From: Arcobacter nitrofigilis DSM 7299
GTDB taxonomy: Bacteria; Campylobacterota; Campylobacteria; Campylobacterales; Arcobacteraceae
Assembly: GCF_000092245.1 (NCBI RefSeq)
Contig: NC_014166.1
Span: 2,418,001-2,482,000 of the forward strand
Direction of reading: 5' to 3'
Length of the DNA stretch: 64,000 bases
Made by a program: the position numbers and the translations under genes. The notes beneath the pieces were generated by a model that ran no database searches, was not told the DNA's origin, and worked only from the letters and a program-made list of their open reading frames with translations. Positions 1-64,000 of the stretch are shown here, piece after piece. Position 1 is the first letter of the stretch; each line of letters begins with the position of its first letter.

Positions 1-1
1 T

Positions 2-1612
2 TTACTTTTTTTTGCACTTATCTCTATGGTAATTGCCCTTGCTAGACCTGTTACAAATGAAAAAGAACAAAGTATAAATCAAGAAGTAATTCCTGTAGTT
101 GTAGCAATAGATGCATCAAAATCAATGTTAGCGCAAGATGTATTTCCAAGTAGATTAAAAATGGCTAAAAAAAAGGTATTAGACCTTATCAAAGCACCAA
201 ATCAACTCTCAGTGGGAGTAATAATTTTTGGTCAATCATCATTTATCTTATCACCACTTACAAATGATTTTACCTCTTTAGATTTTTTACTTCAAAATTT
301 TGATTATAATCTAAATATAAATAATGGTTCAAATATATTTTCTGCCCTTGAAGCTTCAAATAAATTATTAAAAAACTATAAATCAAAAAATATAATTTTT
401 TTAACTGATGGGGGAAATGAAGGTGATTATAAAAAAGAGATTGAATATGCAAATAAAAATAATCTAAATATCTATATCATAACAATTGCTACAAATAAGC
501 CTACTCCAATACCATCAAAAGATGGCTATATAAATGATAAAGATGGCAATATTGCAATGGTAAAATTAAATGAAAGTATAAAAAAACTCAGTCTAAATAC
601 AAATGGTGGATATACTAAATATACATTAAATGATGATGATATTAACTCAATCATAAGTGATATTACAAAAAAAGCAAATAAAATAAATATGCAAATAAAA
701 AAACAAAAAACTTATACTGAACTATTTTATTACCCTTTATGTTTAGCTTTAATTTTACTCTTGATTGCATTTTCATCACTACCAAATATCAAATCAGTTT
801 TAAGATTATCTATACTTTTATTACTCTCACAAAATATAAATTTGCAAGCTTCTTTATTGGATTTTAATACTATAAAAGATGCGACCAAAGCTTATAATGA
901 AAAAGATTATAAAACTGCTTCTAATAAATTTAAAGACTTCATAAGTACAAATGAAGGTAAATATGATTTTGCAAACTCTTTATACAAAGAAAAAAAATAC
1001 AAAAGTGCCTTAGATATGTATAAAGACATAACAACAAGTGACGAAAAGTTGGAGTTCAAAAAACTTCATAATATGGGTAACACTTACGTTAAATTAAATG
1101 ATTTAGAAAATGCAAAAAAAATGTATGAAAGAGCTTTAAAAATAAAAAAAGATAAGAAAACAGAAGAAAACTTAGAAATTGTAAAAAATGCAATGAAAAA
1201 TAAAGATAATAAAGATAACAAAAATAATAAGGAAAACAACAAAGAAAACAACAAAGAAAATAATAAAGAAAATAATAAAAATGATAAAAATGATAAAGAC
1301 AGTAAAGGAAACAAACAAAAAAACAGTGATAAAAATAAGCAAGAAAATCAAAATAAGAATAATGAAAACAATAAACAAAATGATGAGAAGAATAAACAAA
1401 AAAAAGAGAATAAAGGTGATAAGAATAAGCAAGGAAATAAAAATACACAGGATAAAAGTAAAACAAACCAAGCTAATATAAAAGAGGATTTATTATCAAA
1501 TAAAGAAGAAAAAAAGTGGCTAGATTTACTTAAGAATCAAAAAACACCAATCTTATTAAAAAAAGTTGAGACAAAGAATAATTCTGAAAATAGTTCTTTG
1601 TCTCCTTGGTAA
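2..1612 (+). CDS. VWA-domain/TPR protein, BatB-BatC-like fusion, 5' end outside the window
   Basis: Partial: the frame is open from base 2, so the ATG at 26 is probably internal and the true start lies upstream. Counted from that Met, a VWA domain carries a MIDAS motif (DASKS, residues 29-33), a transmembrane helix follows near 233-253, then one or two TPR-like repeats (about 290-385) and a long Asn/Lys/Glu-rich low-complexity tail (about 390-490). A VWA domain, membrane anchor and TPR region is the BatB/BatC architecture of aerotolerance operons, which assemble cell-envelope complexes of unclear function. BatD is encoded about 46 kb away in this window. The family assignment is firm; the function is inferred. 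Confidence 0.85.
   Translation, partial: LLFFALISMVIALARPVTNEKEQSINQEVIPVVVAIDASKSMLAQDVFPSRLKMAKKKVLDLIKAPNQLSVGVIIFGQSSFILSPLTNDFTSLDFLLQNFDYNLNINNGSNIFSALEASNKLLKNYKSKNIIFLTDGGNEGDYKKEIEYANKNNLNIYIITIATNKPTPIPSKDGYINDKDGNIAMVKLNESIKKLSLNTNGGYTKYTLNDDDINSIISDITKKANKINMQIKKQKTYTELFYYPLCLALILLLIAFSSLPNIKSVLRLSILLLLSQNINLQASLLDFNTIKDATKAYNEKDYKTASNKFKDFISTNEGKYDFANSLYKEKKYKSALDMYKDITTSDEKLEFKKLHNMGNTYVKLNDLENAKKMYERALKIKKDKKTEENLEIVKNAMKNKDNKDNKNNKENNKENNKENNKENNKNDKNDKDSKGNKQKNSDKNKQENQNKNNENNKQNDEKNKQKKENKGDKNKQGNKNTQDKSKTNQANIKEDLLSNKEEKKWLDLLKNQKTPILLKKVETKNNSENSSLSPW
1228..1300 (+). repeat. 12-bp-type simple repeat encoding Asn-Asn-Lys-Glu units
   Basis: Within the Bat-like gene, about four degenerate copies of a 12-base unit (AACAACAAAGAA and its AAT-codon variant) encode NNKE repeats in the hydrophilic tail. 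The reading frame is kept because the unit is a multiple of three. Such runs can change length by slippage. Confidence 0.6.
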
Positions 1613-1614
1613 GA

Positions 1615-2739
1615 TTAGTAATTAGCTGATTTTCTCATTTGCATCAACTCTCTTTGAACAGAGATGTTGATTTTATCATTTGCTTCAAAATTTAAAGCAT
1701 AATTTTTGCCATCATAATCTACAGAATTTAGTATGATTTTCATAGCTTCAATTCTTGATAAAAACTTATCATCACTTCTTACAATATGCCATGGTGCACT
1801 TCTTGAATTAGTTCGTCTAAGCATTTCATATTTTTTTTCAGAAAACTCACCCCATAAATCTTGAGCTTGCATATCTACTTCTGAGAATTTCCATTGTCGA
1901 AGAGGATCTTCAATTCTTCTATCAAATCTTCTTTTTTGTTCATCTTTAGAAACAGAAAAATACAGCTTGATTAAAATCATTCCTTGTCTTACTAAATCTT
2001 GTTCAAAATTAACAACATCTTCCATAAAGATTTCATGTTCTTCTTGTGTACAAAATCCAAATATAGGTTCTACCATCGCTCTGTTATACCAAGATCTATC
2101 AAATAGAACCATCTCTCCACCTGTTGGGAAGTGTTGAATATATCTTTGAAAAAACCATTGATTTCTTTGTGTATCATCAGGCTTACCAAGAGCAACTATT
2201 CTATAGTGTTTATTATTCATATATCTAGTGATTCTTCTGATAGCTCCACCCTTTCCAGAGGCATCTCTACCTTCAAAAAGAATAATCATTCTTTTATTTT
2301 CTTTTTCCAAATAATCTTGAAGTTTGATTAATTCTATTTGATAATGTTTAAGCTCTTCAAGTTCATAAATCTTTCTTATTCCATCTCTCATAACATTTTT
2401 ATCAAGTGATTTATAATCACCTAATAAGTCTTTCATCTCTTTATTTTGAGAAACTACTTTTTCATATTCTTTAGCTGGTAGTGTAGTTTTATTTTCATTT
2501 AAAACTTCAATCTTCGGCTCTTCTACTTGAGCTACGATAATACTATCTTTGTAATTATTCATCAAGGTAATAGCATCTCTTTTAGTAATGTTGTCTTTTT
2601 TTGAATAACCTAAAACTTTTACATATCGTTTTTTATCATATTGAAATCTTGCTACATATTTTCTTCCATAAGTTACATGGGCAACTTTTGAAACATATAA
2701 ACCATTGTAATCTGTCTTTTCAAAATCATTTAAATTCAT
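1615..2739 (-). CDS. ppk2: polyphosphate kinase 2 family protein with an N-terminal integrase-arm-like extension
   Basis: The PPK2 core begins near residue 120. It has the P-loop GRDASGKGG (157-165), the lid arginine region and the Walker B segment LFDRSWYNR (212-220). PPK2 enzymes transfer phosphate between polyphosphate and nucleotides in the cytoplasm. The protein is 374 residues long, longer than usual because of about 115 extra N-terminal residues. Residues 12-65 (Tyr/Arg/Lys-rich strands around YVARFQYDKKRYVKVLGY, then a helix) resemble the small arm-type DNA-binding domain of tyrosine recombinases; this is pattern recognition only. It lies 3 bases downstream of a second PPK2 gene, so the two are almost certainly co-transcribed. 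Substrate preference cannot be read from the sequence. Confidence 0.93.
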   Translation of the reverse strand: MNLNDFEKTDYNGLYVSKVAHVTYGRKYVARFQYDKKRYVKVLGYSKKDNITKRDAITLMNNYKDSIIVAQVEEPKIEVLNENKTTLPAKEYEKVVSQNKEMKDLLGDYKSLDKNVMRDGIRKIYELEELKHYQIELIKLQDYLEKENKRMIILFEGRDASGKGGAIRRITRYMNNKHYRIVALGKPDDTQRNQWFFQRYIQHFPTGGEMVLFDRSWYNRAMVEPIFGFCTQEEHEIFMEDVVNFEQDLVRQGMILIKLYFSVSKDEQKRRFDRRIEDPLRQWKFSEVDMQAQDLWGEFSEKKYEMLRRTNSRSAPWHIVRSDDKFLSRIEAMKIILNSVDYDGKNYALNFEANDKINISVQRELMQMRKSANY

Positions 2740-2742
2740 CTA

Positions 2743-3666
2743 TTATACCTTTGCAAATTTATTCTCTTTTTCCATGTATTCAATCTCTTGAGTCCCAGTA
2801 TTTACCAAACTCTTATCTATATTTAATAATTCAGATTCAACTTTATCAGTATATTTTACATTTGATAATATGTATTTTATACAGTTTAATCTAGCTAATT
2901 TTTTATTATCACTTCTTATAACAATCCATGGAGCAATATCTGTATTTGAAGCCATCAACATAGAAAATTTAGCTGTTGTGTAATTATCCCAAAGTTTTTG
3001 TGATTCTTTATCCACGGGAGAGAGTTTAAATTGTTTTAAGGGATCTATCTCTCTTTTTTTAAATCTTCTTGCTTGTTCTTTTTTTGAAACTGAAAAATAA
3101 AATTTAAACAAAATTATTCCTGATTTTACAATCATCTTTTCAAATTCTGGTACTTCTCTTAAAAACTCATGGTGTTCTTCAGTTGTACAAAAACCCATAA
3201 CAGGTTCAACTCCACCTCTGTTGTACCAAGATCTATCAAAAAATACCATTTCGCCAGCACTAGGCAGATGTTGTGTATATCTTTGAAAATACCATTGTGT
3301 TTTTTCTATATCACCTGGTTTTCCAAGGGCTACAATTCTGGCACCTCTAGGATTTAGATGTTCGGTGATTCTTTTTATGGTACCACCTTTACCAGCAGCA
3401 TCTCTTCCTTCAAAAATCATCAAAACTTTTAATCCCATATCTTTTACATGGTTTTGAAATTTTAATAATTCTATTTGAAGTAAAGTAAGTTCTTTTTCAT
3501 ATTCTAGGGTCTCTTTATTAACCCAAATTTGAACTTTTTTGCCCTTTTGTCTTAAGTCATTTCTTTTTCTTTTAAAATTTTTTGGCTTATGTTTCAAATT
3601 TTCATGGGTATCAATTTCTTCGTCTTCCTTGAATTCATCTTCAATTATAACTCGCTTTTGTCCCAT
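2743..3666 (-). CDS. ppk2: polyphosphate kinase 2 family protein
   Basis: Second PPK2 paralogue, 307 residues. The P-loop is GRDAAGKGG (87-95) and Walker B is FFDRSWYNR (142-150); both match the neighbouring copy, as does the QWYFQRY/QHLPSAGEM stretch between them. The N-terminus (1-50) is highly charged (Asp/Glu then Lys/Arg) and lacks the arm-like domain of the other copy. The gene is first in the pair. It starts 19 bases after the nspC stop, so it may also be read from the polyamine operon. The paralogues may differ in nucleotide preference (NDP or NMP kinase classes), which is not decidable here. Confidence 0.95.
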   Translation of the reverse strand: MGQKRVIIEDEFKEDEEIDTHENLKHKPKNFKRKRNDLRQKGKKVQIWVNKETLEYEKELTLLQIELLKFQNHVKDMGLKVLMIFEGRDAAGKGGTIKRITEHLNPRGARIVALGKPGDIEKTQWYFQRYTQHLPSAGEMVFFDRSWYNRGGVEPVMGFCTTEEHHEFLREVPEFEKMIVKSGIILFKFYFSVSKKEQARRFKKREIDPLKQFKLSPVDKESQKLWDNYTTAKFSMLMASNTDIAPWIVIRSDNKKLARLNCIKYILSNVKYTDKVESELLNIDKSLVNTGTQEIEYMEKENKFAKV

Positions 3667-3685
3667 TTTTACTACCTTTTAAATA

Positions 3686-4822
3686 TTAAAGTCTTGCTTT
3701 ATATTCATTATAACCAAAGTTTTTTACAATTTGGTAACAATCATCTGCCTTTTTTATTGCAATAGATGGTAACTTAATTCCATTGAAAGTGGTAGTTTTA
3801 ACCATCGTATAATGTATCATATCTTCTAAGATTATTTTATCACCAACCTTTAATGGCTTATCAAATGAATAATCCCCAATAATATCACCAGCTAAACAAG
3901 TATTTCCACCTAATCTATAAGTATGGGCTTTAACACCAGATTCTGCACTATTTCTAATATCAGCTCTATATGGCATAGCAAGAGTATCTGGCATGTGAGC
4001 TTCTGCTGAAGTATCTAAAATAGCTATATCCATACCATTATTTACAATATCTAAAACTGTAGCACTTAAGTATCCTGTTTTCCAACCTACTGCTTCACCT
4101 GGTTCTAAATAAACTTCTAAATGTGGATATCTTATTTTAAACTCTTTTAAAAGAGTAACTAATCCATTTACATCATAATCAGCTCTTGTAATATGGTGCC
4201 CACCACCAAAATTTACCCATTTCATTTTAGGTAAAAACTCACCAAATTTTTCTTCAAAACTTTTTAAAGCACCCTCTAGTGCATCTACATTTTGTTCACA
4301 AAGGGCATGAAAGTGAAGACCATCTACATTAAAAATAGCGTCTTTATCAAAATTTTTTCTTGTAATTCCAAGTCTTGAAAATGCTCCACAAGGATTATAC
4401 AAATCAACCTCAACAGAAGAGTACTCTGGATTTACTCTAAGTCCAATAGAAGTTTGACCTATAGCTTTGTTTTCAAATTTTTTTAATTGAGAAATTGAGT
4501 TAAAGACAATGTGATTTGATAAAGATACTATTTCATCAACTTCTTCTTCTTTAAAAGCAGGAGAATAAGTATGAACTTCTCTTCCAAACTCTTTAGATGC
4601 CAATAGTGCTTCATGTAATCCAGAAGCACAACACCCTTTTAAATACTCTTTGCATAAATCAAATGTTGAATATAAAGAGAAACCTTTTAAAGCGAGTAAA
4701 ATTTTTACATCTGCTTCATCTTGAATCTTTTTTAAAAGTTCAAGGTTTTTCTTTAAAAGTTCTTCTTCACATACAAAACAAGGACTTGGTAATTCTTCAA
4801 AAGAATTTACAATATCAGTCAT
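3686..4822 (-). CDS. nspC: carboxynorspermidine decarboxylase
   Basis: PLP-dependent fold-III decarboxylase of the alanine racemase/DAP decarboxylase family. It removes CO2 from carboxynorspermidine or carboxyspermidine in the alternative polyamine pathway. The PLP lysine is in LLALKGFS (Lys46 from the ATG used here), the phosphate-binding element EPGEAVGW is present, and so is the C-terminal active-site segment GGNTCLAGD. The length of 378 residues is normal. The ATG at 4822 is preferred over an upstream TTG at 4834 because it gives an ATGACTGA overlap with the rubredoxin gene stop, a typical coupled junction. The pathway partner (carboxynorspermidine dehydrogenase) lies just upstream. Confidence 0.95.
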
Positions 4823-4979
4823 TATATGGCTCAAAATCTTCTTTACTTACACCACAGTCTGGACATTCCCAATCTTCAGGTAGAACTTCAAATGCAGTTC
4901 CAGCAGCTATACCACTATCTTCATCACCAAGAGCTGGGTCATATATATAATCACATACTTTACAGATATATTTTTGCAT
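4815..4979 (-). CDS. rubredoxin
   Basis: A 54-residue protein that is easy to miss. It has the two rubredoxin knuckles CKVC (6-9) and CPDC (39-42), the aromatic [12 protein letters not shown] start, and the conserved [11 protein letters not shown] segment. These four cysteines bind one Fe, making a small cytoplasmic electron carrier. The start ATG at 4979 matches the invariant family N-terminus. The last 8 bases overlap the start of nspC, so translation is probably coupled. Its partner is not evident; a rubredoxin inside a polyamine cluster is unexpected, as neither enzyme uses one. Confidence 0.96.
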
Positions 4980-5041
4980 AATTTTTCCTTTAAAAATGTT
5001 CCATTTTTCAAGGGAACCTTATATTTTTAACTTCTTTTAAC

Positions 5042-5060
5042 GATGGAAATAAATTCCATC
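5042..5060. terminator. hairpin between LYS1-like gene and rubredoxin
   Basis: GATGGAA and TTCCATC form a perfect 7-bp stem with a 5-base loop. No clear U-tract follows on either strand, so it could be a weak terminator, a processing site or part of a recurring intergenic motif found nearby. Confidence 0.35.
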
Positions 5061-5089
5061 TAAAGAAGCAAAGCCTAAAGAATAAAAAT

Positions 5090-6283
5090 TTATTCTAATT
5101 CTAATATTTTCCAAGGAAGACCTTGTTGCATTAACTCATCCATAAATGGCTTAGCATCAAACTCTTCTATGTTGAATACACCTTTATTTTTCCAAATACC
5201 TTTATAAAGTAGTTTAGAACCAATCATTGCAGGAACTCCTGTAGTATAACTTACCGCTTGTGCACCTGTTTCTTTATAACACTCTTGATGATCACAAATA
5301 TTGTAAATATAAACTTTCTTTGGCTTACCATCTTTTATACCTTCAATGATACATCCAATATTTGTTTTTCCAACAGTTCTTGGTCCCAAGCTTGAAGGAT
5401 CTGGTAATAATGTAGTTAAAAACTCTATTGGAATAATTTCTACTCCTTTATGCATAACAGGTTCAATTCCTAACATTCCTACATTTTGTAAACAATTCAT
5501 ATGTTGTATATAAGAATCCCCAAATGTCATAAAAAATCTGATTCTTTTTAGACCTTTAATATTTTTTGACAATGATTCCAACTCTTCATGGTATAAAAGA
5601 TAAGATGGTTTTACACCAACTTCAGGATAATCATGGTCAACTCTTATTTCTAGTGGTTTTGTCTCTATCCATTCACCATTTTCCCAATACCTACCATTTG
5701 CAGATACCTCTCTAAGATTGATTTCTGGGTTAAAGTTTGTTGCAAAAGGGTAGCCATGATCACCTGCATTACAATCCATAATATCAATATAGTGGATTTC
5801 ATCAAAAAGATTTTGTTGAGCATAAGCACAAAATACACCAGTAACACCTGGGTCAAAACCTGAACCTAATAAGCCCATAATACCAGCATCTTTAAACTGC
5901 TCATTTCTTGCCCATTGTTCTTTGTATTCAAATTTTGCAACATCTGGATGTTCATAATTTGCAGTATCCACATAATCAACACCACATTTTGTACAAGCAT
6001 CCATGATTGTTAAATCTTGATAAGGTAATGCCACATTTAACACTAACTTTGGATTAACTTTTTCAATAAGTATTACTAAATCATCAACGCTATCAGCATC
6101 TACAGAAGCTACAGAGATCTCTACATTTTGATTTTTTAAAATGTCATCTCTGATTGATTCACATTTTGAAATAGTTCTTGAAGCTAATGTAATTTTCTCA
6201 AATGTATCTATATTCATCGCACACTTAACAGTTGCAACCCGACTAACTCCACCAGCACCAATAATTAATATACCTTTTTTCAT
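5090..6283 (-). CDS. carboxynorspermidine dehydrogenase (saccharopine dehydrogenase family, LYS1-like)
   Basis: A 397-residue member of the saccharopine dehydrogenase family. The N-terminal NAD(P)-binding turn is GAGGVSRVA (9-17). The segments LNVALPYQDLTIMDAC and YVDTANYEHPD are typical of the Campylobacterota and Vibrio enzymes that reductively condense aspartate semialdehyde with a diamine to give carboxy(nor)spermidine. The next genes downstream are rubredoxin and nspC, the decarboxylase that uses its product, so a polyamine role is favoured over lysine metabolism. A 110-base gap with a hairpin separates it from the rubredoxin gene. Confidence 0.9.
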   Translation of the reverse strand: MKKGILIIGAGGVSRVATVKCAMNIDTFEKITLASRTISKCESIRDDILKNQNVEISVASVDADSVDDLVILIEKVNPKLVLNVALPYQDLTIMDACTKCGVDYVDTANYEHPDVAKFEYKEQWARNEQFKDAGIMGLLGSGFDPGVTGVFCAYAQQNLFDEIHYIDIMDCNAGDHGYPFATNFNPEINLREVSANGRYWENGEWIETKPLEIRVDHDYPEVGVKPSYLLYHEELESLSKNIKGLKRIRFFMTFGDSYIQHMNCLQNVGMLGIEPVMHKGVEIIPIEFLTTLLPDPSSLGPRTVGKTNIGCIIEGIKDGKPKKVYIYNICDHQECYKETGAQAVSYTTGVPAMIGSKLLYKGIWKNKGVFNIEEFDAKPFMDELMQQGLPWKILELE

Positions 6284-6437
6284 AAAAACCTCTACTTTTA
6301 AAATTGTAATATTATATTAAAATAATAGTTAAAGAACAACAAGGTTACCAAAATTTGGTTAAAATTTAGTTACATGAAAATAAATTTTCTTTAAAGAAAC
6401 TTATGATAGAAATAATAAAACTAATTAAGAGATAAAT

Positions 6438-7040
6438 ATGATTACACTATATGGTAAAAGAACCTCAATAAATGTGCGAAAAGTATTATGGCTTTTAAAA
6501 ATCTTAGATATTGAATATTCATATATAGATACTATTAGTATAAGTGAAATTAAGCTTATGAATCCAAACGGATTAGTTCCAATTCTTAAAGATGATGAGT
6601 TCATACTTTGGGAATCTAATTCTATTTTACGTTATATTACAAATAAATTTAATCTAAATGACTATTATCCCAATAGTCCAAAAAAAAGAGCTCAAGTAGA
6701 TAAATGGCTTGATTGGCAAGCTTCAGATTTCAATAGTTCTTGGGTTTATGCTTTTCAATCGATTGTGAGAAAATCAGAAGAACATACTGATAAAAAACTT
6801 ATAGAGTCTTCAATAAATAATTGGAACAATTGCATCTCTATTTTAAATAATCAACTTAAGAAATCAAATTACATTGCTGGTGATACATTTACTATAGCTG
6901 ATATTGTTATTGCTGTATCATTAAATAGATGGTATCTTTCAATTGGTGAAAAAAACTTGTTTAAGCATGTTGACCTTTACTATGACAGGTTATCAATTTT
7001 GATTGGCTTTAAAGAGATAATAGACAATGGTACTCCATAA
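6438..7040 (+). CDS. glutathione S-transferase family protein
   Basis: 200 residues. The N-terminal thioredoxin-fold half (1-75) contains the catalytic-type loop RTSINVRKV, the cis-proline segment GLVPIL and the glutathione-site motif ESNSILRYI. An all-helical C-terminal half follows, with the capping-box motif FTIADI. This is the size and layout of cytosolic GSTs. It stands alone, transcribed opposite to the flanking genes; substrate and physiological role are unknown. Confidence 0.9.
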   Translation: MITLYGKRTSINVRKVLWLLKILDIEYSYIDTISISEIKLMNPNGLVPILKDDEFILWESNSILRYITNKFNLNDYYPNSPKKRAQVDKWLDWQASDFNSSWVYAFQSIVRKSEEHTDKKLIESSINNWNNCISILNNQLKKSNYIAGDTFTIADIVIAVSLNRWYLSIGEKNLFKHVDLYYDRLSILIGFKEIIDNGTP

Positions 7041-7109
7041 AAATAAATTCTCTTTAAATTAATTTTCAAAAGTACATACGAGATATATGTACTTTTTGAA
7101 ATTAGAAGC

Positions 7110-9044
7110 TTATTGAATGTCATCTTTTCCGATAAAGTTTTTCTTATCAACTTCATCTAAGATTTCACTAGCTATTTTTTGTGTCTCAACTGCAATAGCA
7201 TTTGTTTGACTTGCTACACTCGCATTTTTTTGAGTTTGTTGGTCTAATTCTGTTACCGTATCATTAATTTGCTCTATTCCTGTTCTTTGCTCTTTACTTG
7301 ACGCTTCTACATCATGAATCAAACTTAATGTTTCATCAATACTATTTTTTAATTGCGAATATCCTTGTATCATCTCTGAAGAGATAGATTTTCCTTCATT
7401 TGCTTTTACAGTTGCATGTTCAACTAACGACTTAATCTCTTTTGCAGCTTCAGCACTTCTTGAGGCTAAGTTTCTCACTTCTTGAGCAACTACTGCAAAG
7501 CCTTTTCCTGCTTCTCCTGCAGTTGCTGCTTCAACTGCAGCATTTAGTGATAAAATATTTGTTTGAAATGCAATTTGGTCTATGACTGTAATCGCTTCAT
7601 TTATTGAGATAACTTGTTCATTTATATTGTCCATTGCAACAGTTGTTCTTGAAGCATTGCTTTCACCTTCACTTGCAGTATTTTTTAGATTATTTGCAAA
7701 CTTAACCATTTTTGATATATTTTCTGAGTTACTTATAACATTTGAAGTTATCTCTTCTAAAGCTGCTGCTGTCTCTTCTAAACTAGCAGCTGATGTATTT
7801 GATGCAGTACTTAATATAGATACAGTTTCTAATAAATTTTTTGAATTTGATGTTAAATTCAAACCATTTTTCTTATTATTAACTAACATCTCATTTATTA
7901 TATCTGCTAAGTTATTTAATGCTTTAGCAACTTCTCCCGTAGGATTTTTTATTCTATATGAAAAGTTCATATGTCTAAACTCTTCTAGTGCAAGTTCCAT
8001 ATCACCTAGGTTATTATTAATTTTATAAGATATAGAATCTAACATTTTGTTTAGATTACTTTTTAGCTCTTCTAAACTTTCATTCTCTGTTATAGTTTCA
8101 AGTCTATTATTAAGATTTCCACTATTTACTTCTAAAACTATATTTTTAACATTTTCGATTAATCTATGATCTTGTTCCAATAATCTATTTGTTTTTTCTA
8201 TATTATTATTTACAGCAATAGCCATTTGACCAATTTCGTCATTTGTATCCAAATCAATCTTTTCAACTGTTGCTTTTTCTTTATTTAAATATTTAAAAAA
8301 GTCCATTAATCCTGTATGAAAAGTCATAAGTGGTTTAGTAATTTGAGAATTTATAAAAAATAGTACAAACAGAGCAATAAGGATTGATACCACTAATGAA
8401 ATTGAAACTATTTCAATAACTATTGATTTTATTTGTTTATTTGCATTTGTTCTTATTTTTGCTATTTCAGCATCAATTTCATCTGCATAAGCGCCTGTTC
8501 CAATCATCCAGTTCCATTTTTCAAATGCCATTGCATATCCAAATTTATCATATGATTTTGTATCATTTGGTTTTTCATAATCAAATATGACCAATCCACC
8601 ACCTCTTTTAGCAGCTGCGATTAACTCTTTTATTTGATAAACTCCATTTTTACTTTTTAAATTAATTAAATTTTTACCAACTAGGGAAGGTTTTACTCCA
8701 AGTGCTAAAACTGTGCCTTGATAATCATATACAAAAAAGTAACCACTTTTGCCATATCTTAATTCTGATATTTCTTTTAAAGCCTCTGCTTTCATCTCAT
8801 CTTCATTTTTATTTTCAGAAGCTATTCTTGCATAATAATGTTCTAGAATTTTTTTTGCAATCTCAACAAAAGACTTCAATGTTTCTTCTTGTTGTTTATA
8901 AGCATTTTTCTTATACCTAGCAATATTTTCATGTGTTATTTCATTCAATGAATATATAGATTTGATGGCTATTATACTAGCTACAACTACTATTGTGAAA
9001 ATTATAATAAGTAGTAGTTTACTTTTAATTGACATATTTTTCAT
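7110..9044 (-). CDS. methyl-accepting chemotaxis protein with single Cache sensor domain
   Basis: 644 residues. An N-terminal TM helix (about 9-31) is followed by a periplasmic Cache_2-type domain (about 35-205; note [17 protein letters not shown] and [10 protein letters not shown]), a second TM (about 208-232), a HAMP-like region and a long coiled-coil signalling domain. The CheA/CheW-contact hairpin is [20 protein letters not shown], the Campylobacterota variant of the usual tip. No C-terminal CheR-tether pentapeptide is seen. The ligand is unknown; related Cache_2 receptors sense small carboxylates. It is a monocistronic unit. Confidence 0.95.
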
Positions 9045-9397
9045 CTTCCGTTTCCTCTTTGTAGTTAAAAATTATAATAAAAAATAATTTTTAAATTATT
9101 TTGATTAAAATATTACTATTTAATTTATTAAATAAATATTATTTTAAATAAAAAAATTATATTATTATTTTAATTCCATTATTATAGTTATATTTATATT
9201 ACTTTTTATAAAATAATATAAATTTATAAAATAATATTTTTATTATTTTTTATTAATTATTTACTAAAAATAAAATATAAATCAAAAAATAATAATAAGA
9301 ATAAAAATAGATTTTATAAAAACATATAATAAATAAGAAGTTCTAAAAGATAAATTCTATTTAAAGAAATTTAGGATATAATCCACTTCTTTGATAT
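9045..9397. other. extremely AT-rich intergenic region upstream of ssrA
   Basis: About 350 bases made almost wholly of A and T, with no credible ORF. It holds the promoter side of the chemoreceptor gene on one flank and of ssrA on the other. No DnaA-box cluster or long repeat was seen apart from one copy of a short motif at 9347-9372. Confidence 0.7.
9377..9382 (+). promoter_or_regulatory. -10 element of ssrA
   Basis: Perfect TATAAT in GGATATAATCC, 15 bases before the mature tmRNA 5' end. No convincing TTGACA-type -35 is visible, as is common for Campylobacterota promoters, which rely on AT-rich periodicity upstream. Confidence 0.65.
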
Positions 9398-9792
9398 GGG
9401 GATGACTTGGTATCGATTAGAGCAGTGAGGATTGGTTGCATGTCGGCCTGAACATGCCGTTATACGGTTCATTTTTTTTAGACGCAAATAATACAAATTA
9501 CGCTCCAGCTTACGCTAAAGTAGCATAAGTTAAACACAGACTCGCCTAACGGCTTGAGACTTTGGAGGTTTCCACTACAGATTCTATCTATGTAGTATTA
9601 CGGAGATTCACCCTAGATAGATTATCATTTTAGAGTTGATTTGACTATTTTGAGACATTTAAAATCTTAGCTTCACAATATGCCTTGCAGGTTGAGTTGT
9701 TGTAAAGTGAAATTCTTCAACCTTTTACTAAACATGTAGACGCTGGTAGTAGCTGTTTTAAGACTGGAGTTCAATTCTCCACATCTCCACCA
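9398..9792 (+). ncRNA. ssrA: transfer-messenger RNA (tmRNA)
   Basis: The 5' end GGGGATGACTTGG and the 3' end with T-arm GGAGTTCAATTCTCC and encoded CCA are diagnostic. The mRNA-like part at 9484-9528 reads ANNTNYAPAYAKVA followed by TAA, very close to the Campylobacter jejuni tag. It rescues stalled ribosomes with SmpB and tags the nascent chains for proteolysis, for example by ClpXP or ClpAP. The 3' end is a common target for tyrosine recombinases, and a recombinase gene begins 181 bases downstream. Confidence 0.98.
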
Positions 9793-9905
9793 TTATAACT
9801 TTCCAAACAATTCATAAAAGTCCATTAAACTACTAAAAATGGGGCTTTACTATCATTTTTAGTCTAATATCATCTAATCACTTTTCAGTAAATCTAAATC
9901 TTTTG

Positions 9906-9950
9906 GGGTACTTTTTGTAAAATTAAGAAATTGAATTAAAAAAAGTACCC
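9906..9950. repeat. inverted GGGTACTTTTT arm-type sites upstream of the integrase
   Basis: GGGTACTTTTT at 9906-9916 and its reverse complement at 9940-9950 form a dyad just before the recombinase start. The same 11-mer recurs at 17098-17108 at the far end of the island. Such repeats fit the arm sites bound by the N-terminal domain of P4-type integrases; this is inferred from position and recurrence. Confidence 0.6.
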
Positions 9951-9973
9951 TAAAATCTTTCAAAAGGATTCAC

Positions 9974-11206
9974 ATGGCACGAACTATTGCACCTTTGACA
10001 AATATAGAAATTAAATCTGCAAAATCAAAAGAAAAAGATTATAAACTTTTTGATGGTGGTGGTCTTTTCATATTAGTTGTAAAGTCTGGTGGAAAAAGAT
10101 GGAGATTAAAGTATAGATTCAATAATAAAGAAAAAGTTTTATCTATAGGAACATATCCAGTTCTTTCACTAAAAGATGCCAGAGAAATTAGAGATAATTA
10201 TAAAAATCTAATTGCCAAAGGCATTGACCCCATTGAACAAAAAAAATAATCTAAAGAAAAAAATAATACAAATGAAAAGAAAAAAGAGAATACCTTTTAT
10301 AAAGTTTCTCAAGAATGGCATAAAAACTATGCAAGTGAAGTAACAAAAAACTACCATACAAAATTAGAAAGAGCATTAGAACTTTATGTTTATCCTTTTA
10401 TAAAAGACAAATCTATCGAAGATATTACAAGACTTGATATTATTGAGATATTACAAGACTTAAAAGAACAAAATATTCAAGAAACTGCAAAAAGAGTTTT
10501 TATGCTTTTAAATAAAATATATAAATATGCAGTAACCCTAGAATATACACCACACAATATAATAGCCGACATAGAACAAAAAACAATATTAGGTAAAAGA
10601 GAAAAACGACACTACCCTACTTTTGTCAGCGACAAAGATATAAAAGCTTTACTTCTAGCTATTGATGAATATTCAGGGGATTACACAACCAAAATGGCAT
10701 TAAAAATGCTTCCCTATGTATTTGTTAGAAGTTTTAATATAAGACATTGTGAATGGTCTGAAATAGATTTTGAAAACAGACAATGGGTTATCCCAAAAGA
10801 AAAAATGAAAACTAAAATAGAATTTATCCTACCTCTACCAAATCAAGTAATAGAAATACTAAATGAAATAAAACAATTTTCAGGAAAAGGAAAATATGTT
10901 TTTCCAAGTTTTAGGGGAAAAGATAAACCAATGAGTGATAATACACTAATTTCAGCATTAAGAAGGATGGGATTTACAAAAGAAGAATTTGTACCCCACA
11001 GTTTTAGAGCTATGTTTTCAACTATTGCATATGAAAATGCAAATACTGAAAATGGACATAAATATACAGGAGAAGTTATCGAAGCCCTACTTGCACATAA
11101 AGAACAAAATAAAATTAAAGAGGCTTATAATAGAGCATTGTATAAAGAATCAATGAGAGGATTAATTATTTGGTATAGTAATTATTTAGATAAAATCAAA
11201 AGATAA
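9974..11206 (+). pseudogene. P4-type tyrosine recombinase (integrase) interrupted by one in-frame TAA
   Basis: Residues 1-91 (9974-10246) are the arm-binding DUF4102-type domain (LFDGGGLFILV, KVLSIGTYP, LKDARE). A TAA at 10247-10249 then stops it. The same frame stays open from 10250 to 11206 and encodes the core-binding and catalytic domains, with the first catalytic Arg in FVRSFN, HSFR, LLAHKEQN and the Tyr in YNRALY. Without the stop the protein would be 410 residues, the family norm. The start is supported by AAAGGA 8 bases upstream. A lone nonsense codon suggests recent inactivation, readthrough, or re-initiation at 10502. It is the presumed integrase of the element inserted at ssrA. Confidence 0.9.
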
Positions 11207-11266
11207 TTTAAAATTACATTAAGTAAATATTATATAGACTAAAAAATTATAAAAAAAAGGCTTAGT

Positions 11267-12202
11267 ATGGATGCAAAATTATATGATAATAGTTTTTATA
11301 AAAAAAGAAAAGAAACTTCAGAACATAAAATTCAATTGTTAAAAGATGAAATGGATAAAAAATTCTGTAGTGATGTTACTATTTTTGTTGTTGGTTCATT
11401 AGGAAGAGAAGAGGTTGGAGAAAATTCAGATTTAGATTTATTTATCTTTGCCAAAAAAGAAATTCCAAGATTGGAACAATACAAAATATTTGTTAAACTT
11501 CAAGAAATAAATGAAAAATTAGGTTTTCCTGAATTTAGTAATGATGGTCAGTTTTTAAATATCCACACGGTTGAAAATTTGAAAAAGCATACTGGTTCTC
11601 CAAATGATGATTCTGAAAATTTATTTACTGCAAGAATGTTAATGCTACTAGAAAGTAAAGTTGTATTTAATGAAAAACTATTTGATGAAATTTTAAATGA
11701 CATAATCCAAAATTATTTAAGAGATAGTGAAAAAAATGATAATTTTGTACCGTTTTTCTTATTAAATGATATTTTAAGATATTGGAGAACACTTTGTTTA
11801 AATTATGAAGCAATTAGACATGATGATGAAAGACCATGGAGAAAAAAGAATGTAAATTTAAAATATAGTAGAATGCTAACAGTTTTTTCAACTGTTCTTT
11901 CTTTAATTGTGACAAAAGATATAACAAAAGAAAAGATTTTTTCAATCTGTAAAAAGACGCCTTTAGAAAGAATCATATATTCATTGGAAATAATTAATGA
12001 TGATTCATTAAATAAAGAATTTGACAATATTTTAAATTTTTATAAAATATTTTTAGAAGCAAAAGAGCAAACTAATATTGAAAAAGATGTAGCTATTAAA
12101 ATGTTATTAAATACAAATGCCGAAAAATTTTCAGATATAATAACATCTTTCTTAAATAATGAGAAGATTGATAAAAAACTTAGAAAATTTTTGGTGGTAT
12201 AG
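11267..12202 (+). CDS. nucleotidyltransferase (Pol beta superfamily) with helical C-terminal domain
   Basis: 311 residues. The NTase signature is VVGSLGREEVGENSDLDLFIF, with the Gly-Ser at 43-44 and metal-binding Asp55/Asp57. The remainder is helical, with the block DILRYWRTLCLNYE followed by W-K-K-NVNLKYSRML. I associate that block with DUF294-like NTase proteins, not with canonical CD-NTases, which have a different GS loop. It probably adds nucleotides to an RNA, protein or small molecule. Its stop codon abuts the start of the 2H phosphoesterase gene, so the two form one unit. It sits in the integrative element and faces a patatin gene. The substrate is unknown. Confidence 0.8.
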   Translation: MDAKLYDNSFYKKRKETSEHKIQLLKDEMDKKFCSDVTIFVVGSLGREEVGENSDLDLFIFAKKEIPRLEQYKIFVKLQEINEKLGFPEFSNDGQFLNIHTVENLKKHTGSPNDDSENLFTARMLMLLESKVVFNEKLFDEILNDIIQNYLRDSEKNDNFVPFFLLNDILRYWRTLCLNYEAIRHDDERPWRKKNVNLKYSRMLTVFSTVLSLIVTKDITKEKIFSICKKTPLERIIYSLEIINDDSLNKEFDNILNFYKIFLEAKEQTNIEKDVAIKMLLNTNAEKFSDIITSFLNNEKIDKKLRKFLVV

Positions 12203-12715
12203 ATGAAAATAAAAAAAATGCTTTTATTAAATATTTTAGATGATAAAATTAAAGAATTTATAAATAATACATGTGAAAGATATGATTTAAAAAAGCCATC
12301 ACTTCTCCCTCATATTACACTTAGGGGTCCATTTCTTTATAATAAAAGAAAACCATCCAAGAATATAATAATTAAATTAAATACTTTTATAGAAGATATT
12401 AAAAATAATAAGCAGGAATTAAAAATAAAAGGAATTGGAATGTTTTGTGATAATGATATCTATGTTATATATCTAAATGTTATTCCAACTAATATTTTAA
12501 AAAGTTTAAGTTATAAAAAAGATTATTCATTCGCGAAATATGGCTTTAACCCACATATTACAATTTTTTCTACAAAAGATAAAAAAAAAGCATTACAAAT
12601 AAAAAGTACACTAGAATTTAAAAACTTAGAATTTTCATGTAAAAAAGTTGAATGGGGTATACATGAATTAAAAAGTATTGAAAAGAATATGTTTAATATT
12701 TCAAATTTTTCGTAA
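12203..12715 (+). CDS. 2'-5' RNA ligase/2H phosphoesterase family protein
   Basis: 170 residues with two HxT motifs in the expected sequence context: PHITLRGPF (His37, Thr39) and NPHITIFST (His118, Thr120). These define the 2H superfamily, which acts on 2'-5' or cyclic phosphodiester bonds in RNA, tRNA-splicing products or cyclic (oligo)nucleotides. The ATG directly follows the TAG of the nucleotidyltransferase gene (0-base gap), so the pair should be made together. One enzyme may make or attach a nucleotide and the other remove it; that is inference. Confidence 0.85.
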   Translation: MKIKKMLLLNILDDKIKEFINNTCERYDLKKPSLLPHITLRGPFLYNKRKPSKNIIIKLNTFIEDIKNNKQELKIKGIGMFCDNDIYVIYLNVIPTNILKSLSYKKDYSFAKYGFNPHITIFSTKDKKKALQIKSTLEFKNLEFSCKKVEWGIHELKSIEKNMFNISNFS

Positions 12716-12735
12716 ATTGTATTACTAATTAACTT

Positions 12736-13683
12736 TTAATTTTCTAATGAAATTAATTTACTAATATTATCAATATTTTTTGAAAAATATTTACTTGCTT
12801 TTGCTTCTAGTTCGGGTATTATATCCATACTATCCAATGATAAATTATTATCTGATTCAAAATTAATTCTCAAATAATTTTCTTTAGGTAATAGAAAGCT
12901 TACAGTGTTATCAACATTAATCGATTGTAAATTTAAAATTGTGTCAATTAATTTACTTGTATTCCAATTAGAAAGAAAACCCCACTTATCATTTATAGCA
13001 TCTTTTGTATTGTAATATTGACATCCTATTCCTGTTCCAATAGACAATAACCTTGTATTTTTAAAAGATATATTTTTATTAGTTTTTGTTTTCTTTATTT
13101 TACCTACTCCTTCAGTAATAGCAACTAATGATGGATTATTTGCCCACAACCCACCATCTGCTAATAAAACTTTTTCAAGTTGAATTGGATTAAAATAAAG
13201 TGGTGCAGAACATGAGGCAAGAATAACATCCCTTATTTTACGTTCTTTATCTCTTTTAAATTCCTTTAAATAATACGATTTAATTATATGAACATCGCCA
13301 TTAGAAATATCTGTTGTGGGAATTAGTAATTTAGTTTTTAATTTTTTATCAAATAATGTTATATCTTTAAATTTTTTTTCTAATAATTTCTTTAAATATC
13401 CATTATCATATCTACTTTTAAATAATCCACCTCGTCCGAATTGCCGTAATTTAAAAATATTTGAACCCTCAGTTTTATAGAGTTCTATAATTTCTTCTAG
13501 AGGTAAACCAATAGCAATTGCAGAAGCCAAAATAGATCCAGTACTTGTTCCCGCAACCAAATCAAAATGTTCATATATCTTAATTTTAAATTTATCTTCT
13601 ATTTCTTTTAATATAATTGCAGAAAAGATACCTCTAATACCTCCACCATCAATAGCCAAAACTCTAAAATTATTATCCATCAA
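12736..13683 (-). CDS. patatin-like phospholipase, CapV-like
   Basis: 315 residues. The patatin oxyanion loop is GGGIRG (13-18), the nucleophile elbow GTSTG (Ser47) and the catalytic Asp in ADGG (Asp176), so all catalytic parts are intact. The opening VLAIDGGGIRGIF and the FDLVAGTSTGSILA stretch resemble CapV, the membrane-degrading effector of CBASS, though housekeeping patatins share them. No signal peptide is present. The gene converges on the NTase-2H pair with a 20-base gap and has its own 5' region. It may be the killing arm of a defence cassette, or an independent cargo gene. Confidence 0.88.
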   Translation of the reverse strand: MMDNNFRVLAIDGGGIRGIFSAIILKEIEDKFKIKIYEHFDLVAGTSTGSILASAIAIGLPLEEIIELYKTEGSNIFKLRQFGRGGLFKSRYDNGYLKKLLEKKFKDITLFDKKLKTKLLIPTTDISNGDVHIIKSYYLKEFKRDKERKIRDVILASCSAPLYFNPIQLEKVLLADGGLWANNPSLVAITEGVGKIKKTKTNKNISFKNTRLLSIGTGIGCQYYNTKDAINDKWGFLSNWNTSKLIDTILNLQSINVDNTVSFLLPKENYLRINFESDNNLSLDSMDIIPELEAKASKYFSKNIDNISKLISLEN

Positions 13684-13860
13684 TCCACCCTTATATTAAT
13701 AAATAGATTTATTATATAATAAAAATAGTATTTATATTGACAAATTAATGATTTATATGAAATATACTAGCTATTTAATGAATTGTTTTTAAACAATCAA
13801 ACTCCTTTCATCTTATCCTTAAACTAAATAACCTATTTAATAAATGTTAAATCAGAAAAT

Positions 13861-14133
13861 CTAACCTAGTATTTTTTTAATATTTTGTATCTCATTTTCT
13901 AAAATATTATCCGTTAATCCTATTTTATCCTTTATATATGCCCATTGTCTAATAATTGGTAAGTTACCCATTTCTAATAAAAAGTTAGAATTACTAATAT
14001 CTCCTAGAATAATGCATCTAATTAATTCAGATTTTGACATTTGAAATAATTCACATAATTTATCAATCTGTTTTGATTCTTCTTCACTCACTCTAAATCT
14101 TATAGTTGTATTTTTATTTGTTTTTTCTGACAT
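13861..14133 (-). CDS. ribbon-helix-helix DNA-binding protein
   Basis: 90 residues. The segment TTIRFRVSEEESKQIDKL followed by MSKSELIRCIILG fits the beta-strand/helix/helix of RHH repressors and MobC-type accessory proteins. The C-terminal part is helical and unrecognised. The 5' region contains several copies of the half-site TTGTAGC in both orientations, as expected for autoregulation. It may control the element's mobility or the divergent replication-like gene. Confidence 0.7.
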   Translation of the reverse strand: MSEKTNKNTTIRFRVSEEESKQIDKLCELFQMSKSELIRCIILGDISNSNFLLEMGNLPIIRQWAYIKDKIGLTDNILENEIQNIKKILG

Positions 14134-14163
14134 AAATATCCTTTTTCTTAAGAAAATTTTAAA

Positions 14164-14248
14164 GCTACAAATATTATAATTGTAGCTACATTAATAATAT
14201 TTGTAGCACTTTTTAGAATTATTTTGCTAATTTATTAATATTTGTAGC
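14164..14248. promoter_or_regulatory. repeated TTGTAGC half-sites, probable RHH operator
   Basis: A 14-bp perfect inverted repeat, GCTACAAATATTAT at 14164-14177 and ATAATATTTGTAGC at 14194-14207, encloses the palindrome TGTAGCTACA (14181-14190). Another AATATTTGTAGC occurs at about 14236-14247. All lie just upstream of the RHH gene start. Clustered half-sites in both orientations are how RHH dimers bind cooperatively; the link to this RHH protein is inferred. Confidence 0.65.
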
Positions 14249-14297
14249 AATCTTATCAGATTTTTATTTAATTGTAAATAATAAAAAAAACTCATTT

Positions 14298-14331
14298 AAA
14301 AACTCAACGAGCGGACGCGATTTGAGTTTTT
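14298..14331. other. stem-loop with GC-rich loop upstream of the replication-like ORF
   Basis: AAAAACTCAA and TTGAGTTTTT form a perfect 10-bp stem around the 14-base loop CGAGCGGACGCGAT, which is strikingly GC-rich for this genome. It could be a bidirectional terminator, since the stem ends in U5. Alternatively it could be a nick or single-strand origin for a rolling-circle-type element, given the gene that follows. Confidence 0.5.
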
Positions 14332-14393
14332 GAAATGTTGTTCCTTGATTACTTTTAAAAAAGTTACTACACCCTAATAAAGAAAGGAAAGAT

Positions 14394-14777
14394 ATGTACG
14401 GAATTACCAATGAAGATATGGAATATATCGAAAGTAAAATAGAGAAACAAAAACAGTTTTTAAAAAACTTCTCTATAGATTTTGCAGATAAATCTGTAAG
14501 TATGTTAGATAATACTTATTCGGCTAACTTAAATCCTAAAAAGTATTTTGCAGAAATTAACAATCGTGTTAACTCACTATTTGATTATGCTAAAGATAAT
14601 GGTTTAAGACCTGTATTCGTTATAAGTGAATTTGAAAAATATGTATTTGATGATATTCAAAATGCCTTTTTAAGACTTCCTGTTGTTCCATCAAGATTAA
14701 GTGATTATAAACTAGATAGATATTATAGATTACTTGACAATTTAGATATTAAAGATTTAGATTTAGTACATTTTTAA
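14394..14777 (+). CDS. unknown protein, possible N-terminal remnant of an element replication protein
   Basis: 127 residues, no catalytic motif. The opening (IKS-type helix, LDNTYSANLNPKKYFAEINNR, then YAKDNGLRPVFV) reminds me of the N-termini of replication-endonuclease proteins in Campylobacterota islands, where the next strand leads to the HUH region. Here the sequence departs right after PVFV, so a deletion is likely. Preceded by AAAGGAAAG. The frame continues past its TAA into the next ORF. Expression and function are doubtful. Confidence 0.5.
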   Translation: MYGITNEDMEYIESKIEKQKQFLKNFSIDFADKSVSMLDNTYSANLNPKKYFAEINNRVNSLFDYAKDNGLRPVFVISEFEKYVFDDIQNAFLRLPVVPSRLSDYKLDRYYRLLDNLDIKDLDLVHF

Positions 14778-14792
14778 ATAGTTAAAAATGAA

Positions 14793-14990
14793 ATGATTAA
14801 AAGAGATTTACTTCAAGAAGAGATTATATCACCTAATGAATTTTCAACATATCAACAAACGACTGAAAGAAGTGCGTTAGCCAACGTACCCCTTAAGTTT
14901 AGTATTGTAGAAGAGTTTGACTATGACGTTCCCTATATGCCATGCGACAATGATTTAAATTTAATAACAACTAATTCAAAAAGGATATAA
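14793..14990 (+). CDS. small hypothetical protein, or in-frame continuation of the preceding ORF
   Basis: 65 residues with no recognised domain, rich in Asp, Glu, Tyr and Pro. It is in the same frame as the upstream ORF, from which it is separated only by a TAA and five sense codons. No Shine-Dalgarno sequence precedes its ATG. It ends 1 base before the AlpA-like gene. It is either the 3' part of a gene interrupted by a nonsense codon or a translationally coupled small protein. Confidence 0.4.
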   Translation: MIKRDLLQEEIISPNEFSTYQQTTERSALANVPLKFSIVEEFDYDVPYMPCDNDLNLITTNSKRI

Positions 14991-14991
14991 C

Positions 14992-15174
14992 ATGACTAAT
15001 TTTATAAGAATACAAGATGTAATGAAAAAAACAGGTATTGCAAGAAGTACTATATGGCTATGGGTCAAAGAAAATAGATTTCCTAAACCTGTTAAACTAA
15101 GTCCTAGAATTACAGTATGGGAAGAAGATAAAATTCAAGAGTGGCAGAAAACACAGTTAACATATACAAAATAA
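14992..15174 (+). CDS. AlpA-family excisionase/transcription regulator
   Basis: 60 residues comprising one winged helix-turn-helix: FIRIQDVMKKTGIARSTIW, then the conserved NRFPKPVKLSPR wing and W-E-E-D-K-I-QEW helix. AlpA-type proteins act as excisionases or activators of integrase genes in P4-like elements. Position after the replication-like genes fits that role. Start ATG follows AAAAGGATATAAC. Confidence 0.88.
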   Translation: MTNFIRIQDVMKKTGIARSTIWLWVKENRFPKPVKLSPRITVWEEDKIQEWQKTQLTYTK

Positions 15175-15190
15175 ATATAAGAACTTAAAA

Positions 15191-16480
15191 CTAATTTGAG
15201 TTTGATATATATTCAACACAATAATCTATCATTGGAGTTAGTTTTTTAATTCTTTCTTGAACATCATTTTTATATTTTTTGAAAAATTCAATCTTATTCT
15301 CATTAGATAACTCAACTAAAGTAGGATTATCTAAACTTTTATTAATTTGATTCGAAACTCTTTTAAACTCTTTGACAAAACCTTTTACATTAATATTTAA
15401 TTCTTCGCAAAATTCTACAAAATCATAAGTACCAAGTTCATCATAATTAAATGCTTCATTAATTCCCATTGCAAAATCAGTTTCATATTTATTATCATAT
15501 ACTGTAATATTTATAATATCATAAAAAGGAGTTAATATCATACTATTTTTTTCAATCATAAATGATAAGTTCTTTCCATGTGCATCACTATTACCTAAGC
15601 ACAAATTGACACATATCCAAGTTATTAAATTTTTCTTTGCAAGAATAGGTGAATCACAATTACCAACAAGTGAAAATATCTTTTTAAAAGATGCACCTTC
15701 TCTGTAATCTTTCATATCTCCTGAACCAAAGGCTCTTTCATATTTATGGAATACTGATAAATCTAAAGCTTGGCAGGCATCAATAATATGTTTTCTTTTA
15801 ATGGTTGAATTATCAATTAGTTTTCTATCAAATCTTTCAATTAAAAGCACTTCTTGGTCTTCAATTTTAATTAATTTAGTATTTGGAACTAATAATCCTG
15901 CTTCTGAAGCTAACTTTAAAGACAAAAATTCATTAAGAACAATATTATCAGTATCTTTTTCAAATTTTAGTATATGAGTAGAAGCAAGTTCACCTTCACC
16001 GAATCCAAACTTACTATCTATAATAGTAATTGGCAACTTATCTTGGACACCAGCTACACTAAGTCTCGCTTTACCATCCCAGACTTCGATAGGTATACTC
16101 TTTCTGTTCCTTATTCTTTCCGCTAATTCAGATTCAGGAATTTCCCTAAAACTTGTTTCTAGAACAATATCTTTTGAACTAAAAGTTAATGCACCCGTTG
16201 TTTCTTTTCCAATAATTTGAATTAAGCCAAATATATTATTTTTAGAAATATGATGGAAATTAGTTAGAATTTCTCGACCTTGACCTTCTGGCAATAAGTT
16301 TTCAACAAAATTTCTTATAGTTTTTGATGATATTTTTACTTCAAATTTCATACATGGCGATAATTCAAAACCATTTTCTTTCCAATAATCAGTATATTCA
16401 AAACTAAATTCTTCTTTATTTGCATCAAACTTTAAGAATGCAACTTCTTTCTTATCACAAAATAATATTAATGTATTCAT
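15191..16480 (-). CDS. hipA: HipA-like serine/threonine kinase toxin
   Basis: 429 residues, typical HipA length. The N-terminal subdomain has LLPEGQGRE. The segment VAGVQDKLPI holds the phosphate-binding loop region, LLIERFDRK follows, and the kinase catalytic motif is GNSDAHGKN. HipA kinases phosphorylate aminoacyl-tRNA synthetases (GltX in E. coli) and block translation. The gene starts 3 bases after the HipB-like antitoxin, giving an operon in antitoxin-first order. All key residues seem intact, so the toxin is probably active. Confidence 0.9.
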   Translation of the reverse strand: MNTLILFCDKKEVAFLKFDANKEEFSFEYTDYWKENGFELSPCMKFEVKISSKTIRNFVENLLPEGQGREILTNFHHISKNNIFGLIQIIGKETTGALTFSSKDIVLETSFREIPESELAERIRNRKSIPIEVWDGKARLSVAGVQDKLPITIIDSKFGFGEGELASTHILKFEKDTDNIVLNEFLSLKLASEAGLLVPNTKLIKIEDQEVLLIERFDRKLIDNSTIKRKHIIDACQALDLSVFHKYERAFGSGDMKDYREGASFKKIFSLVGNCDSPILAKKNLITWICVNLCLGNSDAHGKNLSFMIEKNSMILTPFYDIINITVYDNKYETDFAMGINEAFNYDELGTYDFVEFCEELNINVKGFVKEFKRVSNQINKSLDNPTLVELSNENKIEFFKKYKNDVQERIKKLTPMIDYCVEYISNSN

Positions 16481-16483
16481 TTT

Positions 16484-16726
16484 TTATTCCAGTATTACTT
16501 TTAAACCAAACATCTTAGCAACATGAATTGCAGTTGATAGCCTTACCCCTTCAAAACCTTTTTCTAAACGAATAAGCGTTCTCATATTTATATTACAAAG
16601 TTCTGCTGCTTCTGCTAAAGTTAACCCCTCATTTGTTCTTCTAAATTTTAAATGCTTTCCAAAATCTTTTACCTCTAGAATTACATTTGTGTTAGGTTCG
16701 ATAGAGACTTTTACATTTTTTGCCAT
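16484..16726 (-). CDS. hipB: HipB-like antitoxin, XRE-family repressor
   Basis: 80 residues with an XRE helix-turn-helix at 24-77 (GKHLKFRRTNEGLTLAEAAE, then MRTLIRLEKG). It should neutralise HipA and repress the operon by binding upstream DNA. A good AGGAG ribosome site lies 6-8 bases before the ATG. Immediately upstream begins a tandem array of five 50-bp units, the likely place for its operators. Confidence 0.88.
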   Translation of the reverse strand: MAKNVKVSIEPNTNVILEVKDFGKHLKFRRTNEGLTLAEAAELCNINMRTLIRLEKGFEGVRLSTAIHVAKMFGLKVILE

Positions 16727-16740
16727 AATATCTCCTGATT

Positions 16741-16990
16741 AAGTCTTTATAAGTGTATCTTAGTACATTTTATTCTGTTTAATCTTAAACAAGACTTTAT
16801 AATTGCTGTTTTGTACATTTTATTCTCCTTAATCTTAAATACTACTTTATAATTACCCTTTTGTACATTTAATTCTATCTAATATTAAATAAAACTTTAT
16901 AATTGCTGTTTTGTACATTTAATAGCCTTGAATCTTAGGAAATACTTTATAATTGTTGTTTTGTACAGTTTATAATTCTTAATCTTTGAC
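16741..16990. repeat. five tandem 50-bp repeats upstream of hipBA
   Basis: Units start at 16741, 16791, 16841, 16891 and 16941, each exactly 50 bp. Conserved parts are CTTTATAATT at the start (a TATAAT on the + strand), TTTTGTACATTT in the middle (with the palindrome TGTACA) and AATCTTAAA near the end. The unit nearest hipB is the most divergent in its first half. On the hipBA strand several units contain a GGAG-like site and an ATG. Candidate roles are a multi-site HipB operator, a row of promoters or a repeat RNA. Confidence 0.92.
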
Positions 16991-17097
16991 ACTCCTGTAA
17001 AAAATACATTTATACAATCTTCAAAAACTAAATTTTACTAAGTTTGTTATAATATATCTGTATTAAATTGCTTAAAGATTAATAAATTGAATTTTAG

Positions 17098-17120
17098 GGT
17101 ACTTTTTAGGGGTATTTTTA
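17098..17120 (+). repeat. direct GGGTA(C)TTTTT repeats at the right end of the element
   Basis: GGGTACTTTTT at 17098-17108 and GGGTATTTTT at 17111-17120, spaced 13 bp start to start, match the 11-mers flanking the integrase promoter. They mark the probable right arm of the integrative element. A copy of the ssrA 3' end was not found next to them. Confidence 0.6.
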
Positions 17121-17181
17121 GAATTTAATCCCTCAAGGCCCGATATAGATTCAACTTTGAGTGACCACATCACAATCCAAA

Positions 17182-19095
17182 TCAATCCTTTGATGTTCTA
17201 TTTTTTCCTTCATGTTTTGATACATACATTAACTTATCAATTCTTTCATAAATAGAAGTTGGGTTATCATTTTCTTTTACTTGTGTAATCCCTATACTTA
17301 TGGTCACTTTTTTATCTTTAATTAAATTCAACTTAGATACTTCATTCCTAATTTTTTCAATAGCATCAAAAGCTTCCAAAATTGGTGTTTTTGGGAAAAG
17401 GATTACAAACTCTTCTCCTCCTACTCTAAAAATCATATCTGTTTTTCTTATATGTTTTTTTATATATTTTGTCATATCAATCAAAACTTTATCCCCAACA
17501 TCATGTCCATAGGTATCATTTATACATTTAAAATCATCTATATCATACATAGCAATGCAAAATTCATTTTTATATCTATAGTATAAATCAAACTTTTCTT
17601 CTATTCTTTCATTAAATGCTTTTCGGTTAAAGATATTTGTTAACTCATCATGATAAGCTTCTTTTTTTAGTTTTTCATGTATATCATGAAGTTCTGTTAT
17701 ATCTCTACACACCACTAAAATACCTTCTTTTTTACTTTTCATATATTTAAAAGGTATTACCTTTGATTGGACAATTATATTTTGATTTTCATATATTATG
17801 TGTTCATTATTTATATATATTGAGTTTAAATTAAGAGCTTCCATGTCTCTTTTTCTAAATAATTGAGCATATTCTTTAGAAAAAAGTTCAAAATCATTTT
17901 TTCCTATTATTTCAGATTTCTTTTTGCCCACAAATTTTTCAAAACTTTTGTTACATCCTAAGTATCTAAACTTATTATCTTTATACAATATAAAATCATC
18001 AGTAGAATCTATTACTGTTTGTAGTTGTTCTTTTAAATATTTATTTTTCTTTAATATAAAAATTACAATCAAAAATACGACTATAAACAAAAATAAAATT
18101 ATAAAAATTAACTTTTGTTTCATAGGAGAAATTTCTAAACTCATTGTTTTATGTGAATTTCCATTATAGATAAAGTCATCCATTTTTATATCATTTTTTA
18201 CTAAACCAAATAATTTAAATACATTAAAAATATTTTGTAATTTTTTCTTATTTAAAGCACCTATTTCTCTATTATCTACATATGCCAATTTCTCTAAAAT
18301 CTCACCTTCTTTTATAAGATGGATATATGATTTATTTTGAGTATTATATTTTTTGTATATTATTTCTGCAGTTTCAGCTTTGTGTTCAAAGGCATATTCC
18401 CACCCCTTTAAACTTGCTTCATAAAAATCTTTTGTAAGTTTTGGATTATTTTTTATAAACTTATTAGAAGTAAAAAGAATATCACTATAAAAATTAAAGC
18501 CATAATTTTTTGGCTTAAAAATTTTGTATTTAATAGCTTTATCTTCTAATATAATTGGTTCATTTGATAAGTATGATGCCATAGCATCTGTATTACCTGA
18601 GATCAAATCATCTAATTTAAAGGAGTGACTTTGGCTTATAAAATCATTTTTATTTAATCCATTAGCACTTAGCATTGCTAAAAGAGATGCTGAAAAAGCA
18701 GCATCTGGTGTAATCATGATTTTTTTACCTTTTAAATCACTAACATTAACTATATGAGAATCTTTTCTTACCAAAAGCATCAAAGGTGACTCTTGAAATA
18801 TAGCACCTAGAGCAACTACATCTTCACCTCTTGCTTTTTCAATTAATAAAGAAGATCGCCCTATTGCAAAATCAGATTTTCCAGTTTTTATTGACTTCAA
18901 TAAATCAGTATTAAAGGTGTACTCTTTTATATCAACATCTAAACCAACATCTTTGTAAAAGCCTTTTTCTTTTGCAACATAATAACCTGCAAATTGAAAC
19001 TGATTTAACCAATTTAATTGAAGAATTACTTTTTTATATTCATTAGCAAATAATATAATTGGTAAAAAAACAAATAAATACAGTACCTTTTTCAT
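17182..19095 (-). CDS. membrane diguanylate cyclase with NMT1/THI5-type periplasmic binding domain and PAS domain
   Basis: 637 residues. After a signal peptide (about 1-17) comes an NMT1/THI5-like solute-binding domain (about 20-320; LNWLNQFQFAGYYVAKEKGFY is the family hallmark). A TM helix (about 329-349), a PAS domain (about 360-470) and a GGDEF domain follow. The active-site motif is GGEEF and the surrounding YDIDDFKCINDTYGHDVGD is intact, so c-di-GMP synthesis is likely. It probably senses a pyrimidine-like or other small ligand in the periplasm. It is the first chromosomal gene after the element. Confidence 0.93.
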   Translation of the reverse strand: MKKVLYLFVFLPIILFANEYKKVILQLNWLNQFQFAGYYVAKEKGFYKDVGLDVDIKEYTFNTDLLKSIKTGKSDFAIGRSSLLIEKARGEDVVALGAIFQESPLMLLVRKDSHIVNVSDLKGKKIMITPDAAFSASLLAMLSANGLNKNDFISQSHSFKLDDLISGNTDAMASYLSNEPIILEDKAIKYKIFKPKNYGFNFYSDILFTSNKFIKNNPKLTKDFYEASLKGWEYAFEHKAETAEIIYKKYNTQNKSYIHLIKEGEILEKLAYVDNREIGALNKKKLQNIFNVFKLFGLVKNDIKMDDFIYNGNSHKTMSLEISPMKQKLIFIILFLFIVVFLIVIFILKKNKYLKEQLQTVIDSTDDFILYKDNKFRYLGCNKSFEKFVGKKKSEIIGKNDFELFSKEYAQLFRKRDMEALNLNSIYINNEHIIYENQNIIVQSKVIPFKYMKSKKEGILVVCRDITELHDIHEKLKKEAYHDELTNIFNRKAFNERIEEKFDLYYRYKNEFCIAMYDIDDFKCINDTYGHDVGDKVLIDMTKYIKKHIRKTDMIFRVGGEEFVILFPKTPILEAFDAIEKIRNEVSKLNLIKDKKVTISIGITQVKENDNPTSIYERIDKLMYVSKHEGKNRTSKD

Positions 19096-19166
19096 TAATA
19101 GCCCTTTTAATAATTATATTATAGTAGCTTTTTTATTATTATTTTTTATTTATATAAAAAAAGTAA

Positions 19167-20609
19167 TTAATCTTTTTGAACTCTTGGTCTTCTTTGTCTA
19201 TTTGATCTATTATCTGTTCTTGATTGACTAGGTTTTGAAGAAGCAAACTTTGAGTTACTAGAAGACTCTTTAAACTTCTTACCTTCATTACTTAGCTTTC
19301 CTTTTGGAGAAGATGATTTTTCACTTCTTTTTGATTCATCGCTATTTCTAAAAGGCTTTTTATCTCTTCTTCTATTTTTTTCGCTTGAAAACTCTTTTTT
19401 AGGTGTATTTCGTGAATTTGAATTATTTCGTCCCTTATTTCTACCATTACTTATAGGTTCTGCTTTTATACTAGGATCAACTTCAAAACCTTCTATTAGA
19501 ACTTTTTTTATTGAAGTTTTAATAAGTTTTTCGATTCCTTTTAAATAATCATGCTCATCAACACATACTAAAGATACAGCTTGACCTTCATTTCCAGCTC
19601 TTCCTGTTCTTCCTATTCTATGAACATAATCTTCTGCAACATTGGGTAATTCGAAATTAACCACATGTGGAAGTTGGTCAATATCTATTCCCCTTGCTGC
19701 AATATCAGTTGCTACAAGTACTCTTACAGCTCCTGCTTTAAAATCAGCCAAAGCTTTTGTTCTAGCACCTTGAGATTTATTTCCATGAATTGCAGTAGCT
19801 GTTATTCCATCAATTTCTAATTGTTGGCTAAGTTTATTTGCACCATGTTTTGTTCTAGTAAAGACAAGTACTTGTCTCCAATCACCCTCTTTTATAAGTT
19901 TAGACAAAAGTGTTTTTTTTCTATCTTTATCTACTAAATGAATTACTTGAGATACCATTTCAGATGAAGTGTTTCTTCTAGCAACTTCGATTAATTTTGG
20001 TTTATTTAGTATCCCATCAGATAATTTTTTGATCTCATCAGAAAATGTTGCAGAAAATAGAAGATTTTGTCTATGAGAAGGTAAAAGAGCAAGCACTTTT
20101 CTTATGTCTCTTATGAAACCCATATCTAACATTCTATCTGCTTCATCAAGGATAAAATGTTCTACATGCGAGATATCTATTGTTTTTTGTTCAATATGGT
20201 CTAATAGTCTTCCTGGAGTTGCAATAACTATATCAACTCCTTTTCTTATAAGTGCTTTTTGCGGATTTATTCCAACTCCACCAAAAATAACTGCTGTTTT
20301 CAATGGAAGATATTTCCCATAATCATCAACACTTTGAGCAACTTGAGCTGCTAATTCTCGTGTTGGTGTTAAAATTAAAGCTCTGATTTCTGGCTTAGTA
20401 TTATTTGATTCTTTTTTACTTAATATTTGTAATAATGGAAGTGTAAATCCAGCAGTCTTTCCTGTACCAGTTTGAGCACCTGCTAAAACGTCATGTTTTT
20501 CTAAAATAATAGGAATAGCCTGTTCTTGAATAGGACTTGGTTTTATATAACCTTTATCCTTAATTGCTTTTAATAATGGTTCAATTAAACCAAGTTCTTT
20601 AAATGTCAT
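19167..20609 (-). CDS. rhlE: DEAD-box RNA helicase, RhlE-like
   Basis: 480 residues with the full motif set: F-KELGL Q-motif region, AQTGTGKT (I), PTRELA (Ia), TPGRLLD (Ib), DEAD (II, in [12 protein letters not shown]), SAT (III) and HRIGRTGR (VI). The C-terminal 100 residues are rich in Arg, Lys, Ser and Asn, an RNA-binding tail common in RhlE. It probably helps ribosome assembly or mRNA turnover, especially in the cold. A 123-base 5' region without an ORF precedes it. Confidence 0.94.
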
Positions 20610-20732
20610 AAATGCCTTTTGTAAATATATGTTGTTTTGCTGATTGGTTTTTCGTAAGGATTACTAGAAACGAAGAGTAATATATTTTTTTTTGATTATA
20701 GCATATATATTTGAATATTACTCAAATATGTA

Positions 20733-22451
20733 TCAATCATTTTTTCTTCTATCTTTATTAGGAAGTAAAATTTTGAAGTTAACTCCATCTTTATAGTTAT
20801 TTACACTAATCTTTCCACTTAGTTTATCAATAATTAGTTTTGTTGCATACATGCCTACACCTGTACCCAAGCCTATTGGTTTAGTAGTAAAATTCAAATC
20901 AAAAATTTTGTGAATAATATTCTCTTTTATCCCACCTGCATTATCTATATAGTCAATTTGTATTTCACCTTTTTTTTCAAAAAAAGAGATTATAATTTGT
21001 CGATTTTTAATCTCTTTTTCTATAAAAGCATCCCTAGAATTACTAATAAAATTTAGAAAAATATGTTGAAACTCATTTGATATTCCAAATATTTTTATAT
21101 CTTTATCTCCTTGAATTTTTATATCTATTTTATTGATTTTAAGTTCATCTTCCAAAAGCAATAAAACATTTTCTACATTTTCATAAAGAGTAAATTTATC
21201 GTATATAGCACTTGGACCAAAAAATGCTCTAAAGCTATTTAAAGTAGAAGATAAATGTGCTATTTGCCTTTGAAACTTATCACTTAGTTCATTTGCATAC
21301 TCTTGGTTCATTTCACCATATTTTACACTTTCACTTAGATCAATTGCATATAAAGAGATTATTGATAAGGGCTGTTTCCATTGATGGGCAATAATATCAA
21401 CCAAATCACCTACTAATGCTTTTTTAGATTGTTGTATTAAGTTTGAATCCAAAATTTCCATTTCATTAATTTTTTCTTCTATTTGATATTTTAATTTATC
21501 ATTTAATTCATCAAGTCTTTTTTTATCAGTTATATCTTTTCTTAATGAGAGATAACCAATTATATTTTTGTCTTTATCATATTTAGGAACAATTGTTCCC
21601 TCTACCCAATAAATATTGCCATTTTTGTCTATATTTTTTATCTCACCTTTCCAAGTGTCTCCAGATTTTAATACATGCCACATATGTTTAAAGACATCTT
21701 TTGATACATCAGGGTGTCTAATAATACTATGTGGTCTACCTATTAATTCTTGTTTTGAAAAACCTGTTACTTCACAAAATGCAGTTGATACTTTAGTTAT
21801 AAAGCCTTCAATATCTGTTTCAGTCATTAATATGTACTTATCAATAACCTCAAGCAATTCTTCATTTTCTTCATTTTTAATTGAAAGTTTAGTTTTGATG
21901 TTATATATAAAATATGTATATCCTACTAATATAGTAATTAATATAGAAAAAACTAAAAATAGTATTTTTGTTCTAAACTTCATATCATAAATTTGAGATT
22001 GATTATTAAATCTTATGAAATAATTTAAAACATTTTTAGACTCAAAATAAGGAATAAGAGATATTGAGATACTTGTTTTGTCTTTTTCAAAAAGTAGTAC
22101 TTTCTCTTCTTTATTTTTTATTGCTTCAAAAACTTTTTTATTTTTTAAAAAATTTAACTCTTTTACATCAGTAAAGATTATAGATAATTTTTTTATTTCT
22201 TTTTCATACTCTTGGTATGTTTTAATATCTAAGGTTGAATTTAATAAAACAATATGATTAAATTTACTATAAATCTTTTCACTAGATTCTTCAAAGAAAT
22301 ACTCCCTTAAAACTTTAAATTCCCCATAACTATTATGTAAACTATTCTCTAAAACTTTATTAATATGTAAATTTTCATTATAAATTAAACTTGTGTATAT
22401 AATAACTTCTAAAAAAATAAATATTAAAAAAGTAAAAAAGTTTTTTTTCAT
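20733..22451 (-). CDS. membrane-bound PAS sensor histidine kinase
   Basis: 572 residues. TM1 (about 5-23), an extracytoplasmic region, TM2 (about 160-182), a PAS domain with PAC (about 205-305), then HisKA and HATPase_c. The phospho-acceptor is in IIAHQWKQPLS, the H-box form common in Campylobacterota. N-box is NFISNSRDAF, with DNAGGI and GLGTGVGM as the G boxes. Its start abuts the stop of the response regulator gene, so it is last in a chemoreceptor-receiver-kinase operon. Confidence 0.93.
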   Translation of the reverse strand: MKKNFFTFLIFIFLEVIIYTSLIYNENLHINKVLENSLHNSYGEFKVLREYFFEESSEKIYSKFNHIVLLNSTLDIKTYQEYEKEIKKLSIIFTDVKELNFLKNKKVFEAIKNKEEKVLLFEKDKTSISISLIPYFESKNVLNYFIRFNNQSQIYDMKFRTKILFLVFSILITILVGYTYFIYNIKTKLSIKNEENEELLEVIDKYILMTETDIEGFITKVSTAFCEVTGFSKQELIGRPHSIIRHPDVSKDVFKHMWHVLKSGDTWKGEIKNIDKNGNIYWVEGTIVPKYDKDKNIIGYLSLRKDITDKKRLDELNDKLKYQIEEKINEMEILDSNLIQQSKKALVGDLVDIIAHQWKQPLSIISLYAIDLSESVKYGEMNQEYANELSDKFQRQIAHLSSTLNSFRAFFGPSAIYDKFTLYENVENVLLLLEDELKINKIDIKIQGDKDIKIFGISNEFQHIFLNFISNSRDAFIEKEIKNRQIIISFFEKKGEIQIDYIDNAGGIKENIIHKIFDLNFTTKPIGLGTGVGMYATKLIIDKLSGKISVNNYKDGVNFKILLPNKDRRKND

Positions 22452-22826
22452 CTACAAACTAATTACTAATTCAAGTTTTTTCATAATAGCATCCATAGAA
22501 TCAAATGGTTTCATTATGTAGTGAGTCGCTCCATATTTATGTGCTTTTAGAACTCTATCTAAAGTAGAGCTTGCTGTCATCATGATAACTTTTATATCTG
22601 GATTTTTTTCAACTATTTTTTCTAAAGCTTCAAGTCCATCCATTTGTGGCATAACTATATCCAAAAATACAACATCAGTTTTTGAATCAATATTATTTAT
22701 AGCAGTAAGTGGGTTTGAATAAGTAGAAACTTTATATTTATCACTTCTTGAAAGTGATTTTGATAGCATTTCAATTATCTCTTTAGTATCATCAACAATG
22801 GCAATATTATATATTTTATCATTCAT
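22452..22826 (-). CDS. single-domain response regulator (CheY-like receiver)
   Basis: 124 residues, receiver domain only. It has the acidic pair in IVDDTKE, the phospho-Asp in VVFLDIVMPQMDG, the Thr in MMTAS, and the Lys in YIMKPFD. There is no output domain, so it must act by protein contact. It lies between a soluble chemoreceptor (gap 3) and a histidine kinase (gap 0). Confidence 0.95.
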   Translation of the reverse strand: MNDKIYNIAIVDDTKEIIEMLSKSLSRSDKYKVSTYSNPLTAINNIDSKTDVVFLDIVMPQMDGLEALEKIVEKNPDIKVIMMTASSTLDRVLKAHKYGATHYIMKPFDSMDAIMKKLELVISL

Positions 22827-22829
22827 TTT

Positions 22830-24248
22830 TTAACCTTTTAGCTTATTTTCAAACAGTTCTTTTGCAGCTTCATTCATCAAATGATGATTTTTCTCACTTA
22901 AAATTCTATCTAAGAATTCAAAAACACCTTCACTTGCTTTTTCTATTTTATGAACTCTATTTTCTATAATTTCCGTTGTACAGATTTCATCTTTACTTGA
23001 ACATTCAGTTGCTAATGCATTTGCATTATCATGTACTGCCTTGTGATAAGGTTCAAGTTGTTTATATGAATGCACAAAACTAAATTCAGTTTTTCCAAGC
23101 CCAGTCTCATACCATTTTCCAAGTCTACAATTATGATGGTCAACGCCATTAAAATTATTAGGTTCACCAAAGAGTAGTTTGTATAGATTATTTTTATAAA
23201 TTATATGATCTAATTTTGCAAGGTTAATAAAGATTTTATTACTTATACTTTCTACTTCAAAAACTGACCTACTAGAATTTTTTTCAAAACTATTCATTAA
23301 TTTGATAAGTTCATCAACCCTAGTTTTAGTTTCATCAACTGATTTTGCAATTTTATCAGAACTATTTTTTATATTTAAACTTTCATTTTGTATTAAATCA
23401 ACTACTTTTTTTATCTCTTTTGCAGCTTCTGCACTTCTAGTTGCCAAGTTTCTAACTTCCCCAGCAACTACGGCAAAACCCTTTCCAGCTTCTCCAGCAG
23501 TTGCAGCTTCTACTGCTGCATTAAGTGATAAAATATTTGTTTGAAATGCTATTGCTTCTATCATAGTTATAACTGAAGAGATATTTTTACTATTTTCTAC
23601 AAGATTGTGAACCATAGTATTTTCTGATTGAATATGCTCTTGAATAAACCCTGTATCCTTTACAATACTTTCAGTTAAATTAAGTCCCGAAAGGGAACCT
23701 TTTGCAGTATCCTTAGATTCAGTCATCATTGAATCTAAATCATCCAATAAACTTACATATACCTCTTGAGTTGAAGTTAAAGCATTACTGATATTTTCTC
23801 CATTATATTTTAAAATTGAGCTATTTTCAGCATCTTTTATTGACACTTTTGTAAGTATTACAACATCCACATTGTCAAAGCTTTGTAAAGTGATTTTAGC
23901 TTCACAATCTCCAAGAATAACAGTAGATTTATTTTCTTTAATTGCATTTAAAATAGCACTACTATCCATTATATGTGAACTTGCTCTTTCATTTTTAAAA
24001 ATTTCACTCTTATTTTTATCAAAGGCAACTAATCCCTCTTCAAATGAACTCTTAGAAATATTTTTAAATATCTCTAATTCCTCTTTTATTTCTTTTATTT
24101 CTTTTTTGTATCTAGCTTCACTTTTAAGTTCACTTTCATTTTGATTAAGCTTTTCAGATTTTAATTCTTCTTTCAAAATCTTAATTTCTTCTTTTAATTT
24201 AGCTATTTCTGAATCTTTCTCTTTACAATTACCAAAAAACATTTCCAC
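22830..24248 (-). CDS. soluble methyl-accepting chemotaxis protein with C-terminal CZB zinc-binding domain
   Basis: 472 residues without TM segments. The N-terminus is a coiled coil (about 8-75), followed by a small domain, the MCP signalling hairpin ([20 protein letters not shown]) and a C-terminal CZB domain. The CZB marks are [23 protein letters not shown] and YHKAVHDNA, giving the His-Cys-His-His zinc site. CZB receptors respond to hypochlorous acid or zinc. It heads an operon with a receiver and a histidine kinase. Confidence 0.94.
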
Positions 24249-24383
24249 TCCTAAATTTGTATGATTTTATCTTATTTAAACTTAGTTATATTAATTATAA
24301 TTATTATTTAATATTTTTATAAGAGTAAACTATACTTCTATTTTTTTATATTTTCATTTTAGTATTTTCTATAAAAAACTTGA

Positions 24384-24419
24384 TATAATCAAAGTACTTA
24401 TACAAGAGATAAGTACTTT
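24384..24419 (+). promoter_or_regulatory. promoter and 11-bp dyad upstream of membrane protein gene
   Basis: TATAAT at 24384-24389 is followed by the perfect inverted repeat AAAGTACTTAT (24391-24401) / ATAAGTACTTT (24409-24419) with a 7-base spacer. The dyad sits where transcription should start, so it is either an operator or a 5' UTR hairpin close to the ribosome site GGGAAC. Confidence 0.6.
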
Positions 24420-24438
24420 CTAAAAAAGGGAACTAATT

Positions 24439-24735
24439 ATGCAAAATAGTGATCAAATTATAATATTAATACTTACACTACTATCAGCAGTACTTACATG
24501 GAAAATGGTTTACGATTTTTATAAAACAAAAATCCACAAAGTAATTACTCACCTTATTGCGGTTATTACTGCTTCATTTATGCTTTTATCTACTACATTT
24601 TTATTTATGAATAAAAACTATCAAAGAGGAAGTGGTGATCCACAGATGATACTTAGTTTTTCATCAGTTGGTATTTTAATTATTATGCTATTAATCTTAT
24701 ATCTATTTTTTAGATATATCCCTTCGAGAAAATAA
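24439..24735 (+). CDS. small integral membrane protein of unknown function
   Basis: 98 residues with three predicted TM helices (about 7-22, 35-57, 71-92) and a short basic C-terminus. No known motif. It ends directly at the start of the next membrane protein gene (0-base gap), so the two are co-translated. The context ahead of the Fur-linked DUF2325 gene hints at a metal or redox link but does not prove it. Confidence 0.8.
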   Translation: MQNSDQIIILILTLLSAVLTWKMVYDFYKTKIHKVITHLIAVITASFMLLSTTFLFMNKNYQRGSGDPQMILSFSSVGILIIMLLILYLFFRYIPSRK

Positions 24736-24951
24736 ATGTTTTTTTTAATACCAGAAGACAAAAGAGTTTTAATATTTTATATACTAGTTATATTAACGGG
24801 TATCTTCTTAGACTACTTAAATATTATTGCTACTGAGAAATTTGTCGGTATTGTAATGCTTGCAGGAATTTTATTTTTTGTTATTAGAACTCTAATTTTT
24901 GGTTATTGCACACAAAACTGTGATGAAGAAGAAGAAAATCAAAAGAAATAA
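24736..24951 (+). CDS. small membrane protein with acidic C-terminus, unknown function
   Basis: 71 residues, two TM helices (about 10-26 and 36-54), then Y-C-T-Q-N-C and an acidic tail DEEEEN. The two cysteines could bind a metal or form a disulfide. Probably in one operon with the preceding gene. A Fur-box-like palindrome begins 10 bases after its stop. Confidence 0.72.
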   Translation: MFFLIPEDKRVLIFYILVILTGIFLDYLNIIATEKFVGIVMLAGILFFVIRTLIFGYCTQNCDEEEENQKK

Positions 24952-24960
24952 AATATTAAT

Positions 24961-25028
24961 TGATAACAAGTATCAATATTAACTATACTTTAAGTTTACT
25001 TCCTATACTATTTTAATAATTATTATCA
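24961..25028 (+). promoter_or_regulatory. two predicted Fur boxes upstream of DUF2325 gene
   Basis: Compared with the 7-1-7 consensus TGATAATNATTATCA, the 15-mer at 24961-24975 matches at 12 of 14 defined positions. The 15-mer at 25014-25028 (TAATAATTATTATCA) matches at 13 of 14. They precede the DUF2325 gene by about 50-115 bases, and the fur gene itself is next door. Confidence 0.65.
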
Positions 25029-25075
25029 ATAAGAACTATTTATTTGAAAATATAAATTAAAACTAAGGAAGTATT

Positions 25076-25417
25076 ATGAGTGTATTAGTTATTGGCGGGG
25101 ATAAGATATCTACTATAATATCTACGTTAGAAGATTTAGGAGCAAGTTCTATTAGGCATTGGGATGCAAGAAAAAAATCATCTGCACCAAAGAAAAAAAT
25201 TCCACAAGATACAGATTGTATTATCATGCTTACATCATTTTTAAATCATAATGTTATGCATAAATATAAAAATATAGCAAAAAAACAAAATATTCCATAT
25301 ATTTGTACAAAACACTCTTCTAATTGTGTTTATGATGAATATAAAAAAATGATTGATTCAAATAGTTGTGGAGATTGCGATTTAAATTGCAATAAAAGAA
25401 AAAATGAAAATTATTAA
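25076..25417 (+). CDS. DUF2325 domain-containing protein
   Basis: 113 residues. The N-terminus MSVLVIGGDKISTI, the HWDARKKS motif and the segment MLTSFLNHNVM then PYICTKHS identify DUF2325, a small Rossmann-like domain of unknown activity that often accompanies iron-uptake genes. The C-terminal tail has a Cys cluster (C-G-D-C-D-L-N-C) that could bind metal. Predicted Fur boxes upstream suggest expression in iron limitation. Confidence 0.85.
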   Translation: MSVLVIGGDKISTIISTLEDLGASSIRHWDARKKSSAPKKKIPQDTDCIIMLTSFLNHNVMHKYKNIAKKQNIPYICTKHSSNCVYDEYKKMIDSNSCGDCDLNCNKRKNENY

Positions 25418-25473
25418 AAAAATCCAAGAGTTAAAAAAAGCTATTAAGCATAACTTGTATTTACAATCAGTAG

Positions 25474-25507
25474 AATAATATTTAAGGAGTTTTCCTTAAA
25501 TATTATT
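25474..25507. terminator. bidirectional hairpin between DUF2325 gene and fur
   Basis: Perfect 14-bp stem (AATAATATTTAAGG with CCTTAAATATTATT) and 6-base loop. It overlaps the fur stop codon and follows the DUF2325 gene by about 57 bases, so it fits a shared terminator of the convergent genes. Confidence 0.65.
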
Positions 25508-25949
25508 GACAATCAGAACATTTACCAAGAAGTTGCATTACATGGTTTGTAATTACAAAACCATTTTCTTTTGCCACTTTGGTTTGTCTTTTTTCTATCT
25601 CTTCATCCATAAATTCAACTATTTTTCCACAAGAAACACAAATCAAATGATCATGGTGATTTTTAGTGTTTGATTCGTATTTTTTACCATCAGTTCCAAA
25701 TGTAATTGATGTGATTAAATGAACTTCTTCTAAAAATGATAAAGATCTATATACAGTTGCTATTCCTATATTTGAATCAGGATTAGCATTTTTAACTTCA
25801 TTATAAATTTCTTCTGCAGTTAAATGCCCCTTTGCATTTAAAAGTACTTCAAGAACAATTTCTCTTTGTTCAGTATATTTAAGACCTTTTTGCTTTACAA
25901 TTTTTTTAAGTTCATCTTTTATATCTTCAAATTCTTCATTATTATTCAT
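25503..25949 (-). CDS. fur: ferric uptake regulator
   Basis: 148 residues. N-terminal winged helix (YTEQREIVLEVL, then IGIATVYRSLSFL) and C-terminal dimer domain with the metal-site run HHDHLICVSC. Two CxxC pairs (CVSC and CSDC at the C-terminus) form the structural zinc site. The EFMDEEIE segment favours Fur over PerR or Zur. Divergent feoAB and the convergent DUF2325 gene both have Fur-box matches. Confidence 0.9.
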   Translation of the reverse strand: MNNNEEFEDIKDELKKIVKQKGLKYTEQREIVLEVLLNAKGHLTAEEIYNEVKNANPDSNIGIATVYRSLSFLEEVHLITSITFGTDGKKYESNTKNHHDHLICVSCGKIVEFMDEEIEKRQTKVAKENGFVITNHVMQLLGKCSDCQ

Positions 25950-26036
25950 AAATTGTTCCTTTTAATTTAAACATAATAGTATAACAAATATAAACATAGA
26001 AAAACAAGTATAAATATAAAATTTATGAATTTAAAC

Positions 26037-26051
26037 TGAGAATTACTATCA
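26037..26051 (+). promoter_or_regulatory. predicted Fur box upstream of feoAB
   Basis: TGAGAATTACTATCA matches the 7-1-7 consensus at 12 of 14 defined positions. It lies about 85 bases before feoA in the fur-feoA divergent region and could serve both genes. Confidence 0.6.
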
Positions 26052-26134
26052 TTTAAGTATTTATTTAATCACTATGATATACAATAACTTACTTATAAAA
26101 AACTTATAAATTTTATTTAAACAAAGAGGAAAAC

Positions 26135-26371
26135 ATGACTTTAAGTGAGTTAAAAAAAGGTGAATGTGGAGAAATAATAAAAGTATCTGCAAATCAAGTA
26201 TTAAAATCTAGATTAAACTCTTTTGGGATAACTAAAGGTGCAAAAATATATGTAATCGAACAAACAATGTCAAAAAATACAATTGAAATCAGACTCAATA
26301 GTACAAAAATTGCATTAAGAACAAATGAAGCAAAAACTATTGAAATAGAAAGAAGAGAATGCGAAATATAA
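26135..26371 (+). CDS. feoA: ferrous iron transport protein A
   Basis: 78 residues, a single SH3-like FeoA domain (LSELKKGECGEIIKV, then LNSFGITKGAKIYV). It assists the FeoB channel from the cytoplasmic side. The last 13 bases overlap feoB, giving tight coupling. Ribosome site AAAGAGGAAA precedes the ATG. Confidence 0.93.
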   Translation: MTLSELKKGECGEIIKVSANQVLKSRLNSFGITKGAKIYVIEQTMSKNTIEIRLNSTKIALRTNEAKTIEIERRECEI

Positions 26372-28479
26372 ATGAAAAAAAATTAATTAGAATAGCCCTT
26401 GTAGGGCAACCAAACGTCGGAAAATCAATGCTTATCAATTCTATTTCTAACTCTAAATTAAGAGTCGGAAATTTTTCAGGTGTAACAGTAGAAAAAAAAC
26501 AAATAGAATTTCAACATGATGATTATCTTTTCCAAATTACAGATTTACCAGGTTCATACTCATTAAATGATTATACAATTGAAGAAAAAGTTACAAAAAA
26601 CTATCTTGAAAAAGGTGACTATGATATTATATTAAATGTTTTAGACTCTACAAATTTAGAAAGAAATCTTTACTTAACAACTGAATTATTAGCTTTAGAT
26701 AAAAAAATGGTTATTGCTTTAAATATGATTGATGAAGCAGATAATGAAGGTTTATCAATAGATGAAAATCAATTGGCAAAAATCATAGGAAAACCTTGTG
26801 TAAAAACATCAGCAAAAAATAAAATAGGTATTGATACTCTAATAAATACTATGATTCAAAAATACAATTCTTCTAAAATTGAATCGAAATTAATTTTTTC
26901 AAATGCAATGGAAGAAGAAATCTCAAACATAAAAACACTATTAATTGAAAAAAAATATCCAAGTGATGTTCACTATAGAGAAGTTGCAATTAAACTTTTA
27001 CAAGAAGATAAAAAAACATATTTAAAATTTCATGATGAACCCATTTGGACAGAACTACAACCTGTACTAAAAGAGGCTTTAGAACATATATATTTACATT
27101 ATAACACAAAAGATTTAGATGAGATTTTTGCAGATGAAAAAAACTCTTTTGCAAGAGGAGCAACACAAGAAGTTGTAAGTAGTAAAAAAATCTATGGACA
27201 AGATTTAAGTTCAAAAATAGATAATATATTACTAAATAAAGTTTTAGGTATTCCTATATTTTTATTTTTTATGTGGGGACTTTTTCAACTCACTTTTGTA
27301 GTTGGAAATATTCCAATGGATATGATTGATTCATTTTTTGCTTCCCTTGTAGATGGGACAAAAAATATTTTAGGAGATAATGAACTCTCTTCTTTAGTAG
27401 CAGATGGAGCAATAGCTGGAGTGGGAGCAGTAATCTTATTTGTCCCAAATATTGTTATTTTATTTTTTGGTATTGCTTTACTTGAAACCACAGGTTACAT
27501 GAGTAGAGTTGCTTTTTTACTTGATGGATTTTTTCATAAATTTGGACTTCATGGAAAATCATTTATTCCTTTAGTTTCTGGGTTTGGTTGCTCAGTTCCT
27601 GCTTATATGGCAGCAAGAACATTAAAAAATGATAGAGATAGACTTCTAACACTATTTATTATTGGTTTTATGTCTTGTGGAGCTAGACTTCCAATTTATG
27701 TACTTTTTACAGGGGCATTTTTTTCAGGAGATAGTGCAGGAAATATTTTATTTTTAATATACATTACAGGAGCACTTCTTGGACTTATAGCTGCAAAAGT
27801 ACTTAAAATTACAGTTTTTAAAAGTGAAGATGAGCCCTTTGTAATGGAGATGCCTAAATATAGACTACCAACATTTAAACTCATTTGGCACACAGTTTCA
27901 AACCAAGCACTAATGTACTTAAAAAAAGCAGGAACTTTTATTTTAGCTGCTTCAATTCTAATTTGGTTTGCTTCTAATTATCCAAAAAATCATGAGTATA
28001 CACAAGAAATCAATACAAAGATAGAACAAACTTCAAATGAAGCAAAAAAACAAGAATTACAAAATAGTCTTGTGCAATACAATTTAGAAAACTCTTACTT
28101 AGGAGTTATTGGTAAATTTTCTCAACCATTATTTGCTCCCTTAGGTTTTGATTGGAGAATGACAGTTGCATTAGAGACTGGACTTGCGGCAAAAGAGATA
28201 GTTGTTTCTACTTTAGGTATTTTATATGGTTTAGGAGATCAGTTAACAGAAGAGAGTGATACATTACTTACTAAAATTAAAAATAATATTCCTATTACAT
28301 CAGCACTTTCATTTATTATGTTTGTAATGATTTATATACCTTGTTTAGCTGCCTCAATGGTTTTTGCAAGAGAAGCTGGAGGATGGAAATACTTAGTTTA
28401 TCTTTTTGTTTTTACAACAGGAACAGCGTGGGTTTTATCTTTTATAACTTATAACATTACAAGAATTATAGTTACATGA
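26359..28479 (+). CDS. feoB: ferrous iron transporter B
   Basis: 706 residues. The N-terminal G domain has G1 GQPNVGKS (16-23), G3 DLPG and G4 NMID. Residues about 290-700 form the membrane channel with Gate motifs (LDGFFHKFGLHGKSFIPLVSGFGCSVPA, split over the two halves). It imports Fe2+ across the inner membrane. Length slightly below E. coli FeoB, as usual in Campylobacterota. Confidence 0.96.
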   Translation: MRNINEKKLIRIALVGQPNVGKSMLINSISNSKLRVGNFSGVTVEKKQIEFQHDDYLFQITDLPGSYSLNDYTIEEKVTKNYLEKGDYDIILNVLDSTNLERNLYLTTELLALDKKMVIALNMIDEADNEGLSIDENQLAKIIGKPCVKTSAKNKIGIDTLINTMIQKYNSSKIESKLIFSNAMEEEISNIKTLLIEKKYPSDVHYREVAIKLLQEDKKTYLKFHDEPIWTELQPVLKEALEHIYLHYNTKDLDEIFADEKNSFARGATQEVVSSKKIYGQDLSSKIDNILLNKVLGIPIFLFFMWGLFQLTFVVGNIPMDMIDSFFASLVDGTKNILGDNELSSLVADGAIAGVGAVILFVPNIVILFFGIALLETTGYMSRVAFLLDGFFHKFGLHGKSFIPLVSGFGCSVPAYMAARTLKNDRDRLLTLFIIGFMSCGARLPIYVLFTGAFFSGDSAGNILFLIYITGALLGLIAAKVLKITVFKSEDEPFVMEMPKYRLPTFKLIWHTVSNQALMYLKKAGTFILAASILIWFASNYPKNHEYTQEINTKIEQTSNEAKKQELQNSLVQYNLENSYLGVIGKFSQPLFAPLGFDWRMTVALETGLAAKEIVVSTLGILYGLGDQLTEESDTLLTKIKNNIPITSALSFIMFVMIYIPCLAASMVFAREAGGWKYLVYLFVFTTGTAWVLSFITYNITRIIVT

Positions 28480-28491
28480 CAATGTAACTAT
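28468..28491. terminator. hairpin at the feoB / exported protein convergence
   Basis: ATAGTTACAT and ATGTAACTAT form a 10-bp perfect stem with the loop GACA. It spans the stop codons of both convergent genes and probably ends both transcripts. Confidence 0.6.
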
Positions 28492-28826
28492 TCTTCTGCT
28501 TTAATTTCAAATGTTGTATTAAAAACTTGATCTTTATCTGTTACTCTAAAACTCCAAACACCTAATTCTCTACCACTTAAGTATCTAAAATCATAAACAG
28601 AACCATGACCTGAAGGCAAAAGTACATTTCTAGTTCTTGAAATTTCACCCTCTGGATTAATCCATTCAACTTTTACAAATCTATCTTCTACTGATCTTAG
28701 AGTCATGTATTTACAAATAATTGAATTTTCCTCTTTAATTACTAGGCAATCAACTTCACTTCCTATAGAATCACTTCCAAAACAAGATGAAAGTGCTAAG
28801 AGTGTAGCTAAAAATAATTTTTTCAT
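28488..28826 (-). CDS. small exported protein of unknown function
   Basis: 112 residues with a cleavable-type signal (KKLFLATLLALSSCFGS). The Cys near its end could instead be a lipobox (LSSC). The mature part looks beta-rich with two Cys (C-L-V and I-I-C) that may pair in the periplasm. I do not recognise the family. It is last in a run trpA-bpt-this gene, 36 bases after bpt. Confidence 0.78.
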   Translation of the reverse strand: MKKLFLATLLALSSCFGSDSIGSEVDCLVIKEENSIICKYMTLRSVEDRFVKVEWINPEGEISRTRNVLLPSGHGSVYDFRYLSGRELGVWSFRVTDKDQVFNTTFEIKAEE

Positions 28827-28862
28827 AAGTATCCTTAAAATAATTGGGCAAAAGTGATTTTA

Positions 28863-29600
28863 TTATACCTTATATTTATTCCAAATAGTCTTTTCATCTA
28901 AAGAAGCTCTATTTTCTAGTACTTCAAAAGGTGTATATGCTTCTTTATATCCCATAGAAAAATGGTCTTTTATCCAATAACCTAAATAAATATATGGGAT
29001 TTTTAATTGTTTTGCAACTTTTATTTGAGCTAATATTGAAAATTTACCAATAGATAACTTTTCATAGTCATGATCATAAAAACAATAAATAGAAGAGATA
29101 GATTTATCTAGAATATCAGTTAAAGCAACACCAATTAATTTGTCATCTCTCATATACAAAAACTCTTTTGTAAATGAAGTTTTACCATCAATATATGATC
29201 TACTATATTCTATTGGTTCAATTGGTGCGTAAGGCCATGATTTTTTATCATTCATAAATTTATGATATTTATCATATAAATTTAAATGATCTACAGAAAT
29301 CGAAGGAGGTTGAATATAGACTTTTGTATCTTTATTTTTTGCCATCACCCTTTTTTCTGATTTAGAGAACTTATAATTTGCAACATCAATTCTAATACTT
29401 ATACACTTTGTACAATTTTTACACTCTGGAACAAAATGCATTCTACCAAATCTTCTCCAGCCATGCTCAAGCATGTTTTGGTAATCTTCTGGCGTACAGT
29501 TTTTTAAGTATCTATATCTTATATCAGATATTTCATCGTCAAAATAAGAACAATCCTTATTATTCTCTACAAACTCTAATTCATCATCTATCAATTGCAT
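28863..29600 (-). CDS. bpt: aspartate/glutamate leucyltransferase
   Basis: 245 residues of the ATE1/Bpt family. The N-terminal Cys-rich part carries CKNCTKCISIRIDV, and the GNAT-like C-terminal part has YCFYDHDYEKLSIGKFSILAQI (shown in part) and YLGYWI. It transfers Leu to N-terminal Asp or Glu, making the substrate for ClpS-ClpAP. ClpS and ClpA are encoded 11 kb away in this window. Two bases separate it from trpA. Confidence 0.92.
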   Translation of the reverse strand: MQLIDDELEFVENNKDCSYFDDEISDIRYRYLKNCTPEDYQNMLEHGWRRFGRMHFVPECKNCTKCISIRIDVANYKFSKSEKRVMAKNKDTKVYIQPPSISVDHLNLYDKYHKFMNDKKSWPYAPIEPIEYSRSYIDGKTSFTKEFLYMRDDKLIGVALTDILDKSISSIYCFYDHDYEKLSIGKFSILAQIKVAKQLKIPYIYLGYWIKDHFSMGYKEAYTPFEVLENRASLDEKTIWNKYKV

Positions 29601-29602
29601 TA

Positions 29603-30343
29603 TTACTCGTTTATTTTTTCTTTTATCTCTTTTGCTATTGCAGTTATTCTTTGGATTTTTTCGCTATTACTTAAACTATCATCTATTAGGTGTTTTACAA
29701 AAGCAGATCCAACTATTACACCATCAACATTTTTTGCTTTTGCTTTTGCTGTTTTTTCATCTACTCCAAAACCAATATATAAAGGAGTTTTAGTATACTT
29801 TCTGACATTATCAATAATATCACTTAAGTCCTCTTCTACTCCACTTCCAGTAATACCTGCATAAGCTACCATGTAAACAAACTCTTTAGAATGTTCAACT
29901 ACTTTTTTAATTCTATTTTCACTATGAGTTGGAGCTACAAAAGATATTAACGCTTGCTCATAATGACTAGCTAATTTATTATATTTTAAACTCTCTTCAA
30001 AAGGAAAATCAGGAACAATAGCACCTTTTATTCCAAACTCTTGTGCTTTTGCAAAAAACTTTTCTATTCCATAATGATAAAAAGGATTAGCATAACCCAT
30101 CCACAATGTTTTCATCTCAGGAGCAATTTTACTTGAAACTTCAAATAAATCTTTTAATTTAAAGCCATTTTTCAAGGCTATTAAATTTGCTTTTTCAATC
30201 ACTGGACCATCGGCTACTGGATCAGTAAAAGGAATACCTAATTCTAAAATATCAACGCCTGCATCTTTCATATTTAAAGCTAAATCTACTGTAAAATTGT
30301 TTTCAGGCAATGCTGCTGTAATATATCCAACAAGTTTTTTCAA
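29603..30343 (-). CDS. trpA: tryptophan synthase alpha chain
   Basis: 246 residues, TIM barrel. The conserved Glu is in DILELGIPFTDPVADGP and the Asp/Gly loop in YMVAYAGITGSG; the phosphate-binding GFGV and VIVGSAFV follow. It splits indole-glycerol phosphate to indole for TrpB. No other trp genes are adjacent, so the pathway is dispersed; the gene shares an operon with bpt. Confidence 0.95.
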   Translation of the reverse strand: MKKLVGYITAALPENNFTVDLALNMKDAGVDILELGIPFTDPVADGPVIEKANLIALKNGFKLKDLFEVSSKIAPEMKTLWMGYANPFYHYGIEKFFAKAQEFGIKGAIVPDFPFEESLKYNKLASHYEQALISFVAPTHSENRIKKVVEHSKEFVYMVAYAGITGSGVEEDLSDIIDNVRKYTKTPLYIGFGVDEKTAKAKAKNVDGVIVGSAFVKHLIDDSLSNSEKIQRITAIAKEIKEKINE

Positions 30344-30485
30344 AATATAATCCTAATAAAATATTAATTTTTAATTATTCTATCTAATTTTATCTTGGAG
30401 AGATATGAGAATAAGCTCTACAATTAGATTTAAAATGATTTTTTATATTTCTTCTTATCTAATATTTTTTGAATTTTTATATTGA

Positions 30486-30854
30486 CTAAGAAGCTTCAAT
30501 CTTATACTTAAAGTGATTATCAGCATATAAATAATCAGAATGAAAACGCACTTGCCAAAGATAACCAGTACGTTTGTATTTTTTATTAAAATATATAGCA
30601 TAATGTGAATTGAGATATTTCATAGCAAGGGAAATATTATCTTCTTTTGTTTCAAGTAAGATATGATAATGGTTTGTCATAAGACAAAAGGAGTGTACAA
30701 TAATATCAAACTCCTTTTTTACACTTTTCAAAAGAGCTAAGAACTGTTCAAAATCATCGGAGTCTAAAAATACATTGCGACGCTCAACACCACGGCAAAC
30801 AACGTGATAACATCCAACATCAGTAATACGTTCTCGTCTTGGTATCTGTATCCT
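30486..30854 (-). pseudogene. REP-associated tyrosine transposase (RAYT, Y1 family) remnant
   Basis: The frame read leftwards from 30854 encodes IPRRERITDVGCYHVV, ERRNVFL, the HUH-type motif MTNHYHILL and YLNSHYAIYFN, a typical RAYT. No ATG, GTG or TTG exists at the expected start (the codon there is ATA), and the sequence ends after HFKYKIEAS, short of the catalytic helix region. It is therefore truncated at both ends. A palindrome typical of RAYT targets lies about 105 bases upstream. Confidence 0.82.
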
Positions 30855-30960
30855 TAAATAATTTAATAAATTAGATTAAAATTATGATAAAGATTCAAAA
30901 AGTTTCAGAAATGAAAAAAATAGAAAGAGATTCAGGTTGATTTCAGAAAAGTTGCCAAAT

Positions 30961-30973
30961 GGGGTCTGACCCC
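30961..30973. repeat. REP-like palindrome GGGGTCTGACCCC
   Basis: A perfect 13-base dyad of unusual GC content, followed by two close copies of CGATGTTTT. Such GGGGTC/GACCCC palindromes accompany RAYT genes and are recognised by them. It lies between the RAYT remnant and the small membrane protein gene. Confidence 0.6.
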
Positions 30974-30990
30974 GATGTTTTCCGATGTTT

Positions 30991-31185
30991 TTATTTCTTT
31001 TTCTTTTGTATGTTAGTCATTCCATAGATTCCTAACAAAATTAAACAAATACCTACAAGCCATTTAAAATCACCAAAATCAATTATTATATTGTATGGCA
31101 TAAATTTAAAAACAGGATTAATTATATATTTAATACCAGATAAAAATAACAAAAAGGAAAAGGTAAAAAAAATATATTTATTCAC
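30991..31185 (-). CDS. small membrane protein, candidate immunity protein
   Basis: 64 residues, two TM helices (about 5-21 and 42-60). It starts with GTG overlapping the upstream toxin-type gene by 8 bases and has a strong AGAGGA ribosome site, the usual layout of a toxin followed by its immunity gene. No homology is recognised, so the immunity role is inferred from position only. Confidence 0.6.
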   Translation of the reverse strand: MNKYIFFTFSFLLFLSGIKYIINPVFKFMPYNIIIDFGDFKWLVGICLILLGIYGMTNIQKKKK

Positions 31186-31654
31186 ATATTAATCCTCTAA
31201 TTATATTAATTCCTTGTCCTTTTGATGTAGAAGCAGGAGTACTTGGATTGAAAATATCATTAACAATTTCTATAGTTTCAATCGTTTCTACTGGATATAC
31301 AACTGCAGTGGGAGCATTTAACATCATTTTACTAAATCCAGTTGTAAATTTATCATAAATATTAATTACACCATTTCCTACTCTTGCCATTTGATTATAT
31401 CCACTATCCTCTAAAAATTGACCTCTCATATAAGTACTAACTTTTTCCATAGTTTCATTAAACCAAGAATTGCTTTCTTGAATAAAGTTGCTTATATGCT
31501 CCCAATGATTAAACCCATAAACAAATGCACCAGTCGCGGCACCATTTGCAAACTTACCACCAGCAATTTTTGAAGTTGTTCCTCCAATTATACCACTAAC
31601 AACAACACGTCCTTCAAAACTATTTCCACCTACTTTTTCCGTAAGAGGAGACAT
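31178..31654 (-). pseudogene. orphan 3' end of a large secreted toxin-type gene (hemagglutinin/RHS-like)
   Basis: 158 residues from the first ATG. The motif GGKFANGAATGAFVYGFN with the preceding VVSGIIGGTTSKIA is the conserved Gly-rich stretch near the C-terminus of filamentous hemagglutinin and RHS-type proteins, just before the variable toxin part. There is no signal or repeat region, no ribosome site before the ATG, and the open frame begins at a junction near 31690 that carries RAYT-like sequence. It is thus a severed C-terminus; the variable end (about 75 residues) is not recognised. Confidence 0.68.
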
Positions 31655-31699
31655 AAAAGAACTTGCAAAACCTAAAATCTGGCGACTGTCCCCGGATTT

Positions 31700-31769
31700 A
31701 AAAAGAGTTTGATATTATTGTGCACTCCTTTTTCTTATGACAAATTATTATCATATCTTACTTGAAACC
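31700..31769 (+). pseudogene. second, inverted fragment of the RAYT gene
   Basis: About 70 bases nearly identical to the central part of the RAYT remnant at 30649-30722 but on the other strand. It differs by a 1-base deletion that shifts the frame and a change of the HxH motif first His to Tyr. It shows that two RAYT copies once flanked the toxin-type cassette. Confidence 0.8.
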
Positions 31770-31891
31770 CAAAATGATTAAATAAATGCAACATTATAAA
31801 TAAACTTTTCATCTAATAACACACTACTCTATTTTTCAAAAAAAGGATATTTTAGATACAATATTTACCTATAAATATTAAGGGTTATTTA

Positions 31892-32701
31892 GTGAGTATT
31901 ATAAAAAATGAATTTGAAAAAATGAATATTAACAAAATAAAAAAAGCTAAAAATATAAAAAAGCTTACAATGATTACAGCTTATGATGCATTATTTGCAA
32001 AACTCTTTGAAGAACTTGCAGATATTATTTTAGTAGGTGATAGTTTAAATATGAGTTTTGCTGGGAAACCAGACACTTTATCTGCTACCTTAGAACAAAT
32101 GATTTATCATACAAATGCAGTATGCAATGGTGCGAAAGAAGCTTTTGTAGTAATCGATATGCCCTTTGGAACTTACATAAATAAAGATGAAGCACTTAAA
32201 AATGCAATAAGAGCCTACCAAGAGACAAATGCTGCAGCAGTAAAAATAGAAGGTGGAGAAGATAGAGCAGATATAGTTTCACATCTTACATCTAATTCTA
32301 TAGCAGTTATGGGACACATTGGTCTTATGCCTCAATATGTGAGAAGTGAAGGTGGTTACAAAGTAAGAGGTAAAACACAAGAAGACAAAGAACAACTACT
32401 TCGTGATGCAATTGCAATCGAAAAAGCGGGTGCTTTTTGTATAGTAATTGAAGGTGTTATGAGTGATGTAGCAAAAGAGATTACTCAAGCTGTTTCAATA
32501 CCAACAATTGGAATAGGAGCAGGAAAAGAGACTGATGGACAAGTTTTAGTTTGGTCAGATATGTTAGGATTTTTTGAGGAGTTTAAACCAAAATTTGTAA
32601 GACACTATTTAGATGGTGCAAAACTTGTAAAAGATGCTGTTTCAAGCTATAAATCAGATATTCAAAATAAAACTTTCCCAAGTAAAGAAGAGGAATACTA
32701 A
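31892..32701 (+). CDS. panB: 3-methyl-2-oxobutanoate hydroxymethyltransferase
   Basis: 269 residues, first step of pantothenate synthesis: it adds a hydroxymethyl group from methylene-THF to ketoisovalerate. Conserved blocks are [16 protein letters not shown] with the metal-binding Asp, [13 protein letters not shown] and IGIGAG. The GTG start is chosen for its AAGGG site 8 bases upstream; an internal ATG at residue 11 is possible. ruvB follows 2 bases later. Confidence 0.95.
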
Positions 32702-32703
32702 TA

Positions 32704-33720
32704 GTGGATGATAGATTAGTAAATGTAGAACAAATATCTTTTGAAGATGAAAAATCAGAAATAAGTTTAAGACCATCATCATGGGATGATTATATTGGTC
32801 AAGAAAAAATCAAAAAAAATCTAAGAGTCTTTATAGATGCTAGTAGAAAAAGAGGTGAAGCCTTAGATCACATCTTATTTTATGGACCTCCAGGACTTGG
32901 GAAAACCACACTTTCATATCTAATCTCAAATGAAATGAACTCAAACATAAAAATAACAGCTGGACCTATGATTGAAAAATCAGGAGATTTAGCAGCTATT
33001 TTAACAAATCTTGAAGAAGGTGATATTTTATTTATAGATGAAATTCATCGTTTAAGCCCTGCTGTTGAAGAGATACTTTATCCTGCCATGGAAGATTATC
33101 GATTAGACATTATCATTGGAAGTGGACCAGCTGCACAAACTGTAAAAATAGACTTACCACGATTTACATTAATTGGTGCTACTACAAGAGCTGGAATGCT
33201 TTCAAATCCTTTAAGAGAGCGATTTGGTATGCACTTTAGAATGCAGTTTTACACCCACCCAGAACTATCTAAAATCATTCAAATAGCAGGAACAAAACTA
33301 GACAAAGAGTGTGAAAAAGATGCAAGTTTAGAAATTGCAAGAAGAAGTAGAGGAACACCTAGAATTGCCCTTAGACTATTAAGAAGAGTAAGGGATTTTG
33401 CAGAAGTAGAAAATGAACAAATAATCAAATTAAAAAGGTGTGAATATGCTCTTAATGAATTGGGTGTAAATGAAACAGGCTTTGATGAGATGGATATAAA
33501 TTTACTTGAACTTCTTGTATCAAACAGAGGAAGACCAATGGGTCTGTCTACAATTGCAGCAGCTTTAAGTGAAGATGAAGGTACAATAGAAGATGCCATC
33601 GAACCATACTTATTAGCTAATGGATATATAGAAAGAACAGCAAGGGGAAGAGTTGCAAGTGTAAAAACTTATGAACTTTTTAGACTAACAGCTCCTATTA
33701 CAGAAGGCAAACTATTTTGA
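32704..33720 (+). CDS. ruvB: Holliday junction branch migration ATPase
   Basis: 338 residues, full length. Walker [10 protein letters not shown], Walker B DEIHRL, sensor GATTRAGML, arginine finger context LRERFG, and the C-terminal winged helix [11 protein letters not shown] start. It drives branch migration with RuvA. Its stop overlaps the TTG start of the next gene (TTGA). Confidence 0.97.
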
Positions 33721-34784
33721 AACCACAATATTTTTTAATTTCAATTGGAGTTATAACTTTTTATTTTCTAATTGAATTATTTAATCCTTTTCTAAAAGCA
33801 ATGTCAGTTGCACTTTTACTTGCAGTTGCTACAAATACTTTGAGTAATAATGTATCAATTAAGATTAAAAATAAATTTATATCTTCAACATTAATGACAA
33901 TTGTTCTAGCATTTGTATTTTTCATCCCACTATTGTATTGCATATTCTCATTTGCTACATTAATAAATAATATTGACCAACAAGCTTTATCTAAAATGCT
34001 AACAAAATTTGAATCATGGGTTGCACTTTTACCTAATGATTTTTTGATTATTAAAGAGCAACTAACGGATGCCATAAGTAAAATCAATATTAAAGAATTT
34101 ATAGAAAGCTTACTCTCTTTTGGGGCATACTTAGGGAAAAACTCTGCAAAATTTATAATTGATATGGTAATGATATTAATATTTTATTTTTTCTTTAATT
34201 TTTATTCAGTTGAACTATCAAGTTATTTAAAAAGTCTTTTACCTTTGAAAAAAGAAGATGCTAGTGTGCTATTCTTTGAATCATCAACAGTAATGAGTGT
34301 AGTTTTATACTCTGTATTAGCAACAGCTATATTAGAGGGATTTTTGTTTGGTATTTTTATTACATTTTTTGGTTATGATGGTATTTTACTTGGAGTATTA
34401 TATGGATTTGCTTCTTTGATTCCAGTTGTCGGAGGCTTAATTATGTGGCTGCCTATGGCTTTATATGAAGGATTTACAGTATCCCTTACAAATGGTTTAA
34501 TTATAGCTATATACTCAGTTGTAGTAATAGCAATCTTTGCAGATACCTTTGTAAAACCAGTCATAATAAAATATATTAATTTAAAAGTAGTAAAAACAAA
34601 AGCAAATATAAATGAGCTTTTAATATTTTTCTCTATTATTGCTGGATTATCGACTTTTGGTTTTTGGGGTATGATTATAGGACCAGCAATGGTTAGTTTT
34701 TTTATCTCAATAGTTCAACTATTAAAGAAATTTTCAATTGATTCTAAAATAAAAGATATAAACTCTTTAGATAGTACAATTTAA
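33717..34784 (+). CDS. AI-2E transporter family (PerM-like) membrane protein
   Basis: 355 residues with about eight hydrophobic helices. The family marks are [14 protein letters not shown] and the C-terminal FWGMIIGPA. PerM/TqsA/YdiK-type permeases are trimeric; some export small signals or act as antiporters. TTG start overlapping ruvB. Substrate unknown. Confidence 0.9.
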
Positions 34785-35878
34785 GAAAATTTAATAATAC
34801 TTTTTTGTATAAAGTCATCAAATTCATTACCTATAGGCACACTCTTATCAACTTCTAACCAAGATAAATCTTTAAGGTAAGATAACTCTATAGGCAAATG
34901 GGCAATATTATTATTTGAAAGATTAAACTCTTTTAGTCTTTTTAAACTATCTAAATTGTGGGGTAAATTAATCAAACAATTATTTGATAACCATAACTCT
35001 TTTAAATTTGACAAGTTTGATATCTCACTTGGAATAGTTTTTAAATTATTTGAATAAAGCCATAGATCAGTTAATTCAGTCAAGTTCCCAATACTAGAAG
35101 GAAGTTTTTCCAATTTATTTTCATATAACCATAATACTTTTAGCTTTTTCAACTCTCCAATACTTTCAGGTAATTCAAGCAAGAAGTTATGATTTACAAG
35201 TAATTCTGTAAGATTTTGAAGCTTTCCTATCTCACTTGGTAGGGATTCTAACTTATTGTCAAAAATACTTAAACTATCTAATTTTTCTAACTGACAAATG
35301 CTACTTGGCAATAGTCTTAATTCATTTCCCAACAAATTAAGTTTTATTAAACTTTTTAGTTGTCCAATTTTACTTGGTAAAGAAGTAATAGAGTTTTCAA
35401 AAAGTGCTAAAACTTCTAGGTTTTTTAATTCACAAATTTCATCTGGCAATCTTGACAGATTATTTTTTGATAAACTTAATTCCACTAACATTTGTAAATT
35501 GTTTATCTCTCTTGGAATAAATCTTAGTCTATTTTTATATAAATGTAGTTTTTTTAGTTTTGTAAGATTACATATCTCTTTTGGAAGATAAGTTAAGTTA
35601 TATTTTGAAAGGTTCAATTCTTCTAGATTTAATAAAGTTTGTTTATCTCTTGGAAGTCCCCTTGGATACTTACTATTAAACCCTTTTTCAATAAAGTACA
35701 ATTCATCAATTTTGTTTTCATCTGCCCAATCAAATATTCTATCTACCCATGAATCATCCATAGAAATATCAATGGGATTATTCAATATTTTTTGAGTGTA
35801 AGCTATAAGTGTTTTACTCTTGTAAAGCTCCATATAAGAGGAGTTGTTTCTAATTATTAGTCCTGCTCTACTAGTCAT
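34781..35878 (-). CDS. leucine-rich repeat protein
   Basis: 365 residues. After an unrecognised N-terminal domain (1-80, with the acidic WVDRIFDWADENKIDEL) come eleven 23-residue LRRs (about 83-335) with the pattern LxxLxLxxNxLxxLPxxIxxL. The regular repeat and absence of a signal peptide indicate a cytoplasmic binding scaffold. It follows a J-domain gene by 11 bases and converges with the permease gene (4-base overlap). Target unknown. Confidence 0.92.
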   Translation of the reverse strand: MTSRAGLIIRNNSSYMELYKSKTLIAYTQKILNNPIDISMDDSWVDRIFDWADENKIDELYFIEKGFNSKYPRGLPRDKQTLLNLEELNLSKYNLTYLPKEICNLTKLKKLHLYKNRLRFIPREINNLQMLVELSLSKNNLSRLPDEICELKNLEVLALFENSITSLPSKIGQLKSLIKLNLLGNELRLLPSSICQLEKLDSLSIFDNKLESLPSEIGKLQNLTELLVNHNFLLELPESIGELKKLKVLWLYENKLEKLPSSIGNLTELTDLWLYSNNLKTIPSEISNLSNLKELWLSNNCLINLPHNLDSLKRLKEFNLSNNNIAHLPIELSYLKDLSWLEVDKSVPIGNEFDDFIQKSIIKFS

Positions 35879-35889
35879 TTTTACTCTTT

Positions 35890-36828
35890 TTATATTGTTG
35901 TTGAATATTGGCGCATTTTAGCAACTAGATTCTCTTTTTCTTCTTTTAACTCTTCTTTCATTTCATATATATATTCATCTAAATTTTCTATTTTATTTAT
36001 TAATCTAAAAGTTTCATCTTTTTTTATAATTTCAATTTCTGTCTTAGCTAATTTTATTTTTTCCCTAGCTAATTCAATTTTATTTTTTAAGATATTTTTA
36101 TCAAAAAGTGTATCTGATTCACATGAAAAACTCTCACCATTTAAAAGATTATTTAATATTCGAGATACTTTTTTTAAATTGTTTTGTTGATATGCTGAAT
36201 TTAGCTCTTTAAAAATCTCTTCTGCTTTTTCTTTTTTAGCTTCTTCTATAATATCTGGATGGCACAATCTACTAGCTTTTCTATAAAGTCTTTTTAGTTC
36301 AGTTTTTTCTAATTTTGTAAGCTCATATGGATCATCTAATTTAAACTTTTTTATCTCTTCATGAAAGTTTTCAAAATCTTTTTTTGCTTCAAAATATTGA
36401 TACTCATATTTTTTACCATCTTTTTTATATAAAAATTCAAAATACTCTTCTCTTAATATAAGTATTTCTTCTATTAATACACCAACTTCTTTATGGTATC
36501 TACTGTTAAAATCATTTATTTTATTGTGATACTCTTCAATCTTACAACTTAAAGTTAAAAGTTCTTTTTCTAAAACTTTTAGCTCTAATTTTAAGCCTTG
36601 AATCTCTTTATCTTCATGTACCACTAAACTAGAAAATTGACCCAAATATTGATCAATCAAGGATATCACTTCTTGAAAATTAGTCTCTTCAATAAGTTTT
36701 AGTATTTTTTCTACTTTTTCATCAATTTTTAAAGAGTAAAGTCTATGCACTTGGGGATAAAGACTCTCTTCATCTTCAATAGCAATACAACTTTTAATGA
36801 TTTCTAATCTCTTTAAAATCTCTTTCAT
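35890..36828 (-). CDS. J-domain protein with coiled coils
   Basis: 312 residues. A central-to-C-terminal J domain (about 183-225) has LYRKASRLCHPDII with the HPD tripeptide that stimulates DnaK, and FKELNSAYQ. It is flanked by helical coiled-coil regions (about 60-140 and 250-305). No zinc-finger or substrate domain of DnaJ is present, so it is a specialised co-chaperone. The LRR gene downstream may supply its client or binding partner. Confidence 0.88.
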   Translation of the reverse strand: MKEILKRLEIIKSCIAIEDEESLYPQVHRLYSLKIDEKVEKILKLIEETNFQEVISLIDQYLGQFSSLVVHEDKEIQGLKLELKVLEKELLTLSCKIEEYHNKINDFNSRYHKEVGVLIEEILILREEYFEFLYKKDGKKYEYQYFEAKKDFENFHEEIKKFKLDDPYELTKLEKTELKRLYRKASRLCHPDIIEEAKKEKAEEIFKELNSAYQQNNLKKVSRILNNLLNGESFSCESDTLFDKNILKNKIELAREKIKLAKTEIEIIKKDETFRLINKIENLDEYIYEMKEELKEEKENLVAKMRQYSTTI

Positions 36829-36943
36829 AGTAGCCTTAAATCTTTATTGTTACGCTATATTATACAAAAAAATTGATGTCAACTTTTAGAAAAAAGTTAT
36901 AAATTTGAAAAATTACTTTTGCTATTATTTAATTGTTTAGATT

Positions 36944-36969
36944 ATTTCTAGGCAAAGAAGCCTAGAAAT
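36944..36969. other. perfect 10-bp hairpin
   Basis: ATTTCTAGGC and GCCTAGAAAT with the loop AAAGAA, downstream of the rhodanese-fusion gene. A second dyad (TTAGAAAAATTT at 36975-36986, AAATTTTTCTAA at 36999-37010) follows. The pair may stop or protect the clpSA-operon transcript. Confidence 0.5.
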
Positions 36970-37061
36970 GGGGTTTAGAAAAATTTAAATTTTAATTAAA
37001 ATTTTTCTAAGAAAGCATTTATACTAATTTTAAGAAATATAAAAAATATATTCTTTATTTT

Positions 37062-37802
37062 TTATTCACCTGAAACTAATTCACCTTGATAAGTCATAAT
37101 TCCATAATCTAAATTACACACAGTTTTAAATCCAGCACTTAACATAATATTTTGACAATAAGCACTTCTACTTCCACTATGACAATAAACTACAACTGGA
37201 ATATCTTTTTTATCTTCAAGTACTTCAATTGACTGATAAAATGATGTTGTTGGAACTAAAAAGTCAGTTCCTTTTATTCTGTGTCCTGCCCACTCCATCC
37301 ACTCTCTTACATCAACTAAATTAAAGTTAATAAAGCCTAATTCTCTAGCCTCCAATAAAGCTTCAACTTCAGAAGCACTTATTTGAGATTTTTTTAAGAT
37401 ATTTTCACACTCTTCTTTTGTAAAACCTTTTGAATGAACAACTTCCTCTTTTTCTTTTGTACTATTATCTAAAGAATCAACATACTCTTTTGTACAAAAA
37501 ATACCACAATGACAATGACCTTGTGAAGGAATCTCTTTTTTAAGGGCTGGTGTACAGGGACAAAGTCTATTATCTTCTTTATCTTTCTCTTCTTGTGTTT
37601 CACCTATTACCATAAAACATGGACAATATCTCTTATCATATATAAGTTTATTTCTAGTCAAACCCATTTGGATAGATTCATTTACATCATCTTCTGGATT
37701 ATAAACAAATCCATACTCTTCACAAACTTTATCTGTAAACTGCTTTGTTAGTTCAAATGTTGTTTGAAATTCATCACTATTTATATCAATCTTTTTAATC
37801 AT
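37062..37802 (-). CDS. ferredoxin-thioredoxin reductase catalytic domain fused to rhodanese
   Basis: 246 residues. The N-terminal half has the FTR beta-subunit signature CPC (YCPCF), CPC (LCPCTP) and CHC (CHCGIF), which hold the 4Fe-4S cluster and redox disulfide. The C-terminal half (about 145-240) is a rhodanese domain with active-site Cys in YCHSGSRSAY. The first domain turns reduced-ferredoxin electrons into thiols; the second moves sulfur, so the fusion suggests sulfur relay or thiol repair. TAATG coupling to the cytochrome gene upstream. Confidence 0.9.
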   Translation of the reverse strand: MIKKIDINSDEFQTTFELTKQFTDKVCEEYGFVYNPEDDVNESIQMGLTRNKLIYDKRYCPCFMVIGETQEEKDKEDNRLCPCTPALKKEIPSQGHCHCGIFCTKEYVDSLDNSTKEKEEVVHSKGFTKEECENILKKSQISASEVEALLEARELGFINFNLVDVREWMEWAGHRIKGTDFLVPTTSFYQSIEVLEDKKDIPVVVYCHSGSRSAYCQNIMLSAGFKTVCNLDYGIMTYQGELVSGE

Positions 37803-38419
37803 TATTTTCCTATTTTTGAAATGTATTTCGATAAAGCTTTTATATCAGCTTCATTTAATTGCATAACTTGACCTTTCATTATGCCTTTCATATCTCCACC
37901 ATAAGTTCCATCTTTGTAACCTAAAAGTGCATTTTCTATTTTACTTTCATCCCATTCACCTATTTTTTGTGATTTTCCAAGGGCATGAAGTTCACCATTT
38001 TTTCCATGACAACCAGCACATTTTACAAATAGTGTTTTAATTCTTTCATCAGTTTCATCTTTAGGTGTAATCGCATTATCTATACTTTTACTAATATCTT
38101 TTGCCACATCATTAGCTTGTTTAACTACATCGACACTAACTTCTTTTGCTTTTGCTATTGCGTCTTTTGTTGCATCTTTTGAATCATCAACTGCTTTTAA
38201 AGTCTCTTCTTTTACAGCTTTTGCAATTTCTTTACTAGAATTAATTATGTCATTGCTTTTTTCTTTTATGATTTCGATATTTTTTTTAGTATCATTGACA
38301 GTTGTTGTTTGTTCACTCGCTTTTTCAACTTTTTGTACCTTTTGAGTCTCTTCACTACTTTCATTACAACCTGCAAATATAAATAGTGCAACAACAGAAC
38401 CTAATAAAACTTTTTTCAT
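37802..38419 (-). CDS. lipoprotein-type cytochrome c with helical spacer
   Basis: 205 residues from the ATG at 38419, which has a GGAG site; a longer frame to 38464 is unlikely. The signal ends in the lipobox FAGC, so the protein is tethered to a membrane. An Ala/Lys/Asp-rich helical segment (about 25-125) precedes a class I heme domain with CAGCH and a distal Met region (DMKGIMKGQVM). It is a periplasmic electron carrier. 13 bases after clpA and overlapping the FTR-rhodanese gene. Confidence 0.9.
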   Translation of the reverse strand: MKKVLLGSVVALFIFAGCNESSEETQKVQKVEKASEQTTTVNDTKKNIEIIKEKSNDIINSSKEIAKAVKEETLKAVDDSKDATKDAIAKAKEVSVDVVKQANDVAKDISKSIDNAITPKDETDERIKTLFVKCAGCHGKNGELHALGKSQKIGEWDESKIENALLGYKDGTYGGDMKGIMKGQVMQLNEADIKALSKYISKIGK

Positions 38420-38432
38420 ATTTATCTCCATT

Positions 38433-40664
38433 TTATAACTCTTTATAATCAAATTTAAATTCATCTTTAATAAAATCTATTTTAACCAAACCACCATTTT
38501 TTAGTTTTCCAAATAAAATTTCATCTGTAATTTTATCTTTTATTTCTCGAGAAATAACTCTATTAAGTGGTCTAGCGCCCATATCTTTATCATAACCAAG
38601 TCTTGCTAACTCTTTTTTAGCTTTTACACTTAGAATTATATCAATATTTTTATCTTTGATTTGTTCTTTCATATCATCAATAAATTTACCAACAACTTTT
38701 ACAACAATATCTAAAGTAAGTGGCTTAAAAGTTACAATATTATCAAGTCTATTTCTAAACTCTGGTGCAAAGAATTTTTTAATTGCTTTATTTTCATTTA
38801 AAGAATCATCTTTAGCAAATCCCATAACATTGGCTTCTGAAGAACCTAAGTTTGAAGTCATAATTAAAACAACATTTTGAAAATCTGCTTTATTCCCACT
38901 ATTATCAGTTAATTCTGCATTATCCATAACTTGAAGTAAAATTGACATCAAGTCAGGATGTGCTTTTTCTATCTCATCAAGTAATAAAACACAATGTGGG
39001 TGTTTTCTAATAGCTTCTGTTAAAAGACCACCCTGTTCAAATCCAACATATCCAGCAGGTGCTCCAATTAATCTTGAGACAGTATGAGCTTCCATATATT
39101 CACTCATATCAAATCTTTCAAAATGAACACCTAATTGACTTGATAACTCTTTTGCAACTTCAGTTTTACCAACACCAGTAGGTCCTGTAAAAAGAAAACT
39201 TCCAACTGGTTTTGATTCTCCACCAAGCCCTGCTCTATTGATTTTTATAGATTTTACTATTGAAACAATTGCATCATTTTGACCAAAAACTCTTTTTTGC
39301 ATATTTTTTTCTAAACTTCTAAGAAGTGTTAAGTCAGATTTAGTAGCTGATTTTGGTGGAATATTTGCCATAAGAGCCACAGTATTTTCAATATCACTTG
39401 CAGTTATATTTATAGGTTTTTTCTTTTTACCATCTGCATTTAACTGTAGTTTCTTAGTAGCTGCTACCTCATCAATAACATCAATTGCACTATCAGGCAA
39501 AAATCTATCATTAATATATTTTTTACTTAATTCTACTGCTACTTCTAAAGATTTTTTATTAAATTTTACATTGTGAAACTCTTCATATTTTGATTTAAGT
39601 CCATCTAAAATAGCCACACAATCTTCACTGCTTGGTTCACTTACATCAACTTTTGCAAATCTTCTACTAAGTGCCTTATCTTTTGAGAAATCATTTCTAA
39701 ACTCTGCAAAAGTAGTTGCTCCTATACATCTTAGTTTTCCATTTGATAGCATTGGTTTTAAAATATTTGAAGCATCCATTGCTCCACCGCCAACACTTCC
39801 AGCTCCTACTAAAGTATGTATTTCATCTATAAATAAAATAGAATTAGGAATTTTACTTATCTCTTTTAAAAGAGTTTTTAATTTTTTCTCAAAATCACCT
39901 CTATATTTGGTCCCTGCTAACATAGAACCCATATCAAGAGAAAATACCTTTGAATCTTTTAAGATAGAAGGTACATTATTATTAGCTATTTCTAAAGCTA
40001 ATCCTTCAGCAATAGCAGTTTTCCCAACTCCTGGTTCACCTACTAAGATTGGATTATTTTTCTTTCTTCTACTTAAAACTTGAATTACTCTATTTATTTC
40101 TCTTTGTCGTCCAATAACTGGATCAATTTCACCTTTTTTTGCAACTGCTACTAATTCAGTCGCATTGTTCTCTAAAGTTTCATTTTTTTTGTTTAATCTT
40201 TTTTCTTCATCAAAATTTTCATCTTGAACATCTACTTCCACATCTCTGTGAGCTATCTCTTCTAAGATATCAATTCTTTCTATTCCTTGGCTTTTTAAAG
40301 CAAAAGTTGCATAAGATTTTTCATTTTTTAAAATTGCGATAAACATATCATCAACACTTGCAAACCCTTTTCCAGAAGATTGTGTATGTGCAACCATATG
40401 TTCAATAACTGAAGTTAATGTTGTTGTTTCTATTGGTTCATCATTAACATTATCAGGAAGTCTTGGCGTACTTACTTCAATGTGTGATTTTGTGTCATTA
40501 AATATTTTATTAGTGTCCAAGCCTAAATCAAGCAACATATTTGCTATAAATTCATCATTTAATAACATTAAAAAAATATGCTCCAATGTCAAATACTCAT
40601 GTTTACTGCTTTTTGCATAAGATACTGCTTGTGCAAATATCTCCCTTAATTCTTTACTTATCAT
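38433..40664 (-). CDS. clpA: ATP-dependent Clp protease ATP-binding subunit ClpA
   Basis: 743 residues. N-domain (1-145, ClpS docking), AAA1 with GEPGVGKTA and DEIHTL, AAA2 with GPTGVGKTE and LLLDEIEKAHP, and a C-terminal D2-small domain. There is no ClpB middle coil. It unfolds substrates for ClpP. clpS lies 3 bases upstream, the classic pair. Confidence 0.97.
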   Translation of the reverse strand: MISKELREIFAQAVSYAKSSKHEYLTLEHIFLMLLNDEFIANMLLDLGLDTNKIFNDTKSHIEVSTPRLPDNVNDEPIETTTLTSVIEHMVAHTQSSGKGFASVDDMFIAILKNEKSYATFALKSQGIERIDILEEIAHRDVEVDVQDENFDEEKRLNKKNETLENNATELVAVAKKGEIDPVIGRQREINRVIQVLSRRKKNNPILVGEPGVGKTAIAEGLALEIANNNVPSILKDSKVFSLDMGSMLAGTKYRGDFEKKLKTLLKEISKIPNSILFIDEIHTLVGAGSVGGGAMDASNILKPMLSNGKLRCIGATTFAEFRNDFSKDKALSRRFAKVDVSEPSSEDCVAILDGLKSKYEEFHNVKFNKKSLEVAVELSKKYINDRFLPDSAIDVIDEVAATKKLQLNADGKKKKPINITASDIENTVALMANIPPKSATKSDLTLLRSLEKNMQKRVFGQNDAIVSIVKSIKINRAGLGGESKPVGSFLFTGPTGVGKTEVAKELSSQLGVHFERFDMSEYMEAHTVSRLIGAPAGYVGFEQGGLLTEAIRKHPHCVLLLDEIEKAHPDLMSILLQVMDNAELTDNSGNKADFQNVVLIMTSNLGSSEANVMGFAKDDSLNENKAIKKFFAPEFRNRLDNIVTFKPLTLDIVVKVVGKFIDDMKEQIKDKNIDIILSVKAKKELARLGYDKDMGARPLNRVISREIKDKITDEILFGKLKNGGLVKIDFIKDEFKFDYKEL

Positions 40665-40667
40665 AAT

Positions 40668-40967
40668 TTACTCTTCTTCCATTATAGCTTTTAAAGGGAA
40701 ACCCTTTTGTCTAGCTAAATTTTTTACTTGCATGACTTTTGTAGAGGCTATTTCATGAGTATATGTCCCACAAACCTCTTTTCCATTATTATGTATGTTT
40801 AACATAATAACAGTAGCTTCATCTGTTGTTTTTTTAAAAATCTTTACAAGTATATCTATTACAAAATCCATAGTAGAATAGTTATCATTTAATAATAACA
40901 CTTTATACTTTTTTGGTTCTTGTACTTCCAAATCATCATTTAACTCTATTTCAAACTCATTTGCCAA
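40668..40967 (-). CDS. clpS: ClpS adaptor protein
   Basis: 99 residues. YKVLLLNDNYSTMDFVID holds the N-degron pocket (Asn-Asp and Met gate), and the C-terminal KVMQVKNLARQKGFPL is conserved. It delivers proteins with bulky N-terminal residues to ClpAP and works with Bpt. First gene of the clpSA-cytochrome-FTR operon. Confidence 0.96.
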   Translation of the reverse strand: MANEFEIELNDDLEVQEPKKYKVLLLNDNYSTMDFVIDILVKIFKKTTDEATVIMLNIHNNGKEVCGTYTHEIASTKVMQVKNLARQKGFPLKAIMEEE

Positions 40968-41022
40968 AATTAAAACCTTTTAGGATAAAATCAATCAATA
41001 TTATACCAAAAAAGAATTTACA

Positions 41023-41658
41023 ATGATAAAAAACAAAAATTACCTTTCAAATCAAAGCTTATTTATAACTGCAACTAATACAGATGTTGGTAAAACTTAT
41101 GCTGCATCTGTATTTTTAAAAAAATTCACAAAAGATGGATTTAAAGTTGGATATTACAAACCAATTGAAACAGGAGTGATAGATAAACCTATTGATGGCC
41201 TTTCTATGCTTGAACTAACAAAAAGTTTAAATCCTGATTTTGATGTTGATATAGATTTTGTAGTACCTTACCAATTTGAACTTCCGGCAGCTCCAATTGT
41301 TGCTAAAAAAGAAAAAGATATTGATTTAGAATTTATAATTAAAAGAAAAAAAGAACTTGAAAAACTTTGTAATATTTTGATTATTGAGGGTGCTGGAGGG
41401 TTAATGGTTCCTATTTTAGAAGATTTTTTTATGATTGATTTAATAAAAAAACTTGAAACAAAAGTAGCATTAATATGTCCAAGTAAGCTAGGAGGCATCA
41501 ATGATACTCTTTTATCACAAGAAGCCTTGAAAAACAGAAATATTGACTTTGAATGGTATATAAACCTTTATAAAGATAAAGATAGTTTTGAGGAAATATC
41601 ACTTCCCTTTTATATAAATCATTTCAAAGAAATTAAATATTTACAAGACTTAATTTAA
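41023..41658 (+). CDS. bioD: dethiobiotin synthetase
   Basis: 211 residues. P-loop TATNTDVGKTYAA, the substrate Lys/Thr in YYKPIETG and the EGAGGLMVP motif define BioD, which forms the ureido ring of dethiobiotin with ATP and CO2. Monocistronic, divergent from clpS by 55 bases. Confidence 0.94.
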   Translation: MIKNKNYLSNQSLFITATNTDVGKTYAASVFLKKFTKDGFKVGYYKPIETGVIDKPIDGLSMLELTKSLNPDFDVDIDFVVPYQFELPAAPIVAKKEKDIDLEFIIKRKKELEKLCNILIIEGAGGLMVPILEDFFMIDLIKKLETKVALICPSKLGGINDTLLSQEALKNRNIDFEWYINLYKDKDSFEEISLPFYINHFKEIKYLQDLI

Positions 41659-41660
41659 AT

Positions 41661-41693
41661 AAAAAGAAGAGTCTTATTAAGATTCTTCTTTTT
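41661..41693. terminator. bidirectional terminator between bioD and ask
   Basis: A 15-bp stem with one G-T wobble and a 3-base loop; A5 on one side and T5 on the other provide U-tracts for both convergent genes. It overlaps the aspartokinase stop. Confidence 0.75.
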
Positions 41694-43053
41694 GTAATAA
41701 ACTTTCATAAAGCGTTTCAAGTGCATTATTTGCAATATTTTGTGAAACTCCAATATGAAGTGAAATCTTAGAGGGACTCATATCAAGCATATCAAAACTT
41801 ATATTATTCTCTTTTAGAGCATTAATAGCATCCACTATTGCAAAGGTATTTTCTTTTAGTCCAATTCCAACTAGTGTAATTACACATAAATTATATGACA
41901 CAATAATATTATCTGTTTTCAGTCTTTTTTCTATCTCTCTTCTTAAGTTATTTATCTTACCTTTTAAATCTTCTTGTTCCACTAATATGGAGATATCATC
42001 TCTATCTGTTGGATAATGATAAGTATTAACTCCAAACTCACTAAATATTTTTAATAACTCAGCAGTAAATCCTATCTCATCAGCTAACATATCTTTTTGA
42101 AGATAAATAGATGCCATATTATCAAGTTTTGCTATTCCCACTAAATCTTCCATAGGAACTCTTTCACTTAAAATCATAGTTCCACAATGTTCTTTATTAT
42201 TTGTATTTCTAATATTAATTGGAATTTTACTTTTTTTACAATTTAACATTGCATTAAAATGAAATACATTAAAACCCTTTGAACTAAGTAGTCTTAACTC
42301 TTTAAATGTAAGTCTTGGTATTACCTTTGACCCACTAATAACTCTAGGATCAACTTCATAAACACCATTTGTATCTGTCCAGTTTTCATACTTATTTGCA
42401 TCAAGGGCATAGGCTAATTCACCACCAGTAAGATCACTTCCACCCCTACTCATAACTGCTATTTCGTCATTTTTTGTTACACCATAAAATCCAGGAACTA
42501 AATATTTAGTATCTTTTGTAGTATCAAATTTTTCTTCTATGTTTTTATAAGTTACTTTTTGTACTTTTCCATCTCTAAAGTCATCACTTAAAATAAATCC
42601 AAACTCTTCTGGTAACATAAGTTTTATATTTAAGCCCTCATTTGAAAAATATCTTTGTATTATTTTTGCATTATAATGTTCACCTCGTGACAAGAAAAAA
42701 GCCTCTTTTCTTTCGCCTTTTAACAATGAATTTGATAAATCTTTGTCCAAAGATTTTATTAAATCATCACCATTAACATTTAAATCACTACATAATCTTC
42801 TATATTTATCTATGATTGCATCATAACTTTGTTTCTTACTTATATTTAAAAAATGTTCTTCAAAATATTTACCTGAAGTTGCTACATTTAATAAGTGGTC
42901 AGTTATTTTTTCATCAAAATTATCATCTCTACCTGGTGCAGAAACTACAATTACTCTTCTACCATCATCTTCTTTTACTATATCTAAGACTTTTTTTATT
43001 TGGGAGGCATCTTTTACAGAACTACCTCCAAATTTACATACTTTTATACTCAT
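41677..43053 (-). CDS. ask: aspartate kinase, ectoine-cluster type
   Basis: 458 residues. The N-terminal KFGGSSV, MSRGGSDLTGGELAYALDA and the two C-terminal ACT domains define an aspartokinase. Placement directly after ectABC matches the Ask_Ect form, which feeds aspartate phosphate to ectoine synthesis. The 120-base gap to ectC is large for an operon, but no terminator is visible there. Confidence 0.92.
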   Translation of the reverse strand: MSIKVCKFGGSSVKDASQIKKVLDIVKEDDGRRVIVVSAPGRDDNFDEKITDHLLNVATSGKYFEEHFLNISKKQSYDAIIDKYRRLCSDLNVNGDDLIKSLDKDLSNSLLKGERKEAFFLSRGEHYNAKIIQRYFSNEGLNIKLMLPEEFGFILSDDFRDGKVQKVTYKNIEEKFDTTKDTKYLVPGFYGVTKNDEIAVMSRGGSDLTGGELAYALDANKYENWTDTNGVYEVDPRVISGSKVIPRLTFKELRLLSSKGFNVFHFNAMLNCKKSKIPINIRNTNNKEHCGTMILSERVPMEDLVGIAKLDNMASIYLQKDMLADEIGFTAELLKIFSEFGVNTYHYPTDRDDISILVEQEDLKGKINNLRREIEKRLKTDNIIVSYNLCVITLVGIGLKENTFAIVDAINALKENNISFDMLDMSPSKISLHIGVSQNIANNALETLYESLLQKEES

Positions 43054-43173
43054 TTTTCACCTTATTAGTTACTTTATATTGATTAATAATCTTTTAATGC
43101 TAAAAAAGTTCTATTTCTTTTAACACAAAAAGATTTTGTTTGAATAGTTTCTACTTTTATTCTTATCTTAATA

Positions 43174-43569
43174 TTAGTCTTCTAATGGGTAAACTCCATT
43201 TTCATCATGATTTTCTGTTCCTTTAATAGGAGGATTAAATACACAAATAAGTCTCATATCTTCTGTTCCACCATATAAATTATGGTCATCATGTTCATTT
43301 AAAGCATACATTACACCATCATAAATCTCATGAACTTTTCCAGTTTTTAAATCTTCTATTTTCCCATTTCCAGCTACACAATAAACAGCTTCAAGATGGT
43401 TTTGATAGTGAATATGAGTTTTTGTATTTGCTTTTATGATAGTTTCATGGAATGAAAACCCCATATTATCACCTTTTAGAAGCATTCTTCTACTAACCCA
43501 TTGTCCATCTTCTGCGTGTACTTCTTTTTGTGTTCCTATAATATCTTTGTTTATATCTAATACAATCAT
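43174..43569 (-). CDS. ectC: L-ectoine synthase
   Basis: 131 residues, cupin fold. [13 protein letters not shown] start and the metal-site region [14 protein letters not shown] with GNGKIEDL and YALNEHDDH identify EctC, which cyclises N-gamma-acetyl-diaminobutyrate to ectoine. 4 bases after ectB. Confidence 0.96.
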
Positions 43570-43573
43570 CTTC

Positions 43574-44854
43574 TTAAAATTCCTCTGTTAATTTTTCTTT
43601 TTTATCTGCAACTAGTTTTGAAATTGCTACTTCAAGTCTTTTTAAACCTTCGATTAATGTCTCTTCATCAATAATTAATGGTGGTAAGAATTTTACAACT
43701 TGATCTTCACTACCACAAGTTTCAATAATTAGTTTTTCTGCAAATGCATATTTTGAAATTTCACCAGCAACTGAATTGTCACCTTTTATTTCAAATCCAT
43801 AAGCTAAACCTCTACCTCTAATTACAATATCAAAGGTATCTTTATACTTATCTGCTATTTTTTCTAAACTCTCTTTTAATAGTTTTTCTTTATATTTAAC
43901 TGCATTTGATAAATCATCATTTTGCCAATAGTGTGAAATCGCAACTGTTGCAGCTACAAAGGCTAAATTATTTCCTCTAAATGTACCTGTATGTTCACCT
44001 GGTTTCCATTGGTCTAAATCTGGTTTTAATAATACAATTGCCATTGGTAATCCACCACCAATAGATTTTGATACAGTTACAATATCAGGATTTATTCCTG
44101 CAAATTCAAATGAGAAGAATTCACCAGTTCTTCCATTTCCAACTTGAATATCATCAATGATTAATAAAATATCATACTCTCTACAAATAGATTCAAGTTC
44201 TTGCAACCACTCTTTACTAGCTACATTGATTCCACCTTCCCCTTGAATAGTTTCTACAATTACAGCAGCTGGGATATCGAGACCACTACTACTATCTTCT
44301 AAAAATTTTCTAAAAATAGCCATAGTATTCATATCACCAAAATATCCATCAAATGGCATAAAGGTTACATTTGATCTACTAATATAACTCTCATCTCTAT
44401 AATCATTGTTTCCAGTCACTGAAGATGAACCTTGCGTAAGACCATGAAATCCATTTGTAAAAGAAACTACATTACTTCGTCCTTTTACAAGTCTTGCAAG
44501 TTTAAGTGCAGTTTCTACTGCATTTGTTCCTGTTGGTCCTGTAAATTGAATTTTGTAATCTAAGTTTCTAGGTACTAAGATTGTGTCATTAAATGTTTGT
44601 AAAAAATCTTTTTTTGCACTTGTTGCCATATCAAGCCCATGAACAACACCATCTTTTTGGATATATTCAATCAATGCTTTACTAATATGCTCATTATTAT
44701 GTCCATAATTTAAAGTTCCAGCTCCTGCAAAAAAATCAATAAAGTCTTCACCTTGTTCATTGGTTAAAACAGCTCCTTTTGAAGTTTCAAATATTGTTGG
44801 AAAACTCCTAATATATCCTCTTACTTCTGATTCTAAATTTTCGAATATTCTCAT
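43574..44854 (-). CDS. ectB: L-2,4-diaminobutyrate transaminase
   Basis: 426 residues of class III PLP aminotransferases. The PLP Lys is in [26 protein letters not shown] and [15 protein letters not shown] are typical of EctB. It makes diaminobutyrate from aspartate semialdehyde with glutamate. Overlaps the ectA stop by one base. Confidence 0.96.
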
Positions 44855-45354
44855 TATTTTTCTTCCTTTATTTTAAATGGCCCTATTTCGTATAGAGTCT
44901 CATCTTCATGACTGTTTTTAAAGTCATTTTTTTCAAAAAATGTACTACTAGTCATTTTTGCATTTAGCCCTTTGGCAACTTTTTCAAAAACCTTTATTGA
45001 TGATATATTGCTAGGTGACACTGTTGTATAGATTTTTTCAACATCTAAAAAATCTCTTTTAATTATATTCATGATTAGTCGACCTGCTATATCATTTCCT
45101 CTATATTTTCCATCAACTGCAACTTGCCATATGAATAAACTGTTATTTTCATCTGGTTTTAAATATCCAGACACAAAACCTATAACTTTATCTTCATGTA
45201 ATGCAACTGCACAAGTTGATGAGAAATGTGTTGATTGAAGTAAATAAAGGTACTCAGAATTTAAATCTAAAACCTTACTTTCTTTTACCAAATCATAAAT
45301 TTGGATTGCATCAGATTTTTCTGGTTTTCTTATCATAATATTATATGATGACAT
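44854..45354 (-). CDS. ectA: L-2,4-diaminobutyrate acetyltransferase
   Basis: 166 residues, GNAT fold. IRKPEKSDAIQIYDLV opening, GFVSGYLKPDENNSLFIWQV and the acetyl-CoA loop GKYRGNDIAGRL mark EctA. It acetylates diaminobutyrate. First gene of the ectoine operon; its promoter region holds three phased palindromes. Confidence 0.96.
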   Translation of the reverse strand: MSSYNIMIRKPEKSDAIQIYDLVKESKVLDLNSEYLYLLQSTHFSSTCAVALHEDKVIGFVSGYLKPDENNSLFIWQVAVDGKYRGNDIAGRLIMNIIKRDFLDVEKIYTTVSPSNISSIKVFEKVAKGLNAKMTSSTFFEKNDFKNSHEDETLYEIGPFKIKEEK

Positions 45355-45384
45355 AAATTTTACCTTTTCTTGTATTTATTTTTC

Positions 45385-45437
45385 AAATAATATGTCTTAA
45401 ATTTACATAAAATATGTTAATTTTTTACATATTATGT
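45385..45437. promoter_or_regulatory. three palindromes phased at 21 bp between ectA and a MerR-like gene
   Basis: Sites AAATAATATGT (45385-45395), ACATAAAATATGT (45405-45417) and ACATATTATGT (45427-45437) share the arms ACATA/TATGT. Their centres at 45390, 45411 and 45432 are exactly 21 bp apart, two helix turns, so they lie on one face of the DNA. They sit 30-83 bases upstream of ectA and about 100 bases before the divergent regulator. Confidence 0.68.
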
Positions 45438-45534
45438 GTTTATTATTGCATAATTTTCTTAAACTAATCTTATCTTTTGCGTTATTTAAAGCTTATTTAT
45501 AGTAAAAATTGTATAATTCTCAAAAAGGAAATTT

Positions 45535-45873
45535 GTGGCTTTAATAGACAATGACAAGGAAATATTACCTTTAAGTAGTATTGCGGAACTTTTAGGTACA
45601 AAAGTAAGAACTCTAAAAATGTATGAAGACAAAGGGCTTTTACCAGAGAAAAAAGAAGTAAAAAAACTATATTCAATCAATGATACAAAAATAGTCTCTT
45701 TTGTTCACTACTTAGCAAGTGTAAAAAAGATAAATGCAAATGGAATAAAATATATCACTGAAATGGTTGAAAATAATATGGATGAGAAGAATAAAGCTCT
45801 GTTTTTAAATATAGTTGAAGAGAAAATGGAAAAATTATCTACAGATGATATTAAAGATATAGAACTATTATAA
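45535..45873 (+). CDS. MerR-family (HspR-like) transcription regulator
   Basis: 112 residues. An N-terminal MerR winged helix (LSSIAELLGTKVRTLKMYED, KGLLPEKKE, LYSINDTKIV) is followed by a helical dimerisation region without Cys or other ligand residues. GTG start with AAAAGGA 6 bases upstream. Divergent from ectABC-ask, so it is the obvious candidate for its regulator. Not the MarR-type EctR known from other bacteria. Confidence 0.85.
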   Translation: MALIDNDKEILPLSSIAELLGTKVRTLKMYEDKGLLPEKKEVKKLYSINDTKIVSFVHYLASVKKINANGIKYITEMVENNMDEKNKALFLNIVEEKMEKLSTDDIKDIELL

Positions 45874-47052
45874 AAAAACTTTTACAACTGTTTTATAATA
45901 AAAAGCGACAAGAATAAAAGCAAGACCTAAAATAATAGTAATAAAACTAAGAGGAATAATATCTGCTAGAACACCAATAAAAAAGGTAGTAAGTACATTT
46001 GATAACATAAATATCATGTCATTATATGATATTACTCGTCCTAAATATTTGTGTTCAACTCTTTCTTGTATAAAGGCATATGTCATTGACCAAATAGTTG
46101 TTGTGGTAAAGCCAGTTAAAAACACCATAATTAGTGCCAAATAAAAATTAAATTGAAAAAGTCCCCATAAAATTATTCCTAAGCCTTGAAAGATAAATAA
46201 AAGGGTTAATCTGTCTTTATTTACCCAATTTGTAATAATAAAGGGACCTACCATAAGTGCCATTGCTCTAATTGCATTTGTTATACCTATTGATAGAGGT
46301 ACTGCAATTACATATTTATACTCATTTTTAGCCAATAAGGTTACCAATGTATCAAAAGAAGTTAATCCAACAGATGCATGTAAAAGCAAAAGATGAAGAA
46401 CATATTTATTATTTTTTATATATAAAAAACCACCTTTTATCATAGATAAAACTTTTTCTTTTGTATGTACAATTTCTACTTTAAATTCAATATTAAAAAA
46501 AACTAATATAGCTAAAATAAAAAACAAAGCATCTAAAATAATAGCTGTCTTAACTCCAAAATAATTTACAATAAGCCCACTCATTGCCATACCAAAAGCA
46601 TAAGTAAATGACCAAATAATAGAATGGATTTCATTTGTCTTTTTTAAAACATCACCTGAAACTATTTTAGGCAATAGAGTCATTTCAGCGGAAAAAAACA
46701 TAGAAGCACTACTCATTCTTATAAAAATAAGTATCATCAAAAGCCAAATATCTTCTTTATCATTAATAGTTAGAAGTAGTAAAGTCATACACAGTTCAGT
46801 ACTTAATAATGTTAACATTAAAGGTTTAATTCTAAATCTATCTATAATGGCACCAGATAAGGGCGCTATAACAATTGCTGGAATAAAAAACATAGCAGTA
46901 ACAAGTGAAATCATAAAGGCACTAGAGCCAAAATTTACAAGCATAGTGTAAATAGCAACATTTGAAAACCAAGCTCCAAAATAAGCTATTACCTGAAGAA
47001 GTGAAAGCTTTCTTACAAGGGGATAATTAGTTAAAAGTTCTTTGTAGTTCAA
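45868..47052 (-). CDS. MFS transporter, EntS-type
   Basis: 394 residues with about twelve TM helices. LVTAMFFIPAIVIAPLSGAIIDR is the A-motif region of the MFS_3 family, whose members export siderophores or drugs. It converges with the MerR-like gene (6-base overlap). It lies 11 bases after an adaptor-like gene and may work with it; substrate unknown. Confidence 0.88.
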   Translation of the reverse strand: MNYKELLTNYPLVRKLSLLQVIAYFGAWFSNVAIYTMLVNFGSSAFMISLVTAMFFIPAIVIAPLSGAIIDRFRIKPLMLTLLSTELCMTLLLLTINDKEDIWLLMILIFIRMSSASMFFSAEMTLLPKIVSGDVLKKTNEIHSIIWSFTYAFGMAMSGLIVNYFGVKTAIILDALFFILAILVFFNIEFKVEIVHTKEKVLSMIKGGFLYIKNNKYVLHLLLLHASVGLTSFDTLVTLLAKNEYKYVIAVPLSIGITNAIRAMALMVGPFIITNWVNKDRLTLLFIFQGLGIILWGLFQFNFYLALIMVFLTGFTTTTIWSMTYAFIQERVEHKYLGRVISYNDMIFMLSNVLTTFFIGVLADIIPLSFITIILGLAFILVAFYYKTVVKVFL

Positions 47053-47063
47053 GTTATTGTATT

Positions 47064-47774
47064 TTATTTAAATTCTATTTTAACAAGTCTAGAAAAAGTT
47101 TTAGGATTTGGTACTATTATTTCTACTTTATATGAAGAGATATGTTTACTATCAGCTACTTTGTAAATCTTGTCAATTTTTAAATTACTTTTTTTACCAT
47201 CAAGATATATTGTTTTATTTGAAATTGAATCATAATCAGAAATAGGAATATAAATTTCTAGTTTACCTTTACTTAAATCTTTTGTTTCATATAATAAAGT
47301 TCCAGGAGTTACATAATCTCCTTTTTTAACACTAATATTATAAATATAAACTTTATCTTCATATAAAAGTTTATTTTTAATTGTATCCTCAAGGTTTGCA
47401 ATTTTTATTATTAAATCACTTTTTGATGATTCTAAGTTTAAAACTTGGATTTTTTGATTATCCTTTTCAAAAGCAGATTTTGAAGATATTTTATATAATC
47501 TATTATAATTTTTTTGTTGAATATCTAACATAGAGTCTAAAACTTTTAATTTATTTTTTGTTTGGGCAAGTTCTATTTTATCAACTTTATTGTCAAGCTC
47601 TATAATTTTTGTTTTATTATTTAGATATTTTCCTTCTACTTCTTCATTTGTAAAAAGCACTTTTCCGCTTACAGAAGATTTTATTACAAAACTATCATAA
47701 GGTTCTAGTTTTGAATAATATTCCATTGCAAATAATAAACTTGCACTTAGAAGAAAAACAGCAACAATTTTCAT
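47064..47774 (-). CDS. exported adaptor-like protein (HlyD/membrane-fusion type)
   Basis: 236 residues. Signal peptide (1-16), a barrel-sandwich first half (VIKSSVSGKVLF), a helical hairpin (about 60-135) and the second lipoyl-like half (SVKKGDYVTPGTLLYE), then a beta barrel. This is a small periplasmic adaptor layout. It lies between batD and the MFS gene in a continuous operon. Confidence 0.8.
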   Translation of the reverse strand: MKIVAVFLLSASLLFAMEYYSKLEPYDSFVIKSSVSGKVLFTNEEVEGKYLNNKTKIIELDNKVDKIELAQTKNKLKVLDSMLDIQQKNYNRLYKISSKSAFEKDNQKIQVLNLESSKSDLIIKIANLEDTIKNKLLYEDKVYIYNISVKKGDYVTPGTLLYETKDLSKGKLEIYIPISDYDSISNKTIYLDGKKSNLKIDKIYKVADSKHISSYKVEIIVPNPKTFSRLVKIEFK

Positions 47775-47784
47775 AAATATCCTT

Positions 47785-49260
47785 TTACAAATTTAAAGTT
47801 TTTAATATTTTAATAATCTCATTTTTAATACTTTTTAAATCAATAGATTTATCTTTCTCAAGTTTAAAAATCATTTCATCAAGATTTTTATTATATCCAA
47901 TATATGGAAGAAGTATCTTCATCATTTCATTTTCATTTTTAGATTTTTTTACCAATTTTATAAGTGGCAAATCATCTTTTTGTTTTGAATTCTTTTTAGA
48001 TTTAACATAAAAATAAATAGCAAAAACTATTATTGTTAAAAAGACACCTAAAATAAATGATAATATCATTTTATTTAAAGATGTTTTATAAACTATTTTT
48101 TCTTTTACAACTTCAACTTGTTTTTCAGGTTGAGCTTTTTCTAGTCCGATAAAACTCTTTTGTTTTTTTACATTTTTTACTTTTATTTTATAACTTTGAG
48201 AATTTTTAACAACTACTTTTTTAGTTTTTTTATCAAAATACTTAAGTTGTATTTGTGGTATTTCAAAATCTTTATTTGCAATTATTGAAAAAGACTTTTT
48301 ATATGAACCTGTATATTTATCCTTTACAATTTTTGTTTGGATTTTTGCTTTATCTTCAAAGATTGTTGCATCTTTAATGTTTAATTTAATATCTTCCATA
48401 TCATCAAGATTTCCAATTCCATCAATCTCTACTTTATAAGATAGAGAATCACCTGCATTTATTTCATTTTTAGATACAGAAGTTTTTATGGAAAAATCAC
48501 CTACTAAATTAACACCTTTTGGTAATGGTTTTACATCTAAATTAAGAGAGTTAGAGTATATTTTTTCTAACTTTGCAGCTTGTGAAAATAAAGAATAAGT
48601 AAAAGCATTTTCATCAATTACTTTTGCTTCTATTTTTATAGGATCTATTCTTAAGTGACCAGCTTTTTGAGGAGAAATCAGAAAATTTAATTCTTGAACA
48701 ATAAAGCCATTTTCTTCATAACTTTTATTTTTATCATCAATTTTTTTACTCCAAATATCATTAAATACAGGCATATTAAACCCTAAATCTGATATTTGCA
48801 AATCTTTTTTATATTTAAACTTCATATTTAAAATTGCATCTTCACCAGTATATAAAGAGGACTTATTTAATGAAATTTTAAAATCAAAGTTTTTTGATTT
48901 TGTTTTACTAGGAATAACTTCTTTTACAACTTTTTCTTTTGTCTTAAAAGTTTTTCCATCAACTTTTATTTCAAAAGATGGTAATGTAAACTCTTTTGTT
49001 GGTTTTATTGCATAAGTCTTTTTTATCTTATTTACAACATTGCCATTAATGCTTGTCATTGTTCTACTAGTACCCAAATTGGAAACTATATAATTATCTA
49101 TTTTGTCTATTTTAGGAAACTCGACATCTGTACCATCTGCTTCTATTTCAAAAACATAATTTTCATTTAAAACAAAATTATCACTTGATTTTACAACAAC
49201 ATTTCCATAAAGAAAAGATGTAAAAACTATTAATATAAAAAACTTAAAATATAAATTCAT
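47785..49260 (-). CDS. batD: BatD family protein
   Basis: 491 residues. A signal peptide, several beta-sandwich repeats (SSLYTGEDAILNMKFKY and NEINAGDSLSYKVEI are the BatD repeats), a TM helix (about 398-418) and a charged cytoplasmic tail. It should partner the VWA Bat proteins, one of which is at the start of the window. It begins 2 bases after flhA. Confidence 0.88.
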   Translation of the reverse strand: MNLYFKFFILIVFTSFLYGNVVVKSSDNFVLNENYVFEIEADGTDVEFPKIDKIDNYIVSNLGTSRTMTSINGNVVNKIKKTYAIKPTKEFTLPSFEIKVDGKTFKTKEKVVKEVIPSKTKSKNFDFKISLNKSSLYTGEDAILNMKFKYKKDLQISDLGFNMPVFNDIWSKKIDDKNKSYEENGFIVQELNFLISPQKAGHLRIDPIKIEAKVIDENAFTYSLFSQAAKLEKIYSNSLNLDVKPLPKGVNLVGDFSIKTSVSKNEINAGDSLSYKVEIDGIGNLDDMEDIKLNIKDATIFEDKAKIQTKIVKDKYTGSYKKSFSIIANKDFEIPQIQLKYFDKKTKKVVVKNSQSYKIKVKNVKKQKSFIGLEKAQPEKQVEVVKEKIVYKTSLNKMILSFILGVFLTIIVFAIYFYVKSKKNSKQKDDLPLIKLVKKSKNENEMMKILLPYIGYNKNLDEMIFKLEKDKSIDLKSIKNEIIKILKTLNL

Positions 49261-49262
49261 AA

Positions 49263-51374
49263 TTAAAACTCTAATGTACCTTCAATTGAAAAATTAGCTT
49301 TAGAATCAAGTTCTGCATGACTCAATACAGCAATATCTAAGCCAAATTTTTCATAAATTTCAGAAATTCTTTTTCTCAACACTGGATCTACAACCATAGC
49401 AACTTTAGTATAACCTTTTACTTCTACAGCTTTAACTAACTCTTTTGTATGAGTAACTAAGTCATTAATCTCACCAATTGATAACAATAATTGCGATGCT
49501 CCACCTTTATCTTGAAGTTTACCAATAAAACCTTGTTCAAGTTCTGGTTTAATGGTAATAATATGTAAAATATTATCAGTATCTAAATATCTATTGGTAA
49601 TAAGTCTATATAATTTACTTCTAACATGCTCTAACAATACATCAGGAACTTTAGTATACTCTGCAATATCAGCTACTGCTTCAATTATTGTCAGCATATC
49701 TACAATTGGTATACCTTCATGTAAAAGATCTTTTGCAACTTTCAATAGTGTTCCATGTGAAGTTAATTTCATAGCTTCATCTACAACTATTGGGAAATCT
49801 TTTTTCAATCCATCAACAATATCAACGATATCTTGTCTAGTAAGAATATCTTCTGCATGTCTTTTTATTATCTCAGAAATATGAGTAGATATAATAGTTG
49901 GTGCATCAACAACTGTAAATCCTTTTAACAGCGCATCATCTTTTAAATCAGGATTTATCCATGTAGCATCAAGTCCAAAAACAGGTTCTTTTACTCTTTT
50001 CCCTTCTAATTGAGCTTTAGAAGTTCCTCCCATAGCAAGAAGTCTATCAACTTCTACACTTGCAACTGCAAGTGGTATTCTTTTTAAAAATAAAGAGTAT
50101 TGATTTGAATTTAAAGTTGCATCATCTGAAATCTTTATTTGGGGAATAATAAATCCTAAATCTGCAGCGACAGTTTTTCTTATACCCCTAATTTTATCCA
50201 ATAGTTCAGAATTACCTTGAACAAGTTGCAAAAGTCTCATACCAAGTTTTAACTCTAAAACTTCCATTTTCATAATATTATCAATAGTCTCTTTATCACT
50301 TTCAGGTTTAGCAGCTTTTTCTTTTTGTTCTTTAATTTTTTCTAAAATATTTTGTTCGGTAACTTCTTCTTTTTTAGAGAAAAATCTCGTAAAACTATTT
50401 TCACCACCTGAATCAATCATATAAATAATATAACCAGTACCACCTAACAATAATCCCATTACAATTAATATTCCTGATGGGAAACCAGGAATCATAGAAA
50501 ATAAAACTAAAGTAATCCCAAGTAAAATTAAAACTTTTGAATCACTTACAAGTTGACTAATTGCTTGATCTGCGAAATTGTCTTTGTCAAGATTTGACCT
50601 TGTAATAATAATACCAGTTGCAGTTGATAAAATCAAAGCTGGAATCTGTGCAACTAACCCATCACCAATAGTTAAAATAGTAAAAATTCTAGCACTTTCT
50701 GAAATTGTTAAATCATGTTGGAACACACCAATTAAAAGCCCACCAATAATATTTACAATTGTGATAATTATACCAGCTGTTGCATCACCTTGAACGAACT
50801 TTGAAGACCCATCCATTGCTCCATAAAAGTTTGCTTCTGCAATTAGTTCATGTCTTCTTTCTGTTGCTTCTTTATCATCAATAAATCCAGCATTTAAATC
50901 AGCATCAATTGCCATTTGTTTACCAGGCATAGAATCAAGTGTAAATCTAGCTGTTACTTCTGCAACCCTTGTAGAACCCTTTGTTACAACCATAAAATTA
51001 ATAAGTACTAAGATGATAAATACAACAATACCAATTACCATATTACCACCAACAACAAAGTTCCCAAAAGCAGAGATAATAGAACTAACAGCATCTGGAC
51101 CATTATGCCCATCTGTTAAAATTGATCTGGTTGTTGCAATATTTAGAGATAGTCTAAACAGTGCAAATATTAAAATAAGAGTAGGAAATGTTGTTAAATC
51201 TGTAGGTTTTTGAATATATAAACCAATAAGTAAAATCAATAATGAAATTGACAAAGATAAAATCAAAAAGAAGTCTAGTATAAATTTCGGTAAAGGAACA
51301 ATTATAATAGACAATATTGCAATAAAAAATGCTACTGCAAATAAATCTTTTGAAAATATCTTTCTTATATTCAT
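49263..51374 (-). CDS. flhA: flagellar export apparatus protein FlhA
   Basis: 703 residues. Eight N-terminal TM helices with the FHIPEP-type loop (AEVTARFTLDSMPGKQMAIDAD in part), and a large cytoplasmic domain (about 340-703) that binds chaperone-substrate complexes. Central gate of flagellar type III export. 15 bases after flgL. Confidence 0.97.
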   Translation of the reverse strand: MNIRKIFSKDLFAVAFFIAILSIIIVPLPKFILDFFLILSLSISLLILLIGLYIQKPTDLTTFPTLILIFALFRLSLNIATTRSILTDGHNGPDAVSSIISAFGNFVVGGNMVIGIVVFIILVLINFMVVTKGSTRVAEVTARFTLDSMPGKQMAIDADLNAGFIDDKEATERRHELIAEANFYGAMDGSSKFVQGDATAGIIITIVNIIGGLLIGVFQHDLTISESARIFTILTIGDGLVAQIPALILSTATGIIITRSNLDKDNFADQAISQLVSDSKVLILLGITLVLFSMIPGFPSGILIVMGLLLGGTGYIIYMIDSGGENSFTRFFSKKEEVTEQNILEKIKEQKEKAAKPESDKETIDNIMKMEVLELKLGMRLLQLVQGNSELLDKIRGIRKTVAADLGFIIPQIKISDDATLNSNQYSLFLKRIPLAVASVEVDRLLAMGGTSKAQLEGKRVKEPVFGLDATWINPDLKDDALLKGFTVVDAPTIISTHISEIIKRHAEDILTRQDIVDIVDGLKKDFPIVVDEAMKLTSHGTLLKVAKDLLHEGIPIVDMLTIIEAVADIAEYTKVPDVLLEHVRSKLYRLITNRYLDTDNILHIITIKPELEQGFIGKLQDKGGASQLLLSIGEINDLVTHTKELVKAVEVKGYTKVAMVVDPVLRKRISEIYEKFGLDIAVLSHAELDSKANFSIEGTLEF

Positions 51375-51389
51375 ATATTAAAAATTTTA

Positions 51390-52508
51390 TTAACTTAAAT
51401 AGTTAACTAATGATAATTTGCTTGCCTTACTAATACTTGAATAAAGTGATGTATAAATTAACTGCAACTGTTGTGATTCAATTGCTACTTTAGTCATATC
51501 TGCAGCATCATTTTGAATTGCTAAAACCCCAAAATGAGTTGTTTTTGTAGTAATTCTTTCCTCTGCTGCATTAAATGTTGCATTTCTTGCACCTAGCTCT
51601 CCATGTGCTGTATTTGCAGCATTCCAAGCATTATTCAAGCTTTCAAGAGCAGCAGACATTCCATCACCATCATTATTTCTTAAAGCTTTTATAGCATCAT
51701 CTATAGCATCAAAGGTATTATGTTTTGCTGTAAAAGTTTTTTGACTACCATCTTCATTTTTAGGAAGTTCAGCAATTTCATGTACTTTATTAGGTGCTTC
51801 TCCTGTTGTCTTTACTTCAATAAAATTTTTAGTTGATTTACCATCTTCATCATACTCTACAAGAACAGTTTGTGCTGCATTTAATTTCCATTCTCTACCG
51901 TTCTCATCAATTATTCTTTCACCTTCTTTAAAACTTAAAGGCTGTCCAGAAACTCCAGCAGTTGTAGTGTATGACATAATATCTAATCCTGTAACACCCC
52001 TATCTCTATAAGAGTCTACTTCAACAGCACTTTTTCTTAAGGTTGTATTACCGTTATATGATACTTTTCCATTTGCATCTTGAGTAAAAGCTTGCTTATT
52101 AGTTTCAGAACCAGAAAATATATACTCATCTTGAACTCTTTCATTAACTAAAGTATATAAATTCTTTTTTGCACCTTCAATTTGTGTTGCAATAGATTTT
52201 CTTGAGATTTCATCATTTGTATCATTTCTACCTTTTATAATCTCATCTTTAATTTCATCTAATTGCTTCTTTATTGCATCAAGAGTTGAATCTGATACCT
52301 TATTTTGTGCTGTAGTATTTTGTACTTGCGTCTTTAATCCATCATAAACATTAATTTTATCTTCTAAAAATAGTTGTTGAGAATAAACAACTGAATCATC
52401 ACTTCCATCATCGATTTTTTTCTGTGTGCTTTGTTGATAACTAACTCTAAGTTGTTGTTGATTTAACATATCTAATCTGTATAGGGTTGATCTGTCTGTA
52501 TTAATCAT
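51390..52508 (-). CDS. flgL: flagellar hook-associated protein FlgL
   Basis: 372 residues. N-terminal helical D0/D1 (TDRSTLYRLDMLNQQQLRVS, then ISRKSIATQIEGAKKNLYTL) and the C-terminal helix (AIESQQLQLIYTSLYSSISK) match the FlgL/flagellin family. It forms the hook-filament junction. The middle domain is variable. ATGA overlap with fliI. Confidence 0.9.
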   Translation of the reverse strand: MINTDRSTLYRLDMLNQQQLRVSYQQSTQKKIDDGSDDSVVYSQQLFLEDKINVYDGLKTQVQNTTAQNKVSDSTLDAIKKQLDEIKDEIIKGRNDTNDEISRKSIATQIEGAKKNLYTLVNERVQDEYIFSGSETNKQAFTQDANGKVSYNGNTTLRKSAVEVDSYRDRGVTGLDIMSYTTTAGVSGQPLSFKEGERIIDENGREWKLNAAQTVLVEYDEDGKSTKNFIEVKTTGEAPNKVHEIAELPKNEDGSQKTFTAKHNTFDAIDDAIKALRNNDGDGMSAALESLNNAWNAANTAHGELGARNATFNAAEERITTKTTHFGVLAIQNDAADMTKVAIESQQLQLIYTSLYSSISKASKLSLVNYLS

Positions 52509-53812
52509 TTAATCACCTCCATAAATTGGTTAAAAATCTGGTTAAAGTCATATTTTTCAGATGTTCCTTGAAAAAGAAAGGTCTTAATTTTTTCTCTTTT
52601 TGCTAAAGCATCATCCAATTCTTTATCCATACCTTGCTTATAAGCACCAACACGAATTAATATTTCGTTTTCTTTTATTAGTGATAATACTCTTTTTAAC
52701 TTTAAAAATCCATTATAATGTTCAGGACTAACAACTTTATCCATAACCCTTGATGCAGACCTTAATAAATCTATGGGTGGATATTGACCTTGTTCTGTTA
52801 ATTCTCTTGTTAAAACAATATGCCCATCAAGGATTGATCTACTTTGATCTGCAATTGGGTCATTCATATCATCACCATCAACTAATACAGTGAAAAATGC
52901 AGTTATAGAACCAAGCTCCGTATTTCCAGCTCGCTCCATCAATTGGGGCAAAAGAGCAAAAACAGAAGGTGGATATCCCCTACTAACTGGTGGTTCTCCA
53001 ATACTTAGTCCAATTTCTCTTTGAGCCATTGCAAACCTTGTAACTGAGTCCATCATAAGTAAAACATCATGCCCTTTATCTCTAAAAAATTCAGCAATTG
53101 CCATAGCTGTAAAAGCACCATATTTTCTCATAAGAGCTGATTCATCTGATGTTGCAGCAATAATTATTGTATTTTCTAGATTATTATTTAAATTATAATG
53201 AATAAACTCAGGAATTTCTCTTCCCCTCTCACCTATTAGTGCTACAACTTTTATTTGGGCTTCACACCCTTTGACAATCATTCCCATTAAAGTTGATTTT
53301 CCAACACCACTTCCAGCAAAAATCCCTACTTTTTGTCCTTTTCCAGATGTTAGCATTGAATCTATTGCTTTAACTCCTGTTGAAAATCTTTCATCAATAA
53401 TTCCCCTTTCCAAAGCAGGAATTGATAATTTGTTTATTGCAGAATTTTGTTCTAAATCCTTTACTTTACCTTTTTTATCAATAGGTTCACCTAAGGCATT
53501 TACAACTCTTCCTAATAATCCATATCCACTTTTTACAGTTAGTCCATCTTTTTGTAAAAAAACTTTATCATTAATTCTAAAACCTTCAATAAAAGAAAAG
53601 GGTACAATCTTAAAGCCATCGCTTTCAACAGAAGCAATCATGCCCAAAACTGTGTACAAGTGGTGTTGAGATTCTATTTTCACAATATCTCCAACAGCCA
53701 CTTCTATTCCCACTGCTTTTATTGTAGTTGAACTTATATGAGTAATTCTTCCAAAAGGAATTATTAAATTATTTTTATCAATATTATCTATAAACTTATC
53801 TAAATCTGTCAT
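52505..53812 (-). CDS. fliI: flagellum-specific ATPase FliI
   Basis: 435 residues from the ATG at 53812. Walker A GIFAGSGVGKSTL, Walker B LLMMDSVTRFA, and the F1-type segments GEPPVSRGYPPSVF and LLRSASRVMD. It energises export with FliH. A GTG 15 bases upstream would overlap the preceding gene, so the ATG 1 base after that stop is preferred. Confidence 0.97.
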   Translation of the reverse strand: MTDLDKFIDNIDKNNLIIPFGRITHISSTTIKAVGIEVAVGDIVKIESQHHLYTVLGMIASVESDGFKIVPFSFIEGFRINDKVFLQKDGLTVKSGYGLLGRVVNALGEPIDKKGKVKDLEQNSAINKLSIPALERGIIDERFSTGVKAIDSMLTSGKGQKVGIFAGSGVGKSTLMGMIVKGCEAQIKVVALIGERGREIPEFIHYNLNNNLENTIIIAATSDESALMRKYGAFTAMAIAEFFRDKGHDVLLMMDSVTRFAMAQREIGLSIGEPPVSRGYPPSVFALLPQLMERAGNTELGSITAFFTVLVDGDDMNDPIADQSRSILDGHIVLTRELTEQGQYPPIDLLRSASRVMDKVVSPEHYNGFLKLKRVLSLIKENEILIRVGAYKQGMDKELDDALAKREKIKTFLFQGTSEKYDFNQIFNQFMEVIK

Positions 53813-53813
53813 T

Positions 53814-55808
53814 TTACATCTTATCACACATAGTTTTATATAAAGAATCTTTTGTATTTTTAATATCTTTACATTTTGTTATAAATTCATTCTTCAAAGA
53901 GTTTAAGCCTTCACTGTCATATAATAGTATAAGTTCATAATCAACTCTTGCTTGGTCATTTGGTTTCATATTTCTTGTATTTTTAATAGAATCAGTTAAA
54001 TATTCTATTGCTTTTGGAATATTATTTTTTCTTTTTTCTATCATTGCCAATTCAATATCTACAAAAGGTGAATAAACATAGGCATCAAACTCTTTTTGTT
54101 TAGCATACAGCTTATTTAAAATCTTTTCTGCTTCATCTTGTTTGTCTTTTCCAATTAAATATAAATAATATTGGTAATAAAAATCTATTATAAGTGGATT
54201 ATTCTCATTTTTTGTTATGAACTCAGGAAATCTAGTTGCATAATAGAAAAATTTCTCCATTACAATAGAATCTTTTTTTGCACTATAAACTAAAAACCTA
54301 TATAAAAACTCTTTTGCTAAGACATCTTTATTATTTACCATTTCAACTTTTGAAGAAAAATCCATAGCATCATTTTCTAAGCCTAAAGCATAAGCCATTC
54401 TTTCTAAATATAAATATAATGTTGCATCACGACTTGTATTAAAAGTCTCTTTTAATAGTTCATAAGCCCTTTCATCAGGAACTTCTATTAAACATTCAAA
54501 AAAGTTATATTTCACTTTTTTATCTTTAACTAAAAGTTCAAAGGTCTCTTTTCTTGCAGTTCTAAGGGCTTTATTCATTAAAGAACATTGATCATTTTTT
54601 AAATATTGTTTTATCAAATCAACATTAACTTCATCATAAATTTCACCAACATTTTTATATGCAAATCTTTTAGCAATGCTATCCGCAATTTTGCCATAAA
54701 CTCTTTTTGACTTTAAAATAAACCCATATTTTTTTTCTTTTTTTAAATTTAATAACTCTTGAAATAGTGCTTTTTGTTTCATAGCTTCTGAATTTGGGTA
54801 TTTTGAGACAATTAATTGAGGAGTAATATTCCCTTCTCTCATTAATATCTCATCAATATACATTTTTGCGTCATTTGCATATAGACCATTTGGATAATCA
54901 GTTAAAATATCTTTATATAACTCTTTTGCCTTATATAAATAATAGTTTGTTCCATCATACATTTCCATATAAACGTTTGCTAATTTAAACTTAAATTCTT
55001 CGATAAACTCTTCTTGTTTTGCCCTGTTTAAAAGCTCTTTTAAAATTTCAACTGCAAATTCTGGCATATTTGCAGCAACTAATTTATCAACTTTTTTTAA
55101 AGCAACATATGAATCTTCTGAATAATAGTCAATATTTTTATTCAAAACCTTTGATATAAGATCATATGCTTTTTCTTTTTGATCATCTAAAATGTAAATA
55201 TCAAATAACTCATCGGCAACAATAGTAGCAACTAAAACATCAGTTGTATTTACTAAAATATTATATAAAGTTTTAATAGCTTTTGAATAAGATTTTGTGT
55301 ATTTATATACCTTAGCTAAGTAAATTTGGCCATAGGCATTTGTAATTTTATCAGAGAAATTATTTATAATAATTTCAGCAAAATATTTCGCCTCTTTTAC
55401 CCTGTTTGTTTCTAATTTAAAATCAACCATTAGCATATATGCTTTTGCTAAATCATCTTCATTGATTTGTCCTGTATTTATTGCTAATTCTAACTCATTA
55501 GAAGCCTCAGAAATAATTCTTTTACTAGCTTTTTTAAGAGCAATTTCTGAATACGTAAGTAAGATATCTGAATTTAATATATTGATTTTATTTGTTGCTT
55601 TAAAACTCTCTATTTCAGCAAAAGCTTCATCAACTTTTCCATTTTTTGCTAATTTCTTTATTTGTTCAAGTAATTCAAATCCATCTTTAATATCATTTTT
55701 TCTTTTTTCCGAAATTTGTATTCCTGATGGGTCTATAAAACTATAATAAAAATCTACTTTTGCACTTGAAATAGTAAATAGTAAAAACAGTATTAATAAA
55801 AATCTCAA
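53814..55808 (-). CDS. exported TPR-type protein, PflA-like flagellar motor component
   Basis: 664 residues. Signal peptide (1-16), then almost entirely helical repeats of TPR/SEL type (for example AYGQIYLAKVYKYTKSYSKA). Its place between fliI and flhB and its periplasmic helical superhelix fit PflA, the disc protein that anchors high-torque stators in Campylobacter, although PflA there is longer. I could not align it, so the identity is tentative. Confidence 0.6.
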   Translation of the reverse strand: MRFLLILFLLFTISSAKVDFYYSFIDPSGIQISEKRKNDIKDGFELLEQIKKLAKNGKVDEAFAEIESFKATNKINILNSDILLTYSEIALKKASKRIISEASNELELAINTGQINEDDLAKAYMLMVDFKLETNRVKEAKYFAEIIINNFSDKITNAYGQIYLAKVYKYTKSYSKAIKTLYNILVNTTDVLVATIVADELFDIYILDDQKEKAYDLISKVLNKNIDYYSEDSYVALKKVDKLVAANMPEFAVEILKELLNRAKQEEFIEEFKFKLANVYMEMYDGTNYYLYKAKELYKDILTDYPNGLYANDAKMYIDEILMREGNITPQLIVSKYPNSEAMKQKALFQELLNLKKEKKYGFILKSKRVYGKIADSIAKRFAYKNVGEIYDEVNVDLIKQYLKNDQCSLMNKALRTARKETFELLVKDKKVKYNFFECLIEVPDERAYELLKETFNTSRDATLYLYLERMAYALGLENDAMDFSSKVEMVNNKDVLAKEFLYRFLVYSAKKDSIVMEKFFYYATRFPEFITKNENNPLIIDFYYQYYLYLIGKDKQDEAEKILNKLYAKQKEFDAYVYSPFVDIELAMIEKRKNNIPKAIEYLTDSIKNTRNMKPNDQARVDYELILLYDSEGLNSLKNEFITKCKDIKNTKDSLYKTMCDKM

Positions 55809-55811
55809 AAC

Positions 55812-56864
55812 TTACCTTTTATTTTTATTTAATTCAAATACATAAGAGAATACTTCTGCCATTGCTTGATAAAATTCTCCAGGTATCTCTTGATCAATTT
55901 GAATTTGATCATACAAAGCTCTTGCTAAAGCAGGATTCTCAATAATTGGAATTTTATTCTCTTTTGCAACATCTCTTATTTTTAAAGCTAAAAAATCAAT
56001 CCCTTTTGCTACAACTTTTGGAGCAGAGTTTACAGCACTATCATATTGTAAAGCCACAGAATAGTGTGTAGGATTTGTAATAACAACATCTGCATCCTTA
56101 GCACTTGCTCTCATTCTTTCATAGTGTAATTTATATTGAATCCCTTTTATCTTAGCTTTTACTTTAGGATCCCCTTCCATATTTTTGTGTTCATCTTTTA
56201 CCTCTTCTTTACTCATTTTAAGTGACTTAAAGTAGTAATGCCTAGTAAAAAAATAATCTATTATAGCAAATAATATTACTATAAATAATATAGCTCCAAC
56301 AAAATACAATAAAAGTGTAAACATCGCGTCTAAAGAAGAAGTAATATCTTTATCCATCATTGCTATAAAACCTTTATAAGTAAGCCCAAATAAGATAGTC
56401 ATAACAAAAACTATTAAGGTCAATTTTGCTAATAATTTTGTAGCTTCAAGTAATTTTTTTAAAGAAAATAACCCTTTAAGTCCACTTACTGGATTTAATT
56501 TCTCAAATTTTAGTTTTATTGGATTAGTTAAAAATCCAAATTGGACTACATTTAAAATAATCGCGAGTAAAATAACTACTAAAAAAAATGGAGCTAAAGA
56601 ATAAAATATTGTTGTAATAATTGCATTTGTCATATTATAATAATCTGTAGAAGTTAACTCTTGTCCTATTTTATTAAAAATATAAATCATAAGTTTTTTT
56701 ATGGAATCATAAGTATATGTACTCCAAAAAAGCATATAGACTGTTCCAAATAAAAGTATAGCAGCACCTACTACTTCACCTGATTTAGGAACATTTCCTT
56801 CGCCTCTAGCTTTTTCTAATTTCTTGGCGGTGGGTTCTTCGGTTTTATCTGTATCATCAGCCAT
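55812..56864 (-). CDS. flhB: flagellar export switch protein FlhB
   Basis: 350 residues. The N-terminus DKTEEPTAKKLEKARGEGNVPKS, four TM helices, and the autocleavage site NPTH in VVITNPTHYSVAL are intact. It switches export from hook to filament on signal from FliK. 3 bases before the PflA-like gene. Confidence 0.97.
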   Translation of the reverse strand: MADDTDKTEEPTAKKLEKARGEGNVPKSGEVVGAAILLFGTVYMLFWSTYTYDSIKKLMIYIFNKIGQELTSTDYYNMTNAIITTIFYSLAPFFLVVILLAIILNVVQFGFLTNPIKLKFEKLNPVSGLKGLFSLKKLLEATKLLAKLTLIVFVMTILFGLTYKGFIAMMDKDITSSLDAMFTLLLYFVGAILFIVILFAIIDYFFTRHYYFKSLKMSKEEVKDEHKNMEGDPKVKAKIKGIQYKLHYERMRASAKDADVVITNPTHYSVALQYDSAVNSAPKVVAKGIDFLALKIRDVAKENKIPIIENPALARALYDQIQIDQEIPGEFYQAMAEVFSYVFELNKNKR

Positions 56865-56876
56865 AATATACCCTCC

Positions 56877-57626
56877 TTATTGAAATTTTGTAATAAAATA
56901 ATTGGTAAAAGCTTCAGTGAATACTTCCATACCCATCATAATAAATATCATAATTAAAGCAAATTTTAACTGAAAAGTAATAACAAAAGGTGAAAATGCT
57001 GGCATAGATTTTGTCCCATAAGCATAATAAATATCAATTACAAAACCAATAAAAAATAGTGGAAAGGCAAAAGCAAAAGTAAAAGCAAACATTCTATTAA
57101 TCTCATCAATAAGCAATTTTATCCCATCATATGAATAAATATCAAAGGCACCTAGATGAACTATTGAAAAACTTTTTGCTAAAATTGAAAAAGTCATTTC
57201 ATACATTCCTGATTCAAAAAATACTGCAAGACTAATATAAAACATTAGTCTTGCTAAAATACCTTCATTTGTACCAGAAGCTGGATCAAAAAAACTTGCC
57301 ATTGAAAGGGCTGTTGCATAACCAACAAACTCTCCAATCATTTTTACTGCATTAAATATAATATTTACAAGCATAGAGGCAATTAAGCCCAAAGTTGCTT
57401 CTGAAAGTATAGCAATTAAAAATCCACTTGAAGTAACTTGGGATTCAATTTGAAGCATAGGGAATAAAAAAAGTGTTACATAAAAAGATAAAGCTGCTCT
57501 CATTCTAACATTTACAACTTTATGCCCAAATATAGGCATAAATGCCATAAATGCTAAAATTCTAGCAAAAAGTAATAAAAAATTTATTACCGTGCTTTCA
57601 TTAAGTAAAGATAATAATGCTTCCAT
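56877..57626 (-). CDS. fliR: flagellar biosynthesis protein FliR
   Basis: 249 residues with about six hydrophobic segments. ARILAFMAFMPIFGHKVV and MIGEFVGYATALSMASFFDP are FliR landmarks. It is part of the export channel. Starts at the last base of fliK. Confidence 0.94.
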   Translation of the reverse strand: MEALLSLLNESTVINFLLLFARILAFMAFMPIFGHKVVNVRMRAALSFYVTLFLFPMLQIESQVTSSGFLIAILSEATLGLIASMLVNIIFNAVKMIGEFVGYATALSMASFFDPASGTNEGILARLMFYISLAVFFESGMYEMTFSILAKSFSIVHLGAFDIYSYDGIKLLIDEINRMFAFTFAFAFPLFFIGFVIDIYYAYGTKSMPAFSPFVITFQLKFALIMIFIMMGMEVFTEAFTNYFITKFQ

Positions 57627-60067
57627 TACATGTAATATTTATCTTTACTATCTTTTGATTCAGCCTCTTCTATTTTGTTATTTGCACTTATAGTTTCACT
57701 TGAAAATTCTTTATTCTGATTCATATTTGGGTTTTCAGAAGGAGTATTATCGCCTTCATAACTGCCAAAATCTAAATCAAAAGATGTGGCTCCACCTGCA
57801 AAACTTTTAAACAAACTATCTTTTAGCACTGATTGATTTTCAATTAAATTTTCTTTAGTTGAATTATTACTTGATTTCATACTAATTGATAAAGAGTTAT
57901 TTTTTGCATCACCTCTAATAAGAATAGCAATATGTCCCAAAGCAGAAGGATTTAAATTTACTCTAAATGCAGTTACTGGTGGATTATAGTTTTCATACAT
58001 TACCCTTGCTAAATCTGACATCATAGTAGACATATGTTGTCTTGCCCCAATAATTCTATTTTGTATAGTTTGCGCTGCAGCTGAACTAACAGTTAAGTTA
58101 ACTAACTTCGAATCAAATAATTTATCATCAAGCTTTTTATTTTGTATTAAAAAACTTCCTTTATCATCTTTAAATTTCTCTTCAGAAGAATCTTTTGAAT
58201 CTTTTGAGTCACTTGTTCCATTTTTAATGATTGATAATCTTTCAAATGTAGATGATAGTTTAGTTTCACTTTGAGGCTCTACACTTTTTTCTATTTTAAT
58301 TTCAACTTTTTCTAAACCAAGATTCAGTACTTTTGCACTTTGTTCTACTTCTTTTGTAGTAGTTGCATTTTTTGCAATTTCTACGCCCTCATGTTTTGTT
58401 TCAAGTTTTTTTATATCAGTAGATTTTTTTTGACTACTCATATAAATATTAGTTAATAAATCATTTTTTGACTTAGATAACTCACTTGAATTATTTACAG
58501 TAGGTTTTATTAATAGTTGTGTGGAATTAGTCTCTTTTTTAGATCTATTTTCTTTTAAAAGTTTATCAATTAAAGACTCACCTTTTGTATTTTTATCTTC
58601 AGAAGATGTCATTTTTTCATTTGTTAAAGTAGTTTTTTCATTTTTTACTTCTACATTTAATTTAGACAAATCATTTGCAACTTTTTGATTCTTAACTTCC
58701 AAATTTGAAGTTTTTGAGTTATCATTTTCTAAAGTTGATTTAGGGCTTTCATTAATATTATTTAGTACTTGTTTTTCAATTTTTTCACTTGATAAAGGTT
58801 TATTTAGATTTAAATCTTTTTGACTTTTGAAATCTATATTATCACTAGAATTTTTTTGAGTTACAATCTCTTTTTCAACTTTTTTATTTGACAAATTATT
58901 TAATTCATTTTGAATACTTTTTGTAGCATTGTCTATTTTATTTTCGCTCTTAGAATCACTTTTTACAGTAATCTCATCATTTTTAAGATCACTAATGGTT
59001 AAATTCTTTTTTACATCATTATTTGAAACATCTTTTTTATCTTTCTTTTGATTAAGAGAGTTTTCTTTTACTTCTACAGTATTTGTACTTGTTTCTTGAA
59101 CTAAGTTATTTAGCAAAGAAGTTGTTTTTGCATCGGCTTTAGTTGTATCTACTTTTCCATCAGTTTTAGTTGTATCTACTTTTGTTTCGGATTTTGATTC
59201 AGATTCAGTTTTTTCTGTTTTTTCTGTTTTAGAATCTTTTTTTACTTCTTTTATATTTGATTTTATCTCTTGAATTAATCTATCCATCAAAGAAGTTGTT
59301 TTTCCATCAGTTTTAGTTGTATCTACTTTTGTTTCAGGTTTAGATTCAGCTTCAGGTTTTGAAGTTTCAGTTTTTTCTGCTTTGGAATCTTTTTTTACTT
59401 CTTTTATATTTGATTTTGTCTCTTGAATTAATCTATCCATCAAAGAAGTTGTTTTTCCATCAGTTTTAGTTGTATCTACTTTTGTTTCAGGTTTAGATTC
59501 AGCTTCAGGTTTTGAAGTTTCAGTTTTTTCTGCTTTGGAATCTTTTTTTACTTCTTTTATATTTGATTTTGTCTCTTGAATTAATCTATCCATCAAAGAA
59601 GTTGTTTTTCCATCAGTTTTAGTTGTATCTACTTTTGTTTCGGGTTTTGAAGTTTCAGTTTTTGAAGTTTCAGTTTTTTCTACTTTTTCTGTTTTAGAAT
59701 CTTTTTTTAGTTCTTTTATATTTGATTTTGTCTCTTGAATTAATCTATCCATCAAAGAAGTTGTTTTTCCATCAGTTTTAGTTGTATCTACTTTTGTTTC
59801 AGGTTTAGATTCAGCTTCAGGTTTTGAAGTTTCAGTTTTTGGAATTTCAGTTTTTTCTACTTTTTCTATTTTAGAATCTTTTTTTACTTCTTTTATGTTT
59901 GATTTTGTCTCATTTCCAACATTCTCAATGTCAGTTTTTGCTTTTGTTAGAAATTTATCAAATAAAGATTCACCCTCTTTTTTTTGAGGATTATTTTGTG
60001 TAGTTTTGGAAGTATTTGTTATTTCCGTTGATTTGGAAGTAGAGAAAAGTTCTAATTCATTACTCAT
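57626..60067 (-). CDS. fliK: flagellar hook-length control protein FliK, repeat-expanded
   Basis: 813 residues, about twice the Salmonella length. The C-terminal domain (about 670-770; PPVTAFRVNLNPSALGHI and SSNNSTKENL) is the conserved Flg_hook domain that triggers the FlhB switch. The N-terminal two thirds are Lys/Glu/Thr/Ser-rich and contain four to five tandem 51-53-residue units. As FliK acts as a ruler, unit number should affect hook length. Position between flgC and fliR supports the identity. Confidence 0.9.
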   Translation of the reverse strand: MSNELELFSTSKSTEITNTSKTTQNNPQKKEGESLFDKFLTKAKTDIENVGNETKSNIKEVKKDSKIEKVEKTEIPKTETSKPEAESKPETKVDTTKTDGKTTSLMDRLIQETKSNIKELKKDSKTEKVEKTETSKTETSKPETKVDTTKTDGKTTSLMDRLIQETKSNIKEVKKDSKAEKTETSKPEAESKPETKVDTTKTDGKTTSLMDRLIQETKSNIKEVKKDSKAEKTETSKPEAESKPETKVDTTKTDGKTTSLMDRLIQEIKSNIKEVKKDSKTEKTEKTESESKSETKVDTTKTDGKVDTTKADAKTTSLLNNLVQETSTNTVEVKENSLNQKKDKKDVSNNDVKKNLTISDLKNDEITVKSDSKSENKIDNATKSIQNELNNLSNKKVEKEIVTQKNSSDNIDFKSQKDLNLNKPLSSEKIEKQVLNNINESPKSTLENDNSKTSNLEVKNQKVANDLSKLNVEVKNEKTTLTNEKMTSSEDKNTKGESLIDKLLKENRSKKETNSTQLLIKPTVNNSSELSKSKNDLLTNIYMSSQKKSTDIKKLETKHEGVEIAKNATTTKEVEQSAKVLNLGLEKVEIKIEKSVEPQSETKLSSTFERLSIIKNGTSDSKDSKDSSEEKFKDDKGSFLIQNKKLDDKLFDSKLVNLTVSSAAAQTIQNRIIGARQHMSTMMSDLARVMYENYNPPVTAFRVNLNPSALGHIAILIRGDAKNNSLSISMKSSNNSTKENLIENQSVLKDSLFKSFAGGATSFDLDFGSYEGDNTPSENPNMNQNKEFSSETISANNKIEEAESKDSKDKYYM
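59281..59900 (-). repeat. 153/159-bp tandem repeats inside fliK
   Basis: The landmark TATCCATCAAAGAAG recurs at 59281, 59434, 59587 and 59746. The units 59281-59433 and 59434-59586 are identical over all 153 bases as read; the next is 159 bp with an altered Ser/Glu/Thr part. All keep the reading frame. Perfect identity means recent duplication or active homogenisation. Confidence 0.93.
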
Positions 60068-60086
60068 TCTTTATCCTTATAAGCAA

Positions 60087-60548
60087 TTACGATCTTAATA
60101 ATTCTAATGTTTTTGTATCAATTGTTTTAGTTGTTGTAAATGCCGAAACATTGGCTTCATAAGATCTCATAGCCTCTATTAAATCAACCATTTCAATAAC
60201 AGGATTAATATTTGGGTATGCAACATAGCCATCTGCGTTTGCATCTGGATGATCTGGTTCAAACTTCATAATAGGCTTATCTTTTGATTCAACTATTTGT
60301 TTTATACCTACTCCACTTAAATTTTTACTTGGAAGAGTAGATTGTTTATCTTGATTATCATTAGCTTTCAATTTTTCATTTTCACTTAATAACATCTCTT
60401 GAAAAACAACATTTTGTTTTTTGTAAGGACCACCATCTGTTGAATGAGTAGTTTTAGCATTTGCAATATTTGCACTAACAACATTTATTCTTGTTCTTTG
60501 TGCACTCATTCCAGAGCTTGCTATATTATATCCATCAAAAAAACCCAT
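60087..60548 (-). CDS. flgC: flagellar basal-body rod protein FlgC
   Basis: 153 residues. N-terminal rod motif SSGMSAQRTRINVVSANIAN and C-terminal MVDLIEAMRSYEANVSAF. Part of the proximal rod. flgB, its usual upstream partner, is not here. Confidence 0.96.
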   Translation of the reverse strand: MGFFDGYNIASSGMSAQRTRINVVSANIANAKTTHSTDGGPYKKQNVVFQEMLLSENEKLKANDNQDKQSTLPSKNLSGVGIKQIVESKDKPIMKFEPDHPDANADGYVAYPNINPVIEMVDLIEAMRSYEANVSAFTTTKTIDTKTLELLRS

Positions 60549-60563
60549 AATAACTCCCTAGTC

Positions 60564-60866
60564 CTAAACTTGCATTGACATGACTTGTTTAAATCCAGCC
60601 ATTGCTTTATTTTTAACTTCTAGTGCAAGTTTTAAAGTCATTTCCGCTTCTTCTATTTTAGAAACAGCTTCTTGTAAATTTTCCACTTTTCCAGTTGCAA
60701 TATTTTCCATTGCTTTATACCCATCAACTTGAGTATTATTTACCTCATTAACTGCATTTTTTAACATTGAGGCAAATGATTCACCTTGATTTTCGTTCTC
60801 ATTTGTTTTTTGAACGTTATTTTTGGTAAAAGCACTAGAAATGCCATTAATTCCTGAAATATCCAT
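60564..60866 (-). CDS. fliE: flagellar hook-basal body protein FliE
   Basis: 100 residues. FASMLKNAVNEVN and the C-terminal MTLKLALEVKNKAMAGF, ending in MSMQV, are diagnostic. It joins the MS ring to the rod. 15 bases upstream of flgC. Confidence 0.96.
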   Translation of the reverse strand: MDISGINGISSAFTKNNVQKTNENENQGESFASMLKNAVNEVNNTQVDGYKAMENIATGKVENLQEAVSKIEEAEMTLKLALEVKNKAMAGFKQVMSMQV

Positions 60867-60877
60867 TTAAATCTCCT

Positions 60878-61204
60878 CTAGTTTGTTGTACTAGTATTTT
60901 TACTATTTGAGTCAACTGTTGTTAACTCACTTAGTAGTTCATCAATCTTTTGTGTATGATATTTAAAATCCAACTCAGCTTTTTTATTATCAAGATTAAA
61001 TAACAGTATCAACAAAGATAACATCACATTTGACAAAGTTTTTAAAAAAACTGTTGCAAAAACAATACCTAAAACAATTTCCATAGGTGTAAATAGATTT
61101 ACATTAAATAAAAAAAATAAAGAAATACCAAAGAAACCAGTTGCTACATAAAATCGTAAAATTCCACTTGCAATAACTGTTTTTGAAAATCTTTCTATAA
61201 TCAC
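60878..61204 (-). CDS. small membrane protein in the flagellar operon, unknown
   Basis: 108 residues. Two TM helices (about 15-34 and 40-70), then a charged helical cytoplasmic tail ending in a Ser/Thr/Asn-rich stretch. No recognised family. It lies between flhG and fliE with gaps of 14 and 11 bases, so it is likely a lineage-specific flagellar or polar-localisation factor. Confidence 0.75.
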   Translation of the reverse strand: MIIERFSKTVIASGILRFYVATGFFGISLFFLFNVNLFTPMEIVLGIVFATVFLKTLSNVMLSLLILLFNLDNKKAELDFKYHTQKIDELLSELTTVDSNSKNTSTTN

Positions 61205-61218
61205 TTTTTATCCAAACT

Positions 61219-62043
61219 CTATTTATTTAATTTTTTTAACAATGAACTAACAATAAACTCCAATTCTCGGGTAACTAGTTGATCTTCAAACTCATTTACA
61301 AATAATTTTCTCAATCTTCCAGTTGTGGAAATATTCTTAGAACTGCTTACATTACCAATATATTCTATCATAAAATTAGGATTTAATCTATTTTTGAGTG
61401 CTAGATTCTGTAATGAATTAGTTATAGATTCCCCTATTTTGTAGTTTTTTGTATGATTAAAAGACAACATAAGCGAATTTTTATCTTTGGAGAGCATTTT
61501 CATTAAAGCATATACATCCGTCAAAGCACTAGGATCAGTTGTTGTTAAAGCTAAAATATTCCCAGAAATTGATAAAAATTCTTTTACATAGTCATTCAAG
61601 CCAGCTCCTGTGTCAATTAAGACAATATCAAAAATTTCTATATCAATTACATCTTGTACAATTCTTGCTAATACTAAACTGTTTGAGTGTTTAGAGTATT
61701 GATAGCCACTTTTACCAGCGATTAAAGTAATATTAGGATATTTTGTTTGAATAAATACTTCTTCTAAATTAGCTTTTCCATCAATATATTCAAACAGTGT
61801 TAAAGTAGGTTTTACGTCAAAAAGTACTTGCATATTTGCCAAACCAATATCTGCATCTATTACTGCAACTTTAAGTCCTCTTTTTGCTAATAAAGAAGCA
61901 ATATTAGCTGTAAATGTTGACTTTCCAACTCCTCCTTTTCCAGAAGTTATTGTTAATAATTTAGTACTTGAAGGATTAATCTTTTGTTTTCTTTTTGTAA
62001 GATTAATTAACTTATTGGCCTGTGTAGAAATTGTATTAATCAA
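61219..62043 (-). CDS. flhG: flagellar number regulator FlhG (MinD-like ATPase)
   Basis: 274 residues. Deviant Walker A SGKGGVGKST, switch I/II DADIGLANM and IDTGAGLND. The protein lacks a long MinD-type amphipathic tail but ends in a helix. It limits flagellar number with FlhF. 8 bases after flhF. Confidence 0.94.
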   Translation of the reverse strand: MINTISTQANKLINLTKRKQKINPSSTKLLTITSGKGGVGKSTFTANIASLLAKRGLKVAVIDADIGLANMQVLFDVKPTLTLFEYIDGKANLEEVFIQTKYPNITLIAGKSGYQYSKHSNSLVLARIVQDVIDIEIFDIVLIDTGAGLNDYVKEFLSISGNILALTTTDPSALTDVYALMKMLSKDKNSLMLSFNHTKNYKIGESITNSLQNLALKNRLNPNFMIEYIGNVSSSKNISTTGRLRKLFVNEFEDQLVTRELEFIVSSLLKKLNK

Positions 62044-62051
62044 AGTTTTTC

Positions 62052-63212
62052 CTATTTAACACAGGCATGATTCATAAAACAATCAATTAAAAAAGATGAA
62101 TTAGAAACAACTAAATCATCAGGAACATTTTGTCCAATTGACATATATGTAATAGATTTTTTTGTTTTATGTGCAAAAGAGATTAAATTTCCAAAACTTT
62201 TAGTTTCATCAAGTTTTGTAAAAGTTAAATAATCAATATTTAGTCTTGAATAATTTGTATAAATATCCATTAAATCGCTTTGTTTTACATTTGCAGGAAG
62301 AACTAAAACTTTTTCAATCGGAAGTTCATCGACTTTTTTTTGAAACTCATTTATTAATTCTATTTTATCTATATCATATTGACTTGAACCTGCTGTATCT
62401 ATAAAAATATAATTACAATCTTTTAATCTTAATAAAGACTCAACTAAATCTTCTGGTTTTTTAACAATTTCTAAAGGTAATCGCATAATATTTGTATAAG
62501 CTTGTAATTGTTCAATCGCACCAACTCTAAAGGAATCTAATGTTACAACACCTACTTTATAATTTTCACCTAATTTATAGGCATAACGAGCAGCTAGTTT
62601 TGCTATTGTAGTTGTTTTTCCAACTCCAGTTGGTCCTACCATCATCATTATTTTTCTTTGATGCTTACGAAGTGGAACTTCATTTTTTATAGGAATTATA
62701 CGACGAAGAATTAATTTAAAAAAATCATTAATCTTATGGGGATTAGATTTCATTCCTACGGGCAATTGCCTAATTGTTTTTTTCATTATAGTATATGTCA
62801 TCTCTTGATCGAATTCATTTGACTCAAATAAATTATAAATATCCACAAATTCAGGTGGTATAGTTAAATCATAAAGTTGTGATTTAGGATCCCAAATTGA
62901 TTTTTGAACTTGTTCTATTGCATCTTGCATTTTTAGAATTTCTTCTTTAAAATCATACACTTTTGCAGAGAAGTCTTTATCTTTTAATTTACCATTACTT
63001 GTTACAATTTTTTTCGTAAAAGATGATGGTTTTTTGCCTTTATTTGTATCATAATCTTCTTCTAAAGCCACAACAACTTCGTACATGCTTTTTTTGCTAT
63101 CTGGATCTGAGATTTTTTTTGTAGAAATTACTATTGCATCTTCTCCACACTCTTCTTGGGCTTTTCTTAAAGCCTTTGTGGGTGTTTCACCTAAAAATGA
63201 TAGCATATTCAT
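62052..63212 (-). CDS. flhF: flagellar biosynthesis GTPase FlhF
   Basis: 386 residues. Basic N-terminal B domain (1-80), then SRP-type NG domain: G1 VGPTGVGKTTTIAKLAA, G2 DSFRVGAIEQL, G3 DTAGSS, G4 TKLDE. It sets the polar flagellum site. The start overlaps the FlgA-like gene stop (ATGA). Confidence 0.96.
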   Translation of the reverse strand: MNMLSFLGETPTKALRKAQEECGEDAIVISTKKISDPDSKKSMYEVVVALEEDYDTNKGKKPSSFTKKIVTSNGKLKDKDFSAKVYDFKEEILKMQDAIEQVQKSIWDPKSQLYDLTIPPEFVDIYNLFESNEFDQEMTYTIMKKTIRQLPVGMKSNPHKINDFFKLILRRIIPIKNEVPLRKHQRKIMMMVGPTGVGKTTTIAKLAARYAYKLGENYKVGVVTLDSFRVGAIEQLQAYTNIMRLPLEIVKKPEDLVESLLRLKDCNYIFIDTAGSSQYDIDKIELINEFQKKVDELPIEKVLVLPANVKQSDLMDIYTNYSRLNIDYLTFTKLDETKSFGNLISFAHKTKKSITYMSIGQNVPDDLVVSNSSFLIDCFMNHACVK

Positions 63213-63610
63213 TTATCTCTTCCATCTTTATATATTTTTTCTATTTTCCCATTTTCTTTTCTAATTTTAATATATTCATCATTCTCATAGATTATTTTAC
63301 CTGGTGTTTCAATTTGTATTGAACCAAAATTAAATATAACTCTATTTGAACCCTCTTTTTTCAAATCACTATGACAAATAATTTTGTCTTTTTGTAAATA
63401 CTTACTTGTAAAATATTTTTTTTCTTTTAACTCTTTTAACGTAATTGGTTTACAATCATCAGGTAGTTTTTCTGTTTGTAAAATAGCAACATTAGAAGGA
63501 GTTAATGCAGTTTTATAAGGAATATCAATTTTTGCAATAATAACTTCATATGAAAAAAGTTTTAGTGTAAAAAGAAAAAATAGACAAAATAAACTAAACC
63601 TTAATTTCAA
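63209..63610 (-). CDS. short FlgA-like SAF-domain protein
   Basis: 133 residues. Signal peptide (1-20), then a SAF-type element (VIIAKIDIPYKTALTPSNV with LQKDKIICHSDL) and a terminal beta domain (GSIQIETPGKII). This is the C-terminal layout of FlgA, the periplasmic P-ring chaperone, but shorter than usual. Flagellar context supports the call. Overlaps the preceding gene by 17 bases. Confidence 0.7.
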   Translation of the reverse strand: MKLRFSLFCLFFLFTLKLFSYEVIIAKIDIPYKTALTPSNVAILQTEKLPDDCKPITLKELKEKKYFTSKYLQKDKIICHSDLKKEGSNRVIFNFGSIQIETPGKIIYENDEYIKIRKENGKIEKIYKDGRDK

Positions 63611-63971
63611 CTATATTCCCTCCACTTTGACTTGTTAGTTCTTCAACAATATCTTTATACATTTGTTGAATAGGAAGAACAATTGAAGCTAATTTTGCAT
63701 TTAAGATATGTAACTCTTGTAACTGTTGTTCTAAAGTATCTACATCATCTCTATATGTATTAATATCAACACCTTCTTGCATCTTATTAACTAACTCATC
63801 ATTTAAGTTTTTTCTTAACTCAATTATTCTATCCATATATTTTTGTTTGTCATCATTTCTATCTAAAAGCTTTTCATGCCGTGCAGCTTTTATATCTTCA
63901 ATATCACTATTTATTAAATCTTTCATCTTTATAACTAAAGAACTCATTTCATCTGTAATATTTTTAATCAT
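63594..63971 (-). CDS. helical cytoplasmic protein, FlgN-like export chaperone
   Basis: 125 residues, nearly all helix with heptad patterns (SLVIKMKDLINSDIEDI, LEQQLQELHILNAKLASIV). Size, charge and position at the head of the flagellar block fit a FlgN-type chaperone for hook-associated proteins such as FlgL. No diagnostic motif, so tentative. The upstream 29 bases hold no further gene start. Confidence 0.55.
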   Translation of the reverse strand: MIKNITDEMSSLVIKMKDLINSDIEDIKAARHEKLLDRNDDKQKYMDRIIELRKNLNDELVNKMQEGVDINTYRDDVDTLEQQLQELHILNAKLASIVLPIQQMYKDIVEELTSQSGGNIVEIKV

Positions 63972-64000
63972 GTTATTGCCTAATTTAGCTATTTTTTTTA

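Follow-up and report, generated by a model that had tools for sequence, protein, structure and literature searches.

HipBA is a classic persistence toxin–antitoxin system, and in Arcobacter nitrofigilis DSM 7299 the hipBA operon is directly preceded by five tandem units of 50 bp, which raises the question of what such an array does at this position. The locus lies in the 64,000-nucleotide stretch of contig NC_014166.1 that we analysed (the window), with both genes on the minus strand. The hipA gene (15191–16480) encodes a 429-aa HipA kinase toxin with Couple_hipA (66 bits) and HipA_C (154.6 bits) domains. The hipB gene (16484–16726), separated from hipA by 3 bp, encodes an 80-aa XRE-type antitoxin and presumed repressor, for which HTH_3 matches above the cut-off and couple_hipB below the curated cut-off; its ribosome-binding site, as read from the sequence, is the AGGAG at 16732–16736 (minus strand). 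HipA kinase domains together with a small XRE-type hipB gene directly upstream place the locus among the hipBA type II toxin–antitoxin systems. More specifically, the toxin is of the Shewanella oneidensis type, S. oneidensis HipBA (PDB 4PU3–4PU8) being by sequence the closest solved relative of both HipA (E 3e-90 to 4PU3–5, versus 1e-22 to E. coli HipA) and HipB (E 4e-5 to 4PU3), and the GNSDAHGKN and TPFYD motifs of HipA align with 4PU5. Searches for HipA relatives gave only two weak matches in phages and none in viral contigs.

The array occupies positions 16741–16990 (minus strand; units are numbered from the hipB side). Its hipB-proximal unit begins 5 bp from the AGGAG, bearing out a preliminary description of this DNA that had placed the last unit at the hipB ribosome site. 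The units lie head to tail with a period of exactly 50 bp and no indels, a period also called by TRF (scores 173 and 257), and unit pairs match on average at 37.2 of 50 bases, against 17.2 in 2000 shuffles (sd 0.97, maximum 21.7). The same description spoke of five exact 50-bp units, which holds for the spacing and not for the sequence, as any two units share 33–41 of 50 bases (66–82%). On the plus strand CTTTATAA and GTACA are invariant across units; TATAAT, said to occur in every unit, is found in four of five, the hipB-proximal unit carrying TATAAG. The array is single-copy in the 3.19-Mb genome, with no second copy found elsewhere in it, and a search of viral contigs with one array unit returned no match. 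A separate tandem repeat in the window (59153–59840; 153 bp, 4.5 copies, 92% matches) looks coding.

On the hipB strand each unit follows the pattern AAAATGTAC-AAAA-(GTACA, degenerate)-ATTATAAAG, and the predicted operator cores, all on the minus strand, lie at 16754–16767 (TGTACTAAGATACA; centre 16760.5, −34 from the hipB ATG), 16804–16817 (TGTACAAAACAGCA, with a degenerate second half-site; centre 16810.5), 16854–16867 (TGTACAAAAGGGTA; centre 16860.5), 16904–16917 (TGTACAAAACAGCA; centre 16910.5) and 16954–16967 (TGTACAAAACAACA; centre 16960.5), the fourth being absent in most relatives and the fifth absent in relatives. The TGTAC half-site and the exact spacing are kept in all five units although unit pairs differ at 18–34% of positions. 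The second half-site is degenerate in units 2–5, with CAGCA, GGGTA or CAACA for GTACA; taken alone, the palindrome in the window is weak, and because a symmetric-palindrome scan mis-registers both the window and P. lekithochrous, the register there was set by hand. Two of the three sequence blocks previously singled out as conserved fit this arrangement, TTTTGTACATTT being the conserved half-site and CTTTATAATT the opposite outer flank, whereas the third, AATCTTAA, lies in the linker and has no shared block in relatives. The outer flank CTTTATAATT is conserved in P. lekithochrous too, and most of this block is interpretable as the operator's outer arm.

To place the array in context, we gathered HipA and HipB relatives from the family, the order and the phylum as well as from plasmids, and read the DNA upstream of hipB. 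Comparison of close hipBA homologues recovered a period of 49–51 bp: in Campylobacterota, as in related hipBA loci on plasmids of gamma- and betaproteobacteria, hipB is typically preceded by three palindromes with centres 49–51 bp apart, and while the sequences of operators and linkers vary by lineage, the spacing stays. The closest locus whose operon is intact is that of P. lekithochrous, with a HipA 71% identical to that of the window and three sites at 50/50 bp (TATACAAAAGTACAATTATAAAGC; consensus close to AAAATRTACAAAAGTAYAATTATAAAGC). A pseudogene locus (G005) has TTATAC-N4-GTATAA at 50/50 bp, with similar operators in three further genomes (G059, G086 and G449). Distant relatives have palindromes of other sequence that are still 49–51 bp apart, including AAACTATATTTAGGTATTGTTT (L035), TAATACTATAAATAAAGTATTA (L041), AAATTATTTATATAAAGAATTT (L083) and, on a Legionella plasmid, AATCCTACTATAATAGGATT (L103). 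When an equal-spacing three-site palindrome model was scanned over periods of 28–85 bp, the best period was 49–51 bp at 32 of 38 loci, which are not phylogenetically independent, as opposed to 3 of 38 after shuffling; among 44 upstream regions of other window genes it was best in two, and in none with z of at least 3.5. A few loci depart from this pattern. Three (L081, L084 and L105) have the operator family yet no 49–51-bp period under the equal-spacing model, L081 fitting 49/49 once spacing is limited to 48–52 bp; L107 gave a period of 29 in one scan and 49 in another, and L074 showed no convincing array.

Because the linkers between units in relatives are only 18–55% identical, the spacing persists in the absence of sequence homology, which supports the earlier suggestion of selection on spacing. 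The accompanying view that typical hipBA operons lack a period of this kind proved wrong for this HipBA clade, where operator spacing of 49–51 bp is the rule; the window, with four steps of 50 bp and a weak second half-site, belongs to this class. We found no report of a 50-bp hipBA operator period in the open-access literature searched. Operator distance correlates with whole-HipB distance, and comparison of the recognition helix with the operator gave no excess covariation (partial Mantel r 0.00, p 0.48). A search with the array DNA itself across the family returned mostly A+T-rich noise, the real matches being G092 and G093.

These comparative data from other hipBA loci favour the proposal that the units are a HipB operator array, and we consider it very probable that the array serves as the operator region through which hipBA regulates itself, being a member of the 50-bp class enlarged to five units, with HipB as its putative binder. 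The degenerate second half-site in units 2–5 is the weak point of the operator reading. It seems not to be fatal, because in the HipBST system of Legionella pneumophila HipB binds each of three evenly spaced operators upstream of hipB in EMSA, and broken symmetry does not prevent a site from being bound (PMC10653801). HipBST resembles the window in having evenly spaced sites upstream of hipB and differs from it in spacing, its 18-nt sites being separated by 53 bp (which puts their centres about 71 bp apart), and in a toxin split into HipS and HipT; with a single full-length HipA and a 50-bp period, the window is not a HipBST locus.

The number of units sets the window apart from its relatives. 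Arcobacteraceae and other Campylobacterota hipBA loci (L061, L034, L035, L039 and others) share with it palindromes 49–51 bp apart in the same place, but have three sites and unrelated linkers where the window has five sites and homologous linkers. When the operator model was extended upstream in 48–52-bp steps, the window's fourth and fifth sites scored z 3.8 and 3.5, with background further upstream, and nearly all relatives ended at three sites; a Pseudoalteromonas plasmid (L104) has four, and a decayed copy in genome G093 has two. The linkers are as alike as the operators (0.84 each) in the window only. On the sequences compared, then, what is unusual here is the five units with near-identical linkers and not the 50-bp period. 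Since linkers and operators are equally alike, the array probably grew by copying complete 50-bp units, a mode of duplication that would keep the phase. Such growth need not have been selected: the operators near hipB may be real and the extra units functionless leftovers of slippage, as might be expected from the confinement of five units and homogeneous linkers to this genome. The extra units could be neutral in this sense, which concerns them only and is compatible with operator function of the proximal units; nevertheless, the retention of the TGTAC half-site and exact spacing in all five units, despite their pairwise difference of 18–34%, speaks against it, and we regard neutral duplication as an unlikely, if serious, alternative.

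We also considered that each unit might chiefly be a promoter, with TATAAT (plus strand) or TATAAA (hipB strand) forming a ladder of tandem starts. TATAAT in four of five units and ATTATAAAG in all three P. lekithochrous units would fit such a ladder, as would the fact that Campylobacterota promoters often lack a −35 element. However, a scan for sigma-70 promoters and for terminators showed no excess, promoter-like sites being no commoner than in shuffles and none being repeated per unit, and distant relatives keep the palindrome and its spacing rather than a hexamer per unit, TATAAT often occurring just once, at the proximal operator. A promoter ladder is thus improbable as the main function of the array, although CTTTATAATT might conceivably also serve as a −10 element, giving each unit a promoter as an added property.

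The position of the repeats directly before a toxin operon recalls the tandem ToxI-like repeat RNAs that precede the toxin gene in type III systems, and a repeat RNA antitoxin had been proposed on these grounds. We give this idea practically no credence. Folding of unit pairs on both strands gave no stable or unusual structure (z −1.07 to +0.86), an Rfam search gave no match, and relatives keep isolated palindromes and not transcribable repeats. Moreover, type III systems combine a structured repeat RNA antitoxin with a ToxN-like nuclease, whereas here the toxin is a kinase, HipA, and the antitoxin paired with it is a protein, HipB.

The array lies near the right end of a genomic island, and its units might accordingly be binding sites for the integrase or excisionase of that island. 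The island (9793–17165; 7.4 kb) sits at the 3′ end of the tmRNA gene (ssrA; 9398–9792) and carries hipBA and the array as cargo; the tmRNA gene and a GGDEF gene ending at 17182 flank it, and in the sister genome G033, where the empty site is present, these two are about 16 bp apart. The tyrosine integrase gene (9974–11206) encodes arm-binding and catalytic domains and is interrupted by an in-frame TAA at 10247–10249. Copies of a TTTTRGGGTACTTTTT motif near both island ends (9901–9916, 9940–9956 and 17091–17107; inverted at the left end) are candidate arm sites of the integrase. Also on the island, the segment 11267–13683 contains a nucleotidyltransferase gene (PADLOC candidate PDC-M70A) and a 2′-5′ RNA ligase/2H phosphoesterase-like gene, with a patatin phospholipase gene matching PADLOC effector models (E 1e-88) on the other strand, and is possibly a defence cluster. 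Inverted and direct repeats with GCTACAAATATTATAATTGTAG at 14164–14266, just upstream of a NikA/RHH-like gene (13861–14133, minus strand), are perhaps that protein's own operators. In genome G032 (contig 20, locus L125) the right end of the window's island stands beside other cargo, and hipBA is absent there. Because this right end, of the same sequence, has no array, the array belongs to hipBA and not to the integration machinery, and it is ruled out as a feature of the island end. Relatives of the array, too, travel with hipBA in unrelated contexts, and a role as integrase or excisionase sites is very improbable.

The best-studied hipBA operators differ from those of the window in period. 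In E. coli, HipB binds four operators in vitro, and this binding is reported to be cooperative, with HipA as co-repressor (PMC3920265). In both E. coli K-12 and the window, hipB is directly preceded by several palindromic sites of the XRE-antitoxin type. However, the K-12 sites are four copies of TATCC-N8-GGATA, centred at −125, −97, −58 and −30 (spacings 28/39/28 instead of 50), with linkers that are not repeated and a HipA of another clade, and the window has no operators of this type, whose spacing is 27–28 or 39 bp. Plasmid relatives of the E. coli type in Klebsiella, Citrobacter, Cronobacter, Mesorhizobium, Pseudosulfitobacter and Cereibacter have periods of 27–28 bp, those in Alteromonas about 26 bp, and those in Aeromonas 28 or 55 bp (about twice 27.5). 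On a maximum-likelihood HipA tree, a single change with support 100/100 separates the 28-bp and 50-bp classes, with the caveat that the arrays behind the period labels of L098, L105 and L107 are weak. The two periods differ by about two helical turns, and spacings of 28, 39 and 50 bp, with steps of about 11 and 22 bp, suggest, as a post hoc hypothesis, one helical phase. For Caulobacter, inverted repeats lying at intervals have been linked to the higher-order complexes of E. coli, which suggests that neighbouring complexes cooperate there too (PMC7029023).

A mechanism consistent with these comparisons can be outlined. Each 50-bp unit would be the site of one HipB dimer, and hipBA would be repressed when HipB with bound HipA fills adjacent sites. 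Neighbouring HipA2B2–DNA complexes would cooperate at a set distance, and the fixed centre distance of 49–50 bp in this HipBA clade presumably reflects their need for a set distance and rotation, a geometry that would let them contact each other or bend the promoter together. The ancestral three-site array would have become five by in-phase duplication of whole units, which would add docking sites for repressor and toxin and might affect toxin release. More tentatively, HipBA systems may fall into two classes with fixed periods, 27–28 bp in the E. coli class and 49–50 bp in the S. oneidensis/Campylobacterota class, nearly in the same phase and set by touching HipA–HipB complexes, with the five-unit lattice tuning the amount of DNA-held toxin.

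The persistence phenotype in E. coli is tied to the way in which HipA is held inactive on promoter DNA. A 50-bp period that stays constant across unrelated operators and linkers, and is distinct from the 27–28 bp seen in the E. coli class, suggests that a higher-order assembly is conserved in this HipBA clade, and the natural enlargement from three to five units would offer a way to test whether operator number sets the sequestration of the toxin.
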